A stretch of 64,000 nt of DNA, taken from Pelomonas caseinilytica (lineage in GTDB: Bacteria; Pseudomonadota; Gammaproteobacteria; Burkholderiales; Burkholderiaceae_C). Position numbers and translations under genes: made by a program. This document shows, piece by piece, positions 1-64,000 of the stretch; the stretch's first letter is position 1; every line of letters starts with the position of its first letter. The stretch lies in contig NZ_JAJTWT010000002.1 in NCBI RefSeq assembly GCF_021353235.1, positions 496,001-560,000 on the forward strand, read 5' to 3'. Under the pieces are notes generated by a model, which was not told the DNA's origin, searched no databases, and saw only the letters and a list, made by a program, of their open reading frames with translations.

Positions 1-422
1 AGGCCCAGGACGGCGAGCGCATCCTGCCCGGCCACGGCTACATCGCGCCCGGCGGCCTGCACCTGACCATCGAGCGCAGCGGCGCCAACTATGTCGCCCG
101 CGTCCAGGACGGCGAGCCCATCAACCGCCACAAGCCGTCCGTGGAGGCCCTCTTCCTGTCGGCGGCCAAGGTCGTCGGTCCCAACGCCATCGGCATCATG
201 CTGACCGGCATGGGCGCGGACGGCGCACGGGCCATGAAGGTCATGAAGGACGCCGGAGCCTACAACTACTGCCAGGACGAGGCGAGCTGCGTCGTCTTCG
301 GCATGCCGCGCGAGGCCATCGCGGCCGGGGCGGCCGACGAGGTGCTGCCGCTCAACCAGATCGCCGCCAAGGTGCTGGAGCGGCTGCGCGCCACCTCGGG
401 CATCTCGCTGAACCGCGTCTGA
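1..422 (+). CDS. cheB: Protein-glutamate methylesterase CheB, C-terminal part (5' end outside window)
   Basis: This is the C-terminal 139 residues of the CheB methylesterase domain, read in the frame that begins at base 3. CheB demethylates (and deamidates) glutamyl residues of chemoreceptors to reset adaptation. The sequence shows the family's GYIAPGG.HL segment, the [12 protein letters not shown] loop that carries the catalytic aspartate, and the [12 protein letters not shown] segment near the end, followed by a normal stop. The N-terminal receiver domain and the catalytic serine and histidine lie upstream of the window. The window therefore starts at the end of a chemotaxis operon; no further chemotaxis gene follows. 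Identification is firm; the upstream extent is unknown. Confidence 0.95.
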
Positions 423-452
423 CCCTTCCTGGTTCAGCGGCCCGGGCCCGCC

Positions 453-746
453 TCAGCGCGCATCGGCCCTGGCCAGGGTCTGCCTCGGCACGTCACCGCG
501 CTCGGCCGGCAGCACAGGCTTGAAGCCGTCCAGGCGCTTGGCCGAGACCGGCACCCAGGCCACCTGAGCGGGCCGGGCCGCCTTCGTGGCGGGCGCGGCA
601 ACGTGGGCCTGCCGGTCAGCCGCGGCCTCCCTGAGTTCCGCATTGGTGTCGGTGAGCGCGAAAGCATTGACCGTAAGGCCCTGGAGGGTCAGGACGGCGA
701 GCGGGCCGATCACGAGGGCGTTCATCCAGCGAGGCGAGGTGTTCAT
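453..746 (-). CDS. Small secreted protein of unknown function
   Basis: A 97-residue protein that I do not recognise. Residues 1-32 look like a signal peptide (MNTSPRW, a hydrophobic stretch, then NAFA). The mature part is rich in Ala, Arg and Pro, with no cysteine and no known motif. The start at 746 is preferred over an upstream one because it is preceded by a good ribosome-binding site (AAGGA, about 7 nt away) and puts the hydrophobic segment at the N-terminus. It is divergent from a LysR regulator, with two operator-like inverted repeats between them, so it is a likely target of that regulator. Small secreted proteins of this kind are common in Burkholderiales, but no function can be assigned. 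Confidence 0.6.
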   Translation of the reverse strand: MNTSPRWMNALVIGPLAVLTLQGLTVNAFALTDTNAELREAAADRQAHVAAPATKAARPAQVAWVPVSAKRLDGFKPVLPAERGDVPRQTLARADAR

Positions 747-766
747 GACGAGTCCTTTTGTTGCGC

Positions 767-785
767 TGGTTATGCTAGGCAACCA
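767..785. promoter_or_regulatory. Putative LysR operator, copy 1
   Basis: The inverted repeat TGGTT-N9-AACCA fits the T-N11-A architecture of LysR-family binding sites. It lies 21 bp upstream of the start of the divergent secreted-protein gene. An identical arrangement recurs at 821-839, and the two copies are themselves linked by an AACCAAT...ATTGGTT inverted pair. Confidence 0.5.
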
Positions 786-820
786 ATGAGCAGTCCAGAA
801 GCGCTGTTTTCTTCACTGAT

Positions 821-839
821 TGGTTCAAACGGCTAACCA
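821..839. promoter_or_regulatory. Putative LysR operator, copy 2
   Basis: Second TGGTT-N9-AACCA inverted repeat, with the same arms and spacer length as copy 1 and a centre 54 bp away. It ends one base before the LysR start codon, which suggests autoregulation. Inferred from symmetry only. Confidence 0.5.
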
Positions 840-840
840 G

Positions 841-1797
841 ATGGCGTCCCTCGACCGGTTTCCCCTCCACTACCTGGCGGCCTTCCGCGCCGCCGCCCAG
901 ACCGAGAACCTGCGCGCCGCGGCCGAGAGCCTGCACCTCACGCACAGTGCCGTCAGCCAACAGATCCGCGGCCTGGAAGCGCAGCTCGGTTTCGAGGTCT
1001 TCACCCGCCAGGGCCGCCGCCTGGCGCTGAACCCGGCGGGCCAGGCCCTGCAGCGCGCCGTCACCAAGGTGTTCGCCGAGCTGCAGGCGGGCCTCGCCGC
1101 CGCCGCGCAGGCGCACGGCAGCGCCGCGCAGACGCTGCGCGTGACCGCCCTCCCCTCCTTCGCCCAGCGCTGGCTGTTGCCGCGGCTGCCACGCTGGCAG
1201 GCGTTGCAGCCCTGCATCGCGCTGGACCTGCACGCCTCGCAGCAGGTGGTGGACCTGGAACGCGAGGGCTTCCACCTTGGCCTGCGCATCGGGCGCGGGC
1301 CCTGGCCCGGGCTGGCCAGCGAGCCGCTGTTCCACTCGCCCCATATCGTCGTCGCCGCGCCGGCCCTGGCCCAGCGCCTGATCGGCCAGCCGCCTGAACT
1401 GCTGGCCCAGCAGCCGCTGCTGGGGGACGCCGACCTGTGGCGCGAATGGTTCGCCCAGGCCGGCTGCAAGGCCGCGGTGCCGCCGCCGGTCGCCACCTTC
1501 AACGATGCCGCCCTGCTGGGCCAGGCGGCCGAGCAGGGCATGGGCCTGGCGCTGACGCGCGAGCTGTTCGCCGCGGACGCGGTGCTCGACGGCCGCCTCG
1601 TCCGCGTGTCGGCCCAGGCGATCGACGAGGACGCCACCCGCGACTACCAGGTCGTCTACCCGGAGGCCCTGGGCAGCGACCCGGCGGTGCGCGCCTTCTG
1701 CGACTGGCTGCATGCCGAAGTGGCGACGCTGCAGCAGCAGCTCAACGAGGCCCCCGGGGCCGGCGCCGTCACAGGAACAGCTGCTGCAGATCGCTGA
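841..1797 (+). CDS. LysR-family transcriptional regulator (GcvA-like)
   Basis: A 318-residue LysR-type regulator. The N-terminal winged helix-turn-helix is clear (FRAAAQTENLRAAAESL, then LTHSAVSQQIRGLE, around residues 10-45). It is followed by a linker helix and a type 2 periplasmic-binding-protein effector domain to the C-terminus. The spacing from ALNPAGQALQRAVTKVF to LRVTALPSFAQRWLLPRL resembles GcvA-type regulators. ATG at 841 gives the conserved N-terminus; an upstream TTG at 820 would only add seven residues. The gene faces a secreted-protein gene with two symmetric sites between them and probably controls it. Its 3' end overlaps the 3' end of hemW by 29 bp on the other strand. Effector unknown. 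Confidence 0.9.
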   Translation: MASLDRFPLHYLAAFRAAAQTENLRAAAESLHLTHSAVSQQIRGLEAQLGFEVFTRQGRRLALNPAGQALQRAVTKVFAELQAGLAAAAQAHGSAAQTLRVTALPSFAQRWLLPRLPRWQALQPCIALDLHASQQVVDLEREGFHLGLRIGRGPWPGLASEPLFHSPHIVVAAPALAQRLIGQPPELLAQQPLLGDADLWREWFAQAGCKAAVPPPVATFNDAALLGQAAEQGMGLALTRELFAADAVLDGRLVRVSAQAIDEDATRDYQVVYPEALGSDPAVRAFCDWLHAEVATLQQQLNEAPGAGAVTGTAAADR

Positions 1798-2953
1798 GGA
1801 AGTCGAAGCCGCGCTCGGTCGGCTGGATGCGGGCCGGATCGGCGCTGAGCAGGCCGCGGCCGCGCGCCGTCCGCAGGGCCGGCGCGATGCTCGAGGGCGG
1901 CAGGCCGGTGCGCTCGAGGAACTGCGTCATCGCGACGCCATCCTTCAGGCGCAGCGCATTGAGCATGAACTCGAAGGGCAGGTCCTTGCGCGCCACTTCG
2001 TGCTCGTTGCTGACCTTGTCGGCCTGGGCCATGAAGGCCGCCGGCTCGCGCCAGCGCACCTGGCGCAGCACGCGGTGCGGGAAGCTCAGCTTGCTGTGGG
2101 CACCGGCCCCGATGCCGAGGTAGTCGCCGAACTGCCAGTAGTTGAGGTTGTGCAGGCAGCGATGGCCCTCGCGGGCATAGGCCGAGACCTCGTAGCGCGC
2201 CAGTCCATGGCCGGCGGTGCGCTCGGTGATGAGGTCGAGCATGTCGCTGGCGAGGTCCGCGTCCGGCAGGTGCTGCGGCGTGCGCGTGGCGAACACCGTG
2301 TTGGGCTCGATGGTCAAGTGGTAGATCGAGAGGTGCGGCGGCTCGAAGGACAGGGCCGTGTCCAGCTCGCGGGCGAGATCGTCCAGCGTCTGGCCCGGCA
2401 GGGCGTACATCAGGTCGAGGTTGAAGGTCTCGAACGAGGCAGCCGCCTCGGCCAGGGCCTCGCGGGCCTGGGTGGCGCTATGCACGCGCCCGAGGGTCTT
2501 GAGCTGGGTGTCATCGAAGCTCTGCACGCCCACTGACAGCCGCGTCACGCCCGCCTGTCGAAAGCCCCGGAAGCGCTCGCGCTCGAAGGTCCCGGGGTTG
2601 GCTTCCAGCGTGATCTCGCAGCCCGGCTCCAGCGGCAGTCGGGCGCGGATGTCGGAGATCAGCCGCGCGATCTGCTCGGGGTCGAAGAGGCTGGGCGTGC
2701 CCCCGCCGATGAAGATGCTGACGACCGGCCGGCCCCAGACCAGCGGCAAGGCGGCCTCCAGATCGGCGCGCAGGGCGGCGAGATAGGCCTCGGCCGTGTC
2801 GGCCGCCAGGGCGCCGTCCCGCACCTCATGCGAATTGAAGTCGCAATAGGGGCACTTGCGCAGGCACCAGGGCAGGTGCACGTACAGGGCCAGGGGCGGC
2901 AATGCCGGCAGCTGCAGCGTGCCGGGGCGCATCAGGTGGGCCAGGTCAGCCAT
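1769..2953 (-). CDS. hemW: HemW-type radical SAM protein (heme chaperone)
   Basis: A 394-residue radical SAM protein. The cluster-binding CxxxCxxC motif is at residues 30-37 (HLPWCLRKCPYCDF), followed by the SAM-binding IFIGGGTPS segment. The HNLNYW signature that separates HemW from the coproporphyrinogen dehydrogenase HemN is present in the second half (HCLHNLNYWQFGDYLGIG). HemW binds heme and is thought to deliver it to respiratory proteins. It is the last gene of a minus-strand run that begins with a Ser/Thr kinase, and starts 4 bp after the rdgB stop. Older annotations call such proteins oxygen-independent coproporphyrinogen III oxidase; the signature here argues against that. Confidence 0.93.
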   Translation of the reverse strand: MADLAHLMRPGTLQLPALPPLALYVHLPWCLRKCPYCDFNSHEVRDGALAADTAEAYLAALRADLEAALPLVWGRPVVSIFIGGGTPSLFDPEQIARLISDIRARLPLEPGCEITLEANPGTFERERFRGFRQAGVTRLSVGVQSFDDTQLKTLGRVHSATQAREALAEAAASFETFNLDLMYALPGQTLDDLARELDTALSFEPPHLSIYHLTIEPNTVFATRTPQHLPDADLASDMLDLITERTAGHGLARYEVSAYAREGHRCLHNLNYWQFGDYLGIGAGAHSKLSFPHRVLRQVRWREPAAFMAQADKVSNEHEVARKDLPFEFMLNALRLKDGVAMTQFLERTGLPPSSIAPALRTARGRGLLSADPARIQPTERGFDFLSDLQQLFL

Positions 2954-2957
2954 GCGA

Positions 2958-3563
2958 TCAACCGAGCTGCCAGACCTCGCGGAACTGGGCGATCAGCTGG
3001 GCCGCGGCAAGCGCCCGGTGGCTGTGCCGGTTCTTGACCTCGGCCGGCAGGCTGGCCACGGTCTGGCCCAGCGCGGGAATGCTCATCAACGGGTCGTAGC
3101 CGAAGCCTCCTTCGCCGCGGGGCGCGGTGAGGATCTCGCCGGCCCAACGGCCCATGGCGATCAAGGGTTCGGGGTCGTCAGCGCTGCGCACGGCGACGAG
3201 GGCGCAGACGAAGCGCGCGCGACGGTCGGCGACACCGGCCATCTCGGCCAGCAGCCGGGCATTGTTCGCCGCATCGCCCTTGTCGCCACCAGCGTCGAGC
3301 GCATAACGGGCCGACCGCACGCCCGGCGCGCCGCCGAGCGCGGCGACGCTCAGCCCCGAGTCGTCGGCCAGGGCCGGAAGACCGCTGGCGGCGGCGGCAT
3401 GGCGCGCCTTGGCCAGGGCGTTCTCGGCGAACGTGGCGTGCGGCTCCTCGGCCTCCGGGATGCCCAGGCTGCCCTGGTTGACCAGCTCGATGCCGAGCGG
3501 CGCGAACAGGGTCTGCAGCTCCAGGAGCTTCTTGGCGTTGTTGGAGGCGAGGACCAGCTTCAC
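2958..3563 (-). CDS. rdgB: dITP/XTP pyrophosphatase (RdgB/HAM1)
   Basis: A 201-residue Ham1-family NTP pyrophosphatase that removes non-canonical purine nucleotides (dITP, ITP, XTP) from the pool. It has the family signature at the N-terminus ([15 protein letters not shown]), the ADDSGL catalytic loop, [10 protein letters not shown], and K-NRHSHR near the end. The start is a GTG whose last bases overlap the rph stop codon (GTGA at 3560-3563), indicating translational coupling to rph. The pairing of rph with rdgB is conserved in Proteobacteria and supports the call. Confidence 0.95.
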
Positions 3564-4291
3564 GATGCCAGCGCCGCCTGCTGGGCCGCACGCAGCTCGC
3601 GGATGCCCTTTTCGGCCAGATCCAGCAGGGCGTTCATCTCGTCGCGCGTGAACACCACGCCCTCGGCCGTGCCCTGCAGCTCGACGAAGCCGCCGGAGCC
3701 GGTCATGACGACGTTCATGTCGGTGTCGCAGGCGGCGTCCTCGACGTATTCCAGGTCCAGCAGCGGCACGCCGTCGACGATGCCGACCGAAATGGCCGCG
3801 ACCGAGTCCTTGATCGGCGAGCGCGAAAGCTTGCTGTCCGCCAGCAGCTTGTTGACGGCATCCTGGGCCGCCACGAAGGCGCCGGTGATGGCCGCCGTGC
3901 GCGTGCCGCCGTCGGCCTGCAGCACGTCGCAGTCCAGCGTGATGGTGCGCTCGCCGAGGGCGGCGAGGTCGAAGACCGCGCGCAGGGAGCGGCCGATGAG
4001 GCGCTGGATCTCCTGCGTGCGCCCGCTCTGCTTGCCCTTGGCGGCCTCGCGGTCGCCGCGGGTATGGGTGGCGCGCGGCAGCATGCCGTATTCGGCCGTC
4101 ACCCAGCCTTCGCCCGAACCGCGCTTGTGCGGCGGCACGCGTTCCTCGACGGAGGCGGTGCACAGCACCCGCGTGCCGCCGAACTCGATCAGCACCGAGC
4201 CTTCGGCATGCACGGTGAATCCGCGGGTGATGCGCACGGGACGCAACTGGTTGGCGGCGCGGCCTGCGCTGCGCGTGTAGTTCTGGGTCAT
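3560..4291 (-). CDS. rph: Ribonuclease PH
   Basis: A 243-residue phosphorolytic 3'-5' exoribonuclease that trims tRNA 3' ends. Visible family features are the N-terminal R-R-x-N-Q-LRP.I segment, [12 protein letters not shown], the phosphate-binding [19 protein letters not shown] stretch, the [23 protein letters not shown] core and the C-terminal TGSG..VE.QGTAEG motif. The length matches the family. The start at 4291 gives the standard N-terminus ([11 protein letters not shown]). It lies 13 bp after the PP2C phosphatase and overlaps rdgB by 4 nt, so it belongs to the same minus-strand operon. Confidence 0.96.
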
Positions 4292-4304
4292 GGCGGAAGA
4301 AAGG

Positions 4305-5213
4305 TTAGCGGCGATGGATGCCGCGGCCGGACTGGCGGATGGCTTCGTTGATCTCGCGCACCGAGCGCTCGATCTCCTCTTCGTCCATGCCGGCGACGAG
4401 GTCGGCGTCCAGCGCGCCCTGGATGGTGGAGGCGAAACCGGAATTGCCGAGGTTCTGGGTGGTGTCGCCCGAGGGGTCGCCCTCGCCCTCCCATTCGACG
4501 GACAGCACGGTGACGTTGTCGCTGCGCGCCCCGCCACGGCGCAGGGCCTGCTCGACGAGTTCAGGCGCGGCCTCGGAGATGACCTGGTCGGCCATCTGCT
4601 GGACGATCTCGTGGTCCTCCACGCTACCCCACAGGCCGTCGGAACACAGCAGGATGCGGTCTCCCGGCTCCAGCACCAGTGGGCCCTGGCAGTCCACCAT
4701 GGGCTTGCCGGGGCTGCCCAGGCAGGTGAAGAGCACGTTGCGGTTGAAAGGCTCCACGCCGCGGCCGACGCGGCCCAGGGCCTCCTGCAGCTCGGAGTAG
4801 GAATGGTCCCGCGTACGGGCGATCAGCTTGCCGGCACGCACGAGGTACAGGCGCGAGTCGCCGCAGTGGGCCCACCACGCCTGGTTGCCCTGCAGGATGC
4901 AGGCGACCACGGTGGTGCGGGGTGTGTCCGACAGGCCCTTGCTCTGCGCATAGCGCAACAGCTGGTGGTGGGCGATGACGATGGTTTCCTGCAGGAAGCG
5001 CTGGGGGTCGTCCAGCACGGGGCGGGCATCCTGCTGGAACAGGGCCGCCAGCGTCTGCAGCGCGATCTGCGCCGCGACCTCGCCCTCCGGGTGGCCACCC
5101 ATGCCATCGGCCAGGGCGAAAAGACCCGCTTCCCGCGTGAAGCAATAGCCCATGCGGTCTTCGTTGGTCTCACGGCCACCGCGGCGGCTGACCTGGAAGA
5201 CGCTGAACCTCAC
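4305..5213 (-). CDS. PP2C-family protein serine/threonine phosphatase
   Basis: A 302-residue metal-dependent phosphatase. Metal-site motifs are visible: the [11 protein letters not shown] segment (residues 10-20), [13 protein letters not shown] (34-45), [18 protein letters not shown], and [10 protein letters not shown] towards the C-terminus. About 60 acidic residues follow the catalytic domain and have no recognised motif. The best start is a GTG at 5213 that overlaps the kinase stop codon (GTGA, 5210-5213); longer in-frame starts would run back inside the kinase gene. It is the natural antagonist of the adjacent Ser/Thr kinase. The pair sits between yicC and rph in many Burkholderiales, from memory; its substrates are unknown. 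Confidence 0.9.
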
Positions 5214-6178
5214 GCCTTCGCCCCGGATTTGAGGTTTTCCAACTGGAGCTTGAGGCGCTCGCTGAAGGAAAGTTTGGTGTAGCGCCTCTCGGTCTCGCGG
5301 GCGAGTTCCTTCTGCAGCGCGAACACACTCTGCGGGCGCGACAGCGGGTCGAGCGACATGCACCACTCAGTGACTTCGAGCAGGTTGTCGGAATAGACAT
5401 TGCGCAGCCGTGACAGGCTGAGCGAGAGGCGATCCTTCTCGAGGCGCTGCGGCGCGTCGTTGGGCGGGTAGCCCTGCATGCAGGCGTAGATGCAGGCGCC
5501 GATGGCGTAGATGTCGGTCCACGGCCCCAGCGAGCCGTCGCGGCGGTACATCTCCGGGGCGGCAAAGCCGGGCGTGTACATCGGACGGATGAAGTTGCCT
5601 TCCTTGCTCAGCACTTCGCGCGCGGCGCCGAAGTCCAGCAGCACGGCTTTGTTGTCGTTGGTGATGAAGATGTTGGCCGGCTTGATGTCCAGGTGCAGCA
5701 TCTTGTGCTGGTGGACGATGCGCAGGCCGCGCAGGATCTCGTCGAAGAGGCTGCGGATGGTCGACTCGCGGAAGACCTTGTCGCGCTTCATGTCGCGTGC
5801 GGTCACGATGAAGTCCTGCAAGGTGTCGCCTTGCAGATAGTTCATGACCATGTAGACGGTCTCGTTCTCGCGCAGGAAGTTCAGCACCGACACGACGCTC
5901 GGGTGCGAGATTTGCGCCAGCGAACGGCCCTCCTCGAAGAAGCTCTTCAGGCCGAGCCGGTAAAGCGGCTGCTTCTCGGGCTTGACGCGAGGGGTCAGTT
6001 CGCCCGGCGAGCGCTCGGCCAGCGACGAGGGCAGATATTCCTTCAACGCGACGAGGTGATGGTCGGGGTCCTCGGCGAGGTAGACCACACCGAAACCGCC
6101 CGCCGCCAGTCGCTTGATGATCTGGTAGCCCCCAACCACCGTGCCTGCGGGCAGGGGCGCCGGCTTCGGCTTGGACAT
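5210..6178 (-). CDS. Hanks-type serine/threonine protein kinase
   Basis: A 322-residue cytoplasmic eukaryotic-like kinase with no transmembrane segment. It carries the glycine loop (LAAGGFGVVY, about residues 24-33), the ATP lysine K46 (VALKEY), the catalytic loop HLDIKPANIF (D164, N169), and DFG at 182-184 followed by a long activation segment (GNFIRPMYTPGFAAPEMY). The HLD rather than HRD form marks it as a non-RD-type kinase. Start at 6178 chosen because it begins just before the GYQI kinase core; an upstream in-frame start would run into the yicC promoter. Coupled by a 4-nt overlap to the PP2C phosphatase. Divergent from yicC with 45 bp between start codons. Confidence 0.93.
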   Translation of the reverse strand: MSKPKPAPLPAGTVVGGYQIIKRLAAGGFGVVYLAEDPDHHLVALKEYLPSSLAERSPGELTPRVKPEKQPLYRLGLKSFFEEGRSLAQISHPSVVSVLNFLRENETVYMVMNYLQGDTLQDFIVTARDMKRDKVFRESTIRSLFDEILRGLRIVHQHKMLHLDIKPANIFITNDNKAVLLDFGAAREVLSKEGNFIRPMYTPGFAAPEMYRRDGSLGPWTDIYAIGACIYACMQGYPPNDAPQRLEKDRLSLSLSRLRNVYSDNLLEVTEWCMSLDPLSRPQSVFALQKELARETERRYTKLSFSERLKLQLENLKSGAKA

Positions 6179-6223
6179 AATCGCGTTAAATCTCTTGGTT
6201 AACGTCTGTTTTGCGAGTGCGAA

Positions 6224-7138
6224 ATGCCAGTCTACAGCATGACCGGGTACGCCAATTCCCTGGCGCAACCCCCTAAAGCCGAAGATGGCAGCGCTACCGC
6301 GCCGGCTGCCGTCAGCGTCGAATTACGTTCCGTCAACGGCCGGTTTCTGGACCTGTCCATGCGCATGCCCGAAGAGCTGCGCGGGCTGGAGCCGCAGTTG
6401 CGCGAACTCGTCGCGGCCCGCTTCAAGCGCGGCAAGATCGAATTGCGCATCAACACCCAGCGCGAGGCCGACGGCAGCTGGCCGCAGCCCCAGCCCGAGC
6501 AGCTCAATCGCCTGGCCAGCCTGGAGGCCAAGGTGCGGGCCTGGCTGCCGCAGGCCGCGCCGCTGTCCGTGCACGAGGCGCTGAACTGGTGCAAGAGCGG
6601 AGGCAATGCGCCCGCCCAGCTCGACACCGCCACCCTCGAAGCGGCCCGGGCCTGCGTCGAGGGGCTGGCCGAGTCCCGCGAGCGCGAGGGCGAGAAGCTG
6701 GTGGCCATCCTGGACGAACGCATCCAGCGCCTGCGCCAGCTTGCCGACGAGGCCGAGCCCCTGCTGCCGGCCGTCGTGGCCCGCCAGCAGCAGCGCTTCC
6801 TCGAGCGCTGGCAGGAGGCTCTGGCGGCCACCGGCGCGTCCAACACGGTGCCGCAGGAAGCCCTGCAGGAGCGGGCCCTCAACGAGGCTGCGGCCTTCGC
6901 CATCCGCATCGACGTGGCCGAGGAACTGGCACGGCTGCGCGCCCACCTCGACGAACTCAGTCGCCTGCTCAAAAAAGGCGGCGAACTCGGCAAACGCCTG
7001 GATTTCCTGATTCAGGAATTACATCGTGAAGCGAATACCCTGGGTTCGAAATCCGCGGCGCTGGAGCTGACGAATATCTCGGTGGAAATGAAAGTGGCCA
7101 TCGAGCAGATGCGCGAGCAGGTGCAAAACCTCGAATAG
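6224..7138 (+). CDS. yicC: YicC-family endoribonuclease
   Basis: A 304-residue protein of the YicC/YloC family. The N-terminal signature is intact (MPVYSMTGYANS, then VELRSVNGRFLDLSMRMPEEL), as is the C-terminal block (GKRLDFLIQELHREANTLGSKS...VEMKVAIEQMREQVQNLE). Members act as endoribonucleases on small RNAs and mRNAs. The family is near 290 residues; the small excess here is an insertion after residue 14 (the AQPPKAEDGSATAPAA region), which other Burkholderiales may share. It is transcribed alone, away from the kinase operon. In many Proteobacteria yicC neighbours gmk and rpoZ, and here those genes follow after two unrelated ones. Confidence 0.95.
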   Translation: MPVYSMTGYANSLAQPPKAEDGSATAPAAVSVELRSVNGRFLDLSMRMPEELRGLEPQLRELVAARFKRGKIELRINTQREADGSWPQPQPEQLNRLASLEAKVRAWLPQAAPLSVHEALNWCKSGGNAPAQLDTATLEAARACVEGLAESREREGEKLVAILDERIQRLRQLADEAEPLLPAVVARQQQRFLERWQEALAATGASNTVPQEALQERALNEAAAFAIRIDVAEELARLRAHLDELSRLLKKGGELGKRLDFLIQELHREANTLGSKSAALELTNISVEMKVAIEQMREQVQNLE

Positions 7139-7183
7139 CGCGCGACACAAATCCGCAGCCCGGGCGCTGCGCACCACGGGTCA

Positions 7184-8038
7184 CTAACGCCCCCGCGAGC
7201 TGCAGCCCGCGCTCGACAGCCCGAGCGCGGACAGGGCGCCGAGCCAGCGGTCGCTGCAGGCCACGCGGGCGAGCGCATCGAGCACAGCCTGCTCGTCATG
7301 GGGGTCGGCCATGCGCACGGCCACGCGGCGGACGATCACCTGCGGCTCCGGAAAGGCCGTCGGCCGCAGCGGCACCGGGCATTGCACCAGGGGCACGGTG
7401 CCGGCCAGTTCCGACCTGCTGATGACCACGAAGTCGACTCGGCCGAGGCAGAGCTTCCTGAGGTTGGCCACGTGGTCGAGGGCATCGTCGCGCTTCACGC
7501 GCCCCGCCTCGACGAGAGGCCCTACCAGGCGGTAGACGTGGCCCGCCACGGCCCCGAAGCGCAGGCCCGAAAGCTCGTCCAGCGAGGTGATGGCCAGCGG
7601 CCTCACGCTGACGATGAGGTTCTCGTCCACCATGACCGGCGCCGACCACTGCACCGGCCGCGAAAAGGCCTTGGGCAGGAACTCTGGCGCCAGGAACAGG
7701 GCCATGCCCTGGAAGGCCGGCTCACTCAGCACCGCCTCGAGGCGTCGCCTGGGAATGCTCTCGACGAAGGCCCTGGCGCCGCCTGGCATGGCTTCCTCGT
7801 TCAGCAGCGTTACAAAGGTCGCCGCCAGGCCCCCGCCCTCGGGCCTGGTGAACGGCGGCTGCGCATAGCTGTTCAAGGCCGGCAAGGCGGCACGCCCCTG
7901 CGCCATGGCCGGCGCCGAGAAGAAGGCCATGGCGAGAGCGAACCGGGCACAAAAGCGGCGCACGGCCCAGCCACGATGGCCCGGGGCGGCATCTGCCACC
8001 CAGCCTCCAAGCGCAAGCTCTCGTCTGACGCAAGCCAT
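7184..8038 (-). CDS. Periplasmic substrate-binding-protein-like protein
   Basis: A 284-residue protein resembling a bacterial extracellular solute-binding protein family 3 domain, without adjoining transporter genes. After a signal-peptide-like stretch (FCARFALAMAFFSAPAMAQG) it shows a weak periplasmic-binding fold: a Y-PPFT segment near the mature N-terminus, a LSGLRFGAVAGHVYR segment typical of the second lobe, and LCLGRVDFVVISRSEL. The start at 8038 has a good ribosome-binding site (GGGAGG, 9 nt upstream) but gives a long N-region before the hydrophobic core; a GTG at 7963 would place the signal peptide at the very N-terminus. Such orphan proteins are common in Burkholderiales. Ligand and role unknown. 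Confidence 0.7.
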   Translation of the reverse strand: MACVRRELALGGWVADAAPGHRGWAVRRFCARFALAMAFFSAPAMAQGRAALPALNSYAQPPFTRPEGGGLAATFVTLLNEEAMPGGARAFVESIPRRRLEAVLSEPAFQGMALFLAPEFLPKAFSRPVQWSAPVMVDENLIVSVRPLAITSLDELSGLRFGAVAGHVYRLVGPLVEAGRVKRDDALDHVANLRKLCLGRVDFVVISRSELAGTVPLVQCPVPLRPTAFPEPQVIVRRVAVRMADPHDEQAVLDALARVACSDRWLGALSALGLSSAGCSSRGR

Positions 8039-8232
8039 ATCGCGCAGCCTCCCTGGCAGCGGTGCGATGCCGCCCGGCAAGCGGCATGCCTGTACCCCAT
8101 TCTGCCGGGAATGCACTGGCGTGCTAACGCCTCGACTTCAGCTCATGACCCCGCTCGTCGAGCGCGAATGCCGCGAACGACTCGGGGCCCGATACTCGCG
8201 GCACTCCGTCCGGCACGCCTGCGCTCCATCCC

Positions 8233-8790
8233 ATGATCCGCCGACTGTCCCTCGCCGCCGCGGCGCTGTGCGCCGCCATCGTGCTGCTCAGCTGCGGCAT
8301 CGCCGGCTACATGGCCACGGGACACCTCGACATCGAGCAGGCCCAGCTGCAGGCCCGCATTGCGCCGCGCTTCCCGCTGCGCCAGTGCAAGGCCGTCATC
8401 GTCTGCCTGGAGCTGTCCCATCCCTTGGTGGTGCTGCGGGACGGCGAGGACCGCCTCGGCCTCACCGCCGACGTCAAGGTACTGCTGGGCACGCGCGAGC
8501 GCGCGGGGCGGCTGGAGTTGTCCGGCCGGCCGCGCTATGTCCCGCAGGAGGGGCAGCTCTTCCTCGACGACCTGGAGATCAGCACGCTGGAGCTGGAGGG
8601 CCTGGCGCCCGAGTACGCCGAGTTCGTGAAGGCCCGTGGCGCCCTGGCGGCCCGGCAGGCGCTGGAGTCGCACCCCGTCTACACCCTGGACACCACGACG
8701 GCCAAGGGCGCGCTCGCCAGGCAGGCGGTGCGCGACGTGAAGGTGGTGGGCGGCAAATTGAGGATCAGCTTTGCCGGATCGACGCCCTGA
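8233..8790 (+). CDS. DUF1439 (YceB-like) lipoprotein
   Basis: A 185-residue protein matching the overall pattern of E. coli YceB / DUF1439: N-terminal lipobox (VLLSC-G, cysteine about residue 21), an N-terminal helix region, [24 protein letters not shown], a [10 protein letters not shown] strand, and a C-terminal [32 protein letters not shown] block. Members are envelope lipoproteins of unknown function with an SMP/BPI-like fold. It is divergent from the periplasmic binding-like gene, with about 194 bp between starts in which I see no clear promoter, and lies 166 bp upstream of gmk. Confidence 0.8.
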
Positions 8791-8956
8791 GGCGTCCAAG
8801 GCGCCCCGCGCCCGCCGCGGCGGCAATAGTTGCCGACGCACGGGCTTGCTTGCCGCATCGCCGGGATGTCCCGCAGGACTGCGCGCTACAGTCCCGGCTC
8901 GCCGCCACCGACCCGGCCAACCGAGCCCGGGTCCCAGAACACCGCCCCGCTCCGCC

Positions 8957-9577
8957 ATGGAATACCCCGGCAATCTCTTCGTCGTCGCCGCACCCAGTGG
9001 TGCCGGCAAGTCCAGCCTCGTCAAGGCCCTGCTCGAACTCGACGCCCGCCTGGCCGTCTCCATCTCCCACACTTCCCGCGCACCGCGGGGTCAGGAGCAG
9101 CACGGCCGGGAATACTGGTTCATCACCCCGGAGGAATTCCGCGCCATGGCCGAGCGAGGGGATTTCTTCGAATGGGCCGAGGTGCATGGCAACCTCTATG
9201 GCACGTCCCGCGCCGGCATCGAGAGCCGGCTGCAGGGCGGCGAGGACGTGGTGCTGGAGATCGATTTCCAGGGCGCCCTGCAGATCAAGCAGCTCTTTGC
9301 GCACGCCGTGCTGATCTTCATCCTCCCGCCGAGCTGGGACGAACTGCGGCTGCGCCTGGCCCGCCGAGGCGACACCGAGCCCGAGGTGATCGCCAAGCGC
9401 ATGAACAATGCCCGCCTGGAAGTGGCCCAGGCCCAGCACTTCGACTACATCGTCGTCAACGCGGTGTTCGACACCGCCGTCTTCGACCTCAAGACCATCG
9501 TCCACGCCCAGCGGCTAAAATACGCGGCTCAGCGCCGCAACCGCTCGGCGGTCTTTCAGGCGCTCGATCTGCCCTGA
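8957..9577 (+). CDS. gmk: Guanylate kinase
   Basis: A 206-residue guanylate kinase that converts GMP to GDP. The P-loop APSGAGKSS lies at residues 12-20, and the GMP-binding region [11 protein letters not shown]...GREYWF is intact, as are [17 protein letters not shown] and [10 protein letters not shown]. Length is normal. The 166 bp before it contain no gene. It is followed after 33 bp by rpoZ and then spoT, the conserved gmk-rpoZ-spoT order in Proteobacteria, which ties GTP supply to ppGpp metabolism. Confidence 0.97.
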
Positions 9578-9610
9578 TCGCGCTCCGACCCGCATCTTTC
9601 AAGGAACACC

Positions 9611-9814
9611 ATGGCCCGCATCACCGTCGAAGACTGCCTGCAGAAGATCCCCAACCGCTTCCAGCTCGTGCTGGCCGCCACCTACCGCGCCCGCATGCTG
9701 AGCCAGGGCCACAGCCCCCGCATCGAGAGCAAGAACAAGCCGGGCGTGACCGCGCTGCGCGAGATCGCCGCCGGCGAAGTGGGCGTGGAGATGCTGCGCA
9801 AGGTTCCGGTCTAA
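9611..9814 (+). CDS. rpoZ: RNA polymerase omega subunit
   Basis: A 67-residue omega subunit with the family N-terminus ([19 protein letters not shown]) and the conserved [16 protein letters not shown] motif. It assists RNA polymerase assembly and forms part of a ppGpp site. A clear ribosome-binding site (AAGGA) precedes the ATG. Located between gmk and spoT as in most Proteobacteria. A stem-loop follows 20 bp after its stop. Confidence 0.97.
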
Positions 9815-9834
9815 CCCGAAGTTTCCCCAGCATG

Positions 9835-9856
9835 ACGGGCGTCCTTGGACGCCCGT
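9835..9856 (+). terminator. Stem-loop after rpoZ, probable terminator or attenuator
   Basis: A perfect 10-bp stem (ACGGGCGTCC / GGACGCCCGT) with a 2-nt loop sits between rpoZ and spoT. It is followed by only a short pyrimidine run (TTGCCTTT), so it is a weak intrinsic terminator at best and may reduce read-through into spoT. Confidence 0.5.
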
Positions 9857-9886
9857 TGCCTTTGGGGCATAGGCTAAATTCGCCCC

Positions 9887-12145
9887 ATGGCCCAACGCTC
9901 CCTCACCGCTTGGTTCACGCTGCCCGGTCTGCGCCAGGCGGCGCCTCCGACCACGGCGGAGGCGGCTTCGTTCGACGCCCTCCTGCCCAAGCTCGGCTAC
10001 CTGAGCAAGGCGGAGGTCAAGCGCGTGCGCGAGGCCTACAAGTTCGCCGACGAATCCCACCTCGGCCAGAAGCGCGCCACCGGCGAGCCCTACATCACCC
10101 ACCCCATCGCGGTGGCCGGCATCTGCGCCGAATGGCGGCTCGACGTGCAGGCGCTGATGGCCGCGCTGATGCACGACGTCGTCGAGGATTGCGGCGTTTC
10201 CAAGGCCGAGCTGATCGAGCGCTTCGACGCCACCACCGCCGACCTCGTCGACGGCCTCACCAAGCTCGACAAGCTGCAGTTCTCCACCAAGGAGGAGTCG
10301 CAGGCCGAGTCCTTCCGCAAGATGCTGCTGGCGATGGCGCGCGACCTGCGGGTCATCCTCATCAAGCTGGCCGACCGCCTGCACAACATGCGCACCATGG
10401 GCGCGATGGCGCCGCACAAGGCCCGCCGCATCGCCCGCGAGACCTTCGACATCTACGCGCCCATCGCCCACCGCCTGGGGCTGAACCAGACCTTCCGCGA
10501 GCTGGAGGACCTGTCCTTCCAGTACTTCCATCCATGGCGTTATGCCGCGCTGTCCAAGGCGGTGGCCAAGGCCCGCGGCAACCGGCGCGACCTGGTCTCG
10601 CGCATCGAGGGCGAGATCCGCTCGGCCTTCGCCAAGGCCAACCTCCGCGTGGAGGTGCACGGGCGCGAGAAGACCGTCTATTCGATCTACAAGAAGATGC
10701 GCGAGAAGGGGCTGATGAGCTTCGCCCAGGTCAGCGACATCTTCGGCTTTCGCATCCTCACCGAAGAGCCGCTGCAGTGCTACACGGCCCTCGGCGTGCT
10801 GCACCAGCTCTACAAGCCGCAGGCGGGTCGCTTCAAGGACTACATCGCCAACCCCAAGGACAACGGCTACCAGTCGCTGCACACGACGCTGATGGGGCCG
10901 CTGGGCACGCCGCTGGAGTTCCAGCTGCGCACCGAGGGCATGCACCAGATCGCCGAGCAGGGCGTGGCGGCGCACTGGATCTACAAGAGCCGCGGCAAGC
11001 AGGCCTCGGCGTTGATCGCCCAGCAGGCCAATGCGCGCTGGCTGCAAAGCCTCATCGACATCCAGGACGAGACGCGCGACGCCAACGAATTCCTCGAGCA
11101 CGTCAAGATCGACCTCTTCCCGGACGCGATCTACGTCTTCACGCCCAAGTCCAAGATCATGGCCCTGCCCAAGGGGGCCACGCCGGTGGACTTCGCCTAC
11201 GCCATCCACTCCGACGTCGGCGACCACTGCGTGGCCGCCCAGGTCAACGGCGAGGCCGTGCCGCTGCGGGCCGAGCTCAAGAGCGGCGACATCGTCGAGG
11301 TCATCACGGCGCCCGGCGCCAGCCCCAACCCCGCCTGGCTGAGCTTCGTGCGCACCGGCCGGGCGCGCTCCAAGATCCGCCATTACCTGAAGGACCTGGA
11401 GCAGGAGGAGTCGCGCGAACTGGGCGAGAAGATGCTGGCCCAGGCCATGCGCGTGGAGGGCCTGGCCTTGCCCAGCCTGGAGGTGGACGACCCGGCCGCC
11501 GCCATCTGGCACGACCTCGCTGCCTGGGCGGGCAGTGCCGGCACGGAACAGCTGCTGGTCGACATCGGCGCCGGCCGCAAGATCGCCGCCATCATCGCCA
11601 AGAAGCTGGCCCGGCTGATGGCCGCCCAGGGCCAGAAGCCCGACGCCCTGGCGCTGACGCTGGGCCGCTTCGCCGAGGCGCCGCCCGACCAGGGCAGCGT
11701 CACCCTCGACGGCAGCGAAGGCGCCTCGGTGCAGCTGGCCAGCTGCTGCCGCCCCATCCCCGGAGACGAGGTGCGCGGCTACCTCGGCCGTGGCGAGGGA
11801 CTGATCGTGCACACCTGCGACTGCCAGGTCGGCCGGCGCCTCTTCCAGCGCGACAGCGAGCACTGGATCCAGGTCGAATGGGCGGAGGAGCTGACACGCA
11901 GCTTCGAGGCCGGCATCACGCTGCTGCTGACCAACGGCAAGGGCGTGCTCGCCCAGGTCGCGCAGGCCGTGGCCCAGGCCGAGGCCGACATCACCCACAT
12001 CTCCATGACCGACGACGCGCCGGCGCGCGAGACGGCCGAAATGAACCTGCTGATCGCCGTGCGCGACCGCCTGCATATGGCCGACGTCCTGCGGGTGCTG
12101 CGCCGCACGCCCGCCGTGCAGCGGGTATGGCGCGTGAAGCCGTGA
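9887..12145 (+). CDS. spoT: Bifunctional (p)ppGpp synthetase/hydrolase (SpoT/Rel)
   Basis: A 752-residue Rel/SpoT enzyme controlling the stringent response. The N-terminal HD hydrolase domain has its metal motif intact (HDVVED, residues 96-101), so hydrolysis should be active. The synthetase domain follows (GREKTVYSIYKKM...DIFGFRIL...NGYQSLHT). Then come a TGS domain around residues 395-460 (VFTPKSKIMALPKGATPVDFAYAIHS), a zinc-finger/helical region with the CCRPIPGD motif near 620, and a C-terminal ACT domain. The length is typical. It starts 72 bp after rpoZ. No monofunctional relA is present in the window. Start supported by a conserved N-terminal region. Confidence 0.96.
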   Translation: MAQRSLTAWFTLPGLRQAAPPTTAEAASFDALLPKLGYLSKAEVKRVREAYKFADESHLGQKRATGEPYITHPIAVAGICAEWRLDVQALMAALMHDVVEDCGVSKAELIERFDATTADLVDGLTKLDKLQFSTKEESQAESFRKMLLAMARDLRVILIKLADRLHNMRTMGAMAPHKARRIARETFDIYAPIAHRLGLNQTFRELEDLSFQYFHPWRYAALSKAVAKARGNRRDLVSRIEGEIRSAFAKANLRVEVHGREKTVYSIYKKMREKGLMSFAQVSDIFGFRILTEEPLQCYTALGVLHQLYKPQAGRFKDYIANPKDNGYQSLHTTLMGPLGTPLEFQLRTEGMHQIAEQGVAAHWIYKSRGKQASALIAQQANARWLQSLIDIQDETRDANEFLEHVKIDLFPDAIYVFTPKSKIMALPKGATPVDFAYAIHSDVGDHCVAAQVNGEAVPLRAELKSGDIVEVITAPGASPNPAWLSFVRTGRARSKIRHYLKDLEQEESRELGEKMLAQAMRVEGLALPSLEVDDPAAAIWHDLAAWAGSAGTEQLLVDIGAGRKIAAIIAKKLARLMAAQGQKPDALALTLGRFAEAPPDQGSVTLDGSEGASVQLASCCRPIPGDEVRGYLGRGEGLIVHTCDCQVGRRLFQRDSEHWIQVEWAEELTRSFEAGITLLLTNGKGVLAQVAQAVAQAEADITHISMTDDAPARETAEMNLLIAVRDRLHMADVLRVLRRTPAVQRVWRVKP

Positions 12146-12161
12146 CCCCCTCGACTGGCGG

Positions 12162-12731
12162 TCACCCCGGCTGCGGTGCCGGATAGCTCACGTCGACGAC
12201 TTCGATCTTCTCCACGCCGCCCGGCGTCACCAGCTGCAGCTCGTCACCCACGCGCGCTTTCAGCAAGGTGCGGGCGATGGGTGAGATCCAGCTCACCTCG
12301 CCGGCCAGGCTGTCCGACTCGTCGATGCCCTTGATGATGATCGTGCGCTCCTCGCCCTTGGCGTTGGCATAGGTCACCGTCGCGCCGAAGAAGATCTGCT
12401 CGGAACCGAAGTGGACGCTGGGGTCCACGACCTCGGCCACGTCCAGCCGCTTGGTCAGGAAGCGCAGGCGCCGATCGATCTCCCGCAGGCGCTTCTTGCC
12501 GTAGAGGTAGTCGCCGTTCTCCGAACGGTCGCCGTTCTTGGCCGCCCAGGACACCGTCTCGACCATCTTGGGCCGCTCCACGTCGATGAGCTGCATGAAC
12601 TCGGCGCGCAGCCGCGCATGGCCGGCCGGCGTCATGTAGTTGCGCGTGCCGGCCGGCAGCGCCGGCAGCGAGGGGCCGTCGCCATCGTCGTCGTCGGCCG
12701 CGTCGGGTTCCTTGGTGAAGGCCTTGTTCAT
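12162..12731 (-). CDS. greB: Transcription elongation factor GreB
   Basis: A 189-residue Gre factor that stimulates cleavage of backtracked transcripts by RNA polymerase. The coiled-coil N-terminal domain begins at about residue 31 (NYMTPAGHARLRAEFMQL) and has the GreB-specific NGDRSENGDYLYGKKRLREIDRR tip region; the C-terminal FKBP-like domain includes ATVTYANAKGEE and SPIARTLLKARVGDE. It is longer than the usual ~160 residues because of a poorly conserved N-terminal extension rich in aspartate (residues 9-20). It is convergent with spoT (16 bp apart) and divergent from the CaiB-family gene, with only 14 bp between their start codons. Confidence 0.95.
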   Translation of the reverse strand: MNKAFTKEPDAADDDDGDGPSLPALPAGTRNYMTPAGHARLRAEFMQLIDVERPKMVETVSWAAKNGDRSENGDYLYGKKRLREIDRRLRFLTKRLDVAEVVDPSVHFGSEQIFFGATVTYANAKGEERTIIIKGIDESDSLAGEVSWISPIARTLLKARVGDELQLVTPGGVEKIEVVDVSYPAPQPG

Positions 12732-12745
12732 GAGAGCATTGTCCG

Positions 12746-13798
12746 ATGCATGTCCCCTCCTCCGCCGGCCCGCTGTCCGGCCTCCGTGTCGTCGAAATGG
12801 CCGGCCTCGGGCCCTGCCCGCTGGCCGGCATGCTGCTGGCCGACCATGGCGCCCACGTCACCGTCATCGAGCGGCCAGGCGGCCAGGTGCTCGACACCGG
12901 CACGGCGCTGGACCGGGGCAAGCAGCGCACCTGCCTGGACCTCAAGACCGCCGGGGGACTGGCCGAAGCGCGCACCCTCATCGAAGGTGCCGACGCGCTC
13001 ATCGAAGGCTTCCGGCCCGGCGTCATGGAGCGCCTCGGGCTGGGCCCCGAGAGCTTCGCCGCCGGCCACCCGCGCCTCGTCTACGGCCGCGTGACCGGCT
13101 GGGGCCAAGCCGGCCCGCTCGCGCAGGCCGCGGGCCACGACATCAACTACGTCGCCATGTCCGGTGTGCTGTCTGTCGCCTCGCGCGCCGGCGCGGCGCC
13201 CAGCATCCCTGCGACGCTGATCGGCGACATGGGAGGTGGCGCGATGTTCCTCGCCTTCGGAGTGATGGCCGCCCTCTGGCAGGCCCGGCGCACGGGCCGC
13301 GGCCAGGTCGTGGATGCGGCCATGGTGGACGGTGTGGGGCTGATGTCCAGCCTGCTGCACTCCATGCGCGCCGCCGGCCACTGGAGCGACGCACCGGCGG
13401 ACAACTTCTTCCTGCACAGCTCGCCCTTCTACGACTGCTTCGAATGCGCCGATGGCCGCTTCGTTTCGCTGGGCGCCCTGGAGCCGCAGTTCTACGCCGA
13501 GCTGCTGCAGCGGCTCGGGCTCGACGACGTGGATCCCACTGCGCAGCACGACCGCAGCCGATGGCCGGCCCTGCGGGAGCGCGTGGCCGCGCGCATCCGC
13601 GAGAAGACACGCGACGAATGGACCGCACAGCTGGAAGGCAGCAACGCCTGCTTCGCCCCGGTGCTGAGCCTCGCGGAGGCCCCACAGCATCCGCATGCGC
13701 AGGCCCGCGGCAGCTTCTTCCGCGATGCCGAGGGGCGATGGATGCCGTCACCGGCGCCGCGCTTCTCGCCACTCGCCGGTTCGAGCGACGGCAGCTGA
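12746..13798 (+). CDS. CaiB/BaiF CoA-transferase family protein, alpha-methylacyl-CoA racemase-like
   Basis: A 350-residue family III CoA-transferase homologue closest in pattern to alpha-methylacyl-CoA racemase (AMACR). The N-terminal LSGLRVVEMAGLGPCPLAGMLLADHGA segment and the GHDINY motif are present. H131 and D161 have the same 30-residue spacing as the catalytic His/Asp pair of mycobacterial AMACR, which favours racemase over CoA-transfer activity. It would interconvert 2-methyl-branched acyl-CoA stereoisomers for beta-oxidation. It is divergent from greB with a 14-bp gap, so its promoter must lie within the greB coding region. Substrate not determined. Confidence 0.85.
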   Translation: MHVPSSAGPLSGLRVVEMAGLGPCPLAGMLLADHGAHVTVIERPGGQVLDTGTALDRGKQRTCLDLKTAGGLAEARTLIEGADALIEGFRPGVMERLGLGPESFAAGHPRLVYGRVTGWGQAGPLAQAAGHDINYVAMSGVLSVASRAGAAPSIPATLIGDMGGGAMFLAFGVMAALWQARRTGRGQVVDAAMVDGVGLMSSLLHSMRAAGHWSDAPADNFFLHSSPFYDCFECADGRFVSLGALEPQFYAELLQRLGLDDVDPTAQHDRSRWPALRERVAARIREKTRDEWTAQLEGSNACFAPVLSLAEAPQHPHAQARGSFFRDAEGRWMPSPAPRFSPLAGSSDGS

Positions 13799-13843
13799 CT
13801 CAGCCGGCCGGCCTAAAGAACGCAGAAAAAACGCAGAAAGGAA

Positions 13844-13875
13844 AACGGGTCAGATGCTTTCGCATCTGACCCGTT
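13844..13875 (-). terminator. 14-bp perfect stem-loop, probable terminator of tRNA-Arg
   Basis: The arms 13844-13857 and 13862-13875 are perfectly complementary, with a 4-nt loop (TTTC). On the minus strand it lies 15 nt downstream of the tRNA-Arg 3' end and is followed by TTTTCCTTT, consistent with an intrinsic terminator. In the plus direction it would also lie downstream of the CaiB-family gene. Two direct copies of AACGCAGAAA lie next to it (about 13819-13840). Confidence 0.65.
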
Positions 13876-13890
13876 CACTCTTCTTGTTAT

Positions 13891-13967
13891 TGGCGCGGCT
13901 GGCAGGATTCGAACCCACGACCCCTTGGTTCGTAGCCAAGTACTCTATCCAACTGAGCTACAGCCGC
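13891..13967 (-). tRNA. tRNA-Arg (anticodon ACG), CCA encoded
   Basis: A complete 77-nt cloverleaf on the minus strand. The 7-bp acceptor stem is GCGGCTG / CAGCCGC with discriminator G, and CCA is encoded at 13891-13893. The D arm contains GCTCAGTTGGATAGAG. The anticodon stem is CTTGG / CCAAG around the loop CTACGAA, giving anticodon ACG (inosine-modified to read CGN). The T arm holds TTCGAAT. It has its own promoter and a stem-loop terminator. Confidence 0.97.
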
Positions 13968-13978
13968 TGAAGCCTCAC

Positions 13979-14008
13979 AGTATAGCCAGATTTTTTGGCT
14001 CTCAGCAA
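13979..14008 (-). promoter_or_regulatory. Sigma-70 promoter of tRNA-Arg
   Basis: On the minus strand, -35 TTGCTG (14003-14008) and -10 TATACT (13979-13984) are separated by 18 nt. The -10 box ends 11 nt before the tRNA 5' end, a normal geometry for a tRNA with a very short leader. The surrounding bases are AT-rich compared with the rest of the window. Confidence 0.7.
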
Positions 14009-14088
14009 GAGTTCGGCGTTTTTTTGAAAAAACTTCCGGAGGCGTCGCATCGCAGGCCCCGCAAGGGCAGCAGAGCCACAGCGCCGTC

Positions 14089-15336
14089 TCAAGGCAGGCG
14101 CGCCGCGGCTTCGAAGCAGCGCGCGCGGCGGGCTTCGTCGCCCTCCTGCTCGGCCAGGGCCGCCAGGGCCAGCCAGCTGCGGCGGCGGGCGGCGCTGGGC
14201 ATGCCGGCATCCTCGGCCACCGCTTCCAGCATCAGCCGCGACTTGCCCCAGAGCTGGCGCTCCACGAGCGCATGGCCCAGCGCATAGGCCAACGAACGCT
14301 CGCGCGGGAAGCGGGACTGTGCCGATTCGAGGCGCTGCAGCCAGTCGGGGCCGCAGCCGGCGAGCACCGGCACCAGGGCATTGGCGAGGGCCGCACGATC
14401 GTCGGGCTGCAGTTCGGCCAGGTCGTCGAAGAAGGGGCGCAACCAGCCGCGGCCATCGTCCGGCGCGCCGAGCTGACCGGCACACTGAGCGGCACGGGCG
14501 GCGACCAGCGGGTCGCGGCGGTCGGCGGCGTCGAGTTGCTGCCAGACGGTGCGCAGCTGGTCGACGTCGCGGGCACCGTCCAGGGCCTCGAAGGCCAGCG
14601 AGCGCAGCAGGCCTTGGGCCGCGACCTTGGAGAAGGCCTGGTGCTTGGCGAGCAGCCGCGCCGTGCGCAAGGCGTCGAGCGGCTGGCGAGCCAGGCGCGA
14701 CGCCTGCAGGCGCAGGCGCAAGGCCTGGGTGCGACGGGCCACGCCGGGCGGCAGTTCGCCCAGCAGGCCGAGGGCCCGGGGCGCGTCGCGGTCGTCGAGG
14801 GCCCATTCCGCGGCCAGCAGCCGGGCGCCGTCCTCGTGGGCCCGGGCGCCGCCGTGGCGACGCGCCAGCTCCAGCGCCCGGTTGAGCTGCTCGTCGCGGT
14901 GCCGGCGATCCTGCAGGCGGTGGGCGCTGGCCGCGGCCAGCAGATGGGCCAGGGCCATGAAGGCCTGGTCGGCCGCCAGCTCGGGGGTGGCGGACTGGAT
15001 GTTGAGGGCCTTTTGCGCCGACTTCTGCGCGCGGCTGAAGCGGGCACCGAAGAACTCCACCAGGGCTTCGCGCAGGGCCAGTTGGGCACTGCGCTCGCGC
15101 TGGGCCAGCCGCCATTCGCGGGCCCGGCGCGGCAGCGTCGTGAGCGCCTCGATGGCCTGGATGGCCGTCACCAGCGCGAAGCAACTGGCCAGCAGCAGCA
15201 GCAGGAAGAGGTTGAGGGAGATGTCCAGCCGCCAGCCGGCCCAGTAGAAGCTGGCCAGGCCGTCGTTGGAACCCAGGGTCAGCGCCGCGACGACGGCGAC
15301 GGTGAACAGCAGGACCAGCCAGATGACGAGACGCAT
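14089..15336 (-). CDS. hemY: HemY-family inner-membrane TPR protein
   Basis: A 415-residue membrane protein of the HemY family, found at the end of hemCDXY operons. Two transmembrane helices lie at about residues 3-22 and 39-62 (LNLFLLLLLASCFALVTAIQ). A long soluble part follows, made of alanine- and leucine-rich TPR-like helices starting with ARFSRAQKSAQKAL. The family is linked to late heme synthesis but has no demonstrated enzyme activity. It is distinct from the protoporphyrinogen oxidase of Gram-positive bacteria that shares the name. It starts 14 bp after the hemX stop. Confidence 0.88.
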   Translation of the reverse strand: MRLVIWLVLLFTVAVVAALTLGSNDGLASFYWAGWRLDISLNLFLLLLLASCFALVTAIQAIEALTTLPRRAREWRLAQRERSAQLALREALVEFFGARFSRAQKSAQKALNIQSATPELAADQAFMALAHLLAAASAHRLQDRRHRDEQLNRALELARRHGGARAHEDGARLLAAEWALDDRDAPRALGLLGELPPGVARRTQALRLRLQASRLARQPLDALRTARLLAKHQAFSKVAAQGLLRSLAFEALDGARDVDQLRTVWQQLDAADRRDPLVAARAAQCAGQLGAPDDGRGWLRPFFDDLAELQPDDRAALANALVPVLAGCGPDWLQRLESAQSRFPRERSLAYALGHALVERQLWGKSRLMLEAVAEDAGMPSAARRRSWLALAALAEQEGDEARRARCFEAAARLP

Positions 15337-15350
15337 GGTGGGCTAGGGCC

Positions 15351-16505
15351 TCATCGACCCGCGGCTGCGGCGGTCAGTGCGGCCAGAGTGTCATCCGGCC
15401 GCGGCACGCTGACCTGGCGGGCCTGCCCCGCCACCTGGCGCAGCAGCTCGCCCACGCCGGCCACCTTGCGGGAACGCATGTCGAAGTAGCGGTTGAGCAT
15501 GTCCTGACAGTCGCGCAGGTCGGACTGCGCGGTGTCGAACTGGCGGCTGAGCAGGGCCAGCCGGGCGTTCAACAGGCGCAGCTTGAGGTTCTCGCGCAGG
15601 AAGAAGCTCTGGTCGGGCGAGATCAGCGCGGCCTCGGGGTGCTCGATGCGGGTCACGCGCAGCAGCGTCCTGGCTTCGCCCCAGACCACGCCCGTCCAGC
15701 TCGACAGCTGCTGGGACGCCTGCCACCACCACAGCGCCAGCTTGCCGTCCGCAGCGGCGGCGGCCTGCTCGCGCTGCAGCTTGAGGGCCCGCTCGCGTTC
15801 GCGGGCGGCTTCGCCGTTGCGGTCGTCGCCGCGCGGGCGCGGCGCGGCTTCGTTGCCCGAGACCAGCGGCAGCTCATCGGCCATGCGCACGACTTCGTCG
15901 AGCTTGATGGTCAGCGTGGAGACGTCGACGACCGCGACGGCCTTGACCCGGTCGAGGTCGCGAGCGACAGCGCGGCGCACGCCCTCCATGCGCGGCTGTT
16001 TGTAGCGCAGCAGGCGCTCGTCGGCCTGCTTGAGCGTGGCCACCAGCGGCTCGGCGCTGCCGGTGATCTGGGTCTGCTGCAGGGCCACGCGGATGGCCGC
16101 CTCGATGTCGCCAACGACGTTCTCGTCGCGCGAGCGGGACATGGACTGGATCAATTCCTCCAGCTGGCCGCGCTGCAGGGCCACCTCGGCCAGCCGCGCA
16201 TCCAGCAGCGAGACCTTGGCGGCGGTGTCGCGCACCAGCTCGGCCGACTGCTTGGCTGCCAGCCGCGCCTCGGTGGCCTGGGCCGCACTCGCCTCCTGGC
16301 GCCGCACCAGCTCCCGCTCCAGCGACTGCTGGCGCGACAGGCTCTGCCAGGCCAGGGCGAGGCAGGCCAGCAGGGCCACGCCCATCAGCGCGAGCAGCCA
16401 GGGCATCCAGCCCGGCAGGGCAATGGTCGGCGGCGCGGGCGTCGGGGGTGACGGGGGCGGGAGGGCCGCGGCTTCGGCGGGGATGGGCGGGGTCGGCTCG
16501 GTCAC
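15351..16505 (-). CDS. hemX: HemX-family protein (annotated uroporphyrinogen-III C-methyltransferase-like)
   Basis: A 384-residue protein of the proteobacterial HemX family. It has a short Pro/Ala-rich cytoplasmic N-terminus, one transmembrane helix at about residues 34-54 (WLLALMGVALLACLALAW), a coiled-coil region (about 55-125) and a periplasmic alpha-helical domain with the conserved WWWQASQQLSSW and RENLKLRLLNARLALLSRQFD segments. Databases often call it uroporphyrin-III C-methyltransferase, but no SAM-methyltransferase motif is visible, so I treat that name as historic. It is between hemD (16 bp) and hemY (14 bp) in the same operon. Confidence 0.88.
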   Translation of the reverse strand: MTEPTPPIPAEAAALPPPSPPTPAPPTIALPGWMPWLLALMGVALLACLALAWQSLSRQQSLERELVRRQEASAAQATEARLAAKQSAELVRDTAAKVSLLDARLAEVALQRGQLEELIQSMSRSRDENVVGDIEAAIRVALQQTQITGSAEPLVATLKQADERLLRYKQPRMEGVRRAVARDLDRVKAVAVVDVSTLTIKLDEVVRMADELPLVSGNEAAPRPRGDDRNGEAARERERALKLQREQAAAAADGKLALWWWQASQQLSSWTGVVWGEARTLLRVTRIEHPEAALISPDQSFFLRENLKLRLLNARLALLSRQFDTAQSDLRDCQDMLNRYFDMRSRKVAGVGELLRQVAGQARQVSVPRPDDTLAALTAAAAGR

Positions 16506-16521
16506 GGTGCGCCAGATTCTG

Positions 16522-17268
16522 TCAGAGGCCTTTCAGGGCCCGAGTCACCGCTTCAGGGTCCGGTCGCGCCAAAACCACAGGAGCGAAACCTGCCGCGCGG
16601 GCCGCTTCGGCGATGCGCCGATGGGTGGCGATGGCGCGCTGGCCGGCCAGGGCCAGGCCCTGCAGATGGCCCACGGCTTCGGCGCTGCTGAAGAGCCAGG
16701 CATGGCCCGCCGGATCGGCCTGCACGCGGGCCAGCAAGGCCTGCTCGGCGGCGTCCAGCCGGGGCCCTGTGCGGTGGTAAACCGTAACGGCCTGAACCTG
16801 CGCACCGGCCTGCGCCAGGCGCTCGGCCAGCCACTCCCGGCCGCCATCGCCGCGCAGCACCAGCACGCGGGCGCCGGCCCAGTCGCGCCGCGGCTCCAGC
16901 CGGGCCCACAGGTGTTCGGAATCGAGGCTGGCGGCGTCGGCGGCGGGCTGGACGATCCGTTCCGCCGGCACGCCGTGCTCAAGGAGGGCCTGGGCGCTGC
17001 CGGGGCCGACGCAAGCCGCCAGCGTGCCCGGCGGCCAGCCGGCGCCCTCGGCGCGGGCGAAGAACTGCTCGACGGCGTTGGGGCTGACGAAGACGGCCAG
17101 GTCCGTGTCGGGCAGCCCGGCCCAGGCGGCATGCACGGGGCCGGCGTCGCGGGCTGGCAGGATCTCGATCAGCGGCAGCGCCGCCGCGTCGACCCCCAGC
17201 GCGGCCAGCCGCGCGAGCCAGGCCGCGCACTGGGCACGCGGCCGGGTGACGATCAGCTTGACGGTCAT
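16522..17268 (-). CDS. hemD: Uroporphyrinogen-III synthase
   Basis: A 248-residue uroporphyrinogen-III synthase, which closes hydroxymethylbilane into uroporphyrinogen III with inversion of ring D. Sequence conservation in this family is low; recognised parts are the N-terminal [14 protein letters not shown], the [12 protein letters not shown] motif, and [32 protein letters not shown]. Start at 17268 overlaps the hemC stop (ATGA, 17265-17268). Position directly after hemC confirms the call. Confidence 0.93.
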
Positions 17269-18191
17269 CCGGGCAGGTAGGAGCCAGCGCCCAGCTCGTG
17301 CAGGCGCTGCGCCGCCTGCTGGCCGAGGCTGCGCGCCGCGGCGACGTCGCCCACGGCGGCCGCCACGCTGGAGCGCAGCAGCGGCGAGGCGTGCAGCTCG
17401 GCGTGGCCGAGCGCCGCGTCCAGGCACAGCGTGCTGCCCTGCCAGTGGGCATGGGCGGCCAGCGGCAGGCTGCAACTGCCGCCAAGGGCCCTCGAGACGG
17501 CGCGCTCGGCTTCGCAGGCGAGCAGCGTCGGCGTATGGGCCAGCCGGCCCAGGGCGGCGGCCAGGCCGGCGTCGTCGGAGCGGATCTCCAGGCCCAGCGC
17601 GCCCTGCCCCGCGCAGGGCAGCATCTGGCCGACGTCGAAAAGGGCCCGCACGCGGGCGCCCAGGCCCAGGCGCTTGAGCCCCGCGGCGGCCAGGACGATG
17701 GCGTGATAGCCGCCCTCGTCGAGCTTGCGCAGCCGCGTGTCGAGGTTGCCGCGCAAGGGCTCGACGCGCAGGTCGGGCCGCAGGCTGAGCAGCTGCGTGA
17801 CGCGGCGCAGGCTGGAGCTGCCGACGACGGCGCCCTCGGGCAGCTCGGCCAGCGAGGCGTAGTCGTTGGAGACGAAGGCGTCGCGCGGGTCTTCGCGCTC
17901 CAGCACCGCGGCAAGCATGAAGCCCTCCGGCAGCTCCATCGGCACGTCCTTGAGCGAGTGCACCGCGAGCTGGGCGCGGCCGTCGGCGAGGGCCGCTTCC
18001 AGCTCCTTCACGAACAGGCCCTTGCCGCCGATCTTGGACAGGGTGCGGTCCAGGATCTGGTCGCCGCGTGTCGTCATGCCCAGCAGGGTGGCGCTGACGC
18101 CGAGTTCGCGGGCCAGGCGGTCCCGTACATGTTCGGCCTGCCACAGCGCGAGGCGGCTCTCGCGCGTGGCGATCGTGATGGAATTGCTCAT
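17265..18191 (-). CDS. hemC: Porphobilinogen deaminase (hydroxymethylbilane synthase)
   Basis: A 308-residue enzyme that polymerises four porphobilinogens into hydroxymethylbilane. The N-terminal [17 protein letters not shown], the catalytic aspartate region (AVHSLKDVP), arginine-rich substrate-binding SSSLRR and RGNLDTRL, and the [10 protein letters not shown] motif are all visible. The cysteine that carries the dipyrromethane cofactor is C240 (GGSCSLP). The start at 18191 ([10 protein letters not shown]) matches the family; a longer form from 18230 lacks conservation. First gene of hemC-D-X-Y. It is divergent from a small monooxygenase-like gene, with 53 bp between starts. Confidence 0.97.
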
Positions 18192-18244
18192 GCTCCGATT
18201 ATCGAGGCGGGACAATCGGCCGGAATCCAAAGGAGGAGGCTTCG

Positions 18245-18562
18245 ATGATCGTCACGGTGTTCCGCTCCCGCCTCAAGGACGATGCCCGGGCCGATTATTT
18301 CGACCTGGCCCCGCAAATGAGCGCACTCGCCCGCACCATGCCAGGCTACCGCTCCCACAAGGTCTTCATGGCCGAGGACGGCGAACGGGTCATCATCGTC
18401 GAGTTCGAGGACGAGGCCAGCCAGCGCAACTGGTCGCTCAACGCTCTGCACGTGGACGCGAAGAAGCAGGGCCGCGCCAACTTCTACGCCGAGTACACCG
18501 TGCAGGTCTGCGAGGTGCTGCGGGAGTCGCGTTTCAAGACCGGTCCGGCCGACGGCTCTTGA
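18245..18562 (+). CDS. Antibiotic biosynthesis monooxygenase (ABM) domain protein
   Basis: A 105-residue single-domain protein with the ferredoxin-like dimeric alpha/beta-barrel pattern of ABM-fold proteins: [12 protein letters not shown], a helix with [35 protein letters not shown], then [13 protein letters not shown]. Some family members are cofactor-free oxygenases or heme-degrading enzymes; the sequence does not say which. A very good ribosome-binding site (AAAGGAGGAGG) precedes the ATG. It faces hemC on one side, and its 3' end overlaps the 3' end of the halogenase fusion gene by 29 bp on the opposite strand. Confidence 0.85.
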
Positions 18563-20768
18563 AGAAGGCGTTGACGGTCAGCCGGCCCAGGCCGGCCCGG
18601 TAACCCGCCGGGTTGTCGGCCCAGCGGATGTCGCCGGAGTGGAAGATGCCGCCGTCGTAGAAGATGGCCCGGTTCCACCGGGCCGGCACGCGGCCGATGA
18701 CCTCGAAATACGCGTTGCTCTCGGTCATGTAGCCCGGCGCCAGGCCGTACTTGTCGCCGAAGGCGCGAGGCTCCAGGGCCTGCGCGTCCTGGCGCAGCTG
18801 CCGGACCTGTTCATCGGGCACCCGCGGACGGAAGAACACGGTGCCGCCCAGGCTCTCGTCCTTGAAGAGGTAGTGCACGCAGGCCGACATCGCCTCCGCC
18901 GGGTCCAGCCCCGAGTCGTCGCGGTGGCAGATGCGCTGGCGCGCGTCGAGGCTGGCCGGATCCTGCACGACGCGCGAGAAGCGCGCGAACATGCCGAGCG
19001 GGGCGCCGAGACGCAGCGGCTCGGCCAGTTGCCTGCGGAAGAATCCGTCCAGTTCGGCGGCCAGGCTGTCCGGCAGCCCGAGCTGCGGGCCGGGATAGGG
19101 CTGGCCCGGCATGGCCTTGAACTGGTCCGCCGTGGCCTGCGCCAGCGCGACCAGCGCCTCAGGGTCCTCGGCGAAGTCGTCGACGACGAAGACCTTGGCG
19201 CTATCGGCCAGGGTCAACACCTCGACCCGGGCGCGCGGGTTGATGCGCAGCGCGGGCACGGCCGCCGACGGCGTGGCCACCGGCAGCTTCGCTGCGGGCG
19301 CGAACTGCTGGATGAACTGCTGGTGCCGGGGCAGCTTCATCAGCGTGCGGGCGATGTCCTTGCGGATCTCGCCGAGGAAGTCCGCCAGGCTGCGGTCGTC
19401 CATGTTGCGCGTGATGGGATGGTGGCTGGCCGGGGTGATGCCCTGCCCCATCATGACCAGCACCCAGGAGTTCTCGGCGAACAGCTCGCCCTGGCGCAGC
19501 ATGACCCGGGCGGTGTCGCGGAAGTGCTGGATGCGGTGCGCCAGCAGCGGCGGCACGTCCATGGCGCGGCAGTCGCGCCAGAAGGGCGAGTCGTCGCGGT
19601 CGGTGACGTGGTAGTGCAGGATGATGAAGTCGCGGATGACCTCGATGGCCTCGCGTGACTGCTGGTTGTACTCGTCGACGTCGCTCTGGCGGATGCCGTC
19701 GGTGGGGAAGAGCTCGACGAGGCGGCTCATGCCCTTCTGGATGAGGTGGATGCTGGTGGATTCCAGCGGCTCCAGGAAGCCGCTGGACAGGCCGATGGCG
19801 ACGCAGTTGTTCTTCCAGACCTGCTCGCGCTGGCCCGGCGTGAAGCGGATGACCCGCGGCTCGCGCAGCACCTCGCCCTGGACGTTGGCCAGCAGCGCGG
19901 CCTTGGCCTCGTCGTCGCTGACGTGGCGGCTGCTGAAGACGACGCCGTTGCCGACGCGATGCTGCAGCGGGATCTGCCACTGCCAGCCCCAGGGGTGGGC
20001 GATGGAACGGGTGTAGGGCACGGGCTCGCCGACCGAGGTCGTCTGCACGGCCAGGGCGCTGTCGCAGGGCAGCCAGTGCGACCAGCTCTCATAGGGCACG
20101 CCCAGCGTCTGGCCGATGAGCAGGGCCCGCATGCCGGTGCAGTCGATGAAGAAGTCGCCCTCCAGCAGCGGCCCGTCCTGCAGCTGCAGGCCGGTGATGT
20201 CGCCGCTGGCGGCATCGGTGCGGACCTCGGCGATCTTGCCCTCCAGGCGCTGCACCCCCATGGCCTCGGCCATGCGGCGCAGGTACTGGCCGTAGAGCGT
20301 GGCGTCGAAGTGGTAGGCGTAGTTGATGCCGTTGTCGGGCAGGGTGGCGAAGCGCTTGTCCAGGGCCGCGCGCAGCTCCAGGCAGTAGTCGCCGTAGTCG
20401 CTGGCCAGGCCGCGGCGGCGCCCCTCCAGCCAGAAGTGCTGGAAGCCCGCCGTCCAGTGGCCCTTGCCGGTGCGGCCGAAGGAGTGGAAGTAGTGCTGGC
20501 CGACGTTGCGCCAGTTCTCGAAGTGGATGCCGAGCTTGAAGGTCGCCTGTGTGGCCTGCACGAACTCGCGCTCGTCCAGGTCCAGGATCTCGTTCATCAA
20601 GTGCAGCGTCGGGATGGTGGCCTCGCCGACGCCCACCGTGCCGATCTCCTCGGACTCGACGAGGCGGAAGTCGTACTGCCGGCCCAGGCACTTGGCGAGA
20701 CCCGCCGCCACCATCCAGCCGGCGGTGCCGCCGCCGGCGATGACGATGCGCTTGATCGGTTTGTTCAT
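18534..20768 (-). CDS. Flavin-dependent tryptophan halogenase-family protein fused to a C-terminal DUF6445-like domain
   Basis: A 744-residue protein with two parts. Residues 1 to about 485 form a flavin-dependent halogenase: FAD-binding GGGTAG (12-17), the catalytic lysine K78 (ATFKLGIHF), the WxWxIP motif (262-267, WQWQIP) and the active-site glutamate E336 followed by S337 (EPLEST). After a Pro/Ala linker (485-510), residues 511-744 resemble DUF6445, a family usually encoded as a separate gene next to such halogenases. This part has an HxD at 615-617 and a later histidine at 710 (GIFHSGD), a possible Fe(II)/2-oxoglutarate site. Last gene of the cluster TonB receptor > halogenase > SapC > cupin-like > this gene. 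Substrate unknown. No flavin reductase is nearby. Confidence 0.88.
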   Translation of the reverse strand: MNKPIKRIVIAGGGTAGWMVAAGLAKCLGRQYDFRLVESEEIGTVGVGEATIPTLHLMNEILDLDEREFVQATQATFKLGIHFENWRNVGQHYFHSFGRTGKGHWTAGFQHFWLEGRRRGLASDYGDYCLELRAALDKRFATLPDNGINYAYHFDATLYGQYLRRMAEAMGVQRLEGKIAEVRTDAASGDITGLQLQDGPLLEGDFFIDCTGMRALLIGQTLGVPYESWSHWLPCDSALAVQTTSVGEPVPYTRSIAHPWGWQWQIPLQHRVGNGVVFSSRHVSDDEAKAALLANVQGEVLREPRVIRFTPGQREQVWKNNCVAIGLSSGFLEPLESTSIHLIQKGMSRLVELFPTDGIRQSDVDEYNQQSREAIEVIRDFIILHYHVTDRDDSPFWRDCRAMDVPPLLAHRIQHFRDTARVMLRQGELFAENSWVLVMMGQGITPASHHPITRNMDDRSLADFLGEIRKDIARTLMKLPRHQQFIQQFAPAAKLPVATPSAAVPALRINPRARVEVLTLADSAKVFVVDDFAEDPEALVALAQATADQFKAMPGQPYPGPQLGLPDSLAAELDGFFRRQLAEPLRLGAPLGMFARFSRVVQDPASLDARQRICHRDDSGLDPAEAMSACVHYLFKDESLGGTVFFRPRVPDEQVRQLRQDAQALEPRAFGDKYGLAPGYMTESNAYFEVIGRVPARWNRAIFYDGGIFHSGDIRWADNPAGYRAGLGRLTVNAFFKSRRPDRS

Positions 20769-20871
20769 ATTCAGTTGTCCAAGGTGCTTGGCACGGCCAC
20801 CCGCGGCCCATGAAACCGGTGTATTGCGGGCCGAGCGCTGGGCCGCTCCCGAGCCGGCCCGCGCTGGCGAT

Positions 20872-20898
20872 GTGCTTGCGGCTCAATGCCGCAAGCAC
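20872..20898 (-). repeat. Intergenic hairpin between cupin-like gene and halogenase fusion
   Basis: The 202-bp gap (20769-20970) holds no gene. It contains an 11-bp perfect stem (GTGCTTGCGGC / GCCGCAAGCAC, loop TCAAT), then a 6-bp GTCCCC/GGGGAC stem, then GC-rich imperfect repeats ending in GGGTGGGCGAGG, next to the stop of the cupin-like gene. It resembles repetitive extragenic hairpins and could terminate or stabilise the transcript before the last gene of the cluster. Confidence 0.55.
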
Positions 20899-20970
20899 CG
20901 CCGTCCCCGAGGGGGACCGACCGGACTCGCTCGCGTTCAGCGATGCGAGGGTGGGCGAGGGGCTCATTCA

Positions 20971-21951
20971 TTAGCGATTCAGGCGGTTGCGCAGCATGGC
21001 GCGCAGCTGGCGGGCGCTGTGCTCGTTCATCGGCGCGAGGACGCCGCGCGCCGAGGGCGGAATGTGGGCGGCGGTGGTCTCGTCCGCATCGAAGACGTAG
21101 TGGTCGAACAGCGCCCGCCAGGCGTCGCGCTGGGCGGGCGGCAGGTCGCGCAGCGACAGCAGGGCCAGCATCAGCGTGTTGAGCGGCGTGTCCATGAAGC
21201 CGGGCGACTGGCGCCACCAGAAGTTGACCAGGGCGTTGATGGGCTCCAGCGACTCCACCCCATGCCACCACTGGCTGGGGATGAAGAGGGCGTCGCCGGG
21301 TTCCAGCTCGAAGACCTGGGCCTGCTCCAGCGCCTGCGCATAGCGCGGAAAGCGCTCGAGGTCGGGCCGGGCGTGGTCGACCAGGCTGACGGGCTGGCCG
21401 GCGGGCGTGAGGTCCAGCGGGCCGATGTAGAGGTTGGCGACCTGGTCGGGCGGGAAGAGTGTGAAGCGGCGCCGTCCGGCGACGACGCAGGCGACGTTGT
21501 CGGGCAGGTCGAAATGCGTGGCCACCTGCATGCGGTTGCCCAGCCACAGGCTCACCAGCGGATCGAAGCGGTCCACCTCGGGCAGCGGGTGGCTGGCGCG
21601 CAGGCCGGGGAAGGCGGCGTCGAGCTCCGTGGAGCCGAGGTAGAGGGCGTCGTCCGAGCCGGCCAGCAGTTCGTCCAGCAGCGCGCCGAACGGAGCGTTC
21701 TCGCGGTGGAAGTTGAAGCCGCTGAGGTCGTCGTTGTAGAAGAATCGCCCGCCGATCTCCGGCCCGCCGCGCCAGACGCCGAGTTGCGTGGACGGCGCGA
21801 AGCCGCGCAGGTAGTCGCAGAAGTCTGCGACGGAGCGCCCGGCCGCCTGCACCAACGGCCAGTGCTTCACCAGCCCCGGCAACAGCACCGGCCGCGTCGA
21901 ATGCAGCACGTCGTCCGGAATGGCGGTGCCGGCGTCTGGGCGGACGGTCAT
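20971..21951 (-). CDS. Cupin-like (JmjC-type) Fe(II)/2-oxoglutarate oxygenase domain protein
   Basis: A 326-residue protein of the cupin_8 / JmjC-like family. It begins with a typical element (RPVLLPGLVKHWPLVQA), has the first metal-binding pair HxD in THFDLPDNVACVVAG, the FTLFPPDQ strand, the acidic ELEPGDALFIPSQWWHGVESL turn that supplies the distal histidine, and FWWRQ. The motif set predicts an iron and 2-oxoglutarate dependent oxygenase. Homologues are regular partners of TonB receptors, SapC and tryptophan halogenase genes. It starts 4 bp after the sapC-like stop, so translation is probably coupled. Substrate unknown. Confidence 0.87.
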   Translation of the reverse strand: MTVRPDAGTAIPDDVLHSTRPVLLPGLVKHWPLVQAAGRSVADFCDYLRGFAPSTQLGVWRGGPEIGGRFFYNDDLSGFNFHRENAPFGALLDELLAGSDDALYLGSTELDAAFPGLRASHPLPEVDRFDPLVSLWLGNRMQVATHFDLPDNVACVVAGRRRFTLFPPDQVANLYIGPLDLTPAGQPVSLVDHARPDLERFPRYAQALEQAQVFELEPGDALFIPSQWWHGVESLEPINALVNFWWRQSPGFMDTPLNTLMLALLSLRDLPPAQRDAWRALFDHYVFDADETTAAHIPPSARGVLAPMNEHSARQLRAMLRNRLNR

Positions 21952-21955
21952 CGGC

Positions 21956-22654
21956 TCACGCTTCCCGGGCGAGGTGGCGCTTGATCAGCGCCCTGAAGTT
22001 GGACAACGAGGCCAGGGCCATGTAGATGGGCATCAGGTAGTCGGCCTGGTGCAGCAGGGCCACGGCGCCGGCGTCCAGGGCCGCCAGCCGGTCCTCGTTG
22101 ATGATGGAGAAGCCGAGCAGCTGGCCGTGGCTGCCGTCGGGCCGCTCGACGTCGAGGGTGAAGGGCTCGAGCAGATCCTGGGCCACCAGCGTCTCGACGA
22201 ATTCGGCCGTCGCCTGCAGGCCTTCGTGCAGGGTGCGCAGCACGGCATTGGCGTTCTCGGTGAAATCGGTCGTGCCGCCGTGCGGCAGGAAGACGGCCTC
22301 GCCCTCGGCGCCCCGGCCGATGCGCCTGCTGGACATGTCCACCAGCATGCGCAGCTCGTCGCCCTCGGCCACGCCGATGGAGAAGGGCATGCGCTGCACG
22401 GACAGCGGCAGGTAGTCGGCGTCCCAGCCCTCGTCGGTGAGGAAGAGGTTCTGCCCTTCCTGCAGGCCGAAGAGCACGACCGGCAGGAAGCTGCCCTTGC
22501 CGTCGGGCTGGAAGACGATGGGGTAGTGGGCCTGGAGCTTGCGGAATTCGTCCAGTGTGACGGGGGCGGACATGAAGTCGTCGCCCCATTGCGCGCCGCG
22601 CCGGGTGACGATGCGCAGATCCTTGTGCTGGATGTTGTTGAGCAGTTCGAGCAT
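21956..22654 (-). CDS. SapC family protein
   Basis: A 232-residue member of the SapC family (named after a Campylobacter S-layer locus, but mostly found next to TonB-dependent receptors and halogenases). Recognised parts are the early HYPIVFQP, the LFGLQEGQNLFLTDEGWDADYLPL core and PFSIGVAEGD. It has no signal peptide or membrane helix, so is predicted to be cytoplasmic. Function unproven; the constant association with TonB receptor/halogenase clusters suggests a role with the imported substrate. Lies 17 bp after halogenase 2 and 4 bp before the cupin-like gene. Confidence 0.87.
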   Translation of the reverse strand: MLELLNNIQHKDLRIVTRRGAQWGDDFMSAPVTLDEFRKLQAHYPIVFQPDGKGSFLPVVLFGLQEGQNLFLTDEGWDADYLPLSVQRMPFSIGVAEGDELRMLVDMSSRRIGRGAEGEAVFLPHGGTTDFTENANAVLRTLHEGLQATAEFVETLVAQDLLEPFTLDVERPDGSHGQLLGFSIINEDRLAALDAGAVALLHQADYLMPIYMALASLSNFRALIKRHLAREA

Positions 22655-22671
22655 GGCGTTCGGAGGGAGGA

Positions 22672-24228
22672 TCAGTGCGACGGCGGCAGGCCGTGCGCGC
22701 GGATGTGGTCGATGAGGTCGCGGTGGCGCGGCAGCCCGCCCAGCAGGCGCCGGGTCATTGTCGTCACGTCCTTCATGCAGGAGCGGGCCGCCGCCAGGCG
22801 ATCGGCGCTCAGGGGTCGCAGCGCGGGAGCGAACTGCATGCCGTAGAGGACGTACTGGTAGCTCGCCGCGGGGAAGACTTCCTCGGTGCGGTAGAAATCG
22901 TTGCGCGACGGCAGGCGGTGGGCCCAGAGCTGCAGCAGCTCGCGCAGCGATTCGGGCTGGCTGGCCATGCTGCGGTGCTCGCGCCAGTAGTCGGCATCGT
23001 CGCGGCGGCTGAGCACGTAGTGCAGCTTGAGGAAGTCGATGACCCGCGACCAGCGGTAGGCGAAGGCCTCGTTGAAGCGTCGGGCGACCAGGTCCATGTC
23101 GTCACGGCCGGCCGGCATCTCGTCGCGGATGAAGGCGGCAGACAGCTCGACCAGGGCCAGGGCCGAGGCTTCCAGCGGCTCGATGAAACCGGCAGCCAGG
23201 CCGACGGCGACGCAGTTGCGATGCCAGAACTTGTCGCGGTAGCCCGGGCTGAAGCGCAGCCGGCGCGGCGTCGCCCCGGCGGCCTCGAGGCCGCAGCGCC
23301 CGATATAGGCCTGCAGCGCCCGCTCAGCCGCGTCGTCACTGGTGTGGCCGCTCGAATAGACCAGGCCGATGCCGCGCCGCGTGGGCAGGCCGATGTCCCA
23401 GGTCCAGCCTTCGGCATGGGCCGTGGCGATGGTGGCCGAGGCGAGCGGCGCCTCCGGCGCGGCGTGCGGCACCTGCACGGCCAGGGCTCTGTCGTTGAAG
23501 AGCACGCCCCGCTCGGAGCGCAGGCCGATGCCGTAATGCTGGCCGAGCAGCAGGCTGGCCAGGCCCGAGCAATCGATGAAGAGTTCGCCCTCGATGTCGC
23601 CGTGGGCACGGGTCGAGAGCGCAGCGATGTCGCCGTTGTCGTGCGAGCGCACGGCGATGAAATGGTCGACCACGTGGCGCACGCCCAGCCGCGCCGTCGC
23701 ATGCCGCTGCAGCAGCTGGCCGAGCTTGACGGCATCGAAGTGGTAGCCGTAGTTGACGACGCCGCCGAAATCCGGCGTCGTGGTCTGCTTGGGCGCCAGC
23801 TGGGCGTCGCAGAGCTGGGGCTGCGGCCCGACGCTCTCGGCGAAGGACTGCGCGCGGCCGTCCTGCAGCCAGGCGGCGGCCAGCTCGGCCTCGCCAAAGC
23901 CATGGGGCAGCGTGAAGGGGTGGTAGTAGCGGTCGCCGGCGGCGCCGTGCAGCCAGCCATCGAAGCGCGAGCCCTGCTTGAAGGCGGCATCGCATTCGCG
24001 CACCAGGTCGACCTCGCTCAGGCCGATGCGGTGCAGGGTGGCACGCATGGTCGGCCAGGTGCCCTCCCCCACGCCGATGGAGGGAATGTCGGGCGATTCG
24101 ATCAGCGTGAACTGCAGCGCGCCGGGCGTGTCACCGCCCAGTTCGGCGGCCAGGGTCGCGGCCGTCAGCCAGCCGGCCGACCCGCCGCCTAACACCACGA
24201 TGCGTCGCACGCCTGGAGTGGAATTCAT
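22672..24228 (-). CDS. Flavin-dependent tryptophan halogenase-family protein (second copy)
   Basis: A 518-residue halogenase-family protein without a C-terminal extension. It has FAD-binding GGGSAG (14-19), the catalytic lysine K84 (AAFKQGSRF) and the active-site glutamate E353. Two positions differ from canonical halogenases: the WxWxIP motif reads WTWDIG (275-280), and the residue after the glutamate is alanine (PLEASA, where LEST is usual). It may therefore use a different halide or substrate, or have another flavin-dependent activity. The start at 24228 gives the Rossmann motif near the N-terminus; the longer frame to 24363 lacks conservation. It follows the TonB receptor by 138 bp that include a strong hairpin, and is 17 bp before sapC. 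Confidence 0.87.
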   Translation of the reverse strand: MNSTPGVRRIVVLGGGSAGWLTAATLAAELGGDTPGALQFTLIESPDIPSIGVGEGTWPTMRATLHRIGLSEVDLVRECDAAFKQGSRFDGWLHGAAGDRYYHPFTLPHGFGEAELAAAWLQDGRAQSFAESVGPQPQLCDAQLAPKQTTTPDFGGVVNYGYHFDAVKLGQLLQRHATARLGVRHVVDHFIAVRSHDNGDIAALSTRAHGDIEGELFIDCSGLASLLLGQHYGIGLRSERGVLFNDRALAVQVPHAAPEAPLASATIATAHAEGWTWDIGLPTRRGIGLVYSSGHTSDDAAERALQAYIGRCGLEAAGATPRRLRFSPGYRDKFWHRNCVAVGLAAGFIEPLEASALALVELSAAFIRDEMPAGRDDMDLVARRFNEAFAYRWSRVIDFLKLHYVLSRRDDADYWREHRSMASQPESLRELLQLWAHRLPSRNDFYRTEEVFPAASYQYVLYGMQFAPALRPLSADRLAAARSCMKDVTTMTRRLLGGLPRHRDLIDHIRAHGLPPSH

Positions 24229-24332
24229 GACGGTGAGTATGGCCGGCGGCTGGCGTTCCCGCCCCGCACGGCCAGGGGAGTCCTGCAAAACAAGCTGGCC
24301 GAGGCGGACATGGCTGCCCGCCCCGGCCAAGG

Positions 24333-24356
24333 CGCCGCCCGGCAAGCCGGGCGGCG
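24333..24356 (-). terminator. Strong hairpin after the TonB receptor gene
   Basis: An 11-bp perfect stem (CGCCGCCCGGC / GCCGGGCGGCG) with a 2-nt loop begins 10 nt downstream of the receptor stop codon. There is no T-run, so it may act as a partial (attenuating) terminator or as a 3' end protecting the receptor mRNA, giving more receptor than halogenase. Function inferred. Confidence 0.45.
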
Positions 24357-24366
24357 GGGTCATCGA

Positions 24367-27300
24367 TCAGAAGCGGTAGCGGGCACCGATCAGGTAGCGG
24401 CGGCCGGTCTGGAGGGCCGAGACCAGCATCTCGTTCGTGCGGCCGTGTTGACGGATGTAGCCGTCGTTCAGGTTCAGCAGATCGAGTTGCAGGGTCAGGT
24501 TGCTGCCGAGCTTGTAGCCGATGGACGCATCCACCTGGCCGTAGGGCTCGGTGTAGACCGGGTTGTTGCCGTTGCCGTCGCTGGTCGCCGCGAGGAACTC
24601 GCCGCGCCAGTTGTAGGCCGCGCGGATGGACCAGACGTCGTTCTCGTAGAAGCCCACCAGGTTGGCCGAGTCGCTGACGCCCAGCAGGGCTGCCTGCTGG
24701 TCGGTGCGCAGGTTGTTGAACTTCAGGCCCGTCTTCACCTTGGTGTAGTTGCCCGACACGCCGAAGCCGCTGCGGCCGAACATGTGCTGGAAGTTCAGCT
24801 CCAGGCCCTTGATGTTGTCGCCAGGCCCGTTGGTGAAGGTGGTGACCTTGAACGGGATGGGCGTGGCACCCGGCACGGCGCTGGTGATGGTCCCTGCGAC
24901 TTCCGCGGCGTCCAGCGGCCCCGTTGCCGTCACGCCCGGCTGGCCGTTGTAGTTGCGGAAGATGTAGTTGCGGATGCACAGCGGCTGGGTGTTGCCGCCG
25001 CAGGCCGCCAGCGCCGCGTTGTAGTAGGTGCCGCTGGCCGGGTTGAGAATGCCCGGCACCGTCGCATCGACGCTCGACGTGGTGACGAAGTTGCTGACCT
25101 TCTTGTAGAACAGGCCCAGCGCCGCGTAGCTCGACTTGGCGTAGTAGTACTCGGCCGACAGGTCGAAGTTCTTGGAGCGCAGCGGCTTGAGCGCCGGATC
25201 GCCGGTGGAGCCGGTGCCGCCGCCGTTCGGGTTCGCCGTGCCGCCCAGGCTCAGGCCGCCCTGCATCTGGTTCCAGCCCGGCCGGCCGATGTTCTCGCCG
25301 TAGCTGGCGCGCACCTTGAGGTTCTCGGCCAGGTCGGCATCCCAGTCGATGCTGGGGAGCCAGTAGGAGTACTTGCCGGACTTGGTGCCGAAGGTCGTGC
25401 CGCCCGAGGCGAGGTTGATCTCGTTCTGCGAACCCCAGGTCGTCGTGCCCGAGTGGTCGACCACCTGCGAGGAGGACTCCACCTTGGTGCTCTCGTAGCG
25501 CACGCCCACCGACAGGTTCATCGGGATGGCCGTGTCGAAGGCGTGGTCCCACTGACCGTAGAGCGAGCTGGACTTCTCCGTGGCGCGCCAGTCGTCGCCG
25601 CGGGTGTAGTCGCTGGCGGCGGCAAAGTAGGCCTCGGCCTGGGCCTGCGTCATCCCCGGCGTGTTCGCCTGCTTGATCTTGACGGCGCGGTCGCGGAGGC
25701 TGGCGAAGTCCGCCATGTAGAAGGACGGGAACAGGCGCGGGTCGTCGTGGCCCGGGATGCGGCTGAAGAAGCTGCTCAGGCTGTAGGTACCCGTGTTGAT
25801 GCCGGCGAACTGGCCCAGCGACGGTGCGACGCCGCTCCAGTCGTTGTTCTGGTTGTTGTAGCTGGCGGAGCGGTTCTTGGTGCGGGTGAAGCCCAGGCCC
25901 GCCAGCAGCTTGTCGTCGGTGCCGAGGCGGTAGGTGCCACGCGTCTGGAACTGGTCGACCGTCTGATCGCTGAGGTTGTTGCGGAACTGCGTGCCGGTGA
26001 CGTTCAGCTTGGTGTCGTCGAACTTCTGGCCGGGCAGGCTCAGGATCGGGAACTTCTGGTCGTAGTAGGCCGTGGCATTGCCCTGGTTGAACATCGCCAA
26101 GTCCATCGTGCTGTACGTGCCGTAGGGGCTGTCCGGCGTGGTCTTGGCGTTCGAGTGGTGGGCGTCGAACTCCAGGCGCAGCGCATCGCTGACCTTCCAA
26201 TCGGCATTGAAGCCGGTGGAGTTCAGCTTGGACTTCTGGGCGTACTGGCCGGTGTTGAGGGCCAGGTCGTGTGTGCCGTCCCAGATGGCCGTCTGGACGA
26301 TGGGCGCGGCGACGGGGCCGGTGGTGAACTGCGTGGCCGGGTTGGTCTTGAGATCGCCGGAGAACGAGTTGTTGAACCAGCTCGACATCTCGGCGTTCTT
26401 CGAGTGGAGCGTGTTCATCGCCAGCGTGTGGTCGAGGGTGAACTTCAGCTCCTTGCTCGGCGCGAACTGCAGCGTCGCCTGGCCGTTGATGCGCTCGCGC
26501 TCCATGCCCGTCAGCGAGTAGCGCAGCTCGCGCGAGGTCGCGTACAGGCCCGCGGGGTTGTTGACGATGTTGGACGCCGGGCTGACCGACTTCACCGCCG
26601 GATCGTTGGTGCCCCAGCCGTTCTGCGTGTAGGCCTTGTTGGAGCCCGAATCGCGCTTGGAGTAGCTGCCGCTGATCGAAATGCCGATGGTGCGGTTGGC
26701 GAAGGTGTCGCTGTAGATGCCGGAGACTTCCGGCGTGGTCTTGCTGCCTTGCAGCGGGCCCGGCAGGCGGCCGACGGAGGCGTCGTAGTTGGCCTTCACG
26801 CCGATGCTGGCGATGCGCTCGCGCACGTCGAGCGGGCGGGCCGTCTTGACGTTGATGGTGGCGCCGATGCCGCCGGTGGGCGACTCGGCGCGGGCCGTCT
26901 TGTAGACCTCCAGGGCGGCAATCGAGTCGGACGACAGGTTGGCGAAGTCGAAGGCACGCGAGCCGTTGGCGCCGGCGCCTTCCCAACCGATGACGGCGGT
27001 AGGCATCTGGCGGCCGTTGAGCAGCACCATGTTGAAGTCGGGGCCGACACCGCGGACGGTGACCTTGGAGCCTTCGCCACTGGCCGAACGGTCGATGGAC
27101 ACGCCGGCGATGCGCTGCATCGACTCGGCCAGGTTGGTGTCGGGGAACTTGCCGATGTCCTCGGCGACGATCCCGTCGACCAGGCCGCGAGACTCGCGCT
27201 TCAGCGTGACAGCGCTGTCAAGGGACTTGCGAATACCCGTGACGACGACGGTCTCCAGCGACGTGGGCGACGAGGCGGCTCCCGCGGGGGCTGCGGCGCC

Positions 27301-27426
27301 GGTCTGCTGCGCCTGGGCGGCAGCCGCCCCGGTCAGCAGCGCGATCGAGGATGCCCATGCAACGGGCTTGAGCCGCTGTGCGAGCTGCCCCCCCCGCCGG
27401 GTCTTGGAAATCTGAGGGTGTTTCAT
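24367..27426 (-). CDS. TonB-dependent outer-membrane receptor
   Basis: A 1019-residue receptor: signal peptide (about 1-46, ending AAAAQAQQ), a TonB-box-like start of the plug (SLETVVVTGIRKSLDSAV), plug domain with DGIVAEDIGKFPDTNLAESMQRIAGVSIDR and VRGVGPDFNMVLLNGRQMP, then a long beta-barrel ending in the terminal phenylalanine typical of outer-membrane proteins (IGARYRF). The IGKFPDTNLAESMQRI pattern places it with the large Caulobacter/Xanthomonas-type receptors often dedicated to carbohydrates. Start at 27426 chosen for its AAGGAG ribosome-binding site; ATG at 27444 has none. Leads the halogenase cluster. Two LacI-type operators lie upstream. Ligand unknown. Confidence 0.93.
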   Translation of the reverse strand: MKHPQISKTRRGGQLAQRLKPVAWASSIALLTGAAAAQAQQTGAAAPAGAASSPTSLETVVVTGIRKSLDSAVTLKRESRGLVDGIVAEDIGKFPDTNLAESMQRIAGVSIDRSASGEGSKVTVRGVGPDFNMVLLNGRQMPTAVIGWEGAGANGSRAFDFANLSSDSIAALEVYKTARAESPTGGIGATINVKTARPLDVRERIASIGVKANYDASVGRLPGPLQGSKTTPEVSGIYSDTFANRTIGISISGSYSKRDSGSNKAYTQNGWGTNDPAVKSVSPASNIVNNPAGLYATSRELRYSLTGMERERINGQATLQFAPSKELKFTLDHTLAMNTLHSKNAEMSSWFNNSFSGDLKTNPATQFTTGPVAAPIVQTAIWDGTHDLALNTGQYAQKSKLNSTGFNADWKVSDALRLEFDAHHSNAKTTPDSPYGTYSTMDLAMFNQGNATAYYDQKFPILSLPGQKFDDTKLNVTGTQFRNNLSDQTVDQFQTRGTYRLGTDDKLLAGLGFTRTKNRSASYNNQNNDWSGVAPSLGQFAGINTGTYSLSSFFSRIPGHDDPRLFPSFYMADFASLRDRAVKIKQANTPGMTQAQAEAYFAAASDYTRGDDWRATEKSSSLYGQWDHAFDTAIPMNLSVGVRYESTKVESSSQVVDHSGTTTWGSQNEINLASGGTTFGTKSGKYSYWLPSIDWDADLAENLKVRASYGENIGRPGWNQMQGGLSLGGTANPNGGGTGSTGDPALKPLRSKNFDLSAEYYYAKSSYAALGLFYKKVSNFVTTSSVDATVPGILNPASGTYYNAALAACGGNTQPLCIRNYIFRNYNGQPGVTATGPLDAAEVAGTITSAVPGATPIPFKVTTFTNGPGDNIKGLELNFQHMFGRSGFGVSGNYTKVKTGLKFNNLRTDQQAALLGVSDSANLVGFYENDVWSIRAAYNWRGEFLAATSDGNGNNPVYTEPYGQVDASIGYKLGSNLTLQLDLLNLNDGYIRQHGRTNEMLVSALQTGRRYLIGARYRF

Positions 27427-27502
27427 TTGTCTCCTTACTGACATGGCCGGCTCTGAAGTGAGCCGAGTGATGACGACTTTTGTAGGCCTGCCGTGTGCCG
27501 AT

Positions 27503-27516
27503 TGGTAGCGTTACCA
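27503..27516. promoter_or_regulatory. Putative LacI-family operator (proximal)
   Basis: TGGTAGCGTTACCA: 5-bp inverted arms TGGTA/TACCA flank a core with the central CG step typical of LacI/GalR-family operators. It lies 77-90 bp upstream of the TonB receptor start codon, where a repressor would block transcription. No lacI-type gene is in the window, so the regulator must be encoded elsewhere. Confidence 0.55.
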
Positions 27517-27766
27517 GCTTCCCTCAAAAAAAGAGTTGCCAGCCCAATCGCCCGACGTACTGTATTTTTTTGCCCTGCCCCGTCCTCCTGGGGTTTACGC
27601 GAGTTGAGTCTGGCGATTTGCGCAATCCACAACACCAGTCGGAACGCGCCTTTTCAGGCGTGGTGCAGCGCTGGCGGAGCCCTGTGAACCCGCCGTTGGG
27701 GTAAGCGTTGGTAGCGATCTCAGCAACGATGTTACTGACCGCGCAATTCACCGGCAGAACTCAAAT

Positions 27767-27780
27767 TGACAACGCTGTCT
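27767..27780. promoter_or_regulatory. Putative LacI-family operator (distal)
   Basis: TGACAACGCTGTCT: arms TGACA/TGTCT with one mismatch and a central CG, about 340 bp upstream of the receptor start. The half-site sequence differs from the proximal operator, so a different regulator is possible. It is 130 bp beyond the stop of the response-regulator gene. Confidence 0.4.
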
Positions 27781-27909
27781 AAGATATCCCAAACGATGAG
27801 GGGATTCAATCGCCACGGGTGTTGTGGTTTTCCCGGAAGTCGCCAAGCAAGGGTCGGCCGCCGAGTGGTGCTGCGGCCGGGCGACGCCGATACGCGGGCC
27901 CCTGCCGTG

Positions 27910-28602
27910 TCAGGCCGCGTCGAGCCGGTAGCCCACCCCGTAGACCGAGGCGATGCATTCCTGCGGCGGGTCGAGTGCGGCGAGCTTGCGGCGGATGTTC
28001 TTGACGTGACTGTCGACGACCCGGTCCGAGACGTCGCGGAAGTCCTCGTGGATGAGGTCCAGCAGCTGCGCCCGCTCGAACACCCGCCCGGGATGCTGCA
28101 GCAGCTGCCGCAGCAGCCGGAACTCCACCGGCGTCAGCGACAGGGCCTGCTCGTGCCACAGGATGCGCTGGCCCGCCTCGTCCACGGCGAAGCCGCCCGC
28201 CGCCGGCACCAGGGTCACCGGGGCGAGCCGCCCCTGCGCTCGGCGCAGCAGCGCCTTCACCCGCGCCACCAGCTCCCGCGGGCTGAAGGGTTTGCAGACG
28301 TAGTCGTCGGCGCCCAGCTCCAGGCCGAGCAGCCGGTCCAGCTCCTCGACGCGGGCGCTGTTGATGAGGATGGGCACGTCGCTGAAGGCACGCACAGCGC
28401 GGCAGACCTCCAGGCCATCGAGCCCGGGCAGCATCACGTCCAGCAGCACGGCGGCCGGCATGGGGCCGGTCCTGAGCCGCTCCAGCGCGAGGCGCCCGTC
28501 GGCGAGCCATTCGCTGCGAAAGCCCGCGGCATGGAGGTAGTCGCGCACCAGGGCCGCGAGCTTGGGTTCGTCCTCGACGACGAGGATGAGTTCGGCGCTC
28601 AT
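27910..28602 (-). CDS. OmpR/BaeR-family response regulator
   Basis: A 230-residue two-domain response regulator. The receiver has the acidic pair in VVEDEPKLAALV, phospho-acceptor D55 (LLDVMLPGLDG) and K in VCKPFSPRELVARV; the usual TAR switch segment reads SAR. The C-terminal OmpR-type winged helix has LTPVEFRLLRQLLQHPGRVFERAQLL and VVDSHVKNIRRKLA...SVYGVGYRLD. The pattern is close to BaeR (envelope stress/efflux). It overlaps the kinase stop by 4 nt (ATGA, 28599-28602). Whether it controls the TonB cluster downstream or the divergent peroxidase is not shown. Confidence 0.93.
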   Translation of the reverse strand: MSAELILVVEDEPKLAALVRDYLHAAGFRSEWLADGRLALERLRTGPMPAAVLLDVMLPGLDGLEVCRAVRAFSDVPILINSARVEELDRLLGLELGADDYVCKPFSPRELVARVKALLRRAQGRLAPVTLVPAAGGFAVDEAGQRILWHEQALSLTPVEFRLLRQLLQHPGRVFERAQLLDLIHEDFRDVSDRVVDSHVKNIRRKLAALDPPQECIASVYGVGYRLDAA

Positions 28603-30071
28603 CGCGGCTTCAGCGGCAGGGTCAGCACGATGGCGAGGCCGCCGAGCGGCGAGGGCTCGGCACGGATGCGCCCGCCGTGGGCAGCGGCGATGGCCTTCGC
28701 GATCGCCAGGCCCAGGCCGGAGCCGCCGAAGGCGCGGCTGCGCGACGGATCGGCCCGGTAAAGTGGGTCGAAGAGACGTTCGAGGTCGCCCTCAGGCACG
28801 CTGGGCGGCGTGTCGTCCAGCCTCACCTCGATGGCCTCCCCGAGGGCACGGGCCCTGATCTGCACCAGCCCTGGCGCCTCGGTGTAGCGCAGGCTGTTTT
28901 CCAGCAGGTTGGCCAGCAGTTGCGAGACGCGCACGGCATCCCACTGCGCGGCCGGCAGCACCGGCGGCAGTTGGGCTTCGACCACCAGGCCCTGGGCGCG
29001 CGCGCGGGGCACGATGCGGTCGACGGCGGCCTGCAGCAGCGCGGCCGGCGCGACCGCCTCGAATTCGCAGGGCAGCGCCCGCAGCTCCGAGGTCGCCAGC
29101 AGATGGAAGTCCTCGACCAGGCGGGACAGCCGCCTCACCTCCTCCTGCAGCGACCCCATCGCCGCCCGGTCCAGCGGGCGGATGCCGTCCACCAGGGCTT
29201 CGACCTCGCCGCGCAGCACCGCCAGCGGCGTGCGCAGCTCATGCGAAAGCTCGGCGATCCAGCGCTGGCGGCTGCTCTCCAGCCGGGACAGCGCGTCGGC
29301 CATGGCGTTGATGTCGCCGTGCAGGGCATCGATCTCGCTCGCGCCGCCGGCCCGCGGCGCCGGTAGGCGCACGCCGAATTCGCCGGCCGCGATGCGCCGC
29401 GCCGCCGACTGCGCCTCGGCCAGCGGCCGCGCCCAGCGCAGCGCCACGATGCGCGCCAGCGCCAGGGCCGCCAGCAGCACACCGCCGGCCACCGCAGCCA
29501 GGCCGATGTACTGCCGGCGCAGGAAGCTGGCGTCGACACCCTCCGCCGGCCCGGCGCGCTCGGCCAGACGCAGCACCGCCACGGTCTGGCCGTCGAGCTT
29601 GACGGCGCGCGTCTGGCCCGGCCGGTCCAGGGTCTCGCGCCGGCCGGCCAGCGGCGTGACGCCATCGGGCGCGAGCACGACGATGCGCGGCCCGAAGTTG
29701 GACGGGTCGCGCCGCGGCGGCGGCAGGTCGCGGCGCGCCTCCGGCGGCGGCGGCCGGCCGTCGAAATCGCCACGGCCGAGCGGCGGCGGTTCGTCGGGCG
29801 GGCCCTCGGGCGCGGCCAGCCGGCCACCGTTGGTGCGCGAGGCCTCCAGCCAACTCCGCAGCGCCGGCCGCCAGTCCTGCGGCGGACCGCCGCGCTGGGC
29901 CAGGTCGCGCTCGGCGGCTTCCATCAACCGCGACAGGTGCTCGCCGTCCTGAGCCTGCAGGTAGTCCGAGAAACCGGCGCGCAGGTTCCACACGACGAGG
30001 CCCGCCACCGCGGCGACGGCCACCAGCGCCGTGGCGATGAGGAGCAGGGAGAGCTGGTGCACGAGACGCAT
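28599..30071 (-). CDS. BaeS-like sensor histidine kinase
   Basis: A 490-residue membrane sensor. The first transmembrane helix is at about 7-29, a periplasmic domain follows with an unusual Pro/Arg/Asp-rich insert (roughly 88-122), and the second helix is at about 188-210. HAMP, then the phospho-acceptor H277 (ELSHELRTP), and an ATPase domain with NLLENSLRYTEAPG (N box), a degenerate DTPPSVP where DTG.G is usual, and SGLGLAIAKAIAAAHGG. Start at 30071 gives the first helix at the N-terminus; longer frames read through the divergent gene's leader. Coupled to the regulator. Divergent from the di-heme peroxidase-like gene, 106 bp apart. Confidence 0.92.
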   Translation of the reverse strand: MRLVHQLSLLLIATALVAVAAVAGLVVWNLRAGFSDYLQAQDGEHLSRLMEAAERDLAQRGGPPQDWRPALRSWLEASRTNGGRLAAPEGPPDEPPPLGRGDFDGRPPPPEARRDLPPPRRDPSNFGPRIVVLAPDGVTPLAGRRETLDRPGQTRAVKLDGQTVAVLRLAERAGPAEGVDASFLRRQYIGLAAVAGGVLLAALALARIVALRWARPLAEAQSAARRIAAGEFGVRLPAPRAGGASEIDALHGDINAMADALSRLESSRQRWIAELSHELRTPLAVLRGEVEALVDGIRPLDRAAMGSLQEEVRRLSRLVEDFHLLATSELRALPCEFEAVAPAALLQAAVDRIVPRARAQGLVVEAQLPPVLPAAQWDAVRVSQLLANLLENSLRYTEAPGLVQIRARALGEAIEVRLDDTPPSVPEGDLERLFDPLYRADPSRSRAFGGSGLGLAIAKAIAAAHGGRIRAEPSPLGGLAIVLTLPLKPR

Positions 30072-30177
30072 GCGCGCATCTTGCCCGGCAACTGTGGAGG
30101 CGGCCTCCACACTTCCTCCATCGTCGGCCCAAGCTCGGTCGCAATGCTCATGGCACCCACCACGCGAGGAGACCGCC

Positions 30178-31437
30178 ATGACGCAACGACTGCACCACGC
30201 CGCCATCCAGCCGCCTTGGCACCGGCGGCCAAGCCACGCCCTGGCCCTGGCGCTGCTCACCCTGCTCGCGGCCTGCGGCGGCGGCGGGGGCGGCACGGCG
30301 GCGACATCCACCGGAGGCAGCAGCAGCGCGGCCAGCGTGCCGGCAACGCCCGCCCTCACGCTGGCCCAGCTCGGCGACCGGCTGTTCGAAGAGACCGCGC
30401 TGTCCGCCAGCGGCAAGCTCGCTTGCGCCAGTTGCCACGTGGAGGCCCGAGGCCATGCCGACGCGGCCGGCAGCTTCCTGCCGCTGGGCGGCGCTGACGG
30501 CAGCCGCCAGGGTCTGCGCAGTTCGCCGAGCGCGCGCTACCTCGATCTGGCCGGTGCCTTCGCCTTCGACGCCCAGGGCCGTCCGCACGGCGGCCTGTTC
30601 TGGGACGGCCGCGCCGACAGCCGCACCCAGCAGGCGCGCGGACCGCTCTTCAATGCCGCCGAGATGGCCAACGCCGACGTGCCGGCCCTCGCCGCCCGCC
30701 TGCGCGCCCTGCCCTACGTGGCCGACCTGCGCGCCGCCGCGGGCCTCCCCGCGGCCGCCACCGACGACCAGCTCGTCGACGCCGCCGTCGCCGCCCTGGC
30801 CCGCTACCAGGCCGAGGACGCCAAGTTCCACCCCTTCACCAGCAAGTTCGACGCCGTGCAGGACGGCCGCGCCAGCTTCACCGCCCAGGAGCAGCGCGGC
30901 CTCGACGCCTTCAACGACCCTCAGCGCGGCAACTGCGCCAGCTGCCATGACAGCCGGCCCGCACCGGGCCTCAGCCGCGCCCACTTCACCAACTTCAGCT
31001 ATCACGCCCTGGGCGTACCGCGCAACCACAGCCAGGCCACCGCCGACCCGGCCTTCTTCGACCTCGGCCTGTGCGGCCCACAACGCAGCGACCTCGCCGG
31101 CCGCACCGACCTCTGTGGCCTGTTCCGCACGCCGTCACTGCGCAACGTCGCCCTGACCGCGCCGTACTTTCACAACGCCAGCTTCGCCGCGCTCGAAGAC
31201 GTCGTCGCCTTCTACGCCACGCGCGACGTCGACCCGGCGCGCTGGTACCCCGTCGTCGGCGGCCAGGTGCAGGCCTATGACGACCTGCCGGCCGCCTACC
31301 GCGCCAACCTCCAGCGGGGCGCTCCCTTCCGGCGCGCCGGCCAGGCGCCGGCCCTGTCGGCGCAAGACGTGGCTGACATCGTCGCCTTCCTCAACACCCT
31401 GACGGACGGCTACACCGTGGCGCCACCCGCCAACTGA
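30178..31437 (+). CDS. Di-heme cytochrome c peroxidase / MauG-family lipoprotein
   Basis: A 419-residue predicted lipoprotein: hydrophobic segment then lipobox LLAAC-G (C33), followed by a glycine/serine-rich linker (34-55). Two CxxCH heme c motifs are at 83-87 and 253-257 (both CASCH), with HGGLFWDGRADSR and LFRTPSLRNVALTAPYFHNASFAALEDVVAFY, segments characteristic of the CcpA/MauG family. These reduce peroxides or oxidise protein/organic substrates in the periplasm. A strong ribosome-binding site (GAGGAGA) precedes the ATG. It is divergent from the BaeSR-type system, which may regulate it. Enzyme activity versus MauG-like oxidation cannot be told from sequence. Confidence 0.9.
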   Translation: MTQRLHHAAIQPPWHRRPSHALALALLTLLAACGGGGGGTAATSTGGSSSAASVPATPALTLAQLGDRLFEETALSASGKLACASCHVEARGHADAAGSFLPLGGADGSRQGLRSSPSARYLDLAGAFAFDAQGRPHGGLFWDGRADSRTQQARGPLFNAAEMANADVPALAARLRALPYVADLRAAAGLPAAATDDQLVDAAVAALARYQAEDAKFHPFTSKFDAVQDGRASFTAQEQRGLDAFNDPQRGNCASCHDSRPAPGLSRAHFTNFSYHALGVPRNHSQATADPAFFDLGLCGPQRSDLAGRTDLCGLFRTPSLRNVALTAPYFHNASFAALEDVVAFYATRDVDPARWYPVVGGQVQAYDDLPAAYRANLQRGAPFRRAGQAPALSAQDVADIVAFLNTLTDGYTVAPPAN

Positions 31438-31477
31438 AGGGCTGCGCCGGCGGGGAAGAAACTGCTAGAGTCCGCTT

Positions 31478-31496
31478 GAGGTAATTTCGTTACCTC
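31478..31496. promoter_or_regulatory. Short palindrome upstream of ppc
   Basis: GAGGTAA-TTTCG-TTACCTC, a 7-bp perfect inverted repeat 32 bp before the ppc start and 40 bp after the peroxidase stop. It could be an operator for ppc or a weak terminator for the preceding gene. No flanking T-run, so an operator seems slightly more likely. Confidence 0.35.
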
Positions 31497-31528
31497 TCCT
31501 CTAGCAAATCCCTTCCGGACGACCCGCC

Positions 31529-34327
31529 ATGCCTCCACGAGCCGCTCCCGCCCGCGCGCCAGCCGACCCCAAGGCCGACAAGAACGAACCGCTGCTCGCG
31601 GACATCCGGCTGCTCGGCCGCCTGCTCGGCGACGTCATCCGCGAGCAGGAGGGCCGGGAGGCCTACGAGCTGGTCGAGCGGATCCGCCAGCTGTCCGTGG
31701 CCTACCGCCACAAGCACGACAAGGAAGCCGGCAAGCGCTTCGACAAGCTGCTCAAGAGCCTGTCCGGCGAACAGGCCGTCAGCGTCATCCGGGCCTTCAG
31801 CTACTTCTCGCACCTGGCCAACATTGCCGAGGACCGCCACCACATCCGCCGCCGCGACATCCACGAGCGCTCGGGCAGCCTGCAGCCCGGGTCGCTCGCC
31901 TACTGCCTGGAGCACTTGCACGAGGCCGGCATCCGCCCCGCCGAGATCGCCGAGGTGCTCAGGCGCGGCTTCATCTCCCCCGTGCTGACGGCCCACCCGA
32001 CCGAAGTGCAGCGCAAGAGCATCCTCGACGCCGAGCGCGCCGTCGCGGCACTGCTGGAGGCGCGCGACCGCGCCGGCACTGAACGCGAGCTGCGCGAGGC
32101 CGAAAGCCTGCTGCGCGCCCGCATCACCCAGCTCTGGCAGACGCGCATGCTGCGCTACTCCAAGCTCACGGTGGCCGACGAGATCGAGAACGCGCTGTCC
32201 TACTACCCCGCCACCTTCCTGCGCCAGATCCCCAAGCTCTACGCCGAGCTGGAGGAGCACCTCCCCGGCCAGGCCCTGCCCAGCTTCCTGCGCATGGGCC
32301 ACTGGATCGGCGGCGACCGCGACGGCAATCCCAATGTCGGCGCGGCCACGCTCAAGCGCGCGATGCAGCGCCAGGGCGAGGTCGCCCTGCGCCACTACCT
32401 GACCGAGCTGCACGAACTCGGGGCAGAGCTGTCCATCTCGCTGCGCCTGACCGGCGTCTCGCCGGAAATGCAGCAACTGGCCGAGCGCAGCCCCGACCAG
32501 AACGCCCACCGGCTGGACGAGCCCTACCGCCGCGCACTCACGGGCATGTACGCGCGCCTGGCCGCCACGCTGCACGAGCTGACCGGCACCGAGGCCCTGC
32601 GCCACGCCGTCGCGCCGCAGGACCCCTACCGCACCCCCGAGGAACTGCTGGCCGACCTGCGCACCATCGAGGCCTCGCTGCGCAGCCACCATGCCGAGGC
32701 CCTCGTGGCGCCGCGCCTGGCGCCGCTGATCCGCGCGGTGCAGGTCTTCGGCTTCCACCTCGCGACGCTGGACCTGCGCCAGAGCAGCGACCAGCACGAG
32801 CTGGTGCTGGCCGAGCTGCTGGCCACCGCCCGCATCGAGGAGGACTACGCCGCCCTCGACGAGGCTCACAAGCGCCAGCTGCTGATCCGGCTGCTGAACG
32901 ACGCCCGCCCGCTGCGCGTCATCGGCGCGCGCTACACCGACAAGGCCCTCGGCGAGCTGGCCGTCTTCGAGGCGGCCCGCGAGGCCCTGGCCCGCTTCGG
33001 CCGCGAGGCGCTGCGGCACTACATCATTTCCCACACCGAATCGGTGTCCGACCTGCTGGAAGTGGCCCTGCTGCTGAAGGAGACCGGGCTGCTGCGCGGC
33101 ACGCTGGACGGCTACGCCACCAGCGACCTCATCGTCGTGCCGCTGTTCGAGACCATCGGCGACCTGCGCATCGCGCCGACCATCATGCGCGAGTTCTACG
33201 CCCTGCCCGGCGTGCGCGGCCTGGTGGACCGGTCCGGCGGCGAGCAGGACATCATGCTCGGCTACTCCGACAGCAACAAGGACGGCGGCATGTTCACGTC
33301 CTCGTGGGAGCTCTACCGCGCCGAGATCGCCCTCGTGGAACTCTTCGACGAACTGCGCCGCGCCGGCCCGCTGACGCTGCGCCTCTTCCACGGCCGCGGC
33401 GGCACCGTGGGCCGCGGCGGCGGCCCGAGCTACCAGGCCATCCTGGCGCAGCCCCCGGGCACCGTGAACGGCCAGATCCGCCTGACCGAGCAGGGCGAGG
33501 TCATCGCCTCCAAGTACGCCCACCCCGAGATCGGCCGGCGCAACCTCGAGACCCTGGTGGCCGCCACGCTGGAGGCCACCCTGCTGCACCCGACGCAGAG
33601 CGCGCCGCGCAGCTTCCTCGACGCCGCCCAGGCCCTGTCCGACGCCAGCTTCGCCGCCTACCGCGGCCTGGTCTACGACACGCCGGGCTTCGCCGACTAC
33701 TTCTTCGCCAGCACGCCCATCCGCGAGATCGCCGAGCTCAACATCGGCTCGCGGCCGGCCTCGCGCAAGGCCACGCGCGCCATCGAGGACCTGCGCGCCA
33801 TCCCCTGGGGCTTCTCCTGGGGCCAGGCCCGCGTGGCCCTGCCGGGCTGGTGCGGCTTCGGCTCGGGCGTCGAGGCCTTCCTCGGCGAGGAGCCCGCCCA
33901 GCGGGCCAAGAACCTGGCGCTGCTCAAGCGGATGTGCAAGGGCTGGCCCTTCTTCCGCGCCCTGCTGTCCAACCTCGACATGGTGCTGGCCAAGACCGAC
34001 CTGGCCCTGGCCGAACGCTACGTCGAGCTGGTCGAGGACAAGCGGCTGGGCAAGCGCATCTTCTCGGCCATCAAGGCCGAGTTCGAGCGCACCCAGCAGG
34101 CCCTGAACCTCATCACCGGCGACCACCGGCGCCTGGCGGCCAACCCGTCGCTGGCGCGCTCCATCGAGCACCGCTTCCCCTACATCGACCCGCTCAACCA
34201 CCTGCAGGTCGAGCTGATGCGCCGCTACCGCCGCACCCAGGCCGACGACCCGGCCATGGAGCGCGTGCAGCGCGGCATCCACCTGTCCATCAACGGCATC
34301 GCGGCCGGCCTGCGCAACACCGGCTGA
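31529..34327 (+). CDS. ppc: Phosphoenolpyruvate carboxylase
   Basis: A 932-residue enzyme that carboxylates phosphoenolpyruvate to oxaloacetate to refill the TCA cycle. Active-site signatures are visible: [13 protein letters not shown] (catalytic histidine), the [10 protein letters not shown] loop, the [10 protein letters not shown] lysine region and the [14 protein letters not shown] glycine-rich loop. The C-terminus ends IAAGLRNTG as expected for the family. It is a single complete open frame of normal length. No operon partner is apparent: the gene upstream is a peroxidase and the gene downstream is convergent. Confidence 0.97.
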
Positions 34328-34345
34328 GCGAGGCCACGCGGGCCT

Positions 34346-35422
34346 TCAGCGCTGCACCGGTTCCAGGGTGTCGCCCACGACCCGCACCGTGTCGCCCACC
34401 CGCCAGGACGGCGGGTCGGCGTAGACCACGGTGCGCTGCTGGCCGTCGGCCATGCGCACCAGCACCTCGTACTGCGTGCGCTGGCTCTGGCGGCGCTGGA
34501 TCTCGCGGCCCAGCAGCGCGCCGCCCACGGCCCCGGCCACCCCGGCAGCCGTGCGGCCGTCGCCCTTGCCGAACTGGCTGCCGACGACGGCGCCCAGCAC
34601 CCCGCCGGCCACCGTGCCCAGCACCCGGCCCTCGCCGTCCACCACCACCGGGTTGATGGCCTGCACGGTGGCGCAGTCGCGGCACAGGCGGGTGCGCCTC
34701 GCGGCGAAGTCCACGCCGTCGTAGGCGCTGGCCTGGCTGATGCGGGCGCTGCGGTTGCCCAGCCGCAGCTGCGCCACGAGCGGCTGTTCGGCATCGACCC
34801 AGCCTCCCTGGGGCAGCACATAGGTGCCGGTGTACTCGCCGGGGCGTACTTCGTCGAGCACGACGGTACGTGCCTCGCTGCCCTGCAACTGCACCGAGGC
34901 CTGACCGCCCGGCGTACCGCGCACCGTGTAGCGCAAGGCTTCGGCCCGCCCGCGGCCGGGCTCGCGCGACACCGCCACCGACCGGATCTCCGGCGCCGGC
35001 AGGGCCTCGCCCACCACCGGCCAGCCGGTCTGCAGCGGCTCGCCCAGCAAGGCAGTGGCGACGCGGTTGTCGCGGCGCAGGTTGGCGTGCACGCGCGACT
35101 CCGGGCCGATGCGGTCGGAGCGGCTCACGATGTAGCTGCCCTGGTAGCGGCCCGGCGTGGTTTCGTCCAGCCGCACGGTGCGGCGCCCGCCGTCGATCTG
35201 CAGCAGCACGACGGCACCGGGCGTGCCCCAGACGGTGAAGTTCAGCTCGGTCCCGGGCTCGACCCGGTCGACCTGCTCGACGTCGAATCCGGTGACGCGC
35301 AGCACGGCGGGCGCGCTGCGGCTGTCATATTGCGCCTGAGCCTGCGCCGGCGACGCGACGAACGACGTGCCGGCCAGCGCGCAGGCCAGGGCCAGGGCCG
35401 GGAGGTTGAGGGCTTGCTTCAT
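34346..35422 (-). CDS. Secreted glycine-zipper (2TM) protein with a duplicated N-terminal domain
   Basis: A 358-residue exported protein with a signal peptide (1-29, ending AQAQ). Residues about 40-125 and 145-230 look like two copies of one beta-rich domain: each has a variant of GTPG.-.V-LQ...-RTV-LDE..PG-Y-G-Y. They are followed by a CRDC pair and a glycine-zipper segment (GTVAGGVLGAVVGSQFGKG, then AAGVAGAVGGALLGREIQRRQ) like that of 17-kDa surface antigen/SlyB proteins, then a basic C-terminal domain. The zipper suggests membrane association. Function unknown. It is convergent with ppc (18 bp apart) and begins next to the 267-bp foldback element, which lies in its upstream region. Confidence 0.8.
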   Translation of the reverse strand: MKQALNLPALALACALAGTSFVASPAQAQAQYDSRSAPAVLRVTGFDVEQVDRVEPGTELNFTVWGTPGAVVLLQIDGGRRTVRLDETTPGRYQGSYIVSRSDRIGPESRVHANLRRDNRVATALLGEPLQTGWPVVGEALPAPEIRSVAVSREPGRGRAEALRYTVRGTPGGQASVQLQGSEARTVVLDEVRPGEYTGTYVLPQGGWVDAEQPLVAQLRLGNRSARISQASAYDGVDFAARRTRLCRDCATVQAINPVVVDGEGRVLGTVAGGVLGAVVGSQFGKGDGRTAAGVAGAVGGALLGREIQRRQSQRTQYEVLVRMADGQQRTVVYADPPSWRVGDTVRVVGDTLEPVQR

Positions 35423-35447
35423 GGGCCGCTCCTGAAGATGGGGTTCA

Positions 35448-35714
35448 AGGGCCTGTTCACGCTATGGCAACGGGTCGCGAAGGCCCGCCGCCAGGGGCCA
35501 ATCAAGGCGCGGCACGCCGCCCGCACTGGCGTGCGGGCAAGTGGCGCAACGCCGAGTGGCCCCTGGCGGCGGGCCTTCCAGAAGGGTTGCTACCAGAAAG
35601 GCCGCGTGCGGCGTTGCAAATGCTCGCCGGGTGCACAACCCGGCTCCGCTTTGCGCCTTGCTCACGGCCTTTCTGGTAGCAACGCGACCCGTTGCCATAG
35701 CGTGAACAGGCCCT
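35448..35714. repeat. 267-bp foldback (MITE-like) element with nested inverted repeats
   Basis: The 32-bp ends (35448-35479 and 35683-35714) are perfectly complementary; they start AGGGCCTGTTCACG. Inside are two further perfect stems: a 21-bp one (35480-35500 with 35557-35577) that starts directly at the inner end of the left terminal repeat, and an 18-bp one (35587-35604 with 35665-35682) that ends directly at the right terminal repeat. Each contains a smaller hairpin (8 bp at 35519-35538; 7 bp at 35626-35644). RNA or single-stranded DNA would fold into a nearly fully paired Y. No transposase or target-site duplication was found. It occupies most of a 460-bp intergenic region (35423-35882); the rest of that region shows nothing recognisable. 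Confidence 0.75.
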
Positions 35715-35882
35715 AGCCTAGGCGCAACTGCGGCGCGGCGCGTGTCGGCTCCGGGACAGCGCCTGGGTAGGCGTCCACCTACAGCGCCGGCCTGCAACGA
35801 TTGAAACAAGCTCGCATGCCGCTGCAGCCGGCTTGAAACGCCAGCGACGGAGGATGCCGGCACACGACACCGAAAGCCCCCC

Positions 35883-36668
35883 ATGCCCCACGCCACCCCC
35901 GTCGTCTGCCTGCATTCCAGCGCCTCCAGCGGCCGGCAATGGCGCCGGCTCGCCGCCACCGGTGCCGCCTGGCGCTGGCACACGCCCGACCTCTACGGCC
36001 ACGGCCAACGCCCCGACTGGCCGGAGCTGATGCCGAACCGGCTCGAGGTGGAGGCCCAGGGTGTGCTGGCCGGCCTGCCCTTGGACGCCGGCCTGGCCTT
36101 CCACCTCGTTGGCCACAGCTACGGCGGCGCGGTCGCCCTGCAGCTGGCCCTGCTGCAGCCGGCGCGCGTGCTCTCGCTGACGCTGTACGAGCCCGTCGCC
36201 TTCGGCCTGCTGCCCGGCCCCGAGACCGGCGACGCCGCCTCCATGGAGATCGCCGAGGTCGCGCGGGCACTGACCCTCGCCCTGGCGCGCGCCGACGACT
36301 TCGGCGCCGCGCGGGGCTTCTGCGCCTACTGGCAGGGCCGCGACATCTGGCCGGAGCTGCAGGTCGACCAGCAACTGCGCATGGCCGATGCCATGCCGAC
36401 GGTGAAGCGGCATTTCGACGCCCTCTTCGCCGCACGCTGGACGCCAGCCCAGCTCGCCGGCCTGGACATCCCCGTGCGCCTGCTCTGCGGTACCGCCACC
36501 CGGGCCAGCGCCCGCGCCGTGGCCGCGCGCCTCGCAGAACGCCTGCCACGCGCCTCGCTGCAGATGCTGGAGGGCGCCGACCACATGGCCCCCATCGGCG
36601 AGGCGGCCCGCGTCAATGCGCTGATCCTGGGCTCCCTGGAGCGGCTGCAGCGCCTCGTTGCCGCCTGA
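35883..36668 (+). CDS. Alpha/beta hydrolase
   Basis: A 261-residue alpha/beta-hydrolase-fold enzyme. The oxyanion region VVCLHSSASSGRQWRRL, the nucleophile elbow GHSYGG (serine about residue 80) and the final histidine in LEGADHMAPIGEA form a complete catalytic triad setting with an acid in the penultimate strand. No signal peptide, so cytoplasmic. Substrate unknown. It stands alone: the foldback element lies upstream and a convergent membrane-anchored protein follows after 16 bp. Confidence 0.85.
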   Translation: MPHATPVVCLHSSASSGRQWRRLAATGAAWRWHTPDLYGHGQRPDWPELMPNRLEVEAQGVLAGLPLDAGLAFHLVGHSYGGAVALQLALLQPARVLSLTLYEPVAFGLLPGPETGDAASMEIAEVARALTLALARADDFGAARGFCAYWQGRDIWPELQVDQQLRMADAMPTVKRHFDALFAARWTPAQLAGLDIPVRLLCGTATRASARAVAARLAERLPRASLQMLEGADHMAPIGEAARVNALILGSLERLQRLVAA

Positions 36669-36684
36669 GCCGCACCCCCAGGGC

Positions 36685-37920
36685 TCAGCGCGGCGCCGAG
36701 GCACCGAGGCTGTGCAGATAGGCCAATTCGCCGTCGCGCGCCAGAGCCAGCACCTGCCGGCCGCTGCGGCTGAAGTTGGCGCAACTCAGCTCCGCGGCCC
36801 AGGCCATGCCCTGTTCGGCCATGAGCTGCAGCAGCCGGTTGGCCTCATCCCGCGACACCGCCTGCGGGCTGTGGGGCAGCCCCAAGCCCTCCTCCAGCCT
36901 GTGCAGGATGCGGGCTTCCATGACTTCCGCCGTCGTCGATGGCAGTTGCCTGACCACCGCCTCGCAAAGCTGGCGGCGGTTGGCGTCCTGCACGGCTCCC
37001 ACGCTGCAGGGCGCCATCAAGCCGGAGAGCCCGCTGTCGCCGATCGAGACAGCGTCCTGACCGGCAGCCACCATCAACATCATGGCTTCGCTGGGCGAAG
37101 GGTCGGCGCCGACCACCTCGCCCACGGTCGCGCTGAGCACCCTCGTCTTCAGCGGCCGGTAGCCGCCCTGGCTCAATTGGTAGAGGTCCTGTGCCACGCC
37201 CGCCGCCTCGCCACGCGCCAGGTGGTCGCTGAGCCGCATCAGCACCGGCGTGGCGTCGCCCGGCGCCAGCGCCTGCAGTCTCTCCACGCTGAGAGCCGCG
37301 CAGCTGTCCGGCACGGGGCTCGGCGGGCGCATCTCGGGAGGCATCGCGACGCCGCTGGCCGCAGGCGTGCGCAGCCAGGCCTGCTGGGCGGCATAACCGG
37401 CCAGGTAGGCGAGGTTGCGCCGGCAGGCCCGCAGGGCGATCAGATAGGCGACGGCATCGTCGCTGGAGGCGGCCTGAGTCGCGGCGGCCGACACGTCCTC
37501 CCGGAGCACCGCCGCTGCGACGCGCTGCCGTGGCGTGCCGCCGTCCAGCCGCCGCAGCAGGGCCTGGCGCTCCGCCTCGTAGCGCGCATCCAGGGCCCGA
37601 GCCCAGGCGGGTGGCGGCTGGCCCTCGCGGCGGTCCAGGTCCTCCCGCGCGACGCGGCCATAACCGCAGACCTCGACCGTCCCCGGCAGAGCGGCGGCGG
37701 AGGCCCGAGCCGGCAAGGGCGAGACGGCCTGCATCGGCCTGGGCGGCGCGGCGGCTGAGGCGCCGGACGCGGCGCCCTTCGTCGCGGCCGGTGCAGCTGC
37801 CGAAGACGGCGGGGCCTGCTCGACCGGCGCCTGGTGAAAGCGCCAGCCGAGCAGCGCGGCAAGCGCCACCGCCGCCGCGCCCAGCACCGGCGCGAGCCTC
37901 TTCACCCTTCGCCCCGCCAT
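36685..37920 (-). CDS. Membrane-anchored protein of unknown function, downstream of algR
   Basis: A 411-residue protein I do not recognise. One transmembrane helix near the N-terminus (about residues 9-25, VLGAAAVALAALLGW) is followed by an Ala/Pro-rich linker (30-80) and a helical domain of about 320 residues with scattered cysteines. These include VEVCGYGRV, LIALRACRRN, PDSCAAL, MAPCSVG, RQLCEAV and LSCANF, and may form disulfides in the periplasm. The start at 37920 places the helix properly. It begins 17 bp after the algR stop on the same strand, so it is probably the third gene of the algZ-algR operon and a candidate output or sensor partner. Confidence 0.65.
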   Translation of the reverse strand: MAGRRVKRLAPVLGAAAVALAALLGWRFHQAPVEQAPPSSAAAPAATKGAASGASAAAPPRPMQAVSPLPARASAAALPGTVEVCGYGRVAREDLDRREGQPPPAWARALDARYEAERQALLRRLDGGTPRQRVAAAVLREDVSAAATQAASSDDAVAYLIALRACRRNLAYLAGYAAQQAWLRTPAASGVAMPPEMRPPSPVPDSCAALSVERLQALAPGDATPVLMRLSDHLARGEAAGVAQDLYQLSQGGYRPLKTRVLSATVGEVVGADPSPSEAMMLMVAAGQDAVSIGDSGLSGLMAPCSVGAVQDANRRQLCEAVVRQLPSTTAEVMEARILHRLEEGLGLPHSPQAVSRDEANRLLQLMAEQGMAWAAELSCANFSRSGRQVLALARDGELAYLHSLGASAPR

Positions 37921-37937
37921 GGCGCCTGGCCGGCGCC

Positions 37938-38762
37938 TCAGCGCCCTTGGCCGGCCAGCGCCTCGCGCACCGCCGCGACCTGGCGGCGCGACACGGCCAG
38001 CCACTCGTCCACATGGACGATGCGCACGGCCCAGCTGTCGGCGGCCTCGGCCGAGCCATCGCCGCCATCGAGTTCGCCGAAGCTCGTCGGCGCATGCCGC
38101 TCCAGCTCGCGCACCGCCCAGCGTGCCACCAGGGCGTTGCGGTGCACGCGCAGAAAGCGGTCGCCCAGGCGCTGCTCCAGGTCCGACAGGGCGCCGTCCA
38201 TCACATGCGTCTCGCTCGCCGTGCGCAGCGTCAGGTACTTGAGTTCGGCCTTGAAGTACAGCACCTCGGACACGGGCACGCGCAGCAGCCGGCCGCGGTC
38301 GGTCAGCGTGATGAACTCGGCCGGGTCGGGCGCGGCGGGAGCCGCGGCGGGCTGGCCGGTCTGCGCGGCGGCGCGCTCGGCCAGGCGCTGGGCCGCCCGG
38401 GCCAGCGCCGCCTGCAGCCGCTCGCGGCGCACGGGCTTGGTGAGGTAGTCCAGGGCGTCGAGCTCGAAGGCGCGCAGCGCATGCATGGCGTGGGCCGTGA
38501 CGAAGATGATCAGCGGCGCCGGCAGCCCCGGCTGGCGCTGGGCGAGGCTGTCGGCGAATTGCAGGCCGTCGGCACCGGGCATCTGCACGTCCAGCAGCAC
38601 CACGTCGCAGCCGTGCTCGCGCAGCCAGGCCGCCGCCTGCGAACCGGTGGCGGCCTCGGCCACGACCTCGCAGCGGGGCTCCTGGATGGCGTCCAGCAGG
38701 CCGCGCAGGCGCAGCCGGGCCAGGGGTTCGTCGTCGACGAGAAGGATGCGCAAGGGAGTCAT
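37938..38762 (-). CDS. algR: LytTR-family response regulator (AlgR-like)
   Basis: A 274-residue response regulator with receiver (ILLVDDEPLARLRLRGLL; phospho-acceptor D58 in LLDVQMPGADG; TKPVRRERL lysine) and a C-terminal LytTR DNA-binding domain (ITLTDRGRLLRVPVSEVLYFKAELKYLTLRT...RFLRVHRNALVA). A linker rich in Ala/Gln (about 135-150) joins them. Its start overlaps the kinase stop (ATGA, 38759-38762). Together with argH, this mirrors the argH-algZ-algR arrangement of Pseudomonas, where AlgR controls exopolysaccharide and type IV pili; the targets here are not known. The symbol is assigned by similarity and context. Confidence 0.85.
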   Translation of the reverse strand: MTPLRILLVDDEPLARLRLRGLLDAIQEPRCEVVAEAATGSQAAAWLREHGCDVVLLDVQMPGADGLQFADSLAQRQPGLPAPLIIFVTAHAMHALRAFELDALDYLTKPVRRERLQAALARAAQRLAERAAAQTGQPAAAPAAPDPAEFITLTDRGRLLRVPVSEVLYFKAELKYLTLRTASETHVMDGALSDLEQRLGDRFLRVHRNALVARWAVRELERHAPTSFGELDGGDGSAEAADSWAVRIVHVDEWLAVSRRQVAAVREALAGQGR

Positions 38763-39868
38763 AGCGGCACCTGTAGGCGCAGGGCGAAGCGGGTGGGACT
38801 GGCGTCGATGTCGAAGCGGGCCGCCACGTCGTGCATGAGCTTCAGGCGCTGGCGCACGTTGCGCAGGGCCAGCCCGTGGCCCACGGTGAGCGCCGGCGCG
38901 CCCACGGTGTTGACGATGCGGATCTCGACCTCGGCGCCGTGGCGCTGCGTGGTCACCTCCAGCTCGCCACCTTCGTCGTTGGGCTCGACGCCGTGGCGCA
39001 CGGCGTTCTCCACCAGCGGCTGCAGCAGCAGGGGCGGCACGCGGGCGGCGTCGGCCTCGGGGTCGAGATGCCAGATGACCCGCAGCCGCTTGCCGAAGCG
39101 GATCTGCTCGATGGCGAGGTAACGGCGCGCCAGCTCGATCTCCTCGCCGAGCGTCACGGAGGCGCTCGAATCGGCGAGGGCGACGCGGAAGAGCTCGGCC
39201 AGGTCCTCCAGCACGCTTTCCGCGCGGGCCGGGTCGACCTGCACCAGGGCGATGGCGCTGTTGAGGGTGTTGAAGAGGAAATGCGGCCGGATGCGCGACT
39301 GCAGCTCCACGAGCTGGGCCAGGGCGTCGGCCGGACGCTGGGTGTGCTCGCGCAGCTTGAGCCAGGCCAGCAGCAGGGCCGCGCCGCTGGCGCCGCAGGC
39401 GGCGATGCTGCCGATGCGCCAGAGGCCGGGCGGCTCCTCGCTGGTGAGGCTGAGCAGGGCGAAGCCCGAGAGCGCGCCGATCGCGCCGAGAGCCATCAGC
39501 ACCGCCCACTGGGCGGGTTCGGGCAGCCGGGGCCACAGCCGCTTGGCGGCGCAGACGGTGAGCAGCCAGGACAGCACCGCGAACATCGTCACGACGGTGC
39601 CGTTGGCCGTCAGCGCGAGCCACTGCGAGGCATCCTTGGCCACGACGGCGGCCCCCAGCGCCAGCAGCAGCTGCACGCCCAGGACTGCGCGCAACACCAG
39701 GCCGACGTGGCAGACGTCGAAGGCGCGGGTCGGGTCCAGCAGCGGGGCGGTGTTCAGCTCGGGCAGCTCGGGCAGCTCGGTGGCCCCGAAGCCCAGCCAC
39801 TGGCTCAACTGCATGGACTCGTGCCAGACGCTGTGGCGGGGCTGGGCGCGACGCTTGAAGAAGAGCAT
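38759..39868 (-). CDS. algZ: LytS/AlgZ-type sensor histidine kinase
   Basis: A 369-residue kinase of the His_kinase (LytS/YehU) family. It has four to five predicted transmembrane helices between about 55 and 170, then the phospho-acceptor H196 in RIRPHFLFNTLNS and a C-terminal ATPase domain with LLLQPLVENAVRHGVEP and GHGLALRNVRQRL. Start at 39868 (MLFFKRR) is chosen; an in-frame ATG at 39928 is possible, and neither has a strong ribosome-binding site. Divergent from argH, with 88 bp between starts (28 bp if the longer form is used). Translationally coupled to the LytTR regulator. Confidence 0.88.
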   Translation of the reverse strand: MLFFKRRAQPRHSVWHESMQLSQWLGFGATELPELPELNTAPLLDPTRAFDVCHVGLVLRAVLGVQLLLALGAAVVAKDASQWLALTANGTVVTMFAVLSWLLTVCAAKRLWPRLPEPAQWAVLMALGAIGALSGFALLSLTSEEPPGLWRIGSIAACGASGAALLLAWLKLREHTQRPADALAQLVELQSRIRPHFLFNTLNSAIALVQVDPARAESVLEDLAELFRVALADSSASVTLGEEIELARRYLAIEQIRFGKRLRVIWHLDPEADAARVPPLLLQPLVENAVRHGVEPNDEGGELEVTTQRHGAEVEIRIVNTVGAPALTVGHGLALRNVRQRLKLMHDVAARFDIDASPTRFALRLQVPL

Positions 39869-39955
39869 GGCGGGGCGGTGGCGGGTGGCGTTTCGGCTGG
39901 CGTTCGATAATCCCGGGTTGCGGCGCATTTTGCGCGCTGAATCCGCACGTTCTCC

Positions 39956-41353
<1,398 letters not shown>

Positions 41354-41398
41354 GTTGCCTCAAAGCCGCCGAAGCCACGCCTGACTAGCATCCGCCGA

Positions 41399-41869
41399 AT
41401 GACTACCCTCGCCTGGACCGACAACCTCGTCCTCAGCCAGCCCCGGCTGGACACCACCCACCAGGAGTTCGTCGAGCTGCTGAACGCCTACGGCGACGCC
41501 CTGGACCGCGGCGAGGATGCCCTGCCCGCCTTCCATGCGCTGCTGACCCACACGGAGCAGCACTTCGCGATGGAGGAGGACTGGATGGCCCGCTGCGGCT
41601 TCGACCCGCAGAACTGCCATGCCGGCCAGCACAAGATGGTGCTGGACGTGATGCGCGAGGCGCTGCGCTACGCGACCGAGCTGAAGGACCGCGAGCCGCT
41701 CAAGATCCTGCGCACCGAGCTGGCGGGCTGGTTTCCCCAGCACGCCGAGATGATGGACGCGGCCCTGGTGTTCACCATGCAGCAGGTCGGCTTCGACCCC
41801 ACCACCGGCGAATGCCGCGAGCCGCTGGCGGTCGCCAGCCACGGCTGCGGTTCGAGCAGCTGCGGCTGA
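41399..41869 (+). CDS. Bacteriohemerythrin
   Basis: A 156-residue single-domain hemerythrin with all seven di-iron ligands in the canonical pattern: H21, H55 and E59 (HFAME), H74 and H78 (HAGQH), H115 and D120 (HAEMMD). It should bind O2 reversibly and may deliver oxygen to enzymes or act as an oxygen sensor. The C-terminus carries an extra CGSSSCG tail (cysteines at about 150 and 155) not needed for the fold, a possible metal or redox site. It follows argH by 45 bp on the same strand and may be co-transcribed. Position next to the algZR locus is of unknown meaning. Confidence 0.93.
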   Translation: MTTLAWTDNLVLSQPRLDTTHQEFVELLNAYGDALDRGEDALPAFHALLTHTEQHFAMEEDWMARCGFDPQNCHAGQHKMVLDVMREALRYATELKDREPLKILRTELAGWFPQHAEMMDAALVFTMQQVGFDPTTGECREPLAVASHGCGSSSCG

Positions 41870-41905
41870 GCGCCGTCGGCGAGGCCGGCCTGGCCGGCCT
41901 GCCGC

Positions 41906-43876
41906 TCACTTCTTCAGGTAGTCGAAGAAGGCCTGCGAGTTCGACTCGCGGCCGAGGAAGTCCTTGACCAGCTCGGGCGCCGGCTTCTGCGCGCCCTGGG
42001 CCAGCACGCCGTCGCGGTAGCGCTTGCCCACCGCCGGATCGAGCTTGTCGGCAGCGAAGGCGGTGCGCAGGTCCATGGCGACGACGAGGCTCCACAGGTA
42101 GCCGTAGTAGCCCGCGCCATAGCTGCCCGCGATGTGGGCGAAGCCGGCAGGGAACATCGTGCCCGGCACGTAGCCCAGCGGCGTGGCGCCTTCCATCCGG
42201 GCCCACAGCGGCAGCGGCTCGGGCTTGGCGCTTTGGTGCAGGGCCAGGTCGTAGCTCGCGTACAGGTGCTGGCGGCCGAAAAGCCCGCCCTTGCCGTAGT
42301 GCTTGGCGGCCGTCGCCTGCTCGACCATGGCATCCGGCACCGGCTTGCACTCGGCGCAGACCTCCTGCATGAGCTTGAGCACCTTCTTGTCGTAGACCCA
42401 GTCCTCCAGCATCTGCGAGGGCGCCTCGACGAAGTCGTGCATCACGCTCGTGCCCGCGGTCGCCGCATAGCGGGTGTTGGACAGGTCGACGTGCACCGCG
42501 TGGCCCAGCTCGTGCAGCAGGGTCTCGACCTCGTCCAGCGTCAGGCCGTTGCGGTCGAAGTTGACGACCAGGGCCGCGGCCGGCGTGCGGGCGATGCGCG
42601 TGGCGCTGCCGCGCAGCGGCCAGACGGCGGCGTGGTTGTACTTGCCCTCGCGGGGGTAGAGGTCGACGTAGAGCTGGCCGATGGCCTTGCCGGACGCCGC
42701 GTCGCTGACGACATAGGTCTGCGCCTCGTCATGCCAGAGCGGGTTGGCGATGCGCTCGTACTTCACGCCCATCAGCTTCTCGATGATGTGCATGGCGAAC
42801 TGCAGGCTGGCCTGCGGCGGGAAGTAGGGCCGGAAGGCGTTCTGGTCGACGCTGAACTTCTCGCGCTTGACGCGCTCGCTGTAGAAGGATGCGTCCCAGC
42901 GCTGCACCGTCGTCTGCTCCAGCGGCGTGCCCAGGTGCTGGGCCTTGTTGGCGCGCAGCTCCTGCAGCTCGGCCTTCTCGCGCTCGTTGACGGCACCCGT
43001 CACCGAGTCGAGGAAGCGCGTGGCCGTGGCGCCGTCCTTGGCCATGCGGCGGCGCAGGTTGAAGTCGACGTAGTTGCCATAACCGAAGAGCTTGGCGTAC
43101 TCGGCGCGCAGCGTGGCGATCTGGGCCAGCAGGTCGAGGTTGGCCTGGCCGCCCTCGTTGGTCTTGGCCCGCCACATGCGCTCGCGCGCCTCGGCGCTCT
43201 CGGCGCTGCGCATCACGGGCACGTAGCTCGGATAGTCCACGCCCAGGACGATGCGCCCCTGGTCGTCGCGCTTGGCCTTCTCCCAGACGCTGGCCGGCAC
43301 GCCCTTGAGCTCGGCCTCGGTGAAGACGACCTTGGTGCCGGCGTCGCGGATGTTCTTGTTGAACTGCTGGTCGAGCTCGGTGAGCTTGTCCAGGATCTGC
43401 TTGGCGCGCTGGCGCTTGGGCTTGGGCAGGGCCACGCCGCTGTCCTCGAACTGGCCCGAGGCCAGGCGCACGAACTCGGCGTCGATGCCGTCCTTCTTCG
43501 GCGCCTTCTGCAGCGCGCGGTAGAGCTTCTCGTTCTGGCCGAGGCTGGAGCCGAAGTCGGCCCAGCGCAGCGAGCACTCCTGGGCCGCGTCGCGCACCGC
43601 CTTGTCGGGGTGGACGTTGAGGACGAAGTCGGTCGGACCCTGGTGGTCCTCGAGATAGACCGTCAGGTCGTCGTAGGCGGCCAGCCAGCCGCCATCGACC
43701 TTGCGCTTCTCGAGCAGGGCAACACGCTGGCGGGCGCCCTTGAGGCCGGCGTCGCAGCTGGTCTTGATGTCGCCGGCGGTATGGAAGGCGGGGAAGTTGG
43801 GACCGGGCAGTTGGGGTTGTGCCTGGGCCGCGGCGGCGAGCGCCAGCGCGGCCAGGGAGGTGAGGACGGGTTTCAT
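41906..43876 (-). CDS. M3-family metallopeptidase (thimet oligopeptidase-like), secreted
   Basis: A 656-residue M3 peptidase. The zinc motif HELGH is at 455-459 within LLHELGHAVHVDLS, followed by the family's DFVEAPSQMLEDW region that provides the third ligand. An N-terminal signal peptide (1-19, ending AQAQ) sends it to the periplasm, unlike cytoplasmic OpdA/Dcp-type enzymes. A good ribosome-binding site (AAGGAGA) precedes the ATG. It probably degrades short peptides. It is downstream of prpE on the same strand but separated by a hairpin, so co-transcription is doubtful. Confidence 0.93.
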   Translation of the reverse strand: MKPVLTSLAALALAAAAQAQPQLPGPNFPAFHTAGDIKTSCDAGLKGARQRVALLEKRKVDGGWLAAYDDLTVYLEDHQGPTDFVLNVHPDKAVRDAAQECSLRWADFGSSLGQNEKLYRALQKAPKKDGIDAEFVRLASGQFEDSGVALPKPKRQRAKQILDKLTELDQQFNKNIRDAGTKVVFTEAELKGVPASVWEKAKRDDQGRIVLGVDYPSYVPVMRSAESAEARERMWRAKTNEGGQANLDLLAQIATLRAEYAKLFGYGNYVDFNLRRRMAKDGATATRFLDSVTGAVNEREKAELQELRANKAQHLGTPLEQTTVQRWDASFYSERVKREKFSVDQNAFRPYFPPQASLQFAMHIIEKLMGVKYERIANPLWHDEAQTYVVSDAASGKAIGQLYVDLYPREGKYNHAAVWPLRGSATRIARTPAAALVVNFDRNGLTLDEVETLLHELGHAVHVDLSNTRYAATAGTSVMHDFVEAPSQMLEDWVYDKKVLKLMQEVCAECKPVPDAMVEQATAAKHYGKGGLFGRQHLYASYDLALHQSAKPEPLPLWARMEGATPLGYVPGTMFPAGFAHIAGSYGAGYYGYLWSLVVAMDLRTAFAADKLDPAVGKRYRDGVLAQGAQKPAPELVKDFLGRESNSQAFFDYLKK

Positions 43877-43904
43877 CGCGTCTCCTTGTGGGAAGGCCGC
43901 GATT

Positions 43905-43926
43905 CTCCCGGGCGCCGGCCCGGGAG
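43905..43926 (-). terminator. Hairpin downstream of prpE
   Basis: A 9-bp perfect stem (CTCCCGGGC / GCCCGGGAG, loop GCCG) lies 15 nt after the prpE stop and 28 nt before the M3 peptidase start. No T-run follows. It may separate the two transcripts or simply stabilise the prpE 3' end. Confidence 0.45.
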
Positions 43927-43941
43927 CCGTTCTTCACACCC

Positions 43942-45858
43942 CTACTTGTGCAGCAGGGTTTTTACCTGAGCGAGGGCGCCTGGGTCGTCCATCGTCGTCA
44001 AGTCGCCGGGGTCGCGGCCTTCGGCGACCGCCTGCAGGGCGCGGCGCAGCAGCTTGCCGGAGCGCGTCTTGGGCAGCACGCTGACGAAGAGCACGCGCGA
44101 AGGCCGCGCCACGGCGCCCAGTTGCTCGTCCACGCGCTTCATGATCTGGCCCTCCAGGGCCAGGGCCGCCTCGGGCGTGGCCGGCGTCTCGCGCGGCACG
44201 GCGAAGGCGAGCGCGACCTGGCCCTTCAAGGTGTCGGCCACGCCCACGACGGCCACCTCGGCCACGGCCGCATGGCCCGAGATGCACTCCTCGATCTCGC
44301 GCGTGCCCAGCCGGTGGCCGGCCACGTTGATGACGTCGTCGGTGCGGCCGAGGATGAAGGTGTAGCCGTCGGCGTCGCGCAGGCCCCAGTCGAAGGTCGA
44401 ATACACCTGCCGCCCCGGCACGCTGCTCCAGTAGGTGTTGACGAAGCGGGCGTCGTCGCCCCAGACCGTCTGCAGGCAGCCCGGCGGCAGCGGGTGCTCG
44501 ATGACGAGCACGCCCTTCTGGTCGGGCGAGCTCAGCTCCTCGCCGGTGTTCTCGTCGAGCAGCTTCACGCCGTAGCCGTACATCGGCATGCCAGGCGAGC
44601 CGAAGCGCGTGGGCACCGGGTCGACGCCGGGGATGTGGTTGGCCACCGTCAGCAGCGGCCAGCCGGTCTCGGTCTGCCAGTAGTTGTCGACGATGGGCAC
44701 CGCCAGGCCTTCGGCGATCCAGCGCGCCGTCGGCTCGTCCAGCGGCTCTCCGGCCAGGAACAGGGCACGCAGGCTGGAGAGGTCGTGGCGCTTGAGCAGG
44801 GCGGGGTCGTGCTTCTTGAGCACGCGCACGGCGGTCGGCGCGCTGAACATCACTGTCACCCGGTATTTTTCGACCAGGCTCCACCAGATGGCCGCGTCAG
44901 GGTTGACGGGCAGGCCTTCGTACATCAGCGTGGCCATGCCGGCGATGAGCGGGCCGTAGATGATGTAGCTGTGGCCGACGACCCAGCCGATGTCGCTGGT
45001 AGAGAAATACGTCTCGCCGGCCTTACCGCCGAAGATGTAGTCCATGCTCGTGGCCAGGGCCACGGCATAGCCGCCGACATCGCGCTGTACGCCCTTGGGC
45101 TTGCCGGTGGTGCCGCTGGTGTAGAGGGTGTAGCTGACGCTGTTGGACTCCAGCCAGGTCACCGGCACACGGCTGCCCAGGTAGGTGGCGCGCAGCGTGG
45201 CGTAGTCGAGGTCGCGGCCGGCCACGGGCGTGAAGGCGGCGAGGCCGCGGTCCACCATCAGCACCTTGGCGGGCTTGTGGGCAGCGAGCGAAATGGCTTC
45301 GTCGAGCAAGGGTTTGTAAGCGACGACCTTCCCGCCGCGGCTGCCGGCATCGGCGCTGACGACGAGCTTGGGCGTGGCGTCGTCGATGCGGCTCGCCAGG
45401 GCGACCGAGGCGAAGCCGCCGAACACCACCGAGTGCACGGCGCCGATGCGGGCGCAGGCCAGCATGGCGAAGGCCGCCTCGGGGATCATGGGCATGTAGA
45501 TGAGCACACGGTCGCCCTGGCCCACGCCCTCGGCCTGCAGCATGGCCGCGAAGGCCTCCACCTCGGCCTGCAGCTCGGCGAAGCTGTAGACCTTCTCCTG
45601 CCCCACCTCGGTGGAGACCCAGATCAGCGCGCGGTCATCGGGCCGCTTGGCGGCATGCCGGTCCACGGCGTTGTGGCAGAGGTTGGTGGTGCCGCCGACG
45701 AACCAGCGCGCGAAGGGCGGATTGCTGGCGTCGCAGATCTGCTGCGGCGGGGTCTGCCAGTCGATGCGCCGGGCCTGCTCGGCCCAGAAGGCATCGCGTT
45801 CGACGAGGGAGCGGCGGTGGAAGTCGGCATAGGTCGTCATGTCCGCCAGTGTGGTCAT
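43942..45858 (-). CDS. prpE: Propionyl-CoA synthetase (propionate-CoA ligase)
   Basis: A 638-residue AMP-forming acyl-CoA synthetase. It has the P-loop-like YTSGTTGKPKG, the QRDVGGYAVALATSMDYIF segment typical of PrpE, DNYWQTETGWP, and the catalytic lysine motif PKTRSGKLLRR at the C-terminus, the usual site of inhibitory acetylation. The RDVGGY variant separates PrpE from acetyl-CoA synthetase. It activates propionate for the methylcitrate cycle; no prpBCD genes are nearby. The start at 45858 is used, with an in-frame ATG at 45840 as an alternative. A palindrome lies 18 bp upstream. Confidence 0.88.
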   Translation of the reverse strand: MTTLADMTTYADFHRRSLVERDAFWAEQARRIDWQTPPQQICDASNPPFARWFVGGTTNLCHNAVDRHAAKRPDDRALIWVSTEVGQEKVYSFAELQAEVEAFAAMLQAEGVGQGDRVLIYMPMIPEAAFAMLACARIGAVHSVVFGGFASVALASRIDDATPKLVVSADAGSRGGKVVAYKPLLDEAISLAAHKPAKVLMVDRGLAAFTPVAGRDLDYATLRATYLGSRVPVTWLESNSVSYTLYTSGTTGKPKGVQRDVGGYAVALATSMDYIFGGKAGETYFSTSDIGWVVGHSYIIYGPLIAGMATLMYEGLPVNPDAAIWWSLVEKYRVTVMFSAPTAVRVLKKHDPALLKRHDLSSLRALFLAGEPLDEPTARWIAEGLAVPIVDNYWQTETGWPLLTVANHIPGVDPVPTRFGSPGMPMYGYGVKLLDENTGEELSSPDQKGVLVIEHPLPPGCLQTVWGDDARFVNTYWSSVPGRQVYSTFDWGLRDADGYTFILGRTDDVINVAGHRLGTREIEECISGHAAVAEVAVVGVADTLKGQVALAFAVPRETPATPEAALALEGQIMKRVDEQLGAVARPSRVLFVSVLPKTRSGKLLRRALQAVAEGRDPGDLTTMDDPGALAQVKTLLHK

Positions 45859-45875
45859 GCACCACTGACGACAGT

Positions 45876-45889
45876 CTGACCTGGGTCAG
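45876..45889. promoter_or_regulatory. Palindrome upstream of prpE
   Basis: CTGACC-TG-GGTCAG, a perfect 6-bp inverted repeat centred 24 bp upstream of the prpE start. It may be a binding site for a regulator of prpE. No partner regulator is in the window, so this is tentative. Confidence 0.3.
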
Positions 45890-45979
45890 GTCGCGCGGAC
45901 TATTTCGGGTTTTTACGAAGTTCGCCGTTGGCCGACCCCGGGTTTGCCCTGAAAATTCTGCGCTTTACGTCTGCTCCGG

Positions 45980-46008
45980 TTGACGCTGGCGGGTCACCCC
46001 CCTACCCT
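45980..46008 (+). promoter_or_regulatory. Candidate promoter of the NlpC/P60 gene
   Basis: -35 TTGACG (45980-45985) and -10 TACCCT (46003-46008) with 17-nt spacing, about 68 bp upstream of the ATG at 46076. The -10 matches only three of the consensus bases, so confidence is low. Confidence 0.3.
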
Positions 46009-46075
46009 GCGCGCCGCCGTTCCCTTCTCCGCCTTGGCCCTTGCGGCCCGTTCCGTCCGGTCCCTGTCCGCTCGA

Positions 46076-46825
46076 ATGTCCCTGGTTCCCTTCGCCCTCC
46101 TGAATCGCCTCGCCGCCGCTGGCCTGCTGGTCGTCGGTTGCGCCGCGCATGCTCAGGGGGTGGCCCAGGCCGCGACGGTGACGCCGCCGCCCGGCACCAT
46201 GACGGGTGCCTACGGCCAGAGCCTGCAGCAGCAACAGCCCCAGCCCCAGGCCCAGGCCCAGGCACAGCCTGCGGCAGACAAGGCGGCTCCCCGCCCCGCC
46301 CCGGGCACCCAGCCAGCCAACGATGCCGTGAGCCGCTTCCTCAGCGACCGCGGCCTGTTGGGCAATGCCGAGACCGGCGGGTCATCTCGGCTGCTGGCCA
46401 GCGTGCGGGACACCGCGTCCGACCTCGTGCTCTCGGCCATGAACTTCCTGGGCGTGCGCTACACCCGAGGCGGCAATTCGGTCGAGAACGGTTTCGACTG
46501 CAGCGGCTTCACCCGCCACATCTTCGAGATGAGCGTGGGCCTGATCCTGCCGCGCCGCGCCGACGAGCAGGCCAAGCTCAGCAGCCTGCTGCCCATCCGC
46601 AAGGACGAGCTCAAGCCCGGCGACCTGGTGTTCTTCAACACCATGCGCGCCACCTTCAGCCACGTGGGCATCTACGTGGGCGAAGGCAAGTTCATCCACG
46701 CCCCACGCACCGGCAGTGCCGTGCGCGTGGAGGACATGCGCGACTCCTACTGGGCCAAGCGCTTCACCGGCGCCCGCCGCGCCGACCTCAAGGCCGCCGC
46801 CGAGAGCGGCACCGTCACGCGCTGA
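46076..46825 (+). CDS. NlpC/P60 (C40) cell-wall hydrolase
   Basis: A 249-residue exported peptidoglycan endopeptidase. The signal peptide (about 1-27) ends AAHAQ; it also contains a possible lipobox VVGC (C22), so secretion or lipid anchoring is open. A Gln/Pro/Ala-rich low-complexity linker (48-80) follows. The C40 domain has the catalytic cysteine C142 (GFDCSGF), histidine H196 (FSHVGIYVG) and a third polar residue at H208 (FIHAP). It cleaves stem peptides. Start at 46076 gives a normal signal peptide. Divergent from prpE and followed by the paa operon on the other strand. Confidence 0.9.
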   Translation: MSLVPFALLNRLAAAGLLVVGCAAHAQGVAQAATVTPPPGTMTGAYGQSLQQQQPQPQAQAQAQPAADKAAPRPAPGTQPANDAVSRFLSDRGLLGNAETGGSSRLLASVRDTASDLVLSAMNFLGVRYTRGGNSVENGFDCSGFTRHIFEMSVGLILPRRADEQAKLSSLLPIRKDELKPGDLVFFNTMRATFSHVGIYVGEGKFIHAPRTGSAVRVEDMRDSYWAKRFTGARRADLKAAAESGTVTR

Positions 46826-46869
46826 GGCGCGCTGCCCCTGAACTGAACCCTTCGCAGCCGCGCAGCCGG

Positions 46870-46961
46870 CTGCCCCCTCCAGCAGCACCCGTGGAACTGG
46901 CTTTGCCAGGCCACCGGGTGCGCCCCCTTGAGGGGGAGGCGCGCAGCGCCTCGGGGGTGGG

Positions 46962-46963
<2 letters not shown>
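46870..46963 (-). repeat. Intergenic double-hairpin repeat, copy 1 (after paaZ)
   Basis: A GC-rich element of about 90 bp that ends at the paaZ stop codon. Two adjacent stems are seen: CCCCCT/AGGGGG near 46923-46936 and GAGGCGC/GCGCCTC at 46936-46952 (loop GCA), bounded by the shared end GGGGGTGGGCT. Related copies lie after the solute-binding-protein gene, paaD and paaB. Terminator or REP-type element. Confidence 0.6.
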
Positions 46964-49010
<2,047 letters not shown>

Positions 49011-49046
49011 CTTTGATCCTCAAGGCCTCGCGAAGCGACGGCCGTT

Positions 49047-49131
49047 CATCCAGCAACTGCCGAGGATCCGGCTTTGCCGGTCCTGCGGCAGTGCCCCCTT
49101 GAAGGGGCGCGCGAAGCGCGTAGAGGGTGGG
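49047..49131 (-). repeat. Intergenic double-hairpin repeat, copy 2
   Basis: About 85 bp between the solute-binding-protein gene and paaZ. It contains the conserved CCGGCTTTGCCGG segment, the palindrome CCCCTTGAAGGGG (49095-49107), a second stem CGCGC-GAA-GCGCG (49108-49120) and ends in GGGTGGGCT next to the stop codon. Very similar to copy 3. Confidence 0.65.
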
Positions 49132-50277
49132 CTACTTGATCAGCTTCCAGGTGCCGTTCTCGATCTTCACCATCACGCGGGCGCGCTGGTCGAGGCCGAG
49201 GTGGTCCTGGGCGGACATGTTGAACACGCCGTGGGCGCCGGCGACGTTCTTGACGTTCTCCAGCGCGTCGCGCAGGGCGGCGCGGAAGGCCGGCGTGCCG
49301 GGCTGGGCCTTCTTCAGGGCCTCGGGCGCGGCGGCGGCGAGCAGCATGCCGGCATCCCAGGCGTGGCCGCCGAAGGTCGACACGCTGCCTTTGCCGTTGG
49401 CGGCCTCGTACTTGGCGATGTAGTCCAGCGCGCTCTTCTTGACCGGATGGTCGGCCGGCAGCTGGGCTGCCACCAGCACCGGGCCGGACGGCAGCAGCGT
49501 GCCTTCCACGTCCTTGCCGCCCACGCGCAGGAAGTCGTTGTTGGCCACGCCGTGGGTCTGGTAGATCTTGCCGGCGTAGCCGCGCTCCTTGAGCGCCTTC
49601 TGCGGCAGGGCCGCGGGCGTGCCCGAGCCAGCGATGAGGATGGCGTCGGGCCGCGCGGCGACGAGCTTGAGCACCTGGCCGGTGACGGAGGTGTCCGTGC
49701 GGTTGTAGCGTTCGGTCGCGACGACGTTGAGCTTCTTGGTGGTGGCGATCTTGTTGAACTCGGTCCACCAGCCTTCGCCGTAGGCGTCGGCGAAGCCGAT
49801 GAAGCCGACCGTCTTCACGCCGTTGTCCACCATGTGCTGGACGATGGCCAGGGCCATCATGATGTCGTTCTGCGGCGTCTTGAAGACCCAGCGCTTCTTG
49901 GCGTCGACGGGCTCGACGATGCGGGCCGAGGCCGCCATCGAGATCATCGGCGTGCCCGACTCCGACACCGCGTCGATCATGGCCAGCGAGTTGGGCGTGA
50001 CGGTCGAGCCGATGATGAGGTCGACCTTGTTCTCGGTGATGAGCTTGCGGGTGTTGGCCACGGCCGTGGTCGTGTCGGACGCGTCGTCTAGCACGATGTA
50101 GTTGACCTTCTGGCCGGCGATGGTCGTCGGCATCAGCGCGACAGTGTTCTTCTCCGGGATGCCCAGCGAGGCCGCGGGGCCGGTGGCCGACAGCGTGACG
50201 CCGACGTTGATGTCGGCCTGGGCGGCGAGGCTGAGCGTGGCGGCCAGGGCCAGGGCGAGTTGCTTGAAGGGCTTCAT
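49132..50277 (-). CDS. Branched-chain-amino-acid-type ABC transporter substrate-binding protein
   Basis: A 381-residue periplasmic binding protein of the LivJ type (Peripla_BP_6). The signal peptide ends SLAAQA at about residue 21. Family segments are INVGVTLSATGPAASLGIPEKN, DLIIGSTVTPNSLAMIDAVSES and VGFIGFADAYGEGW. Such proteins bind amino acids or aromatic acids. Its location between paa genes suggests an aromatic acid such as phenylacetate, but permease and ATPase genes are not nearby, so it must work with a transporter encoded elsewhere. Good ribosome-binding site (GAGGAGA). Ligand unproven. Confidence 0.88.
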   Translation of the reverse strand: MKPFKQLALALAATLSLAAQADINVGVTLSATGPAASLGIPEKNTVALMPTTIAGQKVNYIVLDDASDTTTAVANTRKLITENKVDLIIGSTVTPNSLAMIDAVSESGTPMISMAASARIVEPVDAKKRWVFKTPQNDIMMALAIVQHMVDNGVKTVGFIGFADAYGEGWWTEFNKIATTKKLNVVATERYNRTDTSVTGQVLKLVAARPDAILIAGSGTPAALPQKALKERGYAGKIYQTHGVANNDFLRVGGKDVEGTLLPSGPVLVAAQLPADHPVKKSALDYIAKYEAANGKGSVSTFGGHAWDAGMLLAAAAPEALKKAQPGTPAFRAALRDALENVKNVAGAHGVFNMSAQDHLGLDQRARVMVKIENGTWKLIK

Positions 50278-50294
50278 GGGTCGTCTCCTCGGGG

Positions 50295-50912
50295 TTATTG
50301 AATGGCGGCGGACTGGCGCAGTTGCACTGCGCCGAGGCCGCCGAAGAATAGATCGCTCACCAGGGCCGCGAGCGCCTCGTGCGAGAGCTCGCCGTCGGGG
50401 CGCAGCCAGGTGAAGGTCCAGTTGATCATGCCGAACAGCAGCATGGTCAGCGGCTTGTGCAGCTTGGCATCGCGCAGCTCCGGCCTCACGCGGCAGAGCG
50501 CGGCGGCGAACTCCGCCACGACGCGGCGTTCGACGTCCAGCAGCCGCTCGCGCTCGGCATCGGCCAGGAACTTGATCTCGCTGGTCAGCACGCGGTGCTG
50601 GTCTTGCGCGTCGGCATAGGCGCGGGTGAAGCGCTCGATGAGGGCGCGCAGCTGGGCGTCGGGCGCCAGCTGCCGGGCCTTGACCTCCTCCACCAGCGTC
50701 AGCAGCGCATGCACATGGCTGTCGCAGATCTGGGCGAGCAGCTCCTGCTTGTCCTGGAAGTAGTGGTAGAGCGTGGGCTTGGCCACGCCGCAGGCCTCGG
50801 CCACCTGGTTCATGGACGTGGCGCTGAAGCCCTGCTCGGCGAACAGGCGCGCGGCGGCGGCGAGGATGTCCTCGCGTTGGGCTTCGAAACCGGGGGCACG
50901 TTTACGGGCCAT
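50295..50912 (-). CDS. TetR-family regulator (PaaR-like)
   Basis: A 205-residue TetR-family repressor with the N-terminal helix-turn-helix (ILAAAARLFAEQGFSATSMNQVAEACGVAKPTLYHYFQDKQELL). The C-terminal ligand domain is of the type found in the paa clusters of Betaproteobacteria, where a TetR-type PaaR controls the operon and responds to phenylacetyl-CoA. A symmetric ACCGACCGGTCGGT site lies upstream of paaG, 6.6 kb away, and is a good candidate target. Symbol left blank because the paaR assignment rests on context. Confidence 0.85.
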   Translation of the reverse strand: MARKRAPGFEAQREDILAAAARLFAEQGFSATSMNQVAEACGVAKPTLYHYFQDKQELLAQICDSHVHALLTLVEEVKARQLAPDAQLRALIERFTRAYADAQDQHRVLTSEIKFLADAERERLLDVERRVVAEFAAALCRVRPELRDAKLHKPLTMLLFGMINWTFTWLRPDGELSHEALAALVSDLFFGGLGAVQLRQSAAIQ

Positions 50913-50937
50913 CAGAAATCTCGTGATTCAGAAATGC

Positions 50938-51013
50938 AACCACGGAGGCACAGAGGCACGGAGAAGCGCAGGCCGGAAACGCCGCTGCGTCTCTGTGCCT
51001 CTGTGGCCGTGTT
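50938..51013. repeat. CACAGAGGCACAGAG-type hairpin repeat, copy 1
   Basis: An imperfect inverted repeat of about 76 bp in the gap between the TetR gene and paaE. Both arms are built from tandem GGCACAGAG-like units and the end is CTCTGTGGCCGTGTT. A second, nearly perfect copy is at 54920-54993. This type of short periodic repeat is known to occur in several environmental Proteobacteria. Confidence 0.65.
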
Positions 51014-51033
51014 GAAGGGCCCCGGATGATGCA

Positions 51034-52095
51034 TCAACGTTCGTCGAAGCTGATCACGACACGCTCGGTCAGCGGATGCGCCTGGCAGCTCAGGATGAAG
51101 CCGGCCGCCACCTCGTCCTTGTCGAGCGCGAAGTTCTTGTCCATGCGCACCCGGCCCTCCACCAGCTTGCAGCGGCAGGTGGAACAGACGCCGCTCTTGC
51201 AGGAGAACGGCACGTCCAGGCCCTCGCGCGCGGCGGCGTCGAGCAGGCTGGGGTCGCCGGCATGGAAGTCGATCTCGCGCGACAGGCCGTCGCGGATGAC
51301 GGTGACGCGGGCCTCGGGCGCATCGCCGGGCTTGACCTCGTGCGGCGCCGGACGGCCGGCCAGGGTCTCCGGCGTGCCGAAGCGCTCGATGTGGATGCGC
51401 TCGGCCGGCACGCCAGCGCCCCGCAGCGCCGCCTCGGCCTGGTCGTTCATCTCGAAGGGCCCGCAGACGAAGGCCTCGTCAACGCTGGCTGCTGGCACCG
51501 GCCCGGCCAGGAAGGCGCTGAGCTTGCCCGCGTCCAGCCGCCCGCCGTAGAGCGGCGCGTCGACCGCCTCGCGGCTGAAGATCAGGTGCAGCGACAGCCG
51601 CGTCATGAAGCGGTTCTTCAGGTCTTCGAGTTCTTCCTTGAACATCGTCGACGCCGTGCGGCGGTTGGCGTAGATGAGCGTCGCGCGGGCCGTGGGTTCG
51701 CGTTCGAGCAGCGCCGTCAGCAAGGCCAGAATGGGCGTGATGCCTGAGCCGCCGGCGACGAAGAGCACATGGCGCCCGTCCCGGCGCGCGGCCGGCAGCA
51801 CGAAGCGGCCCTGGGGCGGATAGGACTCGAGCACGTCGCCCACGCGCAGTTGCTCATGCACCCAGCTCGAGAATGCGCCGCCGTCGACGCGGCGGATGCC
51901 GACCTTGAGCGAACGGTCCGAGCAGATGGAGTAGCTGCGCCGCAGCTCCTCGCCCCCGACGCTGGCGCGCAGGGTCAGGTATTGGCCGGGCTCGAAGCCG
52001 AAGCCTTCGGGCGGCGCCTCGAAGCCGACGACCACCGCGTCGTCGGTGTCGCGCTCGACGGAAGTCACGCGCAGGGGTCGGAAGTGAAGTGCCAT
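51034..52095 (-). CDS. paaE: Phenylacetyl-CoA epoxidase reductase subunit PaaE
   Basis: A 353-residue reductase that passes electrons from NADPH to the PaaAC di-iron centre. The N-terminal flavin domain has EPGQYLTLRA and RRSYSIC (FAD site), followed by the NAD(P) domain (VLFVAGGSGITPILALL and FVCGPFEMND). The C-terminal plant-type [2Fe-2S] ferredoxin domain has CKSGVCSTCRCK and a distant final cysteine in LSCQAHP. Start at 52095 (MALHFRPL) chosen over 52140, which adds a non-conserved extension read from the repeat. Confidence 0.95.
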   Translation of the reverse strand: MALHFRPLRVTSVERDTDDAVVVGFEAPPEGFGFEPGQYLTLRASVGGEELRRSYSICSDRSLKVGIRRVDGGAFSSWVHEQLRVGDVLESYPPQGRFVLPAARRDGRHVLFVAGGSGITPILALLTALLEREPTARATLIYANRRTASTMFKEELEDLKNRFMTRLSLHLIFSREAVDAPLYGGRLDAGKLSAFLAGPVPAASVDEAFVCGPFEMNDQAEAALRGAGVPAERIHIERFGTPETLAGRPAPHEVKPGDAPEARVTVIRDGLSREIDFHAGDPSLLDAAAREGLDVPFSCKSGVCSTCRCKLVEGRVRMDKNFALDKDEVAAGFILSCQAHPLTERVVISFDER

Positions 52096-52137
52096 GGTTT
52101 TCAGGGGCTTAAATGCTCGCGGCGAAGCGCGCGAGCC

Positions 52138-52223
52138 CATCCAGCGACTGCCGCGGAGCCGGCTTTGCTGGGCCGCTGGCAGTGCCCCCTTGAAGGGGGC
52201 GCGCGAAGCGCGTAGGGGGTGGG
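52138..52223 (-). repeat. Intergenic double-hairpin repeat, copy 3
   Basis: About 86 bp between paaD and paaE. The palindrome GCCCCCTTGAAGGGGGC (52184-52200) and the stem CGCGC-GAA-GCGCG (52200-52212) are the best-formed of the family. It ends in GGGGTGGGCT immediately before the paaD stop codon. Its first half matches copy 2 closely (CATCCAGC.ACTGCCG). Confidence 0.7.
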
Positions 52224-52224
52224 C

Positions 52225-52692
52225 TCATATCGATTTGAAGTATTCGAACGGCTCGCCGCATTCGATGCAGCGCCACGTCGACTTGCACGGCGTGGAGCCG
52301 AAGCGCGAGAGCTGCTCCGTGCGCCCGCCCGCGCAGCGCGGGCAGCGCAGCTGGGGCACGAAGCGGATGGCCTGCTCGGCGCTGCACTGCGGCGGCACGA
52401 TGCCGTAGCGCTGCAGCTTCTCGCGGCCTTCGGCGCTGATCCAGTCGGTTGTCCAGGCCGGGCTGCGCTGCAGGGTCACGGTCACCGGGCCGAACTCCGC
52501 CAGCGCGGCACGCACGTCGTCGGCGATCAGCTCGGTGGCGGGGCAGCCGCTGTACGTCGGCGTCAGCACCACCTCCAGCCCGGCGCCGGTCTCGCGCAGG
52601 TCCCGCACGATGCCCAGCTCCACCAGCGTCACGGCCGGGATCTCGGGGTCCGGCAGCGAGGCCAGCCGTGCCCGGGCGGCTTCCAGGTTCAC
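52225..52692 (-). CDS. paaD: Phenylacetyl-CoA epoxidase assembly protein PaaD
   Basis: A 155-residue protein with the DUF59/MIP18 iron-sulfur assembly pattern (DPEIPAVTLVELGIVRDL; LTPTYSGCPATELI) and a C-terminal zinc-ribbon-like region with two CxxC pairs (CPRC, CIEC). It matures the epoxidase iron centre. The start is a GTG whose last bases form GTGA with the paaC stop (52689-52692), indicating coupling to paaC. Confidence 0.93.
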   Translation of the reverse strand: MNLEAARARLASLPDPEIPAVTLVELGIVRDLRETGAGLEVVLTPTYSGCPATELIADDVRAALAEFGPVTVTLQRSPAWTTDWISAEGREKLQRYGIVPPQCSAEQAIRFVPQLRCPRCAGGRTEQLSRFGSTPCKSTWRCIECGEPFEYFKSI

Positions 52693-53459
52693 CACACGCC
52701 TCCGGGGTAGGCGCGCTGCAGGTATTGCATCGTCGCCAGCAGGTGGCCCATGTGCTCGCTGTGGACGCCGAGATGGCCTTGCGTCCGCAGGGCGCTGTCG
52801 CGCGGCAGGCTCAGGGTGGCCTCCTGCATCAAGGTGCCCCAGCGGGCGCGCCATTCGGCCTCGACGTCCTTCCAGGCCGGGCCGACGCCGTCGACACCCG
52901 GCGCGGCGAACAGCTCGTTGACATAGGGCCAGAGCACGGCCAGCGCCGCCTGCATGCGTGCCTGCGACTCGGCCGTGCCGTCGCCCAGCCGAACGACCCA
53001 GTCGCTGGCATGCTGGCGGTGGTAGCGAACCTCCTTGAGCGCCTTGGCGGCGATGGCGGCCAGCTCGGGGTCCGTGCTGTCGAGGAGCTTCTCGTAGAGC
53101 AGCTCCAGCCAGATGGCGACCGCGGCGTTGCGCAGCGTCGTCAGCGCGAAGTCGCGGCCGCCGCTGCCGTCGCTGGGGCTGGCCGCCGAGTTGGGCAGTT
53201 CGACGAGGACGACGTTGCGGTAGTCGCGCTCCTCGCGCAGGAAGGCGAGCTGGTCTTCGTCGCGGCCCGCCCCTTCCAGCGCGCCGGCATGCGTGAGCAG
53301 CGCACGCGCCTGGCCGATCAGGTCCAGCGCCATGTTGGTCAGGGCGAGGTCTTCCTCGATGACCGGCGCATGGCCGCACCACTCGCCCAGGCGCTGGGCG
53401 TGGATGAGGCAGGTGTCCGCGAGTTGCAGGACATACGTCATTCGGGGATCAAACATCAT
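52689..53459 (-). CDS. paaC: Phenylacetyl-CoA epoxidase structural subunit PaaC
   Basis: A 256-residue ferritin-like subunit that pairs with PaaA. Typical segments are YVLQLADTCLIHAQRLGEWCGHAPVIEEDLALTNMALDLIGQARALLTHAG, DEDQLAFLREERDYRNVVLVELPN and ALKEVRYHRQHASDWVVRLGDGT. It retains most di-iron fold helices but acts as a structural subunit. A repeat element separates it from paaB; it overlaps paaD by 4 nt. Confidence 0.95.
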   Translation of the reverse strand: MMFDPRMTYVLQLADTCLIHAQRLGEWCGHAPVIEEDLALTNMALDLIGQARALLTHAGALEGAGRDEDQLAFLREERDYRNVVLVELPNSAASPSDGSGGRDFALTTLRNAAVAIWLELLYEKLLDSTDPELAAIAAKALKEVRYHRQHASDWVVRLGDGTAESQARMQAALAVLWPYVNELFAAPGVDGVGPAWKDVEAEWRARWGTLMQEATLSLPRDSALRTQGHLGVHSEHMGHLLATMQYLQRAYPGGVW

Positions 53460-53495
53460 GGGTCTCGCAGTTCGACTCGCAGCCAGTGGGTTCTA

Positions 53496-53580
53496 CCCAG
53501 CGAACGCCACGAAACCGGCTTTGCCGGGCCATCGGCGTTGCCCCCTTGAGGAGGCTCGCAAAGCGAGTAGGGGGTGGGCC
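53496..53580 (-). repeat. Intergenic double-hairpin repeat, copy 4
   Basis: About 85 bp between paaB and paaC. It has the CCGGCTTTGCCGGGCC segment, a degenerate CCCCCTTGAGGAGG stem and the clean CTCGC-AAA-GCGAG stem (53555-53567), ending in GGGGGTGGGC just before the paaB stop. The compensating changes in the second stem relative to the other copies (CGCGC/GCGCG versus CTCGC/GCGAG) keep the pairing intact. Confidence 0.65.
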
Positions 53581-53585
53581 TGTCC

Positions 53586-53879
53586 TCACATGTGGCTCAG
53601 CTGTTCCGGCAGTTCGTAGAACGTCGGATGGCGATAGACCTTGTCGTCGGCCGGCTCGAAGAGGCTGCCCTTCTCGACCGGGTCGCTGGCGACGATCTGC
53701 TCGGAGCGCACGACCCAGATGCTCGTGCCCTCCTGGCGGCGGGTGTAGACGTCGCGTGCCATCTGAATGGCCATGGCCGCGTCGGCCGCATGCAGGCTGC
53801 CGCAGTGCTTGTGGTCCAGGCCCGCCTTGCTGCGGACGAAGACTTCCCACAGCGGCCATTCGTTCTTCGTGTTGCTCAT
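53586..53879 (-). CDS. paaB: Phenylacetyl-CoA epoxidase subunit PaaB
   Basis: A 97-residue epoxidase subunit with the typical N-terminus (EWPLWEVFVRSKAGLDHKHCGSLHAADAAMAIQMARDVYTRRQEG). It bridges the PaaAC heterodimers. A ribosome-binding site (GAGGAGA) precedes the ATG; 9 bp separate it from paaA. Confidence 0.96.
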   Translation of the reverse strand: MSNTKNEWPLWEVFVRSKAGLDHKHCGSLHAADAAMAIQMARDVYTRRQEGTSIWVVRSEQIVASDPVEKGSLFEPADDKVYRHPTFYELPEQLSHM

Positions 53880-53888
53880 GTGCTCTCC

Positions 53889-54893
53889 TCAGGCCGCTTG
53901 GGCCTTGGTGGCTTGCTTGCGCGAATGGGCCATTGCCGCCTCGCGCACCCAGGCGCCGTCGTTCCAGGCTTTCTGACGTGCCGCCAGGCGCTCGCGGTTG
54001 CAGGGGCCTTCGCCTCCCACCACGCGCCAGAACTCGCTCCAGTCGATGGGGCCGAAGTCGTAGCTCTCGCGCTCGGCATTCCACTTCAGCTCGGGGTCGG
54101 GCACGGTCACGCCCAGGATCTCGGCCTGCGGGATGGTGGCGTCGACGAACTTCTGGCGCAGGGTGTCGTTGGAGACACGCTTGATGCCCCAGCGCATGCT
54201 CTGCTCGGAGTTGGGCGAATCCTTGTCCGCCGGGCCGAACATCATCAGCGCCGGCCACCACCAGCGGTTCACGGCGTCCTGCACCATGGCCTTCTGCTCG
54301 GGCGTGCCCTTCTGCATCATCACCAGCAGGCTCTCGTAGCCCTGGCGCTGGTGGAAGCTCTCCTCGCGGCAGACGCGGATCATGGCCCGCGCGTAGGGCG
54401 CGAAGGAGCAGCGGCACAGCGGCACCTGGTTCATGATGGCCGCGCCGTCCACCAGCCAGCCGATGACGCCGATGTCGGCCCAGGTCAGCGTGGGGTAGTT
54501 GAAGATGGAGCTGTACTTGGCCTTGCCCGACAGCAGCGCCTCGGTCATCTCGTCGCGGCTGGTGCCCAGGGTCTCGGCGGCGGCGTAGAGGTAGAGGCCG
54601 TGGCCGCCCTCGTCCTGCACCTTGGCGAGAAGAATCGCCTTGCGCTTGAGCGTCGGCGCGCGCGTGATCCAGTTGCCCTCGGGCAGCATGCCGACGATCT
54701 CGCTGTGCGCATGCTGGCTGATCTGGCGCACCAGCGTCTTGCGGTAGTGCTCGGGCATCCAGTCCTTGGCCTCGATGAAGTCGCCCGCGTCGATGCGGGC
54801 CTCGAAGGCCTCTTCGCGGGCCAGCTCCTCGGCGCTCTTGACGACCTTGGGCTTGGCTTCCCGGGCCATCAGATCCATGGCTTGGGTGTACAT
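53889..54893 (-). CDS. paaA: Phenylacetyl-CoA epoxidase catalytic subunit PaaA
   Basis: A 334-residue di-iron oxygenase subunit that epoxidises the aromatic ring of phenylacetyl-CoA. Conserved parts include [46 protein letters not shown] (glutamate and histidine ligands), [22 protein letters not shown] and [24 protein letters not shown]. An AAAGGAG ribosome-binding site lies 6 nt before the ATG. A long hairpin repeat separates it from paaK. Confidence 0.97.
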
Positions 54894-54919
54894 CAGCGGC
54901 TCCTTTGCTCAGGAAAAAG

Positions 54920-54993
54920 AACACGGCCACAGAGGCACAGAGACACAGAGAGATCCGAGCGCCTCTGTGTCTCTGTGCCTCTGTGGCTGTGTT
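54920..54993. repeat. CACAGAGGCACAGAG-type hairpin repeat, copy 2
   Basis: A 31-bp stem (54920-54950 with 54963-54993) with a single G-T wobble and a 12-nt loop, in the 106-bp gap between paaK and paaA. The arms are made of GGCACAGAG/ACACAGAG units with about 7-9 nt periodicity. The element would form a long stable hairpin in the polycistronic mRNA and may affect processing. Confidence 0.75.
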
Positions 54994-54999
54994 GGGTAT

Positions 55000-56313
55000 T
55001 CATGATCTCTTGCGTTGATCGACCACGCGGCGGGCCTTGCCGACCAGCGTGCGTTCGATGGATTCGGGCTGCTCGACGCTCACCTTGGCGCTCACGCCGA
55101 TCAGGTTCTTGATGCGCTCGGCCAGCCGCCGGCCGATGCCGTCGTCGGTCGCGCCCAGCGCCAGCTCGCAGCGGATGACGAGCTCGTCCAGGTGCCCGTC
55201 GCGCGTCACGACGAGCTGGTACTGGCCGCCCAGGCCCGGCTCCTGCAGCACCAGTTCCTCCACCTGCGTGGGGAAGAGGTTGACGCCGCGGATGATGAGC
55301 ATGTCGTCGCTGCGGCCGACGATCTTGCCCATGCGCCGCATGCTGCGCGCCGTGGGCGGCAGCAGCCGCGTGAGGTCGCGCGTGCGGTAGCGGATGACGG
55401 GCATCGCTTCCTTGGTGAGCGAGGTGAAGACGAGTTCGCCCTCGCTGCCGTCGGGCAGCACCTCGCCCGTCTCGGGGTCGATGATCTCGGGGTAGAAATG
55501 GTCTTCCCAGATGACCGGGCCGTCCTTGCTCTCGATGCACTCGTTGGCCACGCCCGGACCCATCACTTCGGACAGGCCGTAGATGTCCACCGCGTCGATG
55601 CCCGCGCCCTGCTCGATGTCGCGGCGCATGGCCTCGGTCCAGGGCTCGGCGCCGAAGATGCCGATCTTGAGCGACGACTCGCGCGCATCCAGGCCCTGGC
55701 GGCGGAACTCCTCGATCAGCACCTGCATGTAGCTCGGCGTGACCATGATGATGTCGGGCTTGAAGTCGGTGATGAGCTGCACCTGCTTCTCGGTCTGGCC
55801 GCCGCTCATCGGGATGACGGTGCAGCCCAGGCGCTCGGCGCCGTAGTGGGCACCCAGGCCGCCGGTGAAGAGACCATAGCCGTAGGCCACGTGCACCAGA
55901 TCGCCGGCACGGCCACCCGCGGCGCGGATGGAGCGGGCGACGAGGTTGGCCCAGCGGTCGATGTCGGCCAGGGTGTAGCCGACGACCGTCGGCTTGCCCG
56001 TCGTGCCCGAGGAGGCATGGATGCGCGCCAGCTTCTCGCGCGGCACGGCGAAGAGGCCGAACGGGTAGTTCGCGCGCAAGTCCTGCTTGGTCGTGAACGG
56101 GAACTTCGCCAGGTCGGACAGCTGCTTCAAGTCGGACGGGTGCACGCCGGCCCGGTCGAAGCTGGCCTTGTAGTGCGGCACGTGCTCGTAGGCGTGCCGC
56201 AGGCTCCAGCGCAGCCGCTCGAGCTGCAGGGCCTGGAGTTCGTCGCGGCTGGCGGTCTCGATGGGCTCCAGCTCGCCGGGCTTGGGCACGCGGATCGGGG
56301 CCTTGATGCTCAT
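55000..56313 (-). CDS. paaK: Phenylacetate-CoA ligase
   Basis: A 437-residue AMP-forming ligase that activates phenylacetate to phenylacetyl-CoA. It has ASSGTTGKPTVVGYT (ATP loop), AYGYGLFTGGLGAHYGAERLG, IYGLSEVMGPGVANEC and RSDDMLIIRGVNLFPTQVEE. Start overlaps the paaI stop (ATGA, 56310-56313). It belongs to the paaG-I-K group that precedes the epoxidase genes. Confidence 0.97.
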   Translation of the reverse strand: MSIKAPIRVPKPGELEPIETASRDELQALQLERLRWSLRHAYEHVPHYKASFDRAGVHPSDLKQLSDLAKFPFTTKQDLRANYPFGLFAVPREKLARIHASSGTTGKPTVVGYTLADIDRWANLVARSIRAAGGRAGDLVHVAYGYGLFTGGLGAHYGAERLGCTVIPMSGGQTEKQVQLITDFKPDIIMVTPSYMQVLIEEFRRQGLDARESSLKIGIFGAEPWTEAMRRDIEQGAGIDAVDIYGLSEVMGPGVANECIESKDGPVIWEDHFYPEIIDPETGEVLPDGSEGELVFTSLTKEAMPVIRYRTRDLTRLLPPTARSMRRMGKIVGRSDDMLIIRGVNLFPTQVEELVLQEPGLGGQYQLVVTRDGHLDELVIRCELALGATDDGIGRRLAERIKNLIGVSAKVSVEQPESIERTLVGKARRVVDQRKRS

Positions 56314-56750
56314 GCTGGCATTCCTTCGTCGAAGACCTTGCGCTCGCCCAGGCGGTAGGAGCGACCGCGGAACAGGGCGATCAACTCGCCTTCCTGGTTG
56401 CGGACCGTGATGTCGTACAGGCCCGTGCGCCCCGCCAGCGAGGCTTCGGCGGCCGTCGCGGTCAGCACGTCGCCGAGCTTGGCGCTCTTGAGGATGTCGA
56501 TGGCGAAGCCCGACGCCACCGTCATCGCATTGCGGCTGTTGCAGGCAAAGGCGAAGGCGGAGTCCGCCAGCGTGGCGATCAGCCCGCCATGGCAGATGCC
56601 GAAGCCGTTGAGCATGTCGGGCCGGACCGTCATCGTCGCCACGGCCCGGCCGGGCGAGACCTCGGTGATCTGCAGGCCCAGCATGCGGCTGGCGGCATCG
56701 TCCGCGAACATCACGTCGCGGACCTTCTCGGCCGTGGCTTGCGTATCCAT
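56310..56750 (-). CDS. paaI: Hydroxyphenylacetyl-CoA thioesterase PaaI
   Basis: A 146-residue hotdog-fold thioesterase that hydrolyses dead-end phenylacetyl-CoA derivatives and returns CoA. The DMLNGFGICHGGLIATLADSAFAFACNSRN active-site segment is intact. Its ATG shares one base with the paaG stop (TGATG), and its stop overlaps paaK. Confidence 0.95.
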   Translation of the reverse strand: MDTQATAEKVRDVMFADDAASRMLGLQITEVSPGRAVATMTVRPDMLNGFGICHGGLIATLADSAFAFACNSRNAMTVASGFAIDILKSAKLGDVLTATAAEASLAGRTGLYDITVRNQEGELIALFRGRSYRLGERKVFDEGMPA

Positions 56751-57553
56751 CAGCGGTCCTTGAACTCGGGCGAACGCTTGTCCAGGAAGGCGGCCGTGCC
56801 CTCCAGGTAGTCGTAGGCGAAGCCAAGCTGGCTTTGCAACTGTGCCTCGCGCTTGAGGGCGGGCTCATAGTCCAGCTTCATGGCGTCGTCGAGCGCGGCG
56901 CGGGTTTCATAAAGCGCGCGGGTCGGCATGGCGGCGAGCCTCTGGGCGATGGCCAGGACCGTGCCGGCCAGCTCGGCGTCGGGCACCACGCGGGCGATCA
57001 GGCCGATGCGCTCGGCCTCCGCGGCCTTGAGCTTGTCGCCCAGCAGGGCCAGCTCCAGCGCCTTGGCGCGGCCCACCAGACGCGGCAGCAGCCAAGTGCC
57101 GCCGCAGTCGGGAATGAGGCCGATGCGGGAGAAGGCCTGGATGAAGCTGGCACTCTCGCCCGCGACCACCAGGTCGCAGCCCAGTGCCAGGTTGGCGCCC
57201 GCCCCTGCGGCCACGCCGTTGACGGCCGCCACCACTGGGATCGGCATGCTGCGCAGGCGCAGGGCCAGCGGGATGTAGTAGTGCTCCAGCATGTGCCCAA
57301 TGTCCTTGGGCGCGGCGCCGGGGTCGCGGCTGGGCGCGACGTGGGGGTCGGCGAGATCCTGGCCGGCGCTGAAGGCCCGGCCCGCGCCAGTGATGACGAC
57401 GGCGCGCGTCTCCCGGTCCTCGGCCGCCGCCTCAAGGGCCTGACGGAGCTGGCTGAGCAGGGGCGCCGTGAAGGCGTTCAGCGCTTCGGGGCGATTCAGG
57501 CGCAGCAAGCGCACGGCGCCTTGCGGCTCGATCTGGATCAGGTGTTCGGACAT
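56750..57553 (-). CDS. paaG: 2-(1,2-epoxy-1,2-dihydrophenyl)acetyl-CoA isomerase PaaG
   Basis: A 267-residue crotonase-family enzyme that turns the ring epoxide into oxepin-CoA. It has VRLLRLNRPEALNAFTAPLLSQL, the oxyanion-hole segments RAFSAGQDL and VNGVAAGAGANLALGCDLVVAGESASFIQAFSRIGLIPDCGGTWLLPRLVG; the conserved aspartate of the PaaG type is in the latter. It is the first gene of the operon. The 52 bp upstream hold a PaaR-like palindrome and an FNR-type box. Confidence 0.95.
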   Translation of the reverse strand: MSEHLIQIEPQGAVRLLRLNRPEALNAFTAPLLSQLRQALEAAAEDRETRAVVITGAGRAFSAGQDLADPHVAPSRDPGAAPKDIGHMLEHYYIPLALRLRSMPIPVVAAVNGVAAGAGANLALGCDLVVAGESASFIQAFSRIGLIPDCGGTWLLPRLVGRAKALELALLGDKLKAAEAERIGLIARVVPDAELAGTVLAIAQRLAAMPTRALYETRAALDDAMKLDYEPALKREAQLQSQLGFAYDYLEGTAAFLDKRSPEFKDR

Positions 57554-57564
57554 GGAATTTCTCT

Positions 57565-57578
57565 ACCGACCGGTCGGT
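57565..57578. promoter_or_regulatory. TetR/PaaR-type operator upstream of paaG
   Basis: ACCGACCGGTCGGT, a perfect 14-bp palindrome 12-25 bp before the paaG start. Its CCGACC/GGTCGG arms are the form reported for TetR-type PaaR operators of Betaproteobacteria (from memory). It is placed where binding would block the promoter. Confidence 0.7.
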
Positions 57579-57595
57579 TAATCCTAGAGCCCCCC

Positions 57596-57609
57596 TTGAT
57601 CTGGATCAA
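57596..57609. promoter_or_regulatory. FNR/ANR-type box upstream of paaG
   Basis: TTGATCTGGATCAA matches the FNR-family consensus TTGAT-N4-ATCAA at all ten conserved bases. Its centre is 50 bp upstream of the paaG ATG, and it overlaps the stop codon of the sugar-kinase gene. If it works as a class II activator site, the start point would be just before paaG. Confidence 0.6.
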
Positions 57610-58568
57610 GACCGAAGCGGGAAAACCCTAGCGTCGACGATTTCCACGGCCTCGGCCAAGGCCGCCACATGACCCGCGCGAGGGGGCGCGAAGCCGGCCT
57701 CGGTGCAGGCCGCTGCACCGGCCGCCAGGGCCCAGCGCAAATGCTGCTCGGCGCTGGCACCGGCGTCGCGCATCAGGCTGTCGAGCAGCCCCGCCATGGC
57801 GGCATCGCCCGCACCGACGGTGTCCACCACGTCGACCTCCGGCGGCCGGGCGCTGCACTCCTCGACGCCGTGGTAGAGCGTCGCGCCGGCATCGCCGCGC
57901 GTCAGCAGCAGCCAGGCCCCGGGATTCCAGGCGGCGATCTGGGCCAGGCCCGAGCGGTGGTCGGGCAGGCGGAACAGGCCGCGCAGGTCTTCGTCCGACA
58001 CCTTGATGACGTCGGCCAGGCGGCACATCTGCTCCAGCGTGTCGTCGTAGCTCGAATCCATCGGCGGGCTGCGGAAGTTCGGGTCGTAGCTGATCAGCCG
58101 CCCTTCGGACTTCAGCGCCTCGGCCAGCGACAGCAGGCGCCCGGCCAGGGGCTCGCGCGCCAGGCCCAGGCTGCCGAAGTGGGCCCATCGCAGCGCGCGC
58201 GTCCAGCCCATGGGCAGGCCCTCGGGCCGGAAGTGCAGGTCGGCGCTGTCCTGGCCGATGAAGAAGACCTGCGGCGGGTCGACCTCGTGCACCACGGCCA
58301 GCAGCGGCGGCCGGGCCAGCTGCTGGATGAAGCGCATGTCGAGGTTGGCGTCCTGGCTGCTGCGCCAGATCTCGGCACCGAAGGGATCGTTGCTGATGGC
58401 GCCGGCGAAGGCGCTGAGCTGCCCGAGGCTGGACATCGCCACGGCGACGTTCCAGGGCGAGCCGCCGCAGGCGCTGCGCCAGCGGTCCGGGCCGATGCGG
58501 ATGAGGTCGGTCAACGCCTCGCCGAAGGCGACGAAGCGAGGCAGGTCGGGATGGAGGATCGGGCTCAT
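57606..58568 (-). CDS. PfkB-family carbohydrate kinase (fructokinase-like)
   Basis: A 320-residue ribokinase-family sugar kinase. It has CGGSPWNVAVAMSSLG near the N-terminus (sugar-binding GG), RLISYDPNFR, and the C-terminal signature DTVGAGDAAMAGLL with the catalytic aspartate. The pattern is close to fructokinases, but the sugar is not certain. Start at 58568 (MSPILHPDL) places the domain normally. Transcribed toward paaG but not functionally related; the paa promoter begins at its 3' end. Divergent from moaA by 72 bp. Confidence 0.88.
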   Translation of the reverse strand: MSPILHPDLPRFVAFGEALTDLIRIGPDRWRSACGGSPWNVAVAMSSLGQLSAFAGAISNDPFGAEIWRSSQDANLDMRFIQQLARPPLLAVVHEVDPPQVFFIGQDSADLHFRPEGLPMGWTRALRWAHFGSLGLAREPLAGRLLSLAEALKSEGRLISYDPNFRSPPMDSSYDDTLEQMCRLADVIKVSDEDLRGLFRLPDHRSGLAQIAAWNPGAWLLLTRGDAGATLYHGVEECSARPPEVDVVDTVGAGDAAMAGLLDSLMRDAGASAEQHLRWALAAGAAACTEAGFAPPRAGHVAALAEAVEIVDARVFPLRS

Positions 58569-58640
58569 CCAGACCGATTCAAGCGCGCGCCGCCTGGCCC
58601 CGCAACCCCTCGGACTTCGCGGCGCTGACACAATCGCCAC

Positions 58641-59753
58641 ATGTCCGCCCGCATCGTCCCCCTGCACGACGCCCGCCCGCTGCGCATGCCGGTGCAACCC
58701 GCGGCCGGCGATGCCGGCGCCCCGCCGGTCGACAGGCTGGGGCGCCCTTTGCGCGACCTGCGCATCTCGGTGACGGACCGCTGCAACTTCCGCTGCGGCT
58801 ACTGCATGCCCAAGCAGGTGTTCGACAAGCACCACGAGTTCCTGCCGCATGCCGACCTGCTGAGCTTCGAGGAGATCACCCGCCTGGCCCGCGTCTTCGT
58901 GGGCCTCGGCGTGGAGAAGCTGCGCATCACCGGCGGCGAGCCGCTGCTGCGCCGCCACCTTGAAACGCTGATCGGCATGCTGGCCGGCCTGCGCACGCCG
59001 CAGGGCCGCGAACTCGACCTCACGCTGACCACCAACGGCTCACTGCTGACCCGCAAGGCCGGTGCGCTCAGGGCGGCCGGGCTGAAGCGCCTGACGGTCA
59101 GTCTCGATGGGCTGGACGATGCCGTCTTCCAGCGCATGAACGACGTCGGCTTCCCCGTGGCCGACGTGCTCGCGGGTATCCAGGCCGCCCAGGCCGCCGG
59201 CCTCGGGCCGATCAAGGTCAACATGGTCGTCCAGCGCGGCGTCAACGACGGCCAGATCCTGCCGATGGCGCGGCACTTCCGGCACAGCGGCATCGTGCTG
59301 CGCTTCATCGAATACATGGACGTGGGTGCCACCAACGGCTGGTGCATGGACCAGGTGCTGCCGTCGAGCGAGGTGCAGCGCCGCATCGCCGCGGAGTTCC
59401 CCCTCGTGCCGCTGTCGGCCAGCGCCCCGGGCGAGACGGCCGAACGCTGGGCCTATGCCGACGGCGGCGGCGAAGTGGGCTTCATCTCGTCCGTCACGCA
59501 GGCCTTCTGCGGCGACTGCAACCGCGCGAGGCTCTCGACCGAAGGCCGGCTCTACACCTGCCTCTTCGCCACCCGCGGCCACGACCTGCGCGGCCTGCTG
59601 CGCGGGTCCGCGCCGGTGGACGACGCACAACTGGCCGCGGCGGTCGCGAGCGTCTGGACGGGCCGCGCCGACCGCTATTCGCAGCTGCGCGGCCAGGGCG
59701 CCGCGACGCCCGAGGGCGAGCGCCGCGTCGAGATGCACTACATCGGCGGATGA
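58641..59753 (+). CDS. moaA: GTP 3',8-cyclase MoaA
   Basis: A 370-residue radical SAM enzyme that makes cyclic pyranopterin precursor from GTP for molybdenum cofactor. The N-terminal 4Fe-4S motif is C48-x3-C52-x2-C55 ([10 protein letters not shown]), the second cluster has [10 protein letters not shown] plus a later cysteine (LYTCLF), and the C-terminus ends in the GG needed for activity. An N-terminal extension of about 30 residues precedes the conserved [12 protein letters not shown]. It overlaps mobA by 4 nt (ATGA). Confidence 0.96.
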
Positions 59754-60310
59754 GCGCCGTCCATGCCCTCGTCCTCGCCGGTGGCCGGGGAACGCGCATG
59801 GGCGGCTTGGACAAGGGCCTGCAGTTGCTGGACGGCCAGCCCCTGGTCGCTCACGTCATCGCACGCCTCGCGCCGCAGGCCCAGGCGCTGCTCATCAGCG
59901 CCAACCGCCACCTGGACGCCTACGCGGCATTCGGCCACCCGGTGCTGACCGATCCACCCGGCCTCGAGTTCGCCGGCCCGCTGGCCGGCATGCTGGCCGG
60001 CCTGAACGCCATCCCCGACGATGCCTGGCTGCTGACGGCCCCCTGCGACAGCCCTCGCCTGCCACTGGACCTTGCGGCCCGGCTGCTGGCAGCAGCAGCC
60101 GATCACGGGCAGGCCTTCGCGCAGGCTGCGCGCGAGCATCCCACCCACGCTCTGCTGCACGCCCGGCTGCGCGAGCCGTTGGCCGAACATCTGAGCGGCG
60201 GCGGCCGTGCCGTGCTGGGCTGGATGCGCAGCCGGCCCCACGGCATCGCCCACTTCGACGGCGAAGCCGCCTTCGCCAACTTCAACCACCTCGCCGACCT
60301 GCATGGATAG
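59750..60310 (+). CDS. mobA: Molybdenum cofactor guanylyltransferase MobA
   Basis: A 186-residue nucleotidyltransferase that attaches GMP to molybdopterin. The GTP-binding [15 protein letters not shown] signature, [17 protein letters not shown] and [12 protein letters not shown] (metal site) are present. It is translationally coupled to moaA and overlaps the next gene by 8 nt. Confidence 0.95.
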
Positions 60311-60842
60311 CCTGCTCATCCGACCCATGGTGGAACCCGACCTGCTCGCCTACAAGGCACTGCGCGACGGCATGCTCGCGGCCCACCCCGAGGCCTTCAC
60401 CTCGGACGCGGAGACCGAGATCCAGCGCGACCTGGCGAGCTATCGGAGCCGCCTGACCGGCGGCGCCAACGGCACCACGCTGTTCACCCTGGTGGCCCTG
60501 GATGGCGGACGCCTCGTCGGCGCCCTCACCTGCGAGCGCGAGCCGCGGCGCAAAGTGCAGCACACCGCCCACCTCGTGGGCATGATGGTGGCGGCCAGCC
60601 ACCGCGGCCGTGGCCTCGGCCGTGCGCTGCTGGCCGAGGCGCTCGACCGCCTGCAGGCCACCCCGGGGCTGGCGCAGGTCACGCTCAGCGTCACCGCCGG
60701 CAACCGCGCCGCCATCGGCCTCTACGAGAGCCAGGGCTTCGAGCGCTATGGCCGCCTGCCCGACGCGATCCGCCTGCCCGACGGCCGGCGGCTCGACAAG
60801 GACCTCATGGTCCGCCGGCTCGGGCCGGCGCCGCGAGCCTAA
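60303..60842 (+). CDS. GNAT-family N-acetyltransferase
   Basis: A 179-residue GNAT acetyltransferase. The acetyl-CoA-binding segment is VGMMVAASHRGRGLGRALLAEAL (R-x-x-G-x-G/A form), followed by VTAGNRAAIGLYESQGFERYGRLPDAI. It starts inside mobA (8-nt overlap), so it is co-translated with the molybdenum-cofactor genes, though there is no evidence for a role in that pathway. Substrate unknown. Confidence 0.88.
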   Translation: MDSLLIRPMVEPDLLAYKALRDGMLAAHPEAFTSDAETEIQRDLASYRSRLTGGANGTTLFTLVALDGGRLVGALTCEREPRRKVQHTAHLVGMMVAASHRGRGLGRALLAEALDRLQATPGLAQVTLSVTAGNRAAIGLYESQGFERYGRLPDAIRLPDGRRLDKDLMVRRLGPAPRA

Positions 60843-61438
60843 GGCGCCGTCAGCTCGAACTGCACCACCAGCGCGTCCTGCACGGCCAGCAGGCCGCCGA
60901 GCACCGTGAAGGGCTGCAGGCCGAAGTCGCTCTGCCGCACGACGACCTCGCCGCGGGCTCGGCGGCCCTCGACCTCGGCGACGAACCACTGGCGGCGCGT
61001 GACGCCGTGCAGGCTGATCTCGGCCTCCACCGCCTGCCGGCCGCCCTCGCCAAGGCGCTGCAGCGTGCGCACGACGACCTCGGGATGCCTGGCCACGTCC
61101 AGGGCCTTGAGCAGGTTGGCGCGCGTGCCGGCGCGGGCCTCGTCGCCGACAGCGCTGGCGAAGGCGGCGCCGAGGCCGGCGCGAAGGGCCGGCGGGTCGA
61201 TGTCCAGCGCGTCCAGGCGAAAGCGCAGCACCGGGCCGGCCTCGGGCCATTCCACCCGGAGATCGGCTGCGCGCAGCACGTGGTTATGGCCCAGCCGCGC
61301 CGCCGTGCCACCGCGAAAGACGAGGATGCGCAAGGCTTGGCCATCGTCAGGAGCGGCGGGCGACGGCGGGAGAGGGCCGGCACAGCCCGCCAGGGCCGCC
61401 GCGGCGGCCAGCAGCAGCCGGCGTCTCGCAGGTGACAT
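60839..61438 (-). CDS. YceI-like lipoprotein
   Basis: A 199-residue predicted lipoprotein with lipobox ALAGC-A (cysteine about residue 19). The remainder resembles YceI-type lipocalin-like proteins: an LRILVFRGGTAARLGHNHVL opening with the histidine pair, LRFRLDALDIDP, the KALDVARHPEVVVRTLQ strand and a final DALVVQFELTAP. Such proteins may bind lipids or isoprenoids in the periplasm. Start at 61438 is preferred because of an AGGA site 10 nt before; an ATG at 61456 is possible. Its 3' end overlaps the GNAT gene by 4 bp. Confidence 0.75.
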   Translation of the reverse strand: MSPARRRLLLAAAAALAGCAGPLPPSPAAPDDGQALRILVFRGGTAARLGHNHVLRAADLRVEWPEAGPVLRFRLDALDIDPPALRAGLGAAFASAVGDEARAGTRANLLKALDVARHPEVVVRTLQRLGEGGRQAVEAEISLHGVTRRQWFVAEVEGRRARGEVVVRQSDFGLQPFTVLGGLLAVQDALVVQFELTAP

Positions 61439-61556
61439 CGTGAGGTTCCTAGGCATCAAACTGCACGTTCATTCGGGGGTTTGCGGGCCGACGCCTCGCG
61501 CCGCGGCGCCCGGCTGGTCTAGCATAGCCACCACTCTCCCACGCACGGAGCCCGCC

Positions 61557-62096
61557 ATGGCCAGCCTGTTCCGCCCTGCCCTCGACCTGATGGCGCAGTA
61601 CGCCGCCTACCACCGCGACCGCCGCAACATCGCGACGCATTTCATCGGCATCCCCCTCATCGTCTTCGCCATCAGCGTGCTGCTGTCGCGCGCCGAGTTC
61701 ACGCTCGGCGACACGCCCATGAATGCCGCCATCGTCGTCTGGGCCGTGACCGCGCTGTGGTATCTCACCCGCGGCAACCTCATGCTAGGCGCAGCCACCG
61801 CCATCGTGAACGGCGTCCTGACGGCGATGGCCATGACGGCGGCCCAAGGCTCGATGACGAGCTGGCTGCTCATCGGCGTGGGCGCCTTCGTCGTGGGCTG
61901 GATCTTCCAGTTCGTCGGCCACTACTACGAGGGCCGCAAGCCCGCCTTCGTCGATGACCTCGTCGGCCTGCTCGTCGGCCCCATGTTCGTCGTCGGCGAG
62001 GCGATGTTCACGCTGGGCTGGGGACGCCGCCTGCTCGAGGAGATCGAAAGGCGCGTCGGGCCGACGCACCTGCGCGACCTGGCCCATCCGGTCTGA
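61557..62096 (+). CDS. Mpo1-like (DUF962/YGL010w) membrane protein
   Basis: A 179-residue integral membrane protein. Conserved histidine segments YAAYHRDRRNIATHFIGIPL and FQFVGHYYEGRKPAFVDD mark the Mpo1 family, whose yeast member is an Fe(II)-dependent dioxygenase for 2-hydroxy fatty acids. About five hydrophobic helices are present. Enzyme activity in bacteria is inferred only. It precedes the ketopantoate reductase-like gene by 12 bp, likely the same transcript. Confidence 0.87.
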   Translation: MASLFRPALDLMAQYAAYHRDRRNIATHFIGIPLIVFAISVLLSRAEFTLGDTPMNAAIVVWAVTALWYLTRGNLMLGAATAIVNGVLTAMAMTAAQGSMTSWLLIGVGAFVVGWIFQFVGHYYEGRKPAFVDDLVGLLVGPMFVVGEAMFTLGWGRRLLEEIERRVGPTHLRDLAHPV

Positions 62097-62108
62097 AGCC
62101 CTGAAGCG

Positions 62109-63122
62109 ATGACCGGCGTCTTGGTCATGGGCGCCGGCTCCGTCGGCTGCTTCGCCGGCGGCCTGACGCAACTGGCCGGTGTGCCAGTGCACTTCGTCGG
62201 GCGCCCGCGCGTGCTGGCGGCGCTGCGCAAGCACGGCCTGCGCCTGACCGACCAGGACGGCCTGGACCGCCACATCCCCGCGCTGCAGCTGCGCCTGCAT
62301 GAAGAGCCACCCGCCGGACTCAAGCCAGACCTGGTGCTGCTGTGCGTGAAGTCCGGCGCGACGGCGGCAGCGGCGACGGCGCTCGGCCTGACGCTGCCTC
62401 CTGGCACGCCGGTCGTCAGCCTGCAGAACGGCATCGGCAATGCCGACCTCGCCCGCGCCACCGCCCCGGCGCTGCGCTGGCACGCAGGCATGGTGCCCTT
62501 CAACATCGCCGAACTCGCGCCCGGCCACTACCACCGCGGCACGGGCGGCGCGCTGGCCGCCGAGGGCGAGGCCCAGGATGCCGCGCTGTCCGCCTGGCAG
62601 ACGGCGCTGTCGCGCGTGGGCATGCGGCTGGACCTGCATGCCGACCTCGCCCCCGTCCAGTGGGGCAAGCTGCTGCTCAACCTGAACAACCCGGTGAACG
62701 CCCTCAGCGGCCGGCCGCTACGCGACGAACTGCTGCAGCGCGGCTACCGGCGCGCCCTGGCCGCCCTCCAGGAAGAGGCACTGGATCTGCTGGAGGGCGC
62801 CGGCCGCCCGGTCGCCCAGCTCACGCCGCTGCCACCCCGGCGGCTGTTGACGGTGCTGCGCCTGCCCACGCCGCTGTTCCGCCTCGTGGCGGCTCGCATG
62901 CTGCGCATCGATGCCAAGGCGCGCTCCAGCATGGCCGACGACCTCGCCCAGGGCCGCACGACCGAGATCGACGCCCTGTGCGGCGAGATCGTCCGCCTGG
63001 CCCAAGGCCTGCGGCGCAGAGCACCGCTGAACGCGCGCATGCAGGGCCTGGTGGAGGCCTGGCCCCGGCGCCGCCGGCCCTATTCGCCCGCCGAGCTGCT
63101 CCAGGCCCTGGGCCTGTCCTGA
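62109..63122 (+). CDS. Ketopantoate reductase-family protein (PanE/ApbA-like)
   Basis: A 337-residue NADPH-dependent reductase. The Rossmann motif VMGAGSVGCFAGG is at residues 6-18, the catalytic lysine is in WGKLLLNLNNPVNAL (about residue 184), and the C-terminal helical domain has SMADDLAQGRTTEIDALCGEIVRLA. This is the ApbA/PanE pattern; true pantothenate function is not certain because Burkholderiales carry several paralogues. Located 12 bp after the Mpo1-like gene. Confidence 0.88.
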   Translation: MTGVLVMGAGSVGCFAGGLTQLAGVPVHFVGRPRVLAALRKHGLRLTDQDGLDRHIPALQLRLHEEPPAGLKPDLVLLCVKSGATAAAATALGLTLPPGTPVVSLQNGIGNADLARATAPALRWHAGMVPFNIAELAPGHYHRGTGGALAAEGEAQDAALSAWQTALSRVGMRLDLHADLAPVQWGKLLLNLNNPVNALSGRPLRDELLQRGYRRALAALQEEALDLLEGAGRPVAQLTPLPPRRLLTVLRLPTPLFRLVAARMLRIDAKARSSMADDLAQGRTTEIDALCGEIVRLAQGLRRRAPLNARMQGLVEAWPRRRRPYSPAELLQALGLS

Positions 63123-63245
63123 ATCGAGCCGCACGAGCGGCGGCGACACCCCCTGAAAAACCGAAGCGACGCTCAGCCTGGGCCTGGGCAAGGCCGGCCC
63201 CGCGCTGGAGACAATTTCCGGCTCAATCCACGGACCGGCCCCGCC

Positions 63246-64000
<755 letters not shown>

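Follow-up and report, generated by a model that had tools for sequence, protein, structure and literature searches.

Gene Content of the Locus

The window, a 64,000-nucleotide stretch of the Pelomonas caseinilytica genome (contig NZ_JAJTWT010000002.1, positions 496,001 to 560,000), carries five genes on one strand in an operon-like order: a TonB-dependent receptor, a flavin-dependent halogenase (referred to as the second halogenase), a SapC-family protein, a Cupin_8 protein and, in last place, a gene that joins another flavin-dependent halogenase to a DUF6445 domain (Table 1). No scaffold-building enzyme was found among these five genes. The fusion gene is a single unbroken reading frame that opens with ATG and contains no internal stop, and its third-position GC content is alike across the domain junction (0.98/0.98/0.93). 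Both halves are complete at the profile level, the Trp_halogenase match covering profile positions 1–457 of 458 and the DUF6445 match spanning all 224 positions of its profile, and the GxGxxG, catalytic lysine, WxWxIP and glutamate signatures are all found in the halogenase half.

Table 1. Genes of the receptor-to-fusion run and features of the fusion protein (window coordinates).
Feature	Position	Strand	Evidence
TonB-dependent receptor, TIGR01782 type, 1025 aa	24367..27444	-	TIGR01782, 613 bits vs cut-off 310
Second flavin-dependent halogenase, 563 aa	22672..24363	-	PF04820, E 7.1e-116
SapC-family protein, 232 aa	21956..22654	-	PF07277, E 3.5e-65
Cupin_8 (JmjC-like) protein, 326 aa	20971..21951	-	PF13621, E 2.4e-68
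Fusion gene, halogenase + DUF6445	18534..20768	-	744 aa ORF, Pfam, residue check
Flavin-dependent halogenase domain, residues 7-457	19398..20750	-	PF04820, E 4e-189; phmmer 6y1w, E 2.7e-206
Catalytic lysine K78	20535..20537	-	Present; kept in 24/24 fused rows
WxWxIP motif, residues 262-267	19968..19985	-	Present in sequence (WQWQIP)
Glutamate E336	19761..19763	-	24/24 fused rows
Pro/Ala linker, disordered part, residues 498-503	19260..19277	-	pLDDT <50, full-length model
DUF6445 domain, residues 511-736, predicted Fe(II)/2-oxoglutarate oxygenase	18561..19238	-	PF20043, E 3.9e-61; AF2 pLDDT 94.6; Foldseek
HxD motif H615-R616-D617, predicted iron ligands	18918..18926	-	H and D in 72/73 domain rows
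H710, predicted third iron ligand	18639..18641	-	73/73 domain rows
R729, predicted 2-oxoglutarate carboxylate anchor	18582..18584	-	73/73 domain rows

The initial annotation had described a complete halogenase, identified by K78, WQWQIP and E336, followed across a Pro/Ala stretch by a DUF6445-type domain with HxD at 615–617 and H710. All of these residues lie where it placed them, the Pfam search assigns the two halves to the expected families, and the junction is indeed Pro/Ala-rich and partly disordered in the structural model. The pTM of 0.68 of the full-length model (pLDDT 90.1), taken with its disordered residues 498–503, suggests that the tether between the domains is probably flexible. 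A frameshift or missed stop as the source of the fusion was ruled out by the unbroken frame and by the presence of both domains in one frame in 28 ORF entries over 118 sources, which also excludes a sequencing error at the junction.

Distribution and Genomic Setting of the Fusion

These 118 sources comprise 80 loci kept from 85 relatives identified in a genome-contig scan, 37 further loci and the window. Besides the 28 ORF entries carrying both domains, they contain 45 DUF6445 ORFs without a halogenase. Approximately 24 of the 28 fused entries are distinct (L001 duplicates the window, and L035, L036 and L037 appear to duplicate L057, L039 and L055), and two loci counted among these, L043 and L056, come from one strain. 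The 23 fused loci other than the window are recorded as Roseateles, Pelomonas or Paucibacter, or as metagenome-assembled genomes under the names Roseateles, Burkholderiales, Comamonadaceae or Methylotenera. From one profile match to the other, the linker measures 17–30 residues in all 28 entries, and in the aligned fused rows W262, W264 and I266 of the WxWxIP motif are kept in 24/24 and P267 in 23/24. Found in about 24 distinct loci and forming one clade in both domain trees, the halogenase–DUF6445 fusion is genuine.

Two genome surveys placed this arrangement in a broader frame. Family-wide, DUF6445 was detected in 27 of 200 genomes, and five of the 34 listed places are halogenase fusions, with open frames of 747–802 aa and a halogenase match just upstream in a frame of equal length. 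Class-wide, it occurred in seven of 369 genomes at eight places; the sole fusion among them is that of the window, the open frames at the other seven measuring 136–407 aa. DUF6445 was not found in the 14 control genomes of both surveys. That DUF6445 is a separate gene in related loci, as stated in the initial annotation, is supported, and in ten loci studied in detail this gene lies close downstream of a halogenase. A different fusion partner, TPR repeats, was seen in three loci (L030–L032).

The gene run upstream is well conserved. The receptor precedes the fusion in 23 of the 24 fused loci, the remaining one (L059) beginning at the edge of its stretch; SapC and Cupin_8 are likewise present in 23 of 24 (L056 has neither), and the second halogenase in 13. 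From the Cupin_8 stop to the ATG of the fusion, the distance is 5–24 nt in 20 of the 22 loci besides the window that carry the two genes, the exceptions being L071, where the genes overlap by 4 nt, and L058, where they are 236 nt apart; in the window the gap of 202 nt is occupied by a dispersed repeat. Based on this spacing, we infer that the run is co-transcribed. Receptor, SapC, Cupin_8 and halogenase occur together in 43 of 81 loci (the 80 kept loci and the window), and in 18 of these 43 DUF6445 is absent from the fetched stretch.

No precedent emerged from open-licence PMC papers. As far as the retrieved portions of these papers extend, no halogenase–DUF6445 or halogenase–2OG fusion was found. 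Searches combining SapC with tryptophan halogenase, or the latter with the terms TonB-dependent, cluster and cupin, returned no paper. The papers matching tryptophan halogenase with TonB-dependent did not, by their titles and the beginnings of their abstracts, concern the present system, and those matching SapC, Pass1 and TonB were unrelated by title. The available part of PMC8269204 mentions neither TonB nor cupin and uses "fused" for ring systems only.

Relationship to Known Flavin-Dependent Halogenases

The closest solved relative of the halogenase half is Xcc4156 (6y1w), which aligns to it over residues 4–503 (phmmer E 2.7e-206); BrvH (6frl) aligns over residues 5–494 (E 1.5e-134). The Xcc4156 chain likewise ends in a Pro/Ala stretch, at the position of the fusion linker. 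Unlike the fusion, however, the Xcc4156 and BrvH chains (523 and 511 residues) end there and lack a second domain. In the accessible text of PMC7336383, the native substrates of both enzymes are stated as unknown and free tryptophan is not acted upon; indole is thought not to be the natural substrate of BrvH, according to the portion available of PMC5945002.

Tryptophan halogenases of the PrnA/RebH type have the catalytic lysine, the glutamate and WxWxIP in common with the fusion, as seen for PrnA in the alignment, but the PrnA match is weaker (E 3.6e-86 versus 2.7e-206 for Xcc4156). The PrnA alignment ends at query residue 416, while 8fov, 2wet and 7ju0 reach residues 481–487, so the C-terminal tail alone does not separate tryptophan halogenases from this group. 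Flavin halogenases joined to a second domain are on record, as in KrmI-ThiF and XanH-flavin reductase (PMC8407142) and the halogenase-methyltransferases AoiQ/Dia5 (PMC13301986); to the extent covered by the retrieved sections of these papers, the partner differs from that described here and is not an iron/2OG oxygenase.

DUF6445 as a Candidate Fe(II)/2-Oxoglutarate Oxygenase

An AlphaFold model of the domain built from 26 sequences (pLDDT 94.6, pTM 0.91), together with Foldseek, predicts a double-stranded beta-helix fold. Comparison with the PDB gave 89 matches at E ≤ 0.001, of which OGFOD1 (4nhy) was the best (E 6.1e-6), followed by SnoN and EvdO2. Judged by title or, for a few, by what is known of the enzyme, 48 of the best 50 of the 89 are Fe(II)/2OG-class enzymes; the other two (3bvc and 2rg4) are both uncharacterised. 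Query-normalised TM-scores are modest, at 0.37–0.50 for the best 50 of the 89. The predicted fold and an HxD...H...R arrangement, the pattern of the Fe(II)/2OG superfamily, are common to DUF6445 and to OGFOD1, SnoN, EvdO2 and the algal prolyl 4-hydroxylase 3gze, although the identity is only 10–16% among the Foldseek matches listed and no profile match accompanies it.

The putative active site is strongly conserved. In an alignment of 73 domain rows, four of them duplicates, H615 and D617 are kept in 72, the remaining row (L008) being truncated at that place, and H710, R729, N699 and R700 are kept in all 73. The role of R729 as the 2OG anchor is presumed by analogy with the superfamily.

A sequence-level tie to known 2OG families was sought by profile methods and not found. 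The DUF6445 profile gave no significant match against the PDB (best E 0.35), a Pfam search matched a 2OG family in none of 26 DUF6445 members, and hhalign of DUF6445 against 2OG-FeII_Oxy_3 was not significant, one of the sets holding only nine sequences. A faint H-x-D alignment obtained with hhalign was given zero weight because the set contained wrong-frame ORFs, and the hit of the TPR-fused relative L030 to 2OG-FeII_Oxy_3 (E 0.0045) stays below the family cut-off. No paper on DUF6445 was found in the open-licence PMC search.

Taken together, the AF2 model, the Foldseek matches and the invariant residues make it very probable that DUF6445 belongs to the Fe(II)/2OG oxygenases, and the dioxygenase-like character first proposed for it is thus borne out at the level of predicted structure. 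In SyrB2-type Fe(II)/2OG halogenases, the Asp of HxD is replaced by Gly or Ala. Such an identity was rejected for DUF6445, since all 72 rows readable at this position have D617; with this Asp retained, the site would most likely be of the hydroxylase type.

Ancestry of the Two Halves

In the two trees built for each half, the fused rows come out as a single clade. For DUF6445, support was 98 in a tree of 68 of the 73 rows (omitting the partial L008 and the duplicates L001 and L035–L037) and 100/98 in a tree of 48 rows, from which long, partial, duplicate and near-identical rows had been removed. For the halogenase, it was 99 in a tree of 108 rows, cleared of eight duplicate or short-context loci and of hits below 380 residues, and 100/99 in a tree of 66 of those rows.

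The neighbours of the fused clade differ between the two halves. The halogenase half groups with seven unfused halogenases of the Roseateles/Mitsuaria type and next with Bowmanella (support 100/98). None of the seven sister halogenase loci has an adjacent DUF6445, and each of the seven genomes has one elsewhere. In Bowmanella, a DUF6445 gene adjoins the halogenase, yet it falls in another DUF6445 clade than the fused domains. Grouping the Bowmanella DUF6445 with the fused domains was rejected by the AU test (p 7.7e-5), as was the same grouping with the Cellvibrio-type pairs added (p 8.8e-5). The nearest relative of the fused DUF6445 domain comes from a Rhodoferax metagenome-assembled genome (L093), in which the halogenase nearby belongs to another lineage; joining that halogenase and three like it with the fused ones was also rejected (p 2.9e-6). 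These p-values are optimistic, the groups having been named after quick trees were inspected.

The tests thereby reject an origin in which the halogenase simply merged with the gene beside it, as paired in Bowmanella or Cellvibrio. The disagreeing trees indicate that one halogenase lineage has been paired with two DUF6445 clades, once by adjacency and once by fusion, and since the halves derive from different gene-pair lineages, the fusion re-paired them. The fusion is a conserved, re-paired enzyme of single origin that ends a receptor gene run.

Bowmanella, Massilia, Pseudoxanthomonas, Cellvibrio and others have an unfused DUF6445 gene close downstream of a halogenase. The genes are close together in the nine adjacent pairs read in detail and in L119; six of the nine pairs are in the same frame, four of these directly across one stop codon. 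Such pairs are scattered over several halogenase lineages, with at least seven label changes in the 108-row tree and six in the 66-row tree.

Genomic Partners of Standalone DUF6445

Across the 200 family-wide genomes, a strong halogenase was found in 17 of the 22 genomes that have a strong DUF6445 and in 16 of the 178 that do not (p 1e-11 by Fisher's test, a value that ignores kinship). The halogenase and DUF6445 counts come from two scans taken to cover one set of 200 genomes. The cut-offs were E ≤ 1e-90 for PF04820 and E ≤ 1e-40 for DUF6445, with at most seven candidates scored per genome, and they drop five of the 27 DUF6445 genomes (G396, G407, G486, G520 and G537). In the other five of the 22 genomes, the PF04820 matches are no more than weak (E 1.7e-6 to 2.6e-4), and DUF6445 is of a standalone clade. 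These five genomes, along with the 18 of 43 cassettes without DUF6445 in the fetched stretch, show that neither DUF6445 nor the halogenase-containing cassette needs the other.

Seven loci of that standalone clade were examined, four of them from the five halogenase-poor genomes. In six, a SIS protein is followed by GH3, MFS, a fourth protein and DUF6445, then a convergent receptor; in the seventh (L175), GH3, MFS, the fourth protein, the receptor and DUF6445 share a strand, and the SIS gene lies outside the fetched stretch. Gene names derive from L128 and partly from L176, the remaining loci having been matched to the L128 proteins. In L128, NagA and beta-N-acetylhexosaminidase exceed the NCBIfam cut-offs, NagB-II (the SIS protein), AmpG (the MFS protein) and GH16-like (the fourth protein) stay below them, and the receptor is TIGR01782. 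The whole looks like an N-acetylglucosamine or chito-oligosaccharide locus.

In 32 standalone DUF6445 loci for which a wider context was available, the fetched stretch contains a TonB receptor in 25 and a halogenase in 15; for the 20 retrieved by DUF6445 family search, the counts are 13 and six. This collection is non-random, nine loci having come from a halogenase-containing query and L173–L176 having been chosen as genomes without a strong halogenase. Neither partner is present in seven of the 32 (L118, L121, L125, L126, L129, L132 and L133). These figures make the receptor the more frequent partner of DUF6445, though not an obligate one.

Two single loci may be recorded here. The second DUF6445 of the P. 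caseinilytica genome, whose match starts 84 bases past the end of the window beside a GGDEF gene, is among the seven loci with neither partner. In Duganella (L117), the upstream receptor best matches siderophore receptors, below the cut-off.

Proposed Function and Alternative Explanations

With some reserve, we favour a bifunctional halogenase/hydroxylase whose target is tied to the TonB receptor. Flavin-dependent halogenases are established to work through HOX, and the N-terminal half, being of the Xcc4156/BrvH type, would convert FADH2, O2 and halide into HOX for attack on an electron-rich aromatic group. Across the flexible Pro/Ala linker, the DUF6445 Fe(II)/2OG oxygenase, most likely a hydroxylase, would bind iron through H615, D617 and H710, with R729 predicted to anchor the co-substrate. 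Both activities would most likely serve a receptor-linked target, which may be an imported ligand or else a protein or peptide belonging to the receptor system. It is plausible that the two halves share a single target.

The initial annotation had proposed that both domains act on the same molecule, for example by halogenation and then hydroxylation. In this model, the halogenase would mark the aromatic ring of one small-molecule substrate, which DUF6445 would then hydroxylate. The occurrence of the fusion in one clade of 24 rows and the recurrence of unfused adjacent pairs across several halogenase lineages are consistent with such a scheme, but we regard it as doubtful, given that DUF6445 also occurs without a halogenase in N-acetylglucosamine-type loci (five of the 22 DUF6445 genomes have no strong halogenase, and four of the five were seen with such a receptor-linked locus) and that the five-gene run offers nothing that would build a scaffold. 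The halves also differ in history. The sister halogenases do without the domain at all seven of their loci despite its presence elsewhere in each genome, and the fused DUF6445 groups apart from the gene that adjoins the nearest paired halogenase. The evidence for a small-molecule pathway hardly exceeds that for a receptor-directed one. The latter may take the form of a protein- or peptide-directed module, in which the halogenase(s), Cupin_8 and DUF6445 modify the TonB receptor or a partner protein and so tune uptake. The receptor counts (23 of 24 fused and 25 of 32 standalone loci, versus 15 of 32 for the halogenase) point in this direction; moreover, protein hydroxylases occur among Cupin_8/JmjC-like proteins, and OGFOD1, the top fold match, is one as well. 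We nevertheless consider this module rather unlikely: no such modified protein is known, a substrate cannot be read from a fold match, the fetched stretch contains no receptor in seven of the 32 standalone loci, and we know of no natural flavin halogenase that acts on whole proteins, an engineered one being reportedly the subject of PMC9775415.

The two domains may alternatively act on different molecules and be fused for joint dosage only, like other operon fusions. This is unlikely, for although the genes are already neighbours in unfused relatives and the linker is disordered and variable in length, the pairing of one halogenase lineage with two DUF6445 clades exceeds what dosage alone would lead one to expect. 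A DUF6445 that is dead, or whose role is structural or that of a scaffold, is highly improbable; no close characterised relative was found, which would suit such a role, but the four predicted active-site residues are invariant in every readable row. The most far-reaching version of the favoured receptor-linked reading, that an oxidation module adds both halogen and hydroxyl groups to some protein or peptide in the TonB system with no small natural product involved, DUF6445 being a new family of protein hydroxylases, is a very unlikely one.

Implications

For the Xcc4156/BrvH-like halogenases, described in the accessible part of PMC7336383 as lacking a known native substrate, the fusion provides a new functional handle. 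Together with the conserved gene run and the N-acetylglucosamine-type DUF6445 locus, it narrows the search for the target to one linked to a TonB receptor and names the genes to knock out, while DUF6445 gains a predicted activity that can be tested. The fusion would also offer a natural template for cascade enzymes of the halogenase/hydroxylase kind and, if the protein-directed reading were true, it would mean enzymatic protein halogenation in bacteria.

A dispersed repeat upstream of the fusion gene

The gap between the Cupin_8 gene, which encodes a JmjC-like protein, and the halogenase-DUF6445 fusion gene holds a repeat of about 190 bp, with a folding z of -4.6 as DNA and -3.8 as RNA. At least 42 matches to this repeat were found in the same genome, with 40 of 217 candidates scored, and it was present in all 20 genomes of the genus searched, with at least 25 to 43 matches per genome (40 candidates scored in each). 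In an Rfam search of window positions 17000-28000, the repeat included, nothing reached the gathering score. A partial copy also occupies the corresponding gap in the related locus L058.

Features and their coordinates
Feature	Location	Strand	Remarks
Dispersed repeat, ~190 bp	window 20775-20965		between Cupin_8 and fusion gene; strongly folding
Second DUF6445 gene, divergent	L118 7021-7716	-	same genome as the window; downstream of a CHASE-PAS-GGDEF gene

DUF6445 and halogenase genes beyond the fusion

The genome's second DUF6445 gene, whose profile match starts 84 bases beyond the window end, lies downstream of a CHASE-PAS-GGDEF gene. Among related loci, TPR repeats and DUF6445 share one protein in L030, L031, and L032, representing a second type of fusion for this domain. 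In L068, L070, L074, and L086 the coordinates place halogenase and DUF6445 in the same frame, parted by one stop codon alone. A TonB receptor adjoins the standalone DUF6445 gene in each of the seven N-acetylglucosamine-type loci examined (L120, L128, L130, and L173-L176), L175 being the sole one with a different gene order.

Trp_halogenase-type places number at least seven in the window's genome (7 of 42 candidates scored), and further ones may exist beyond these.
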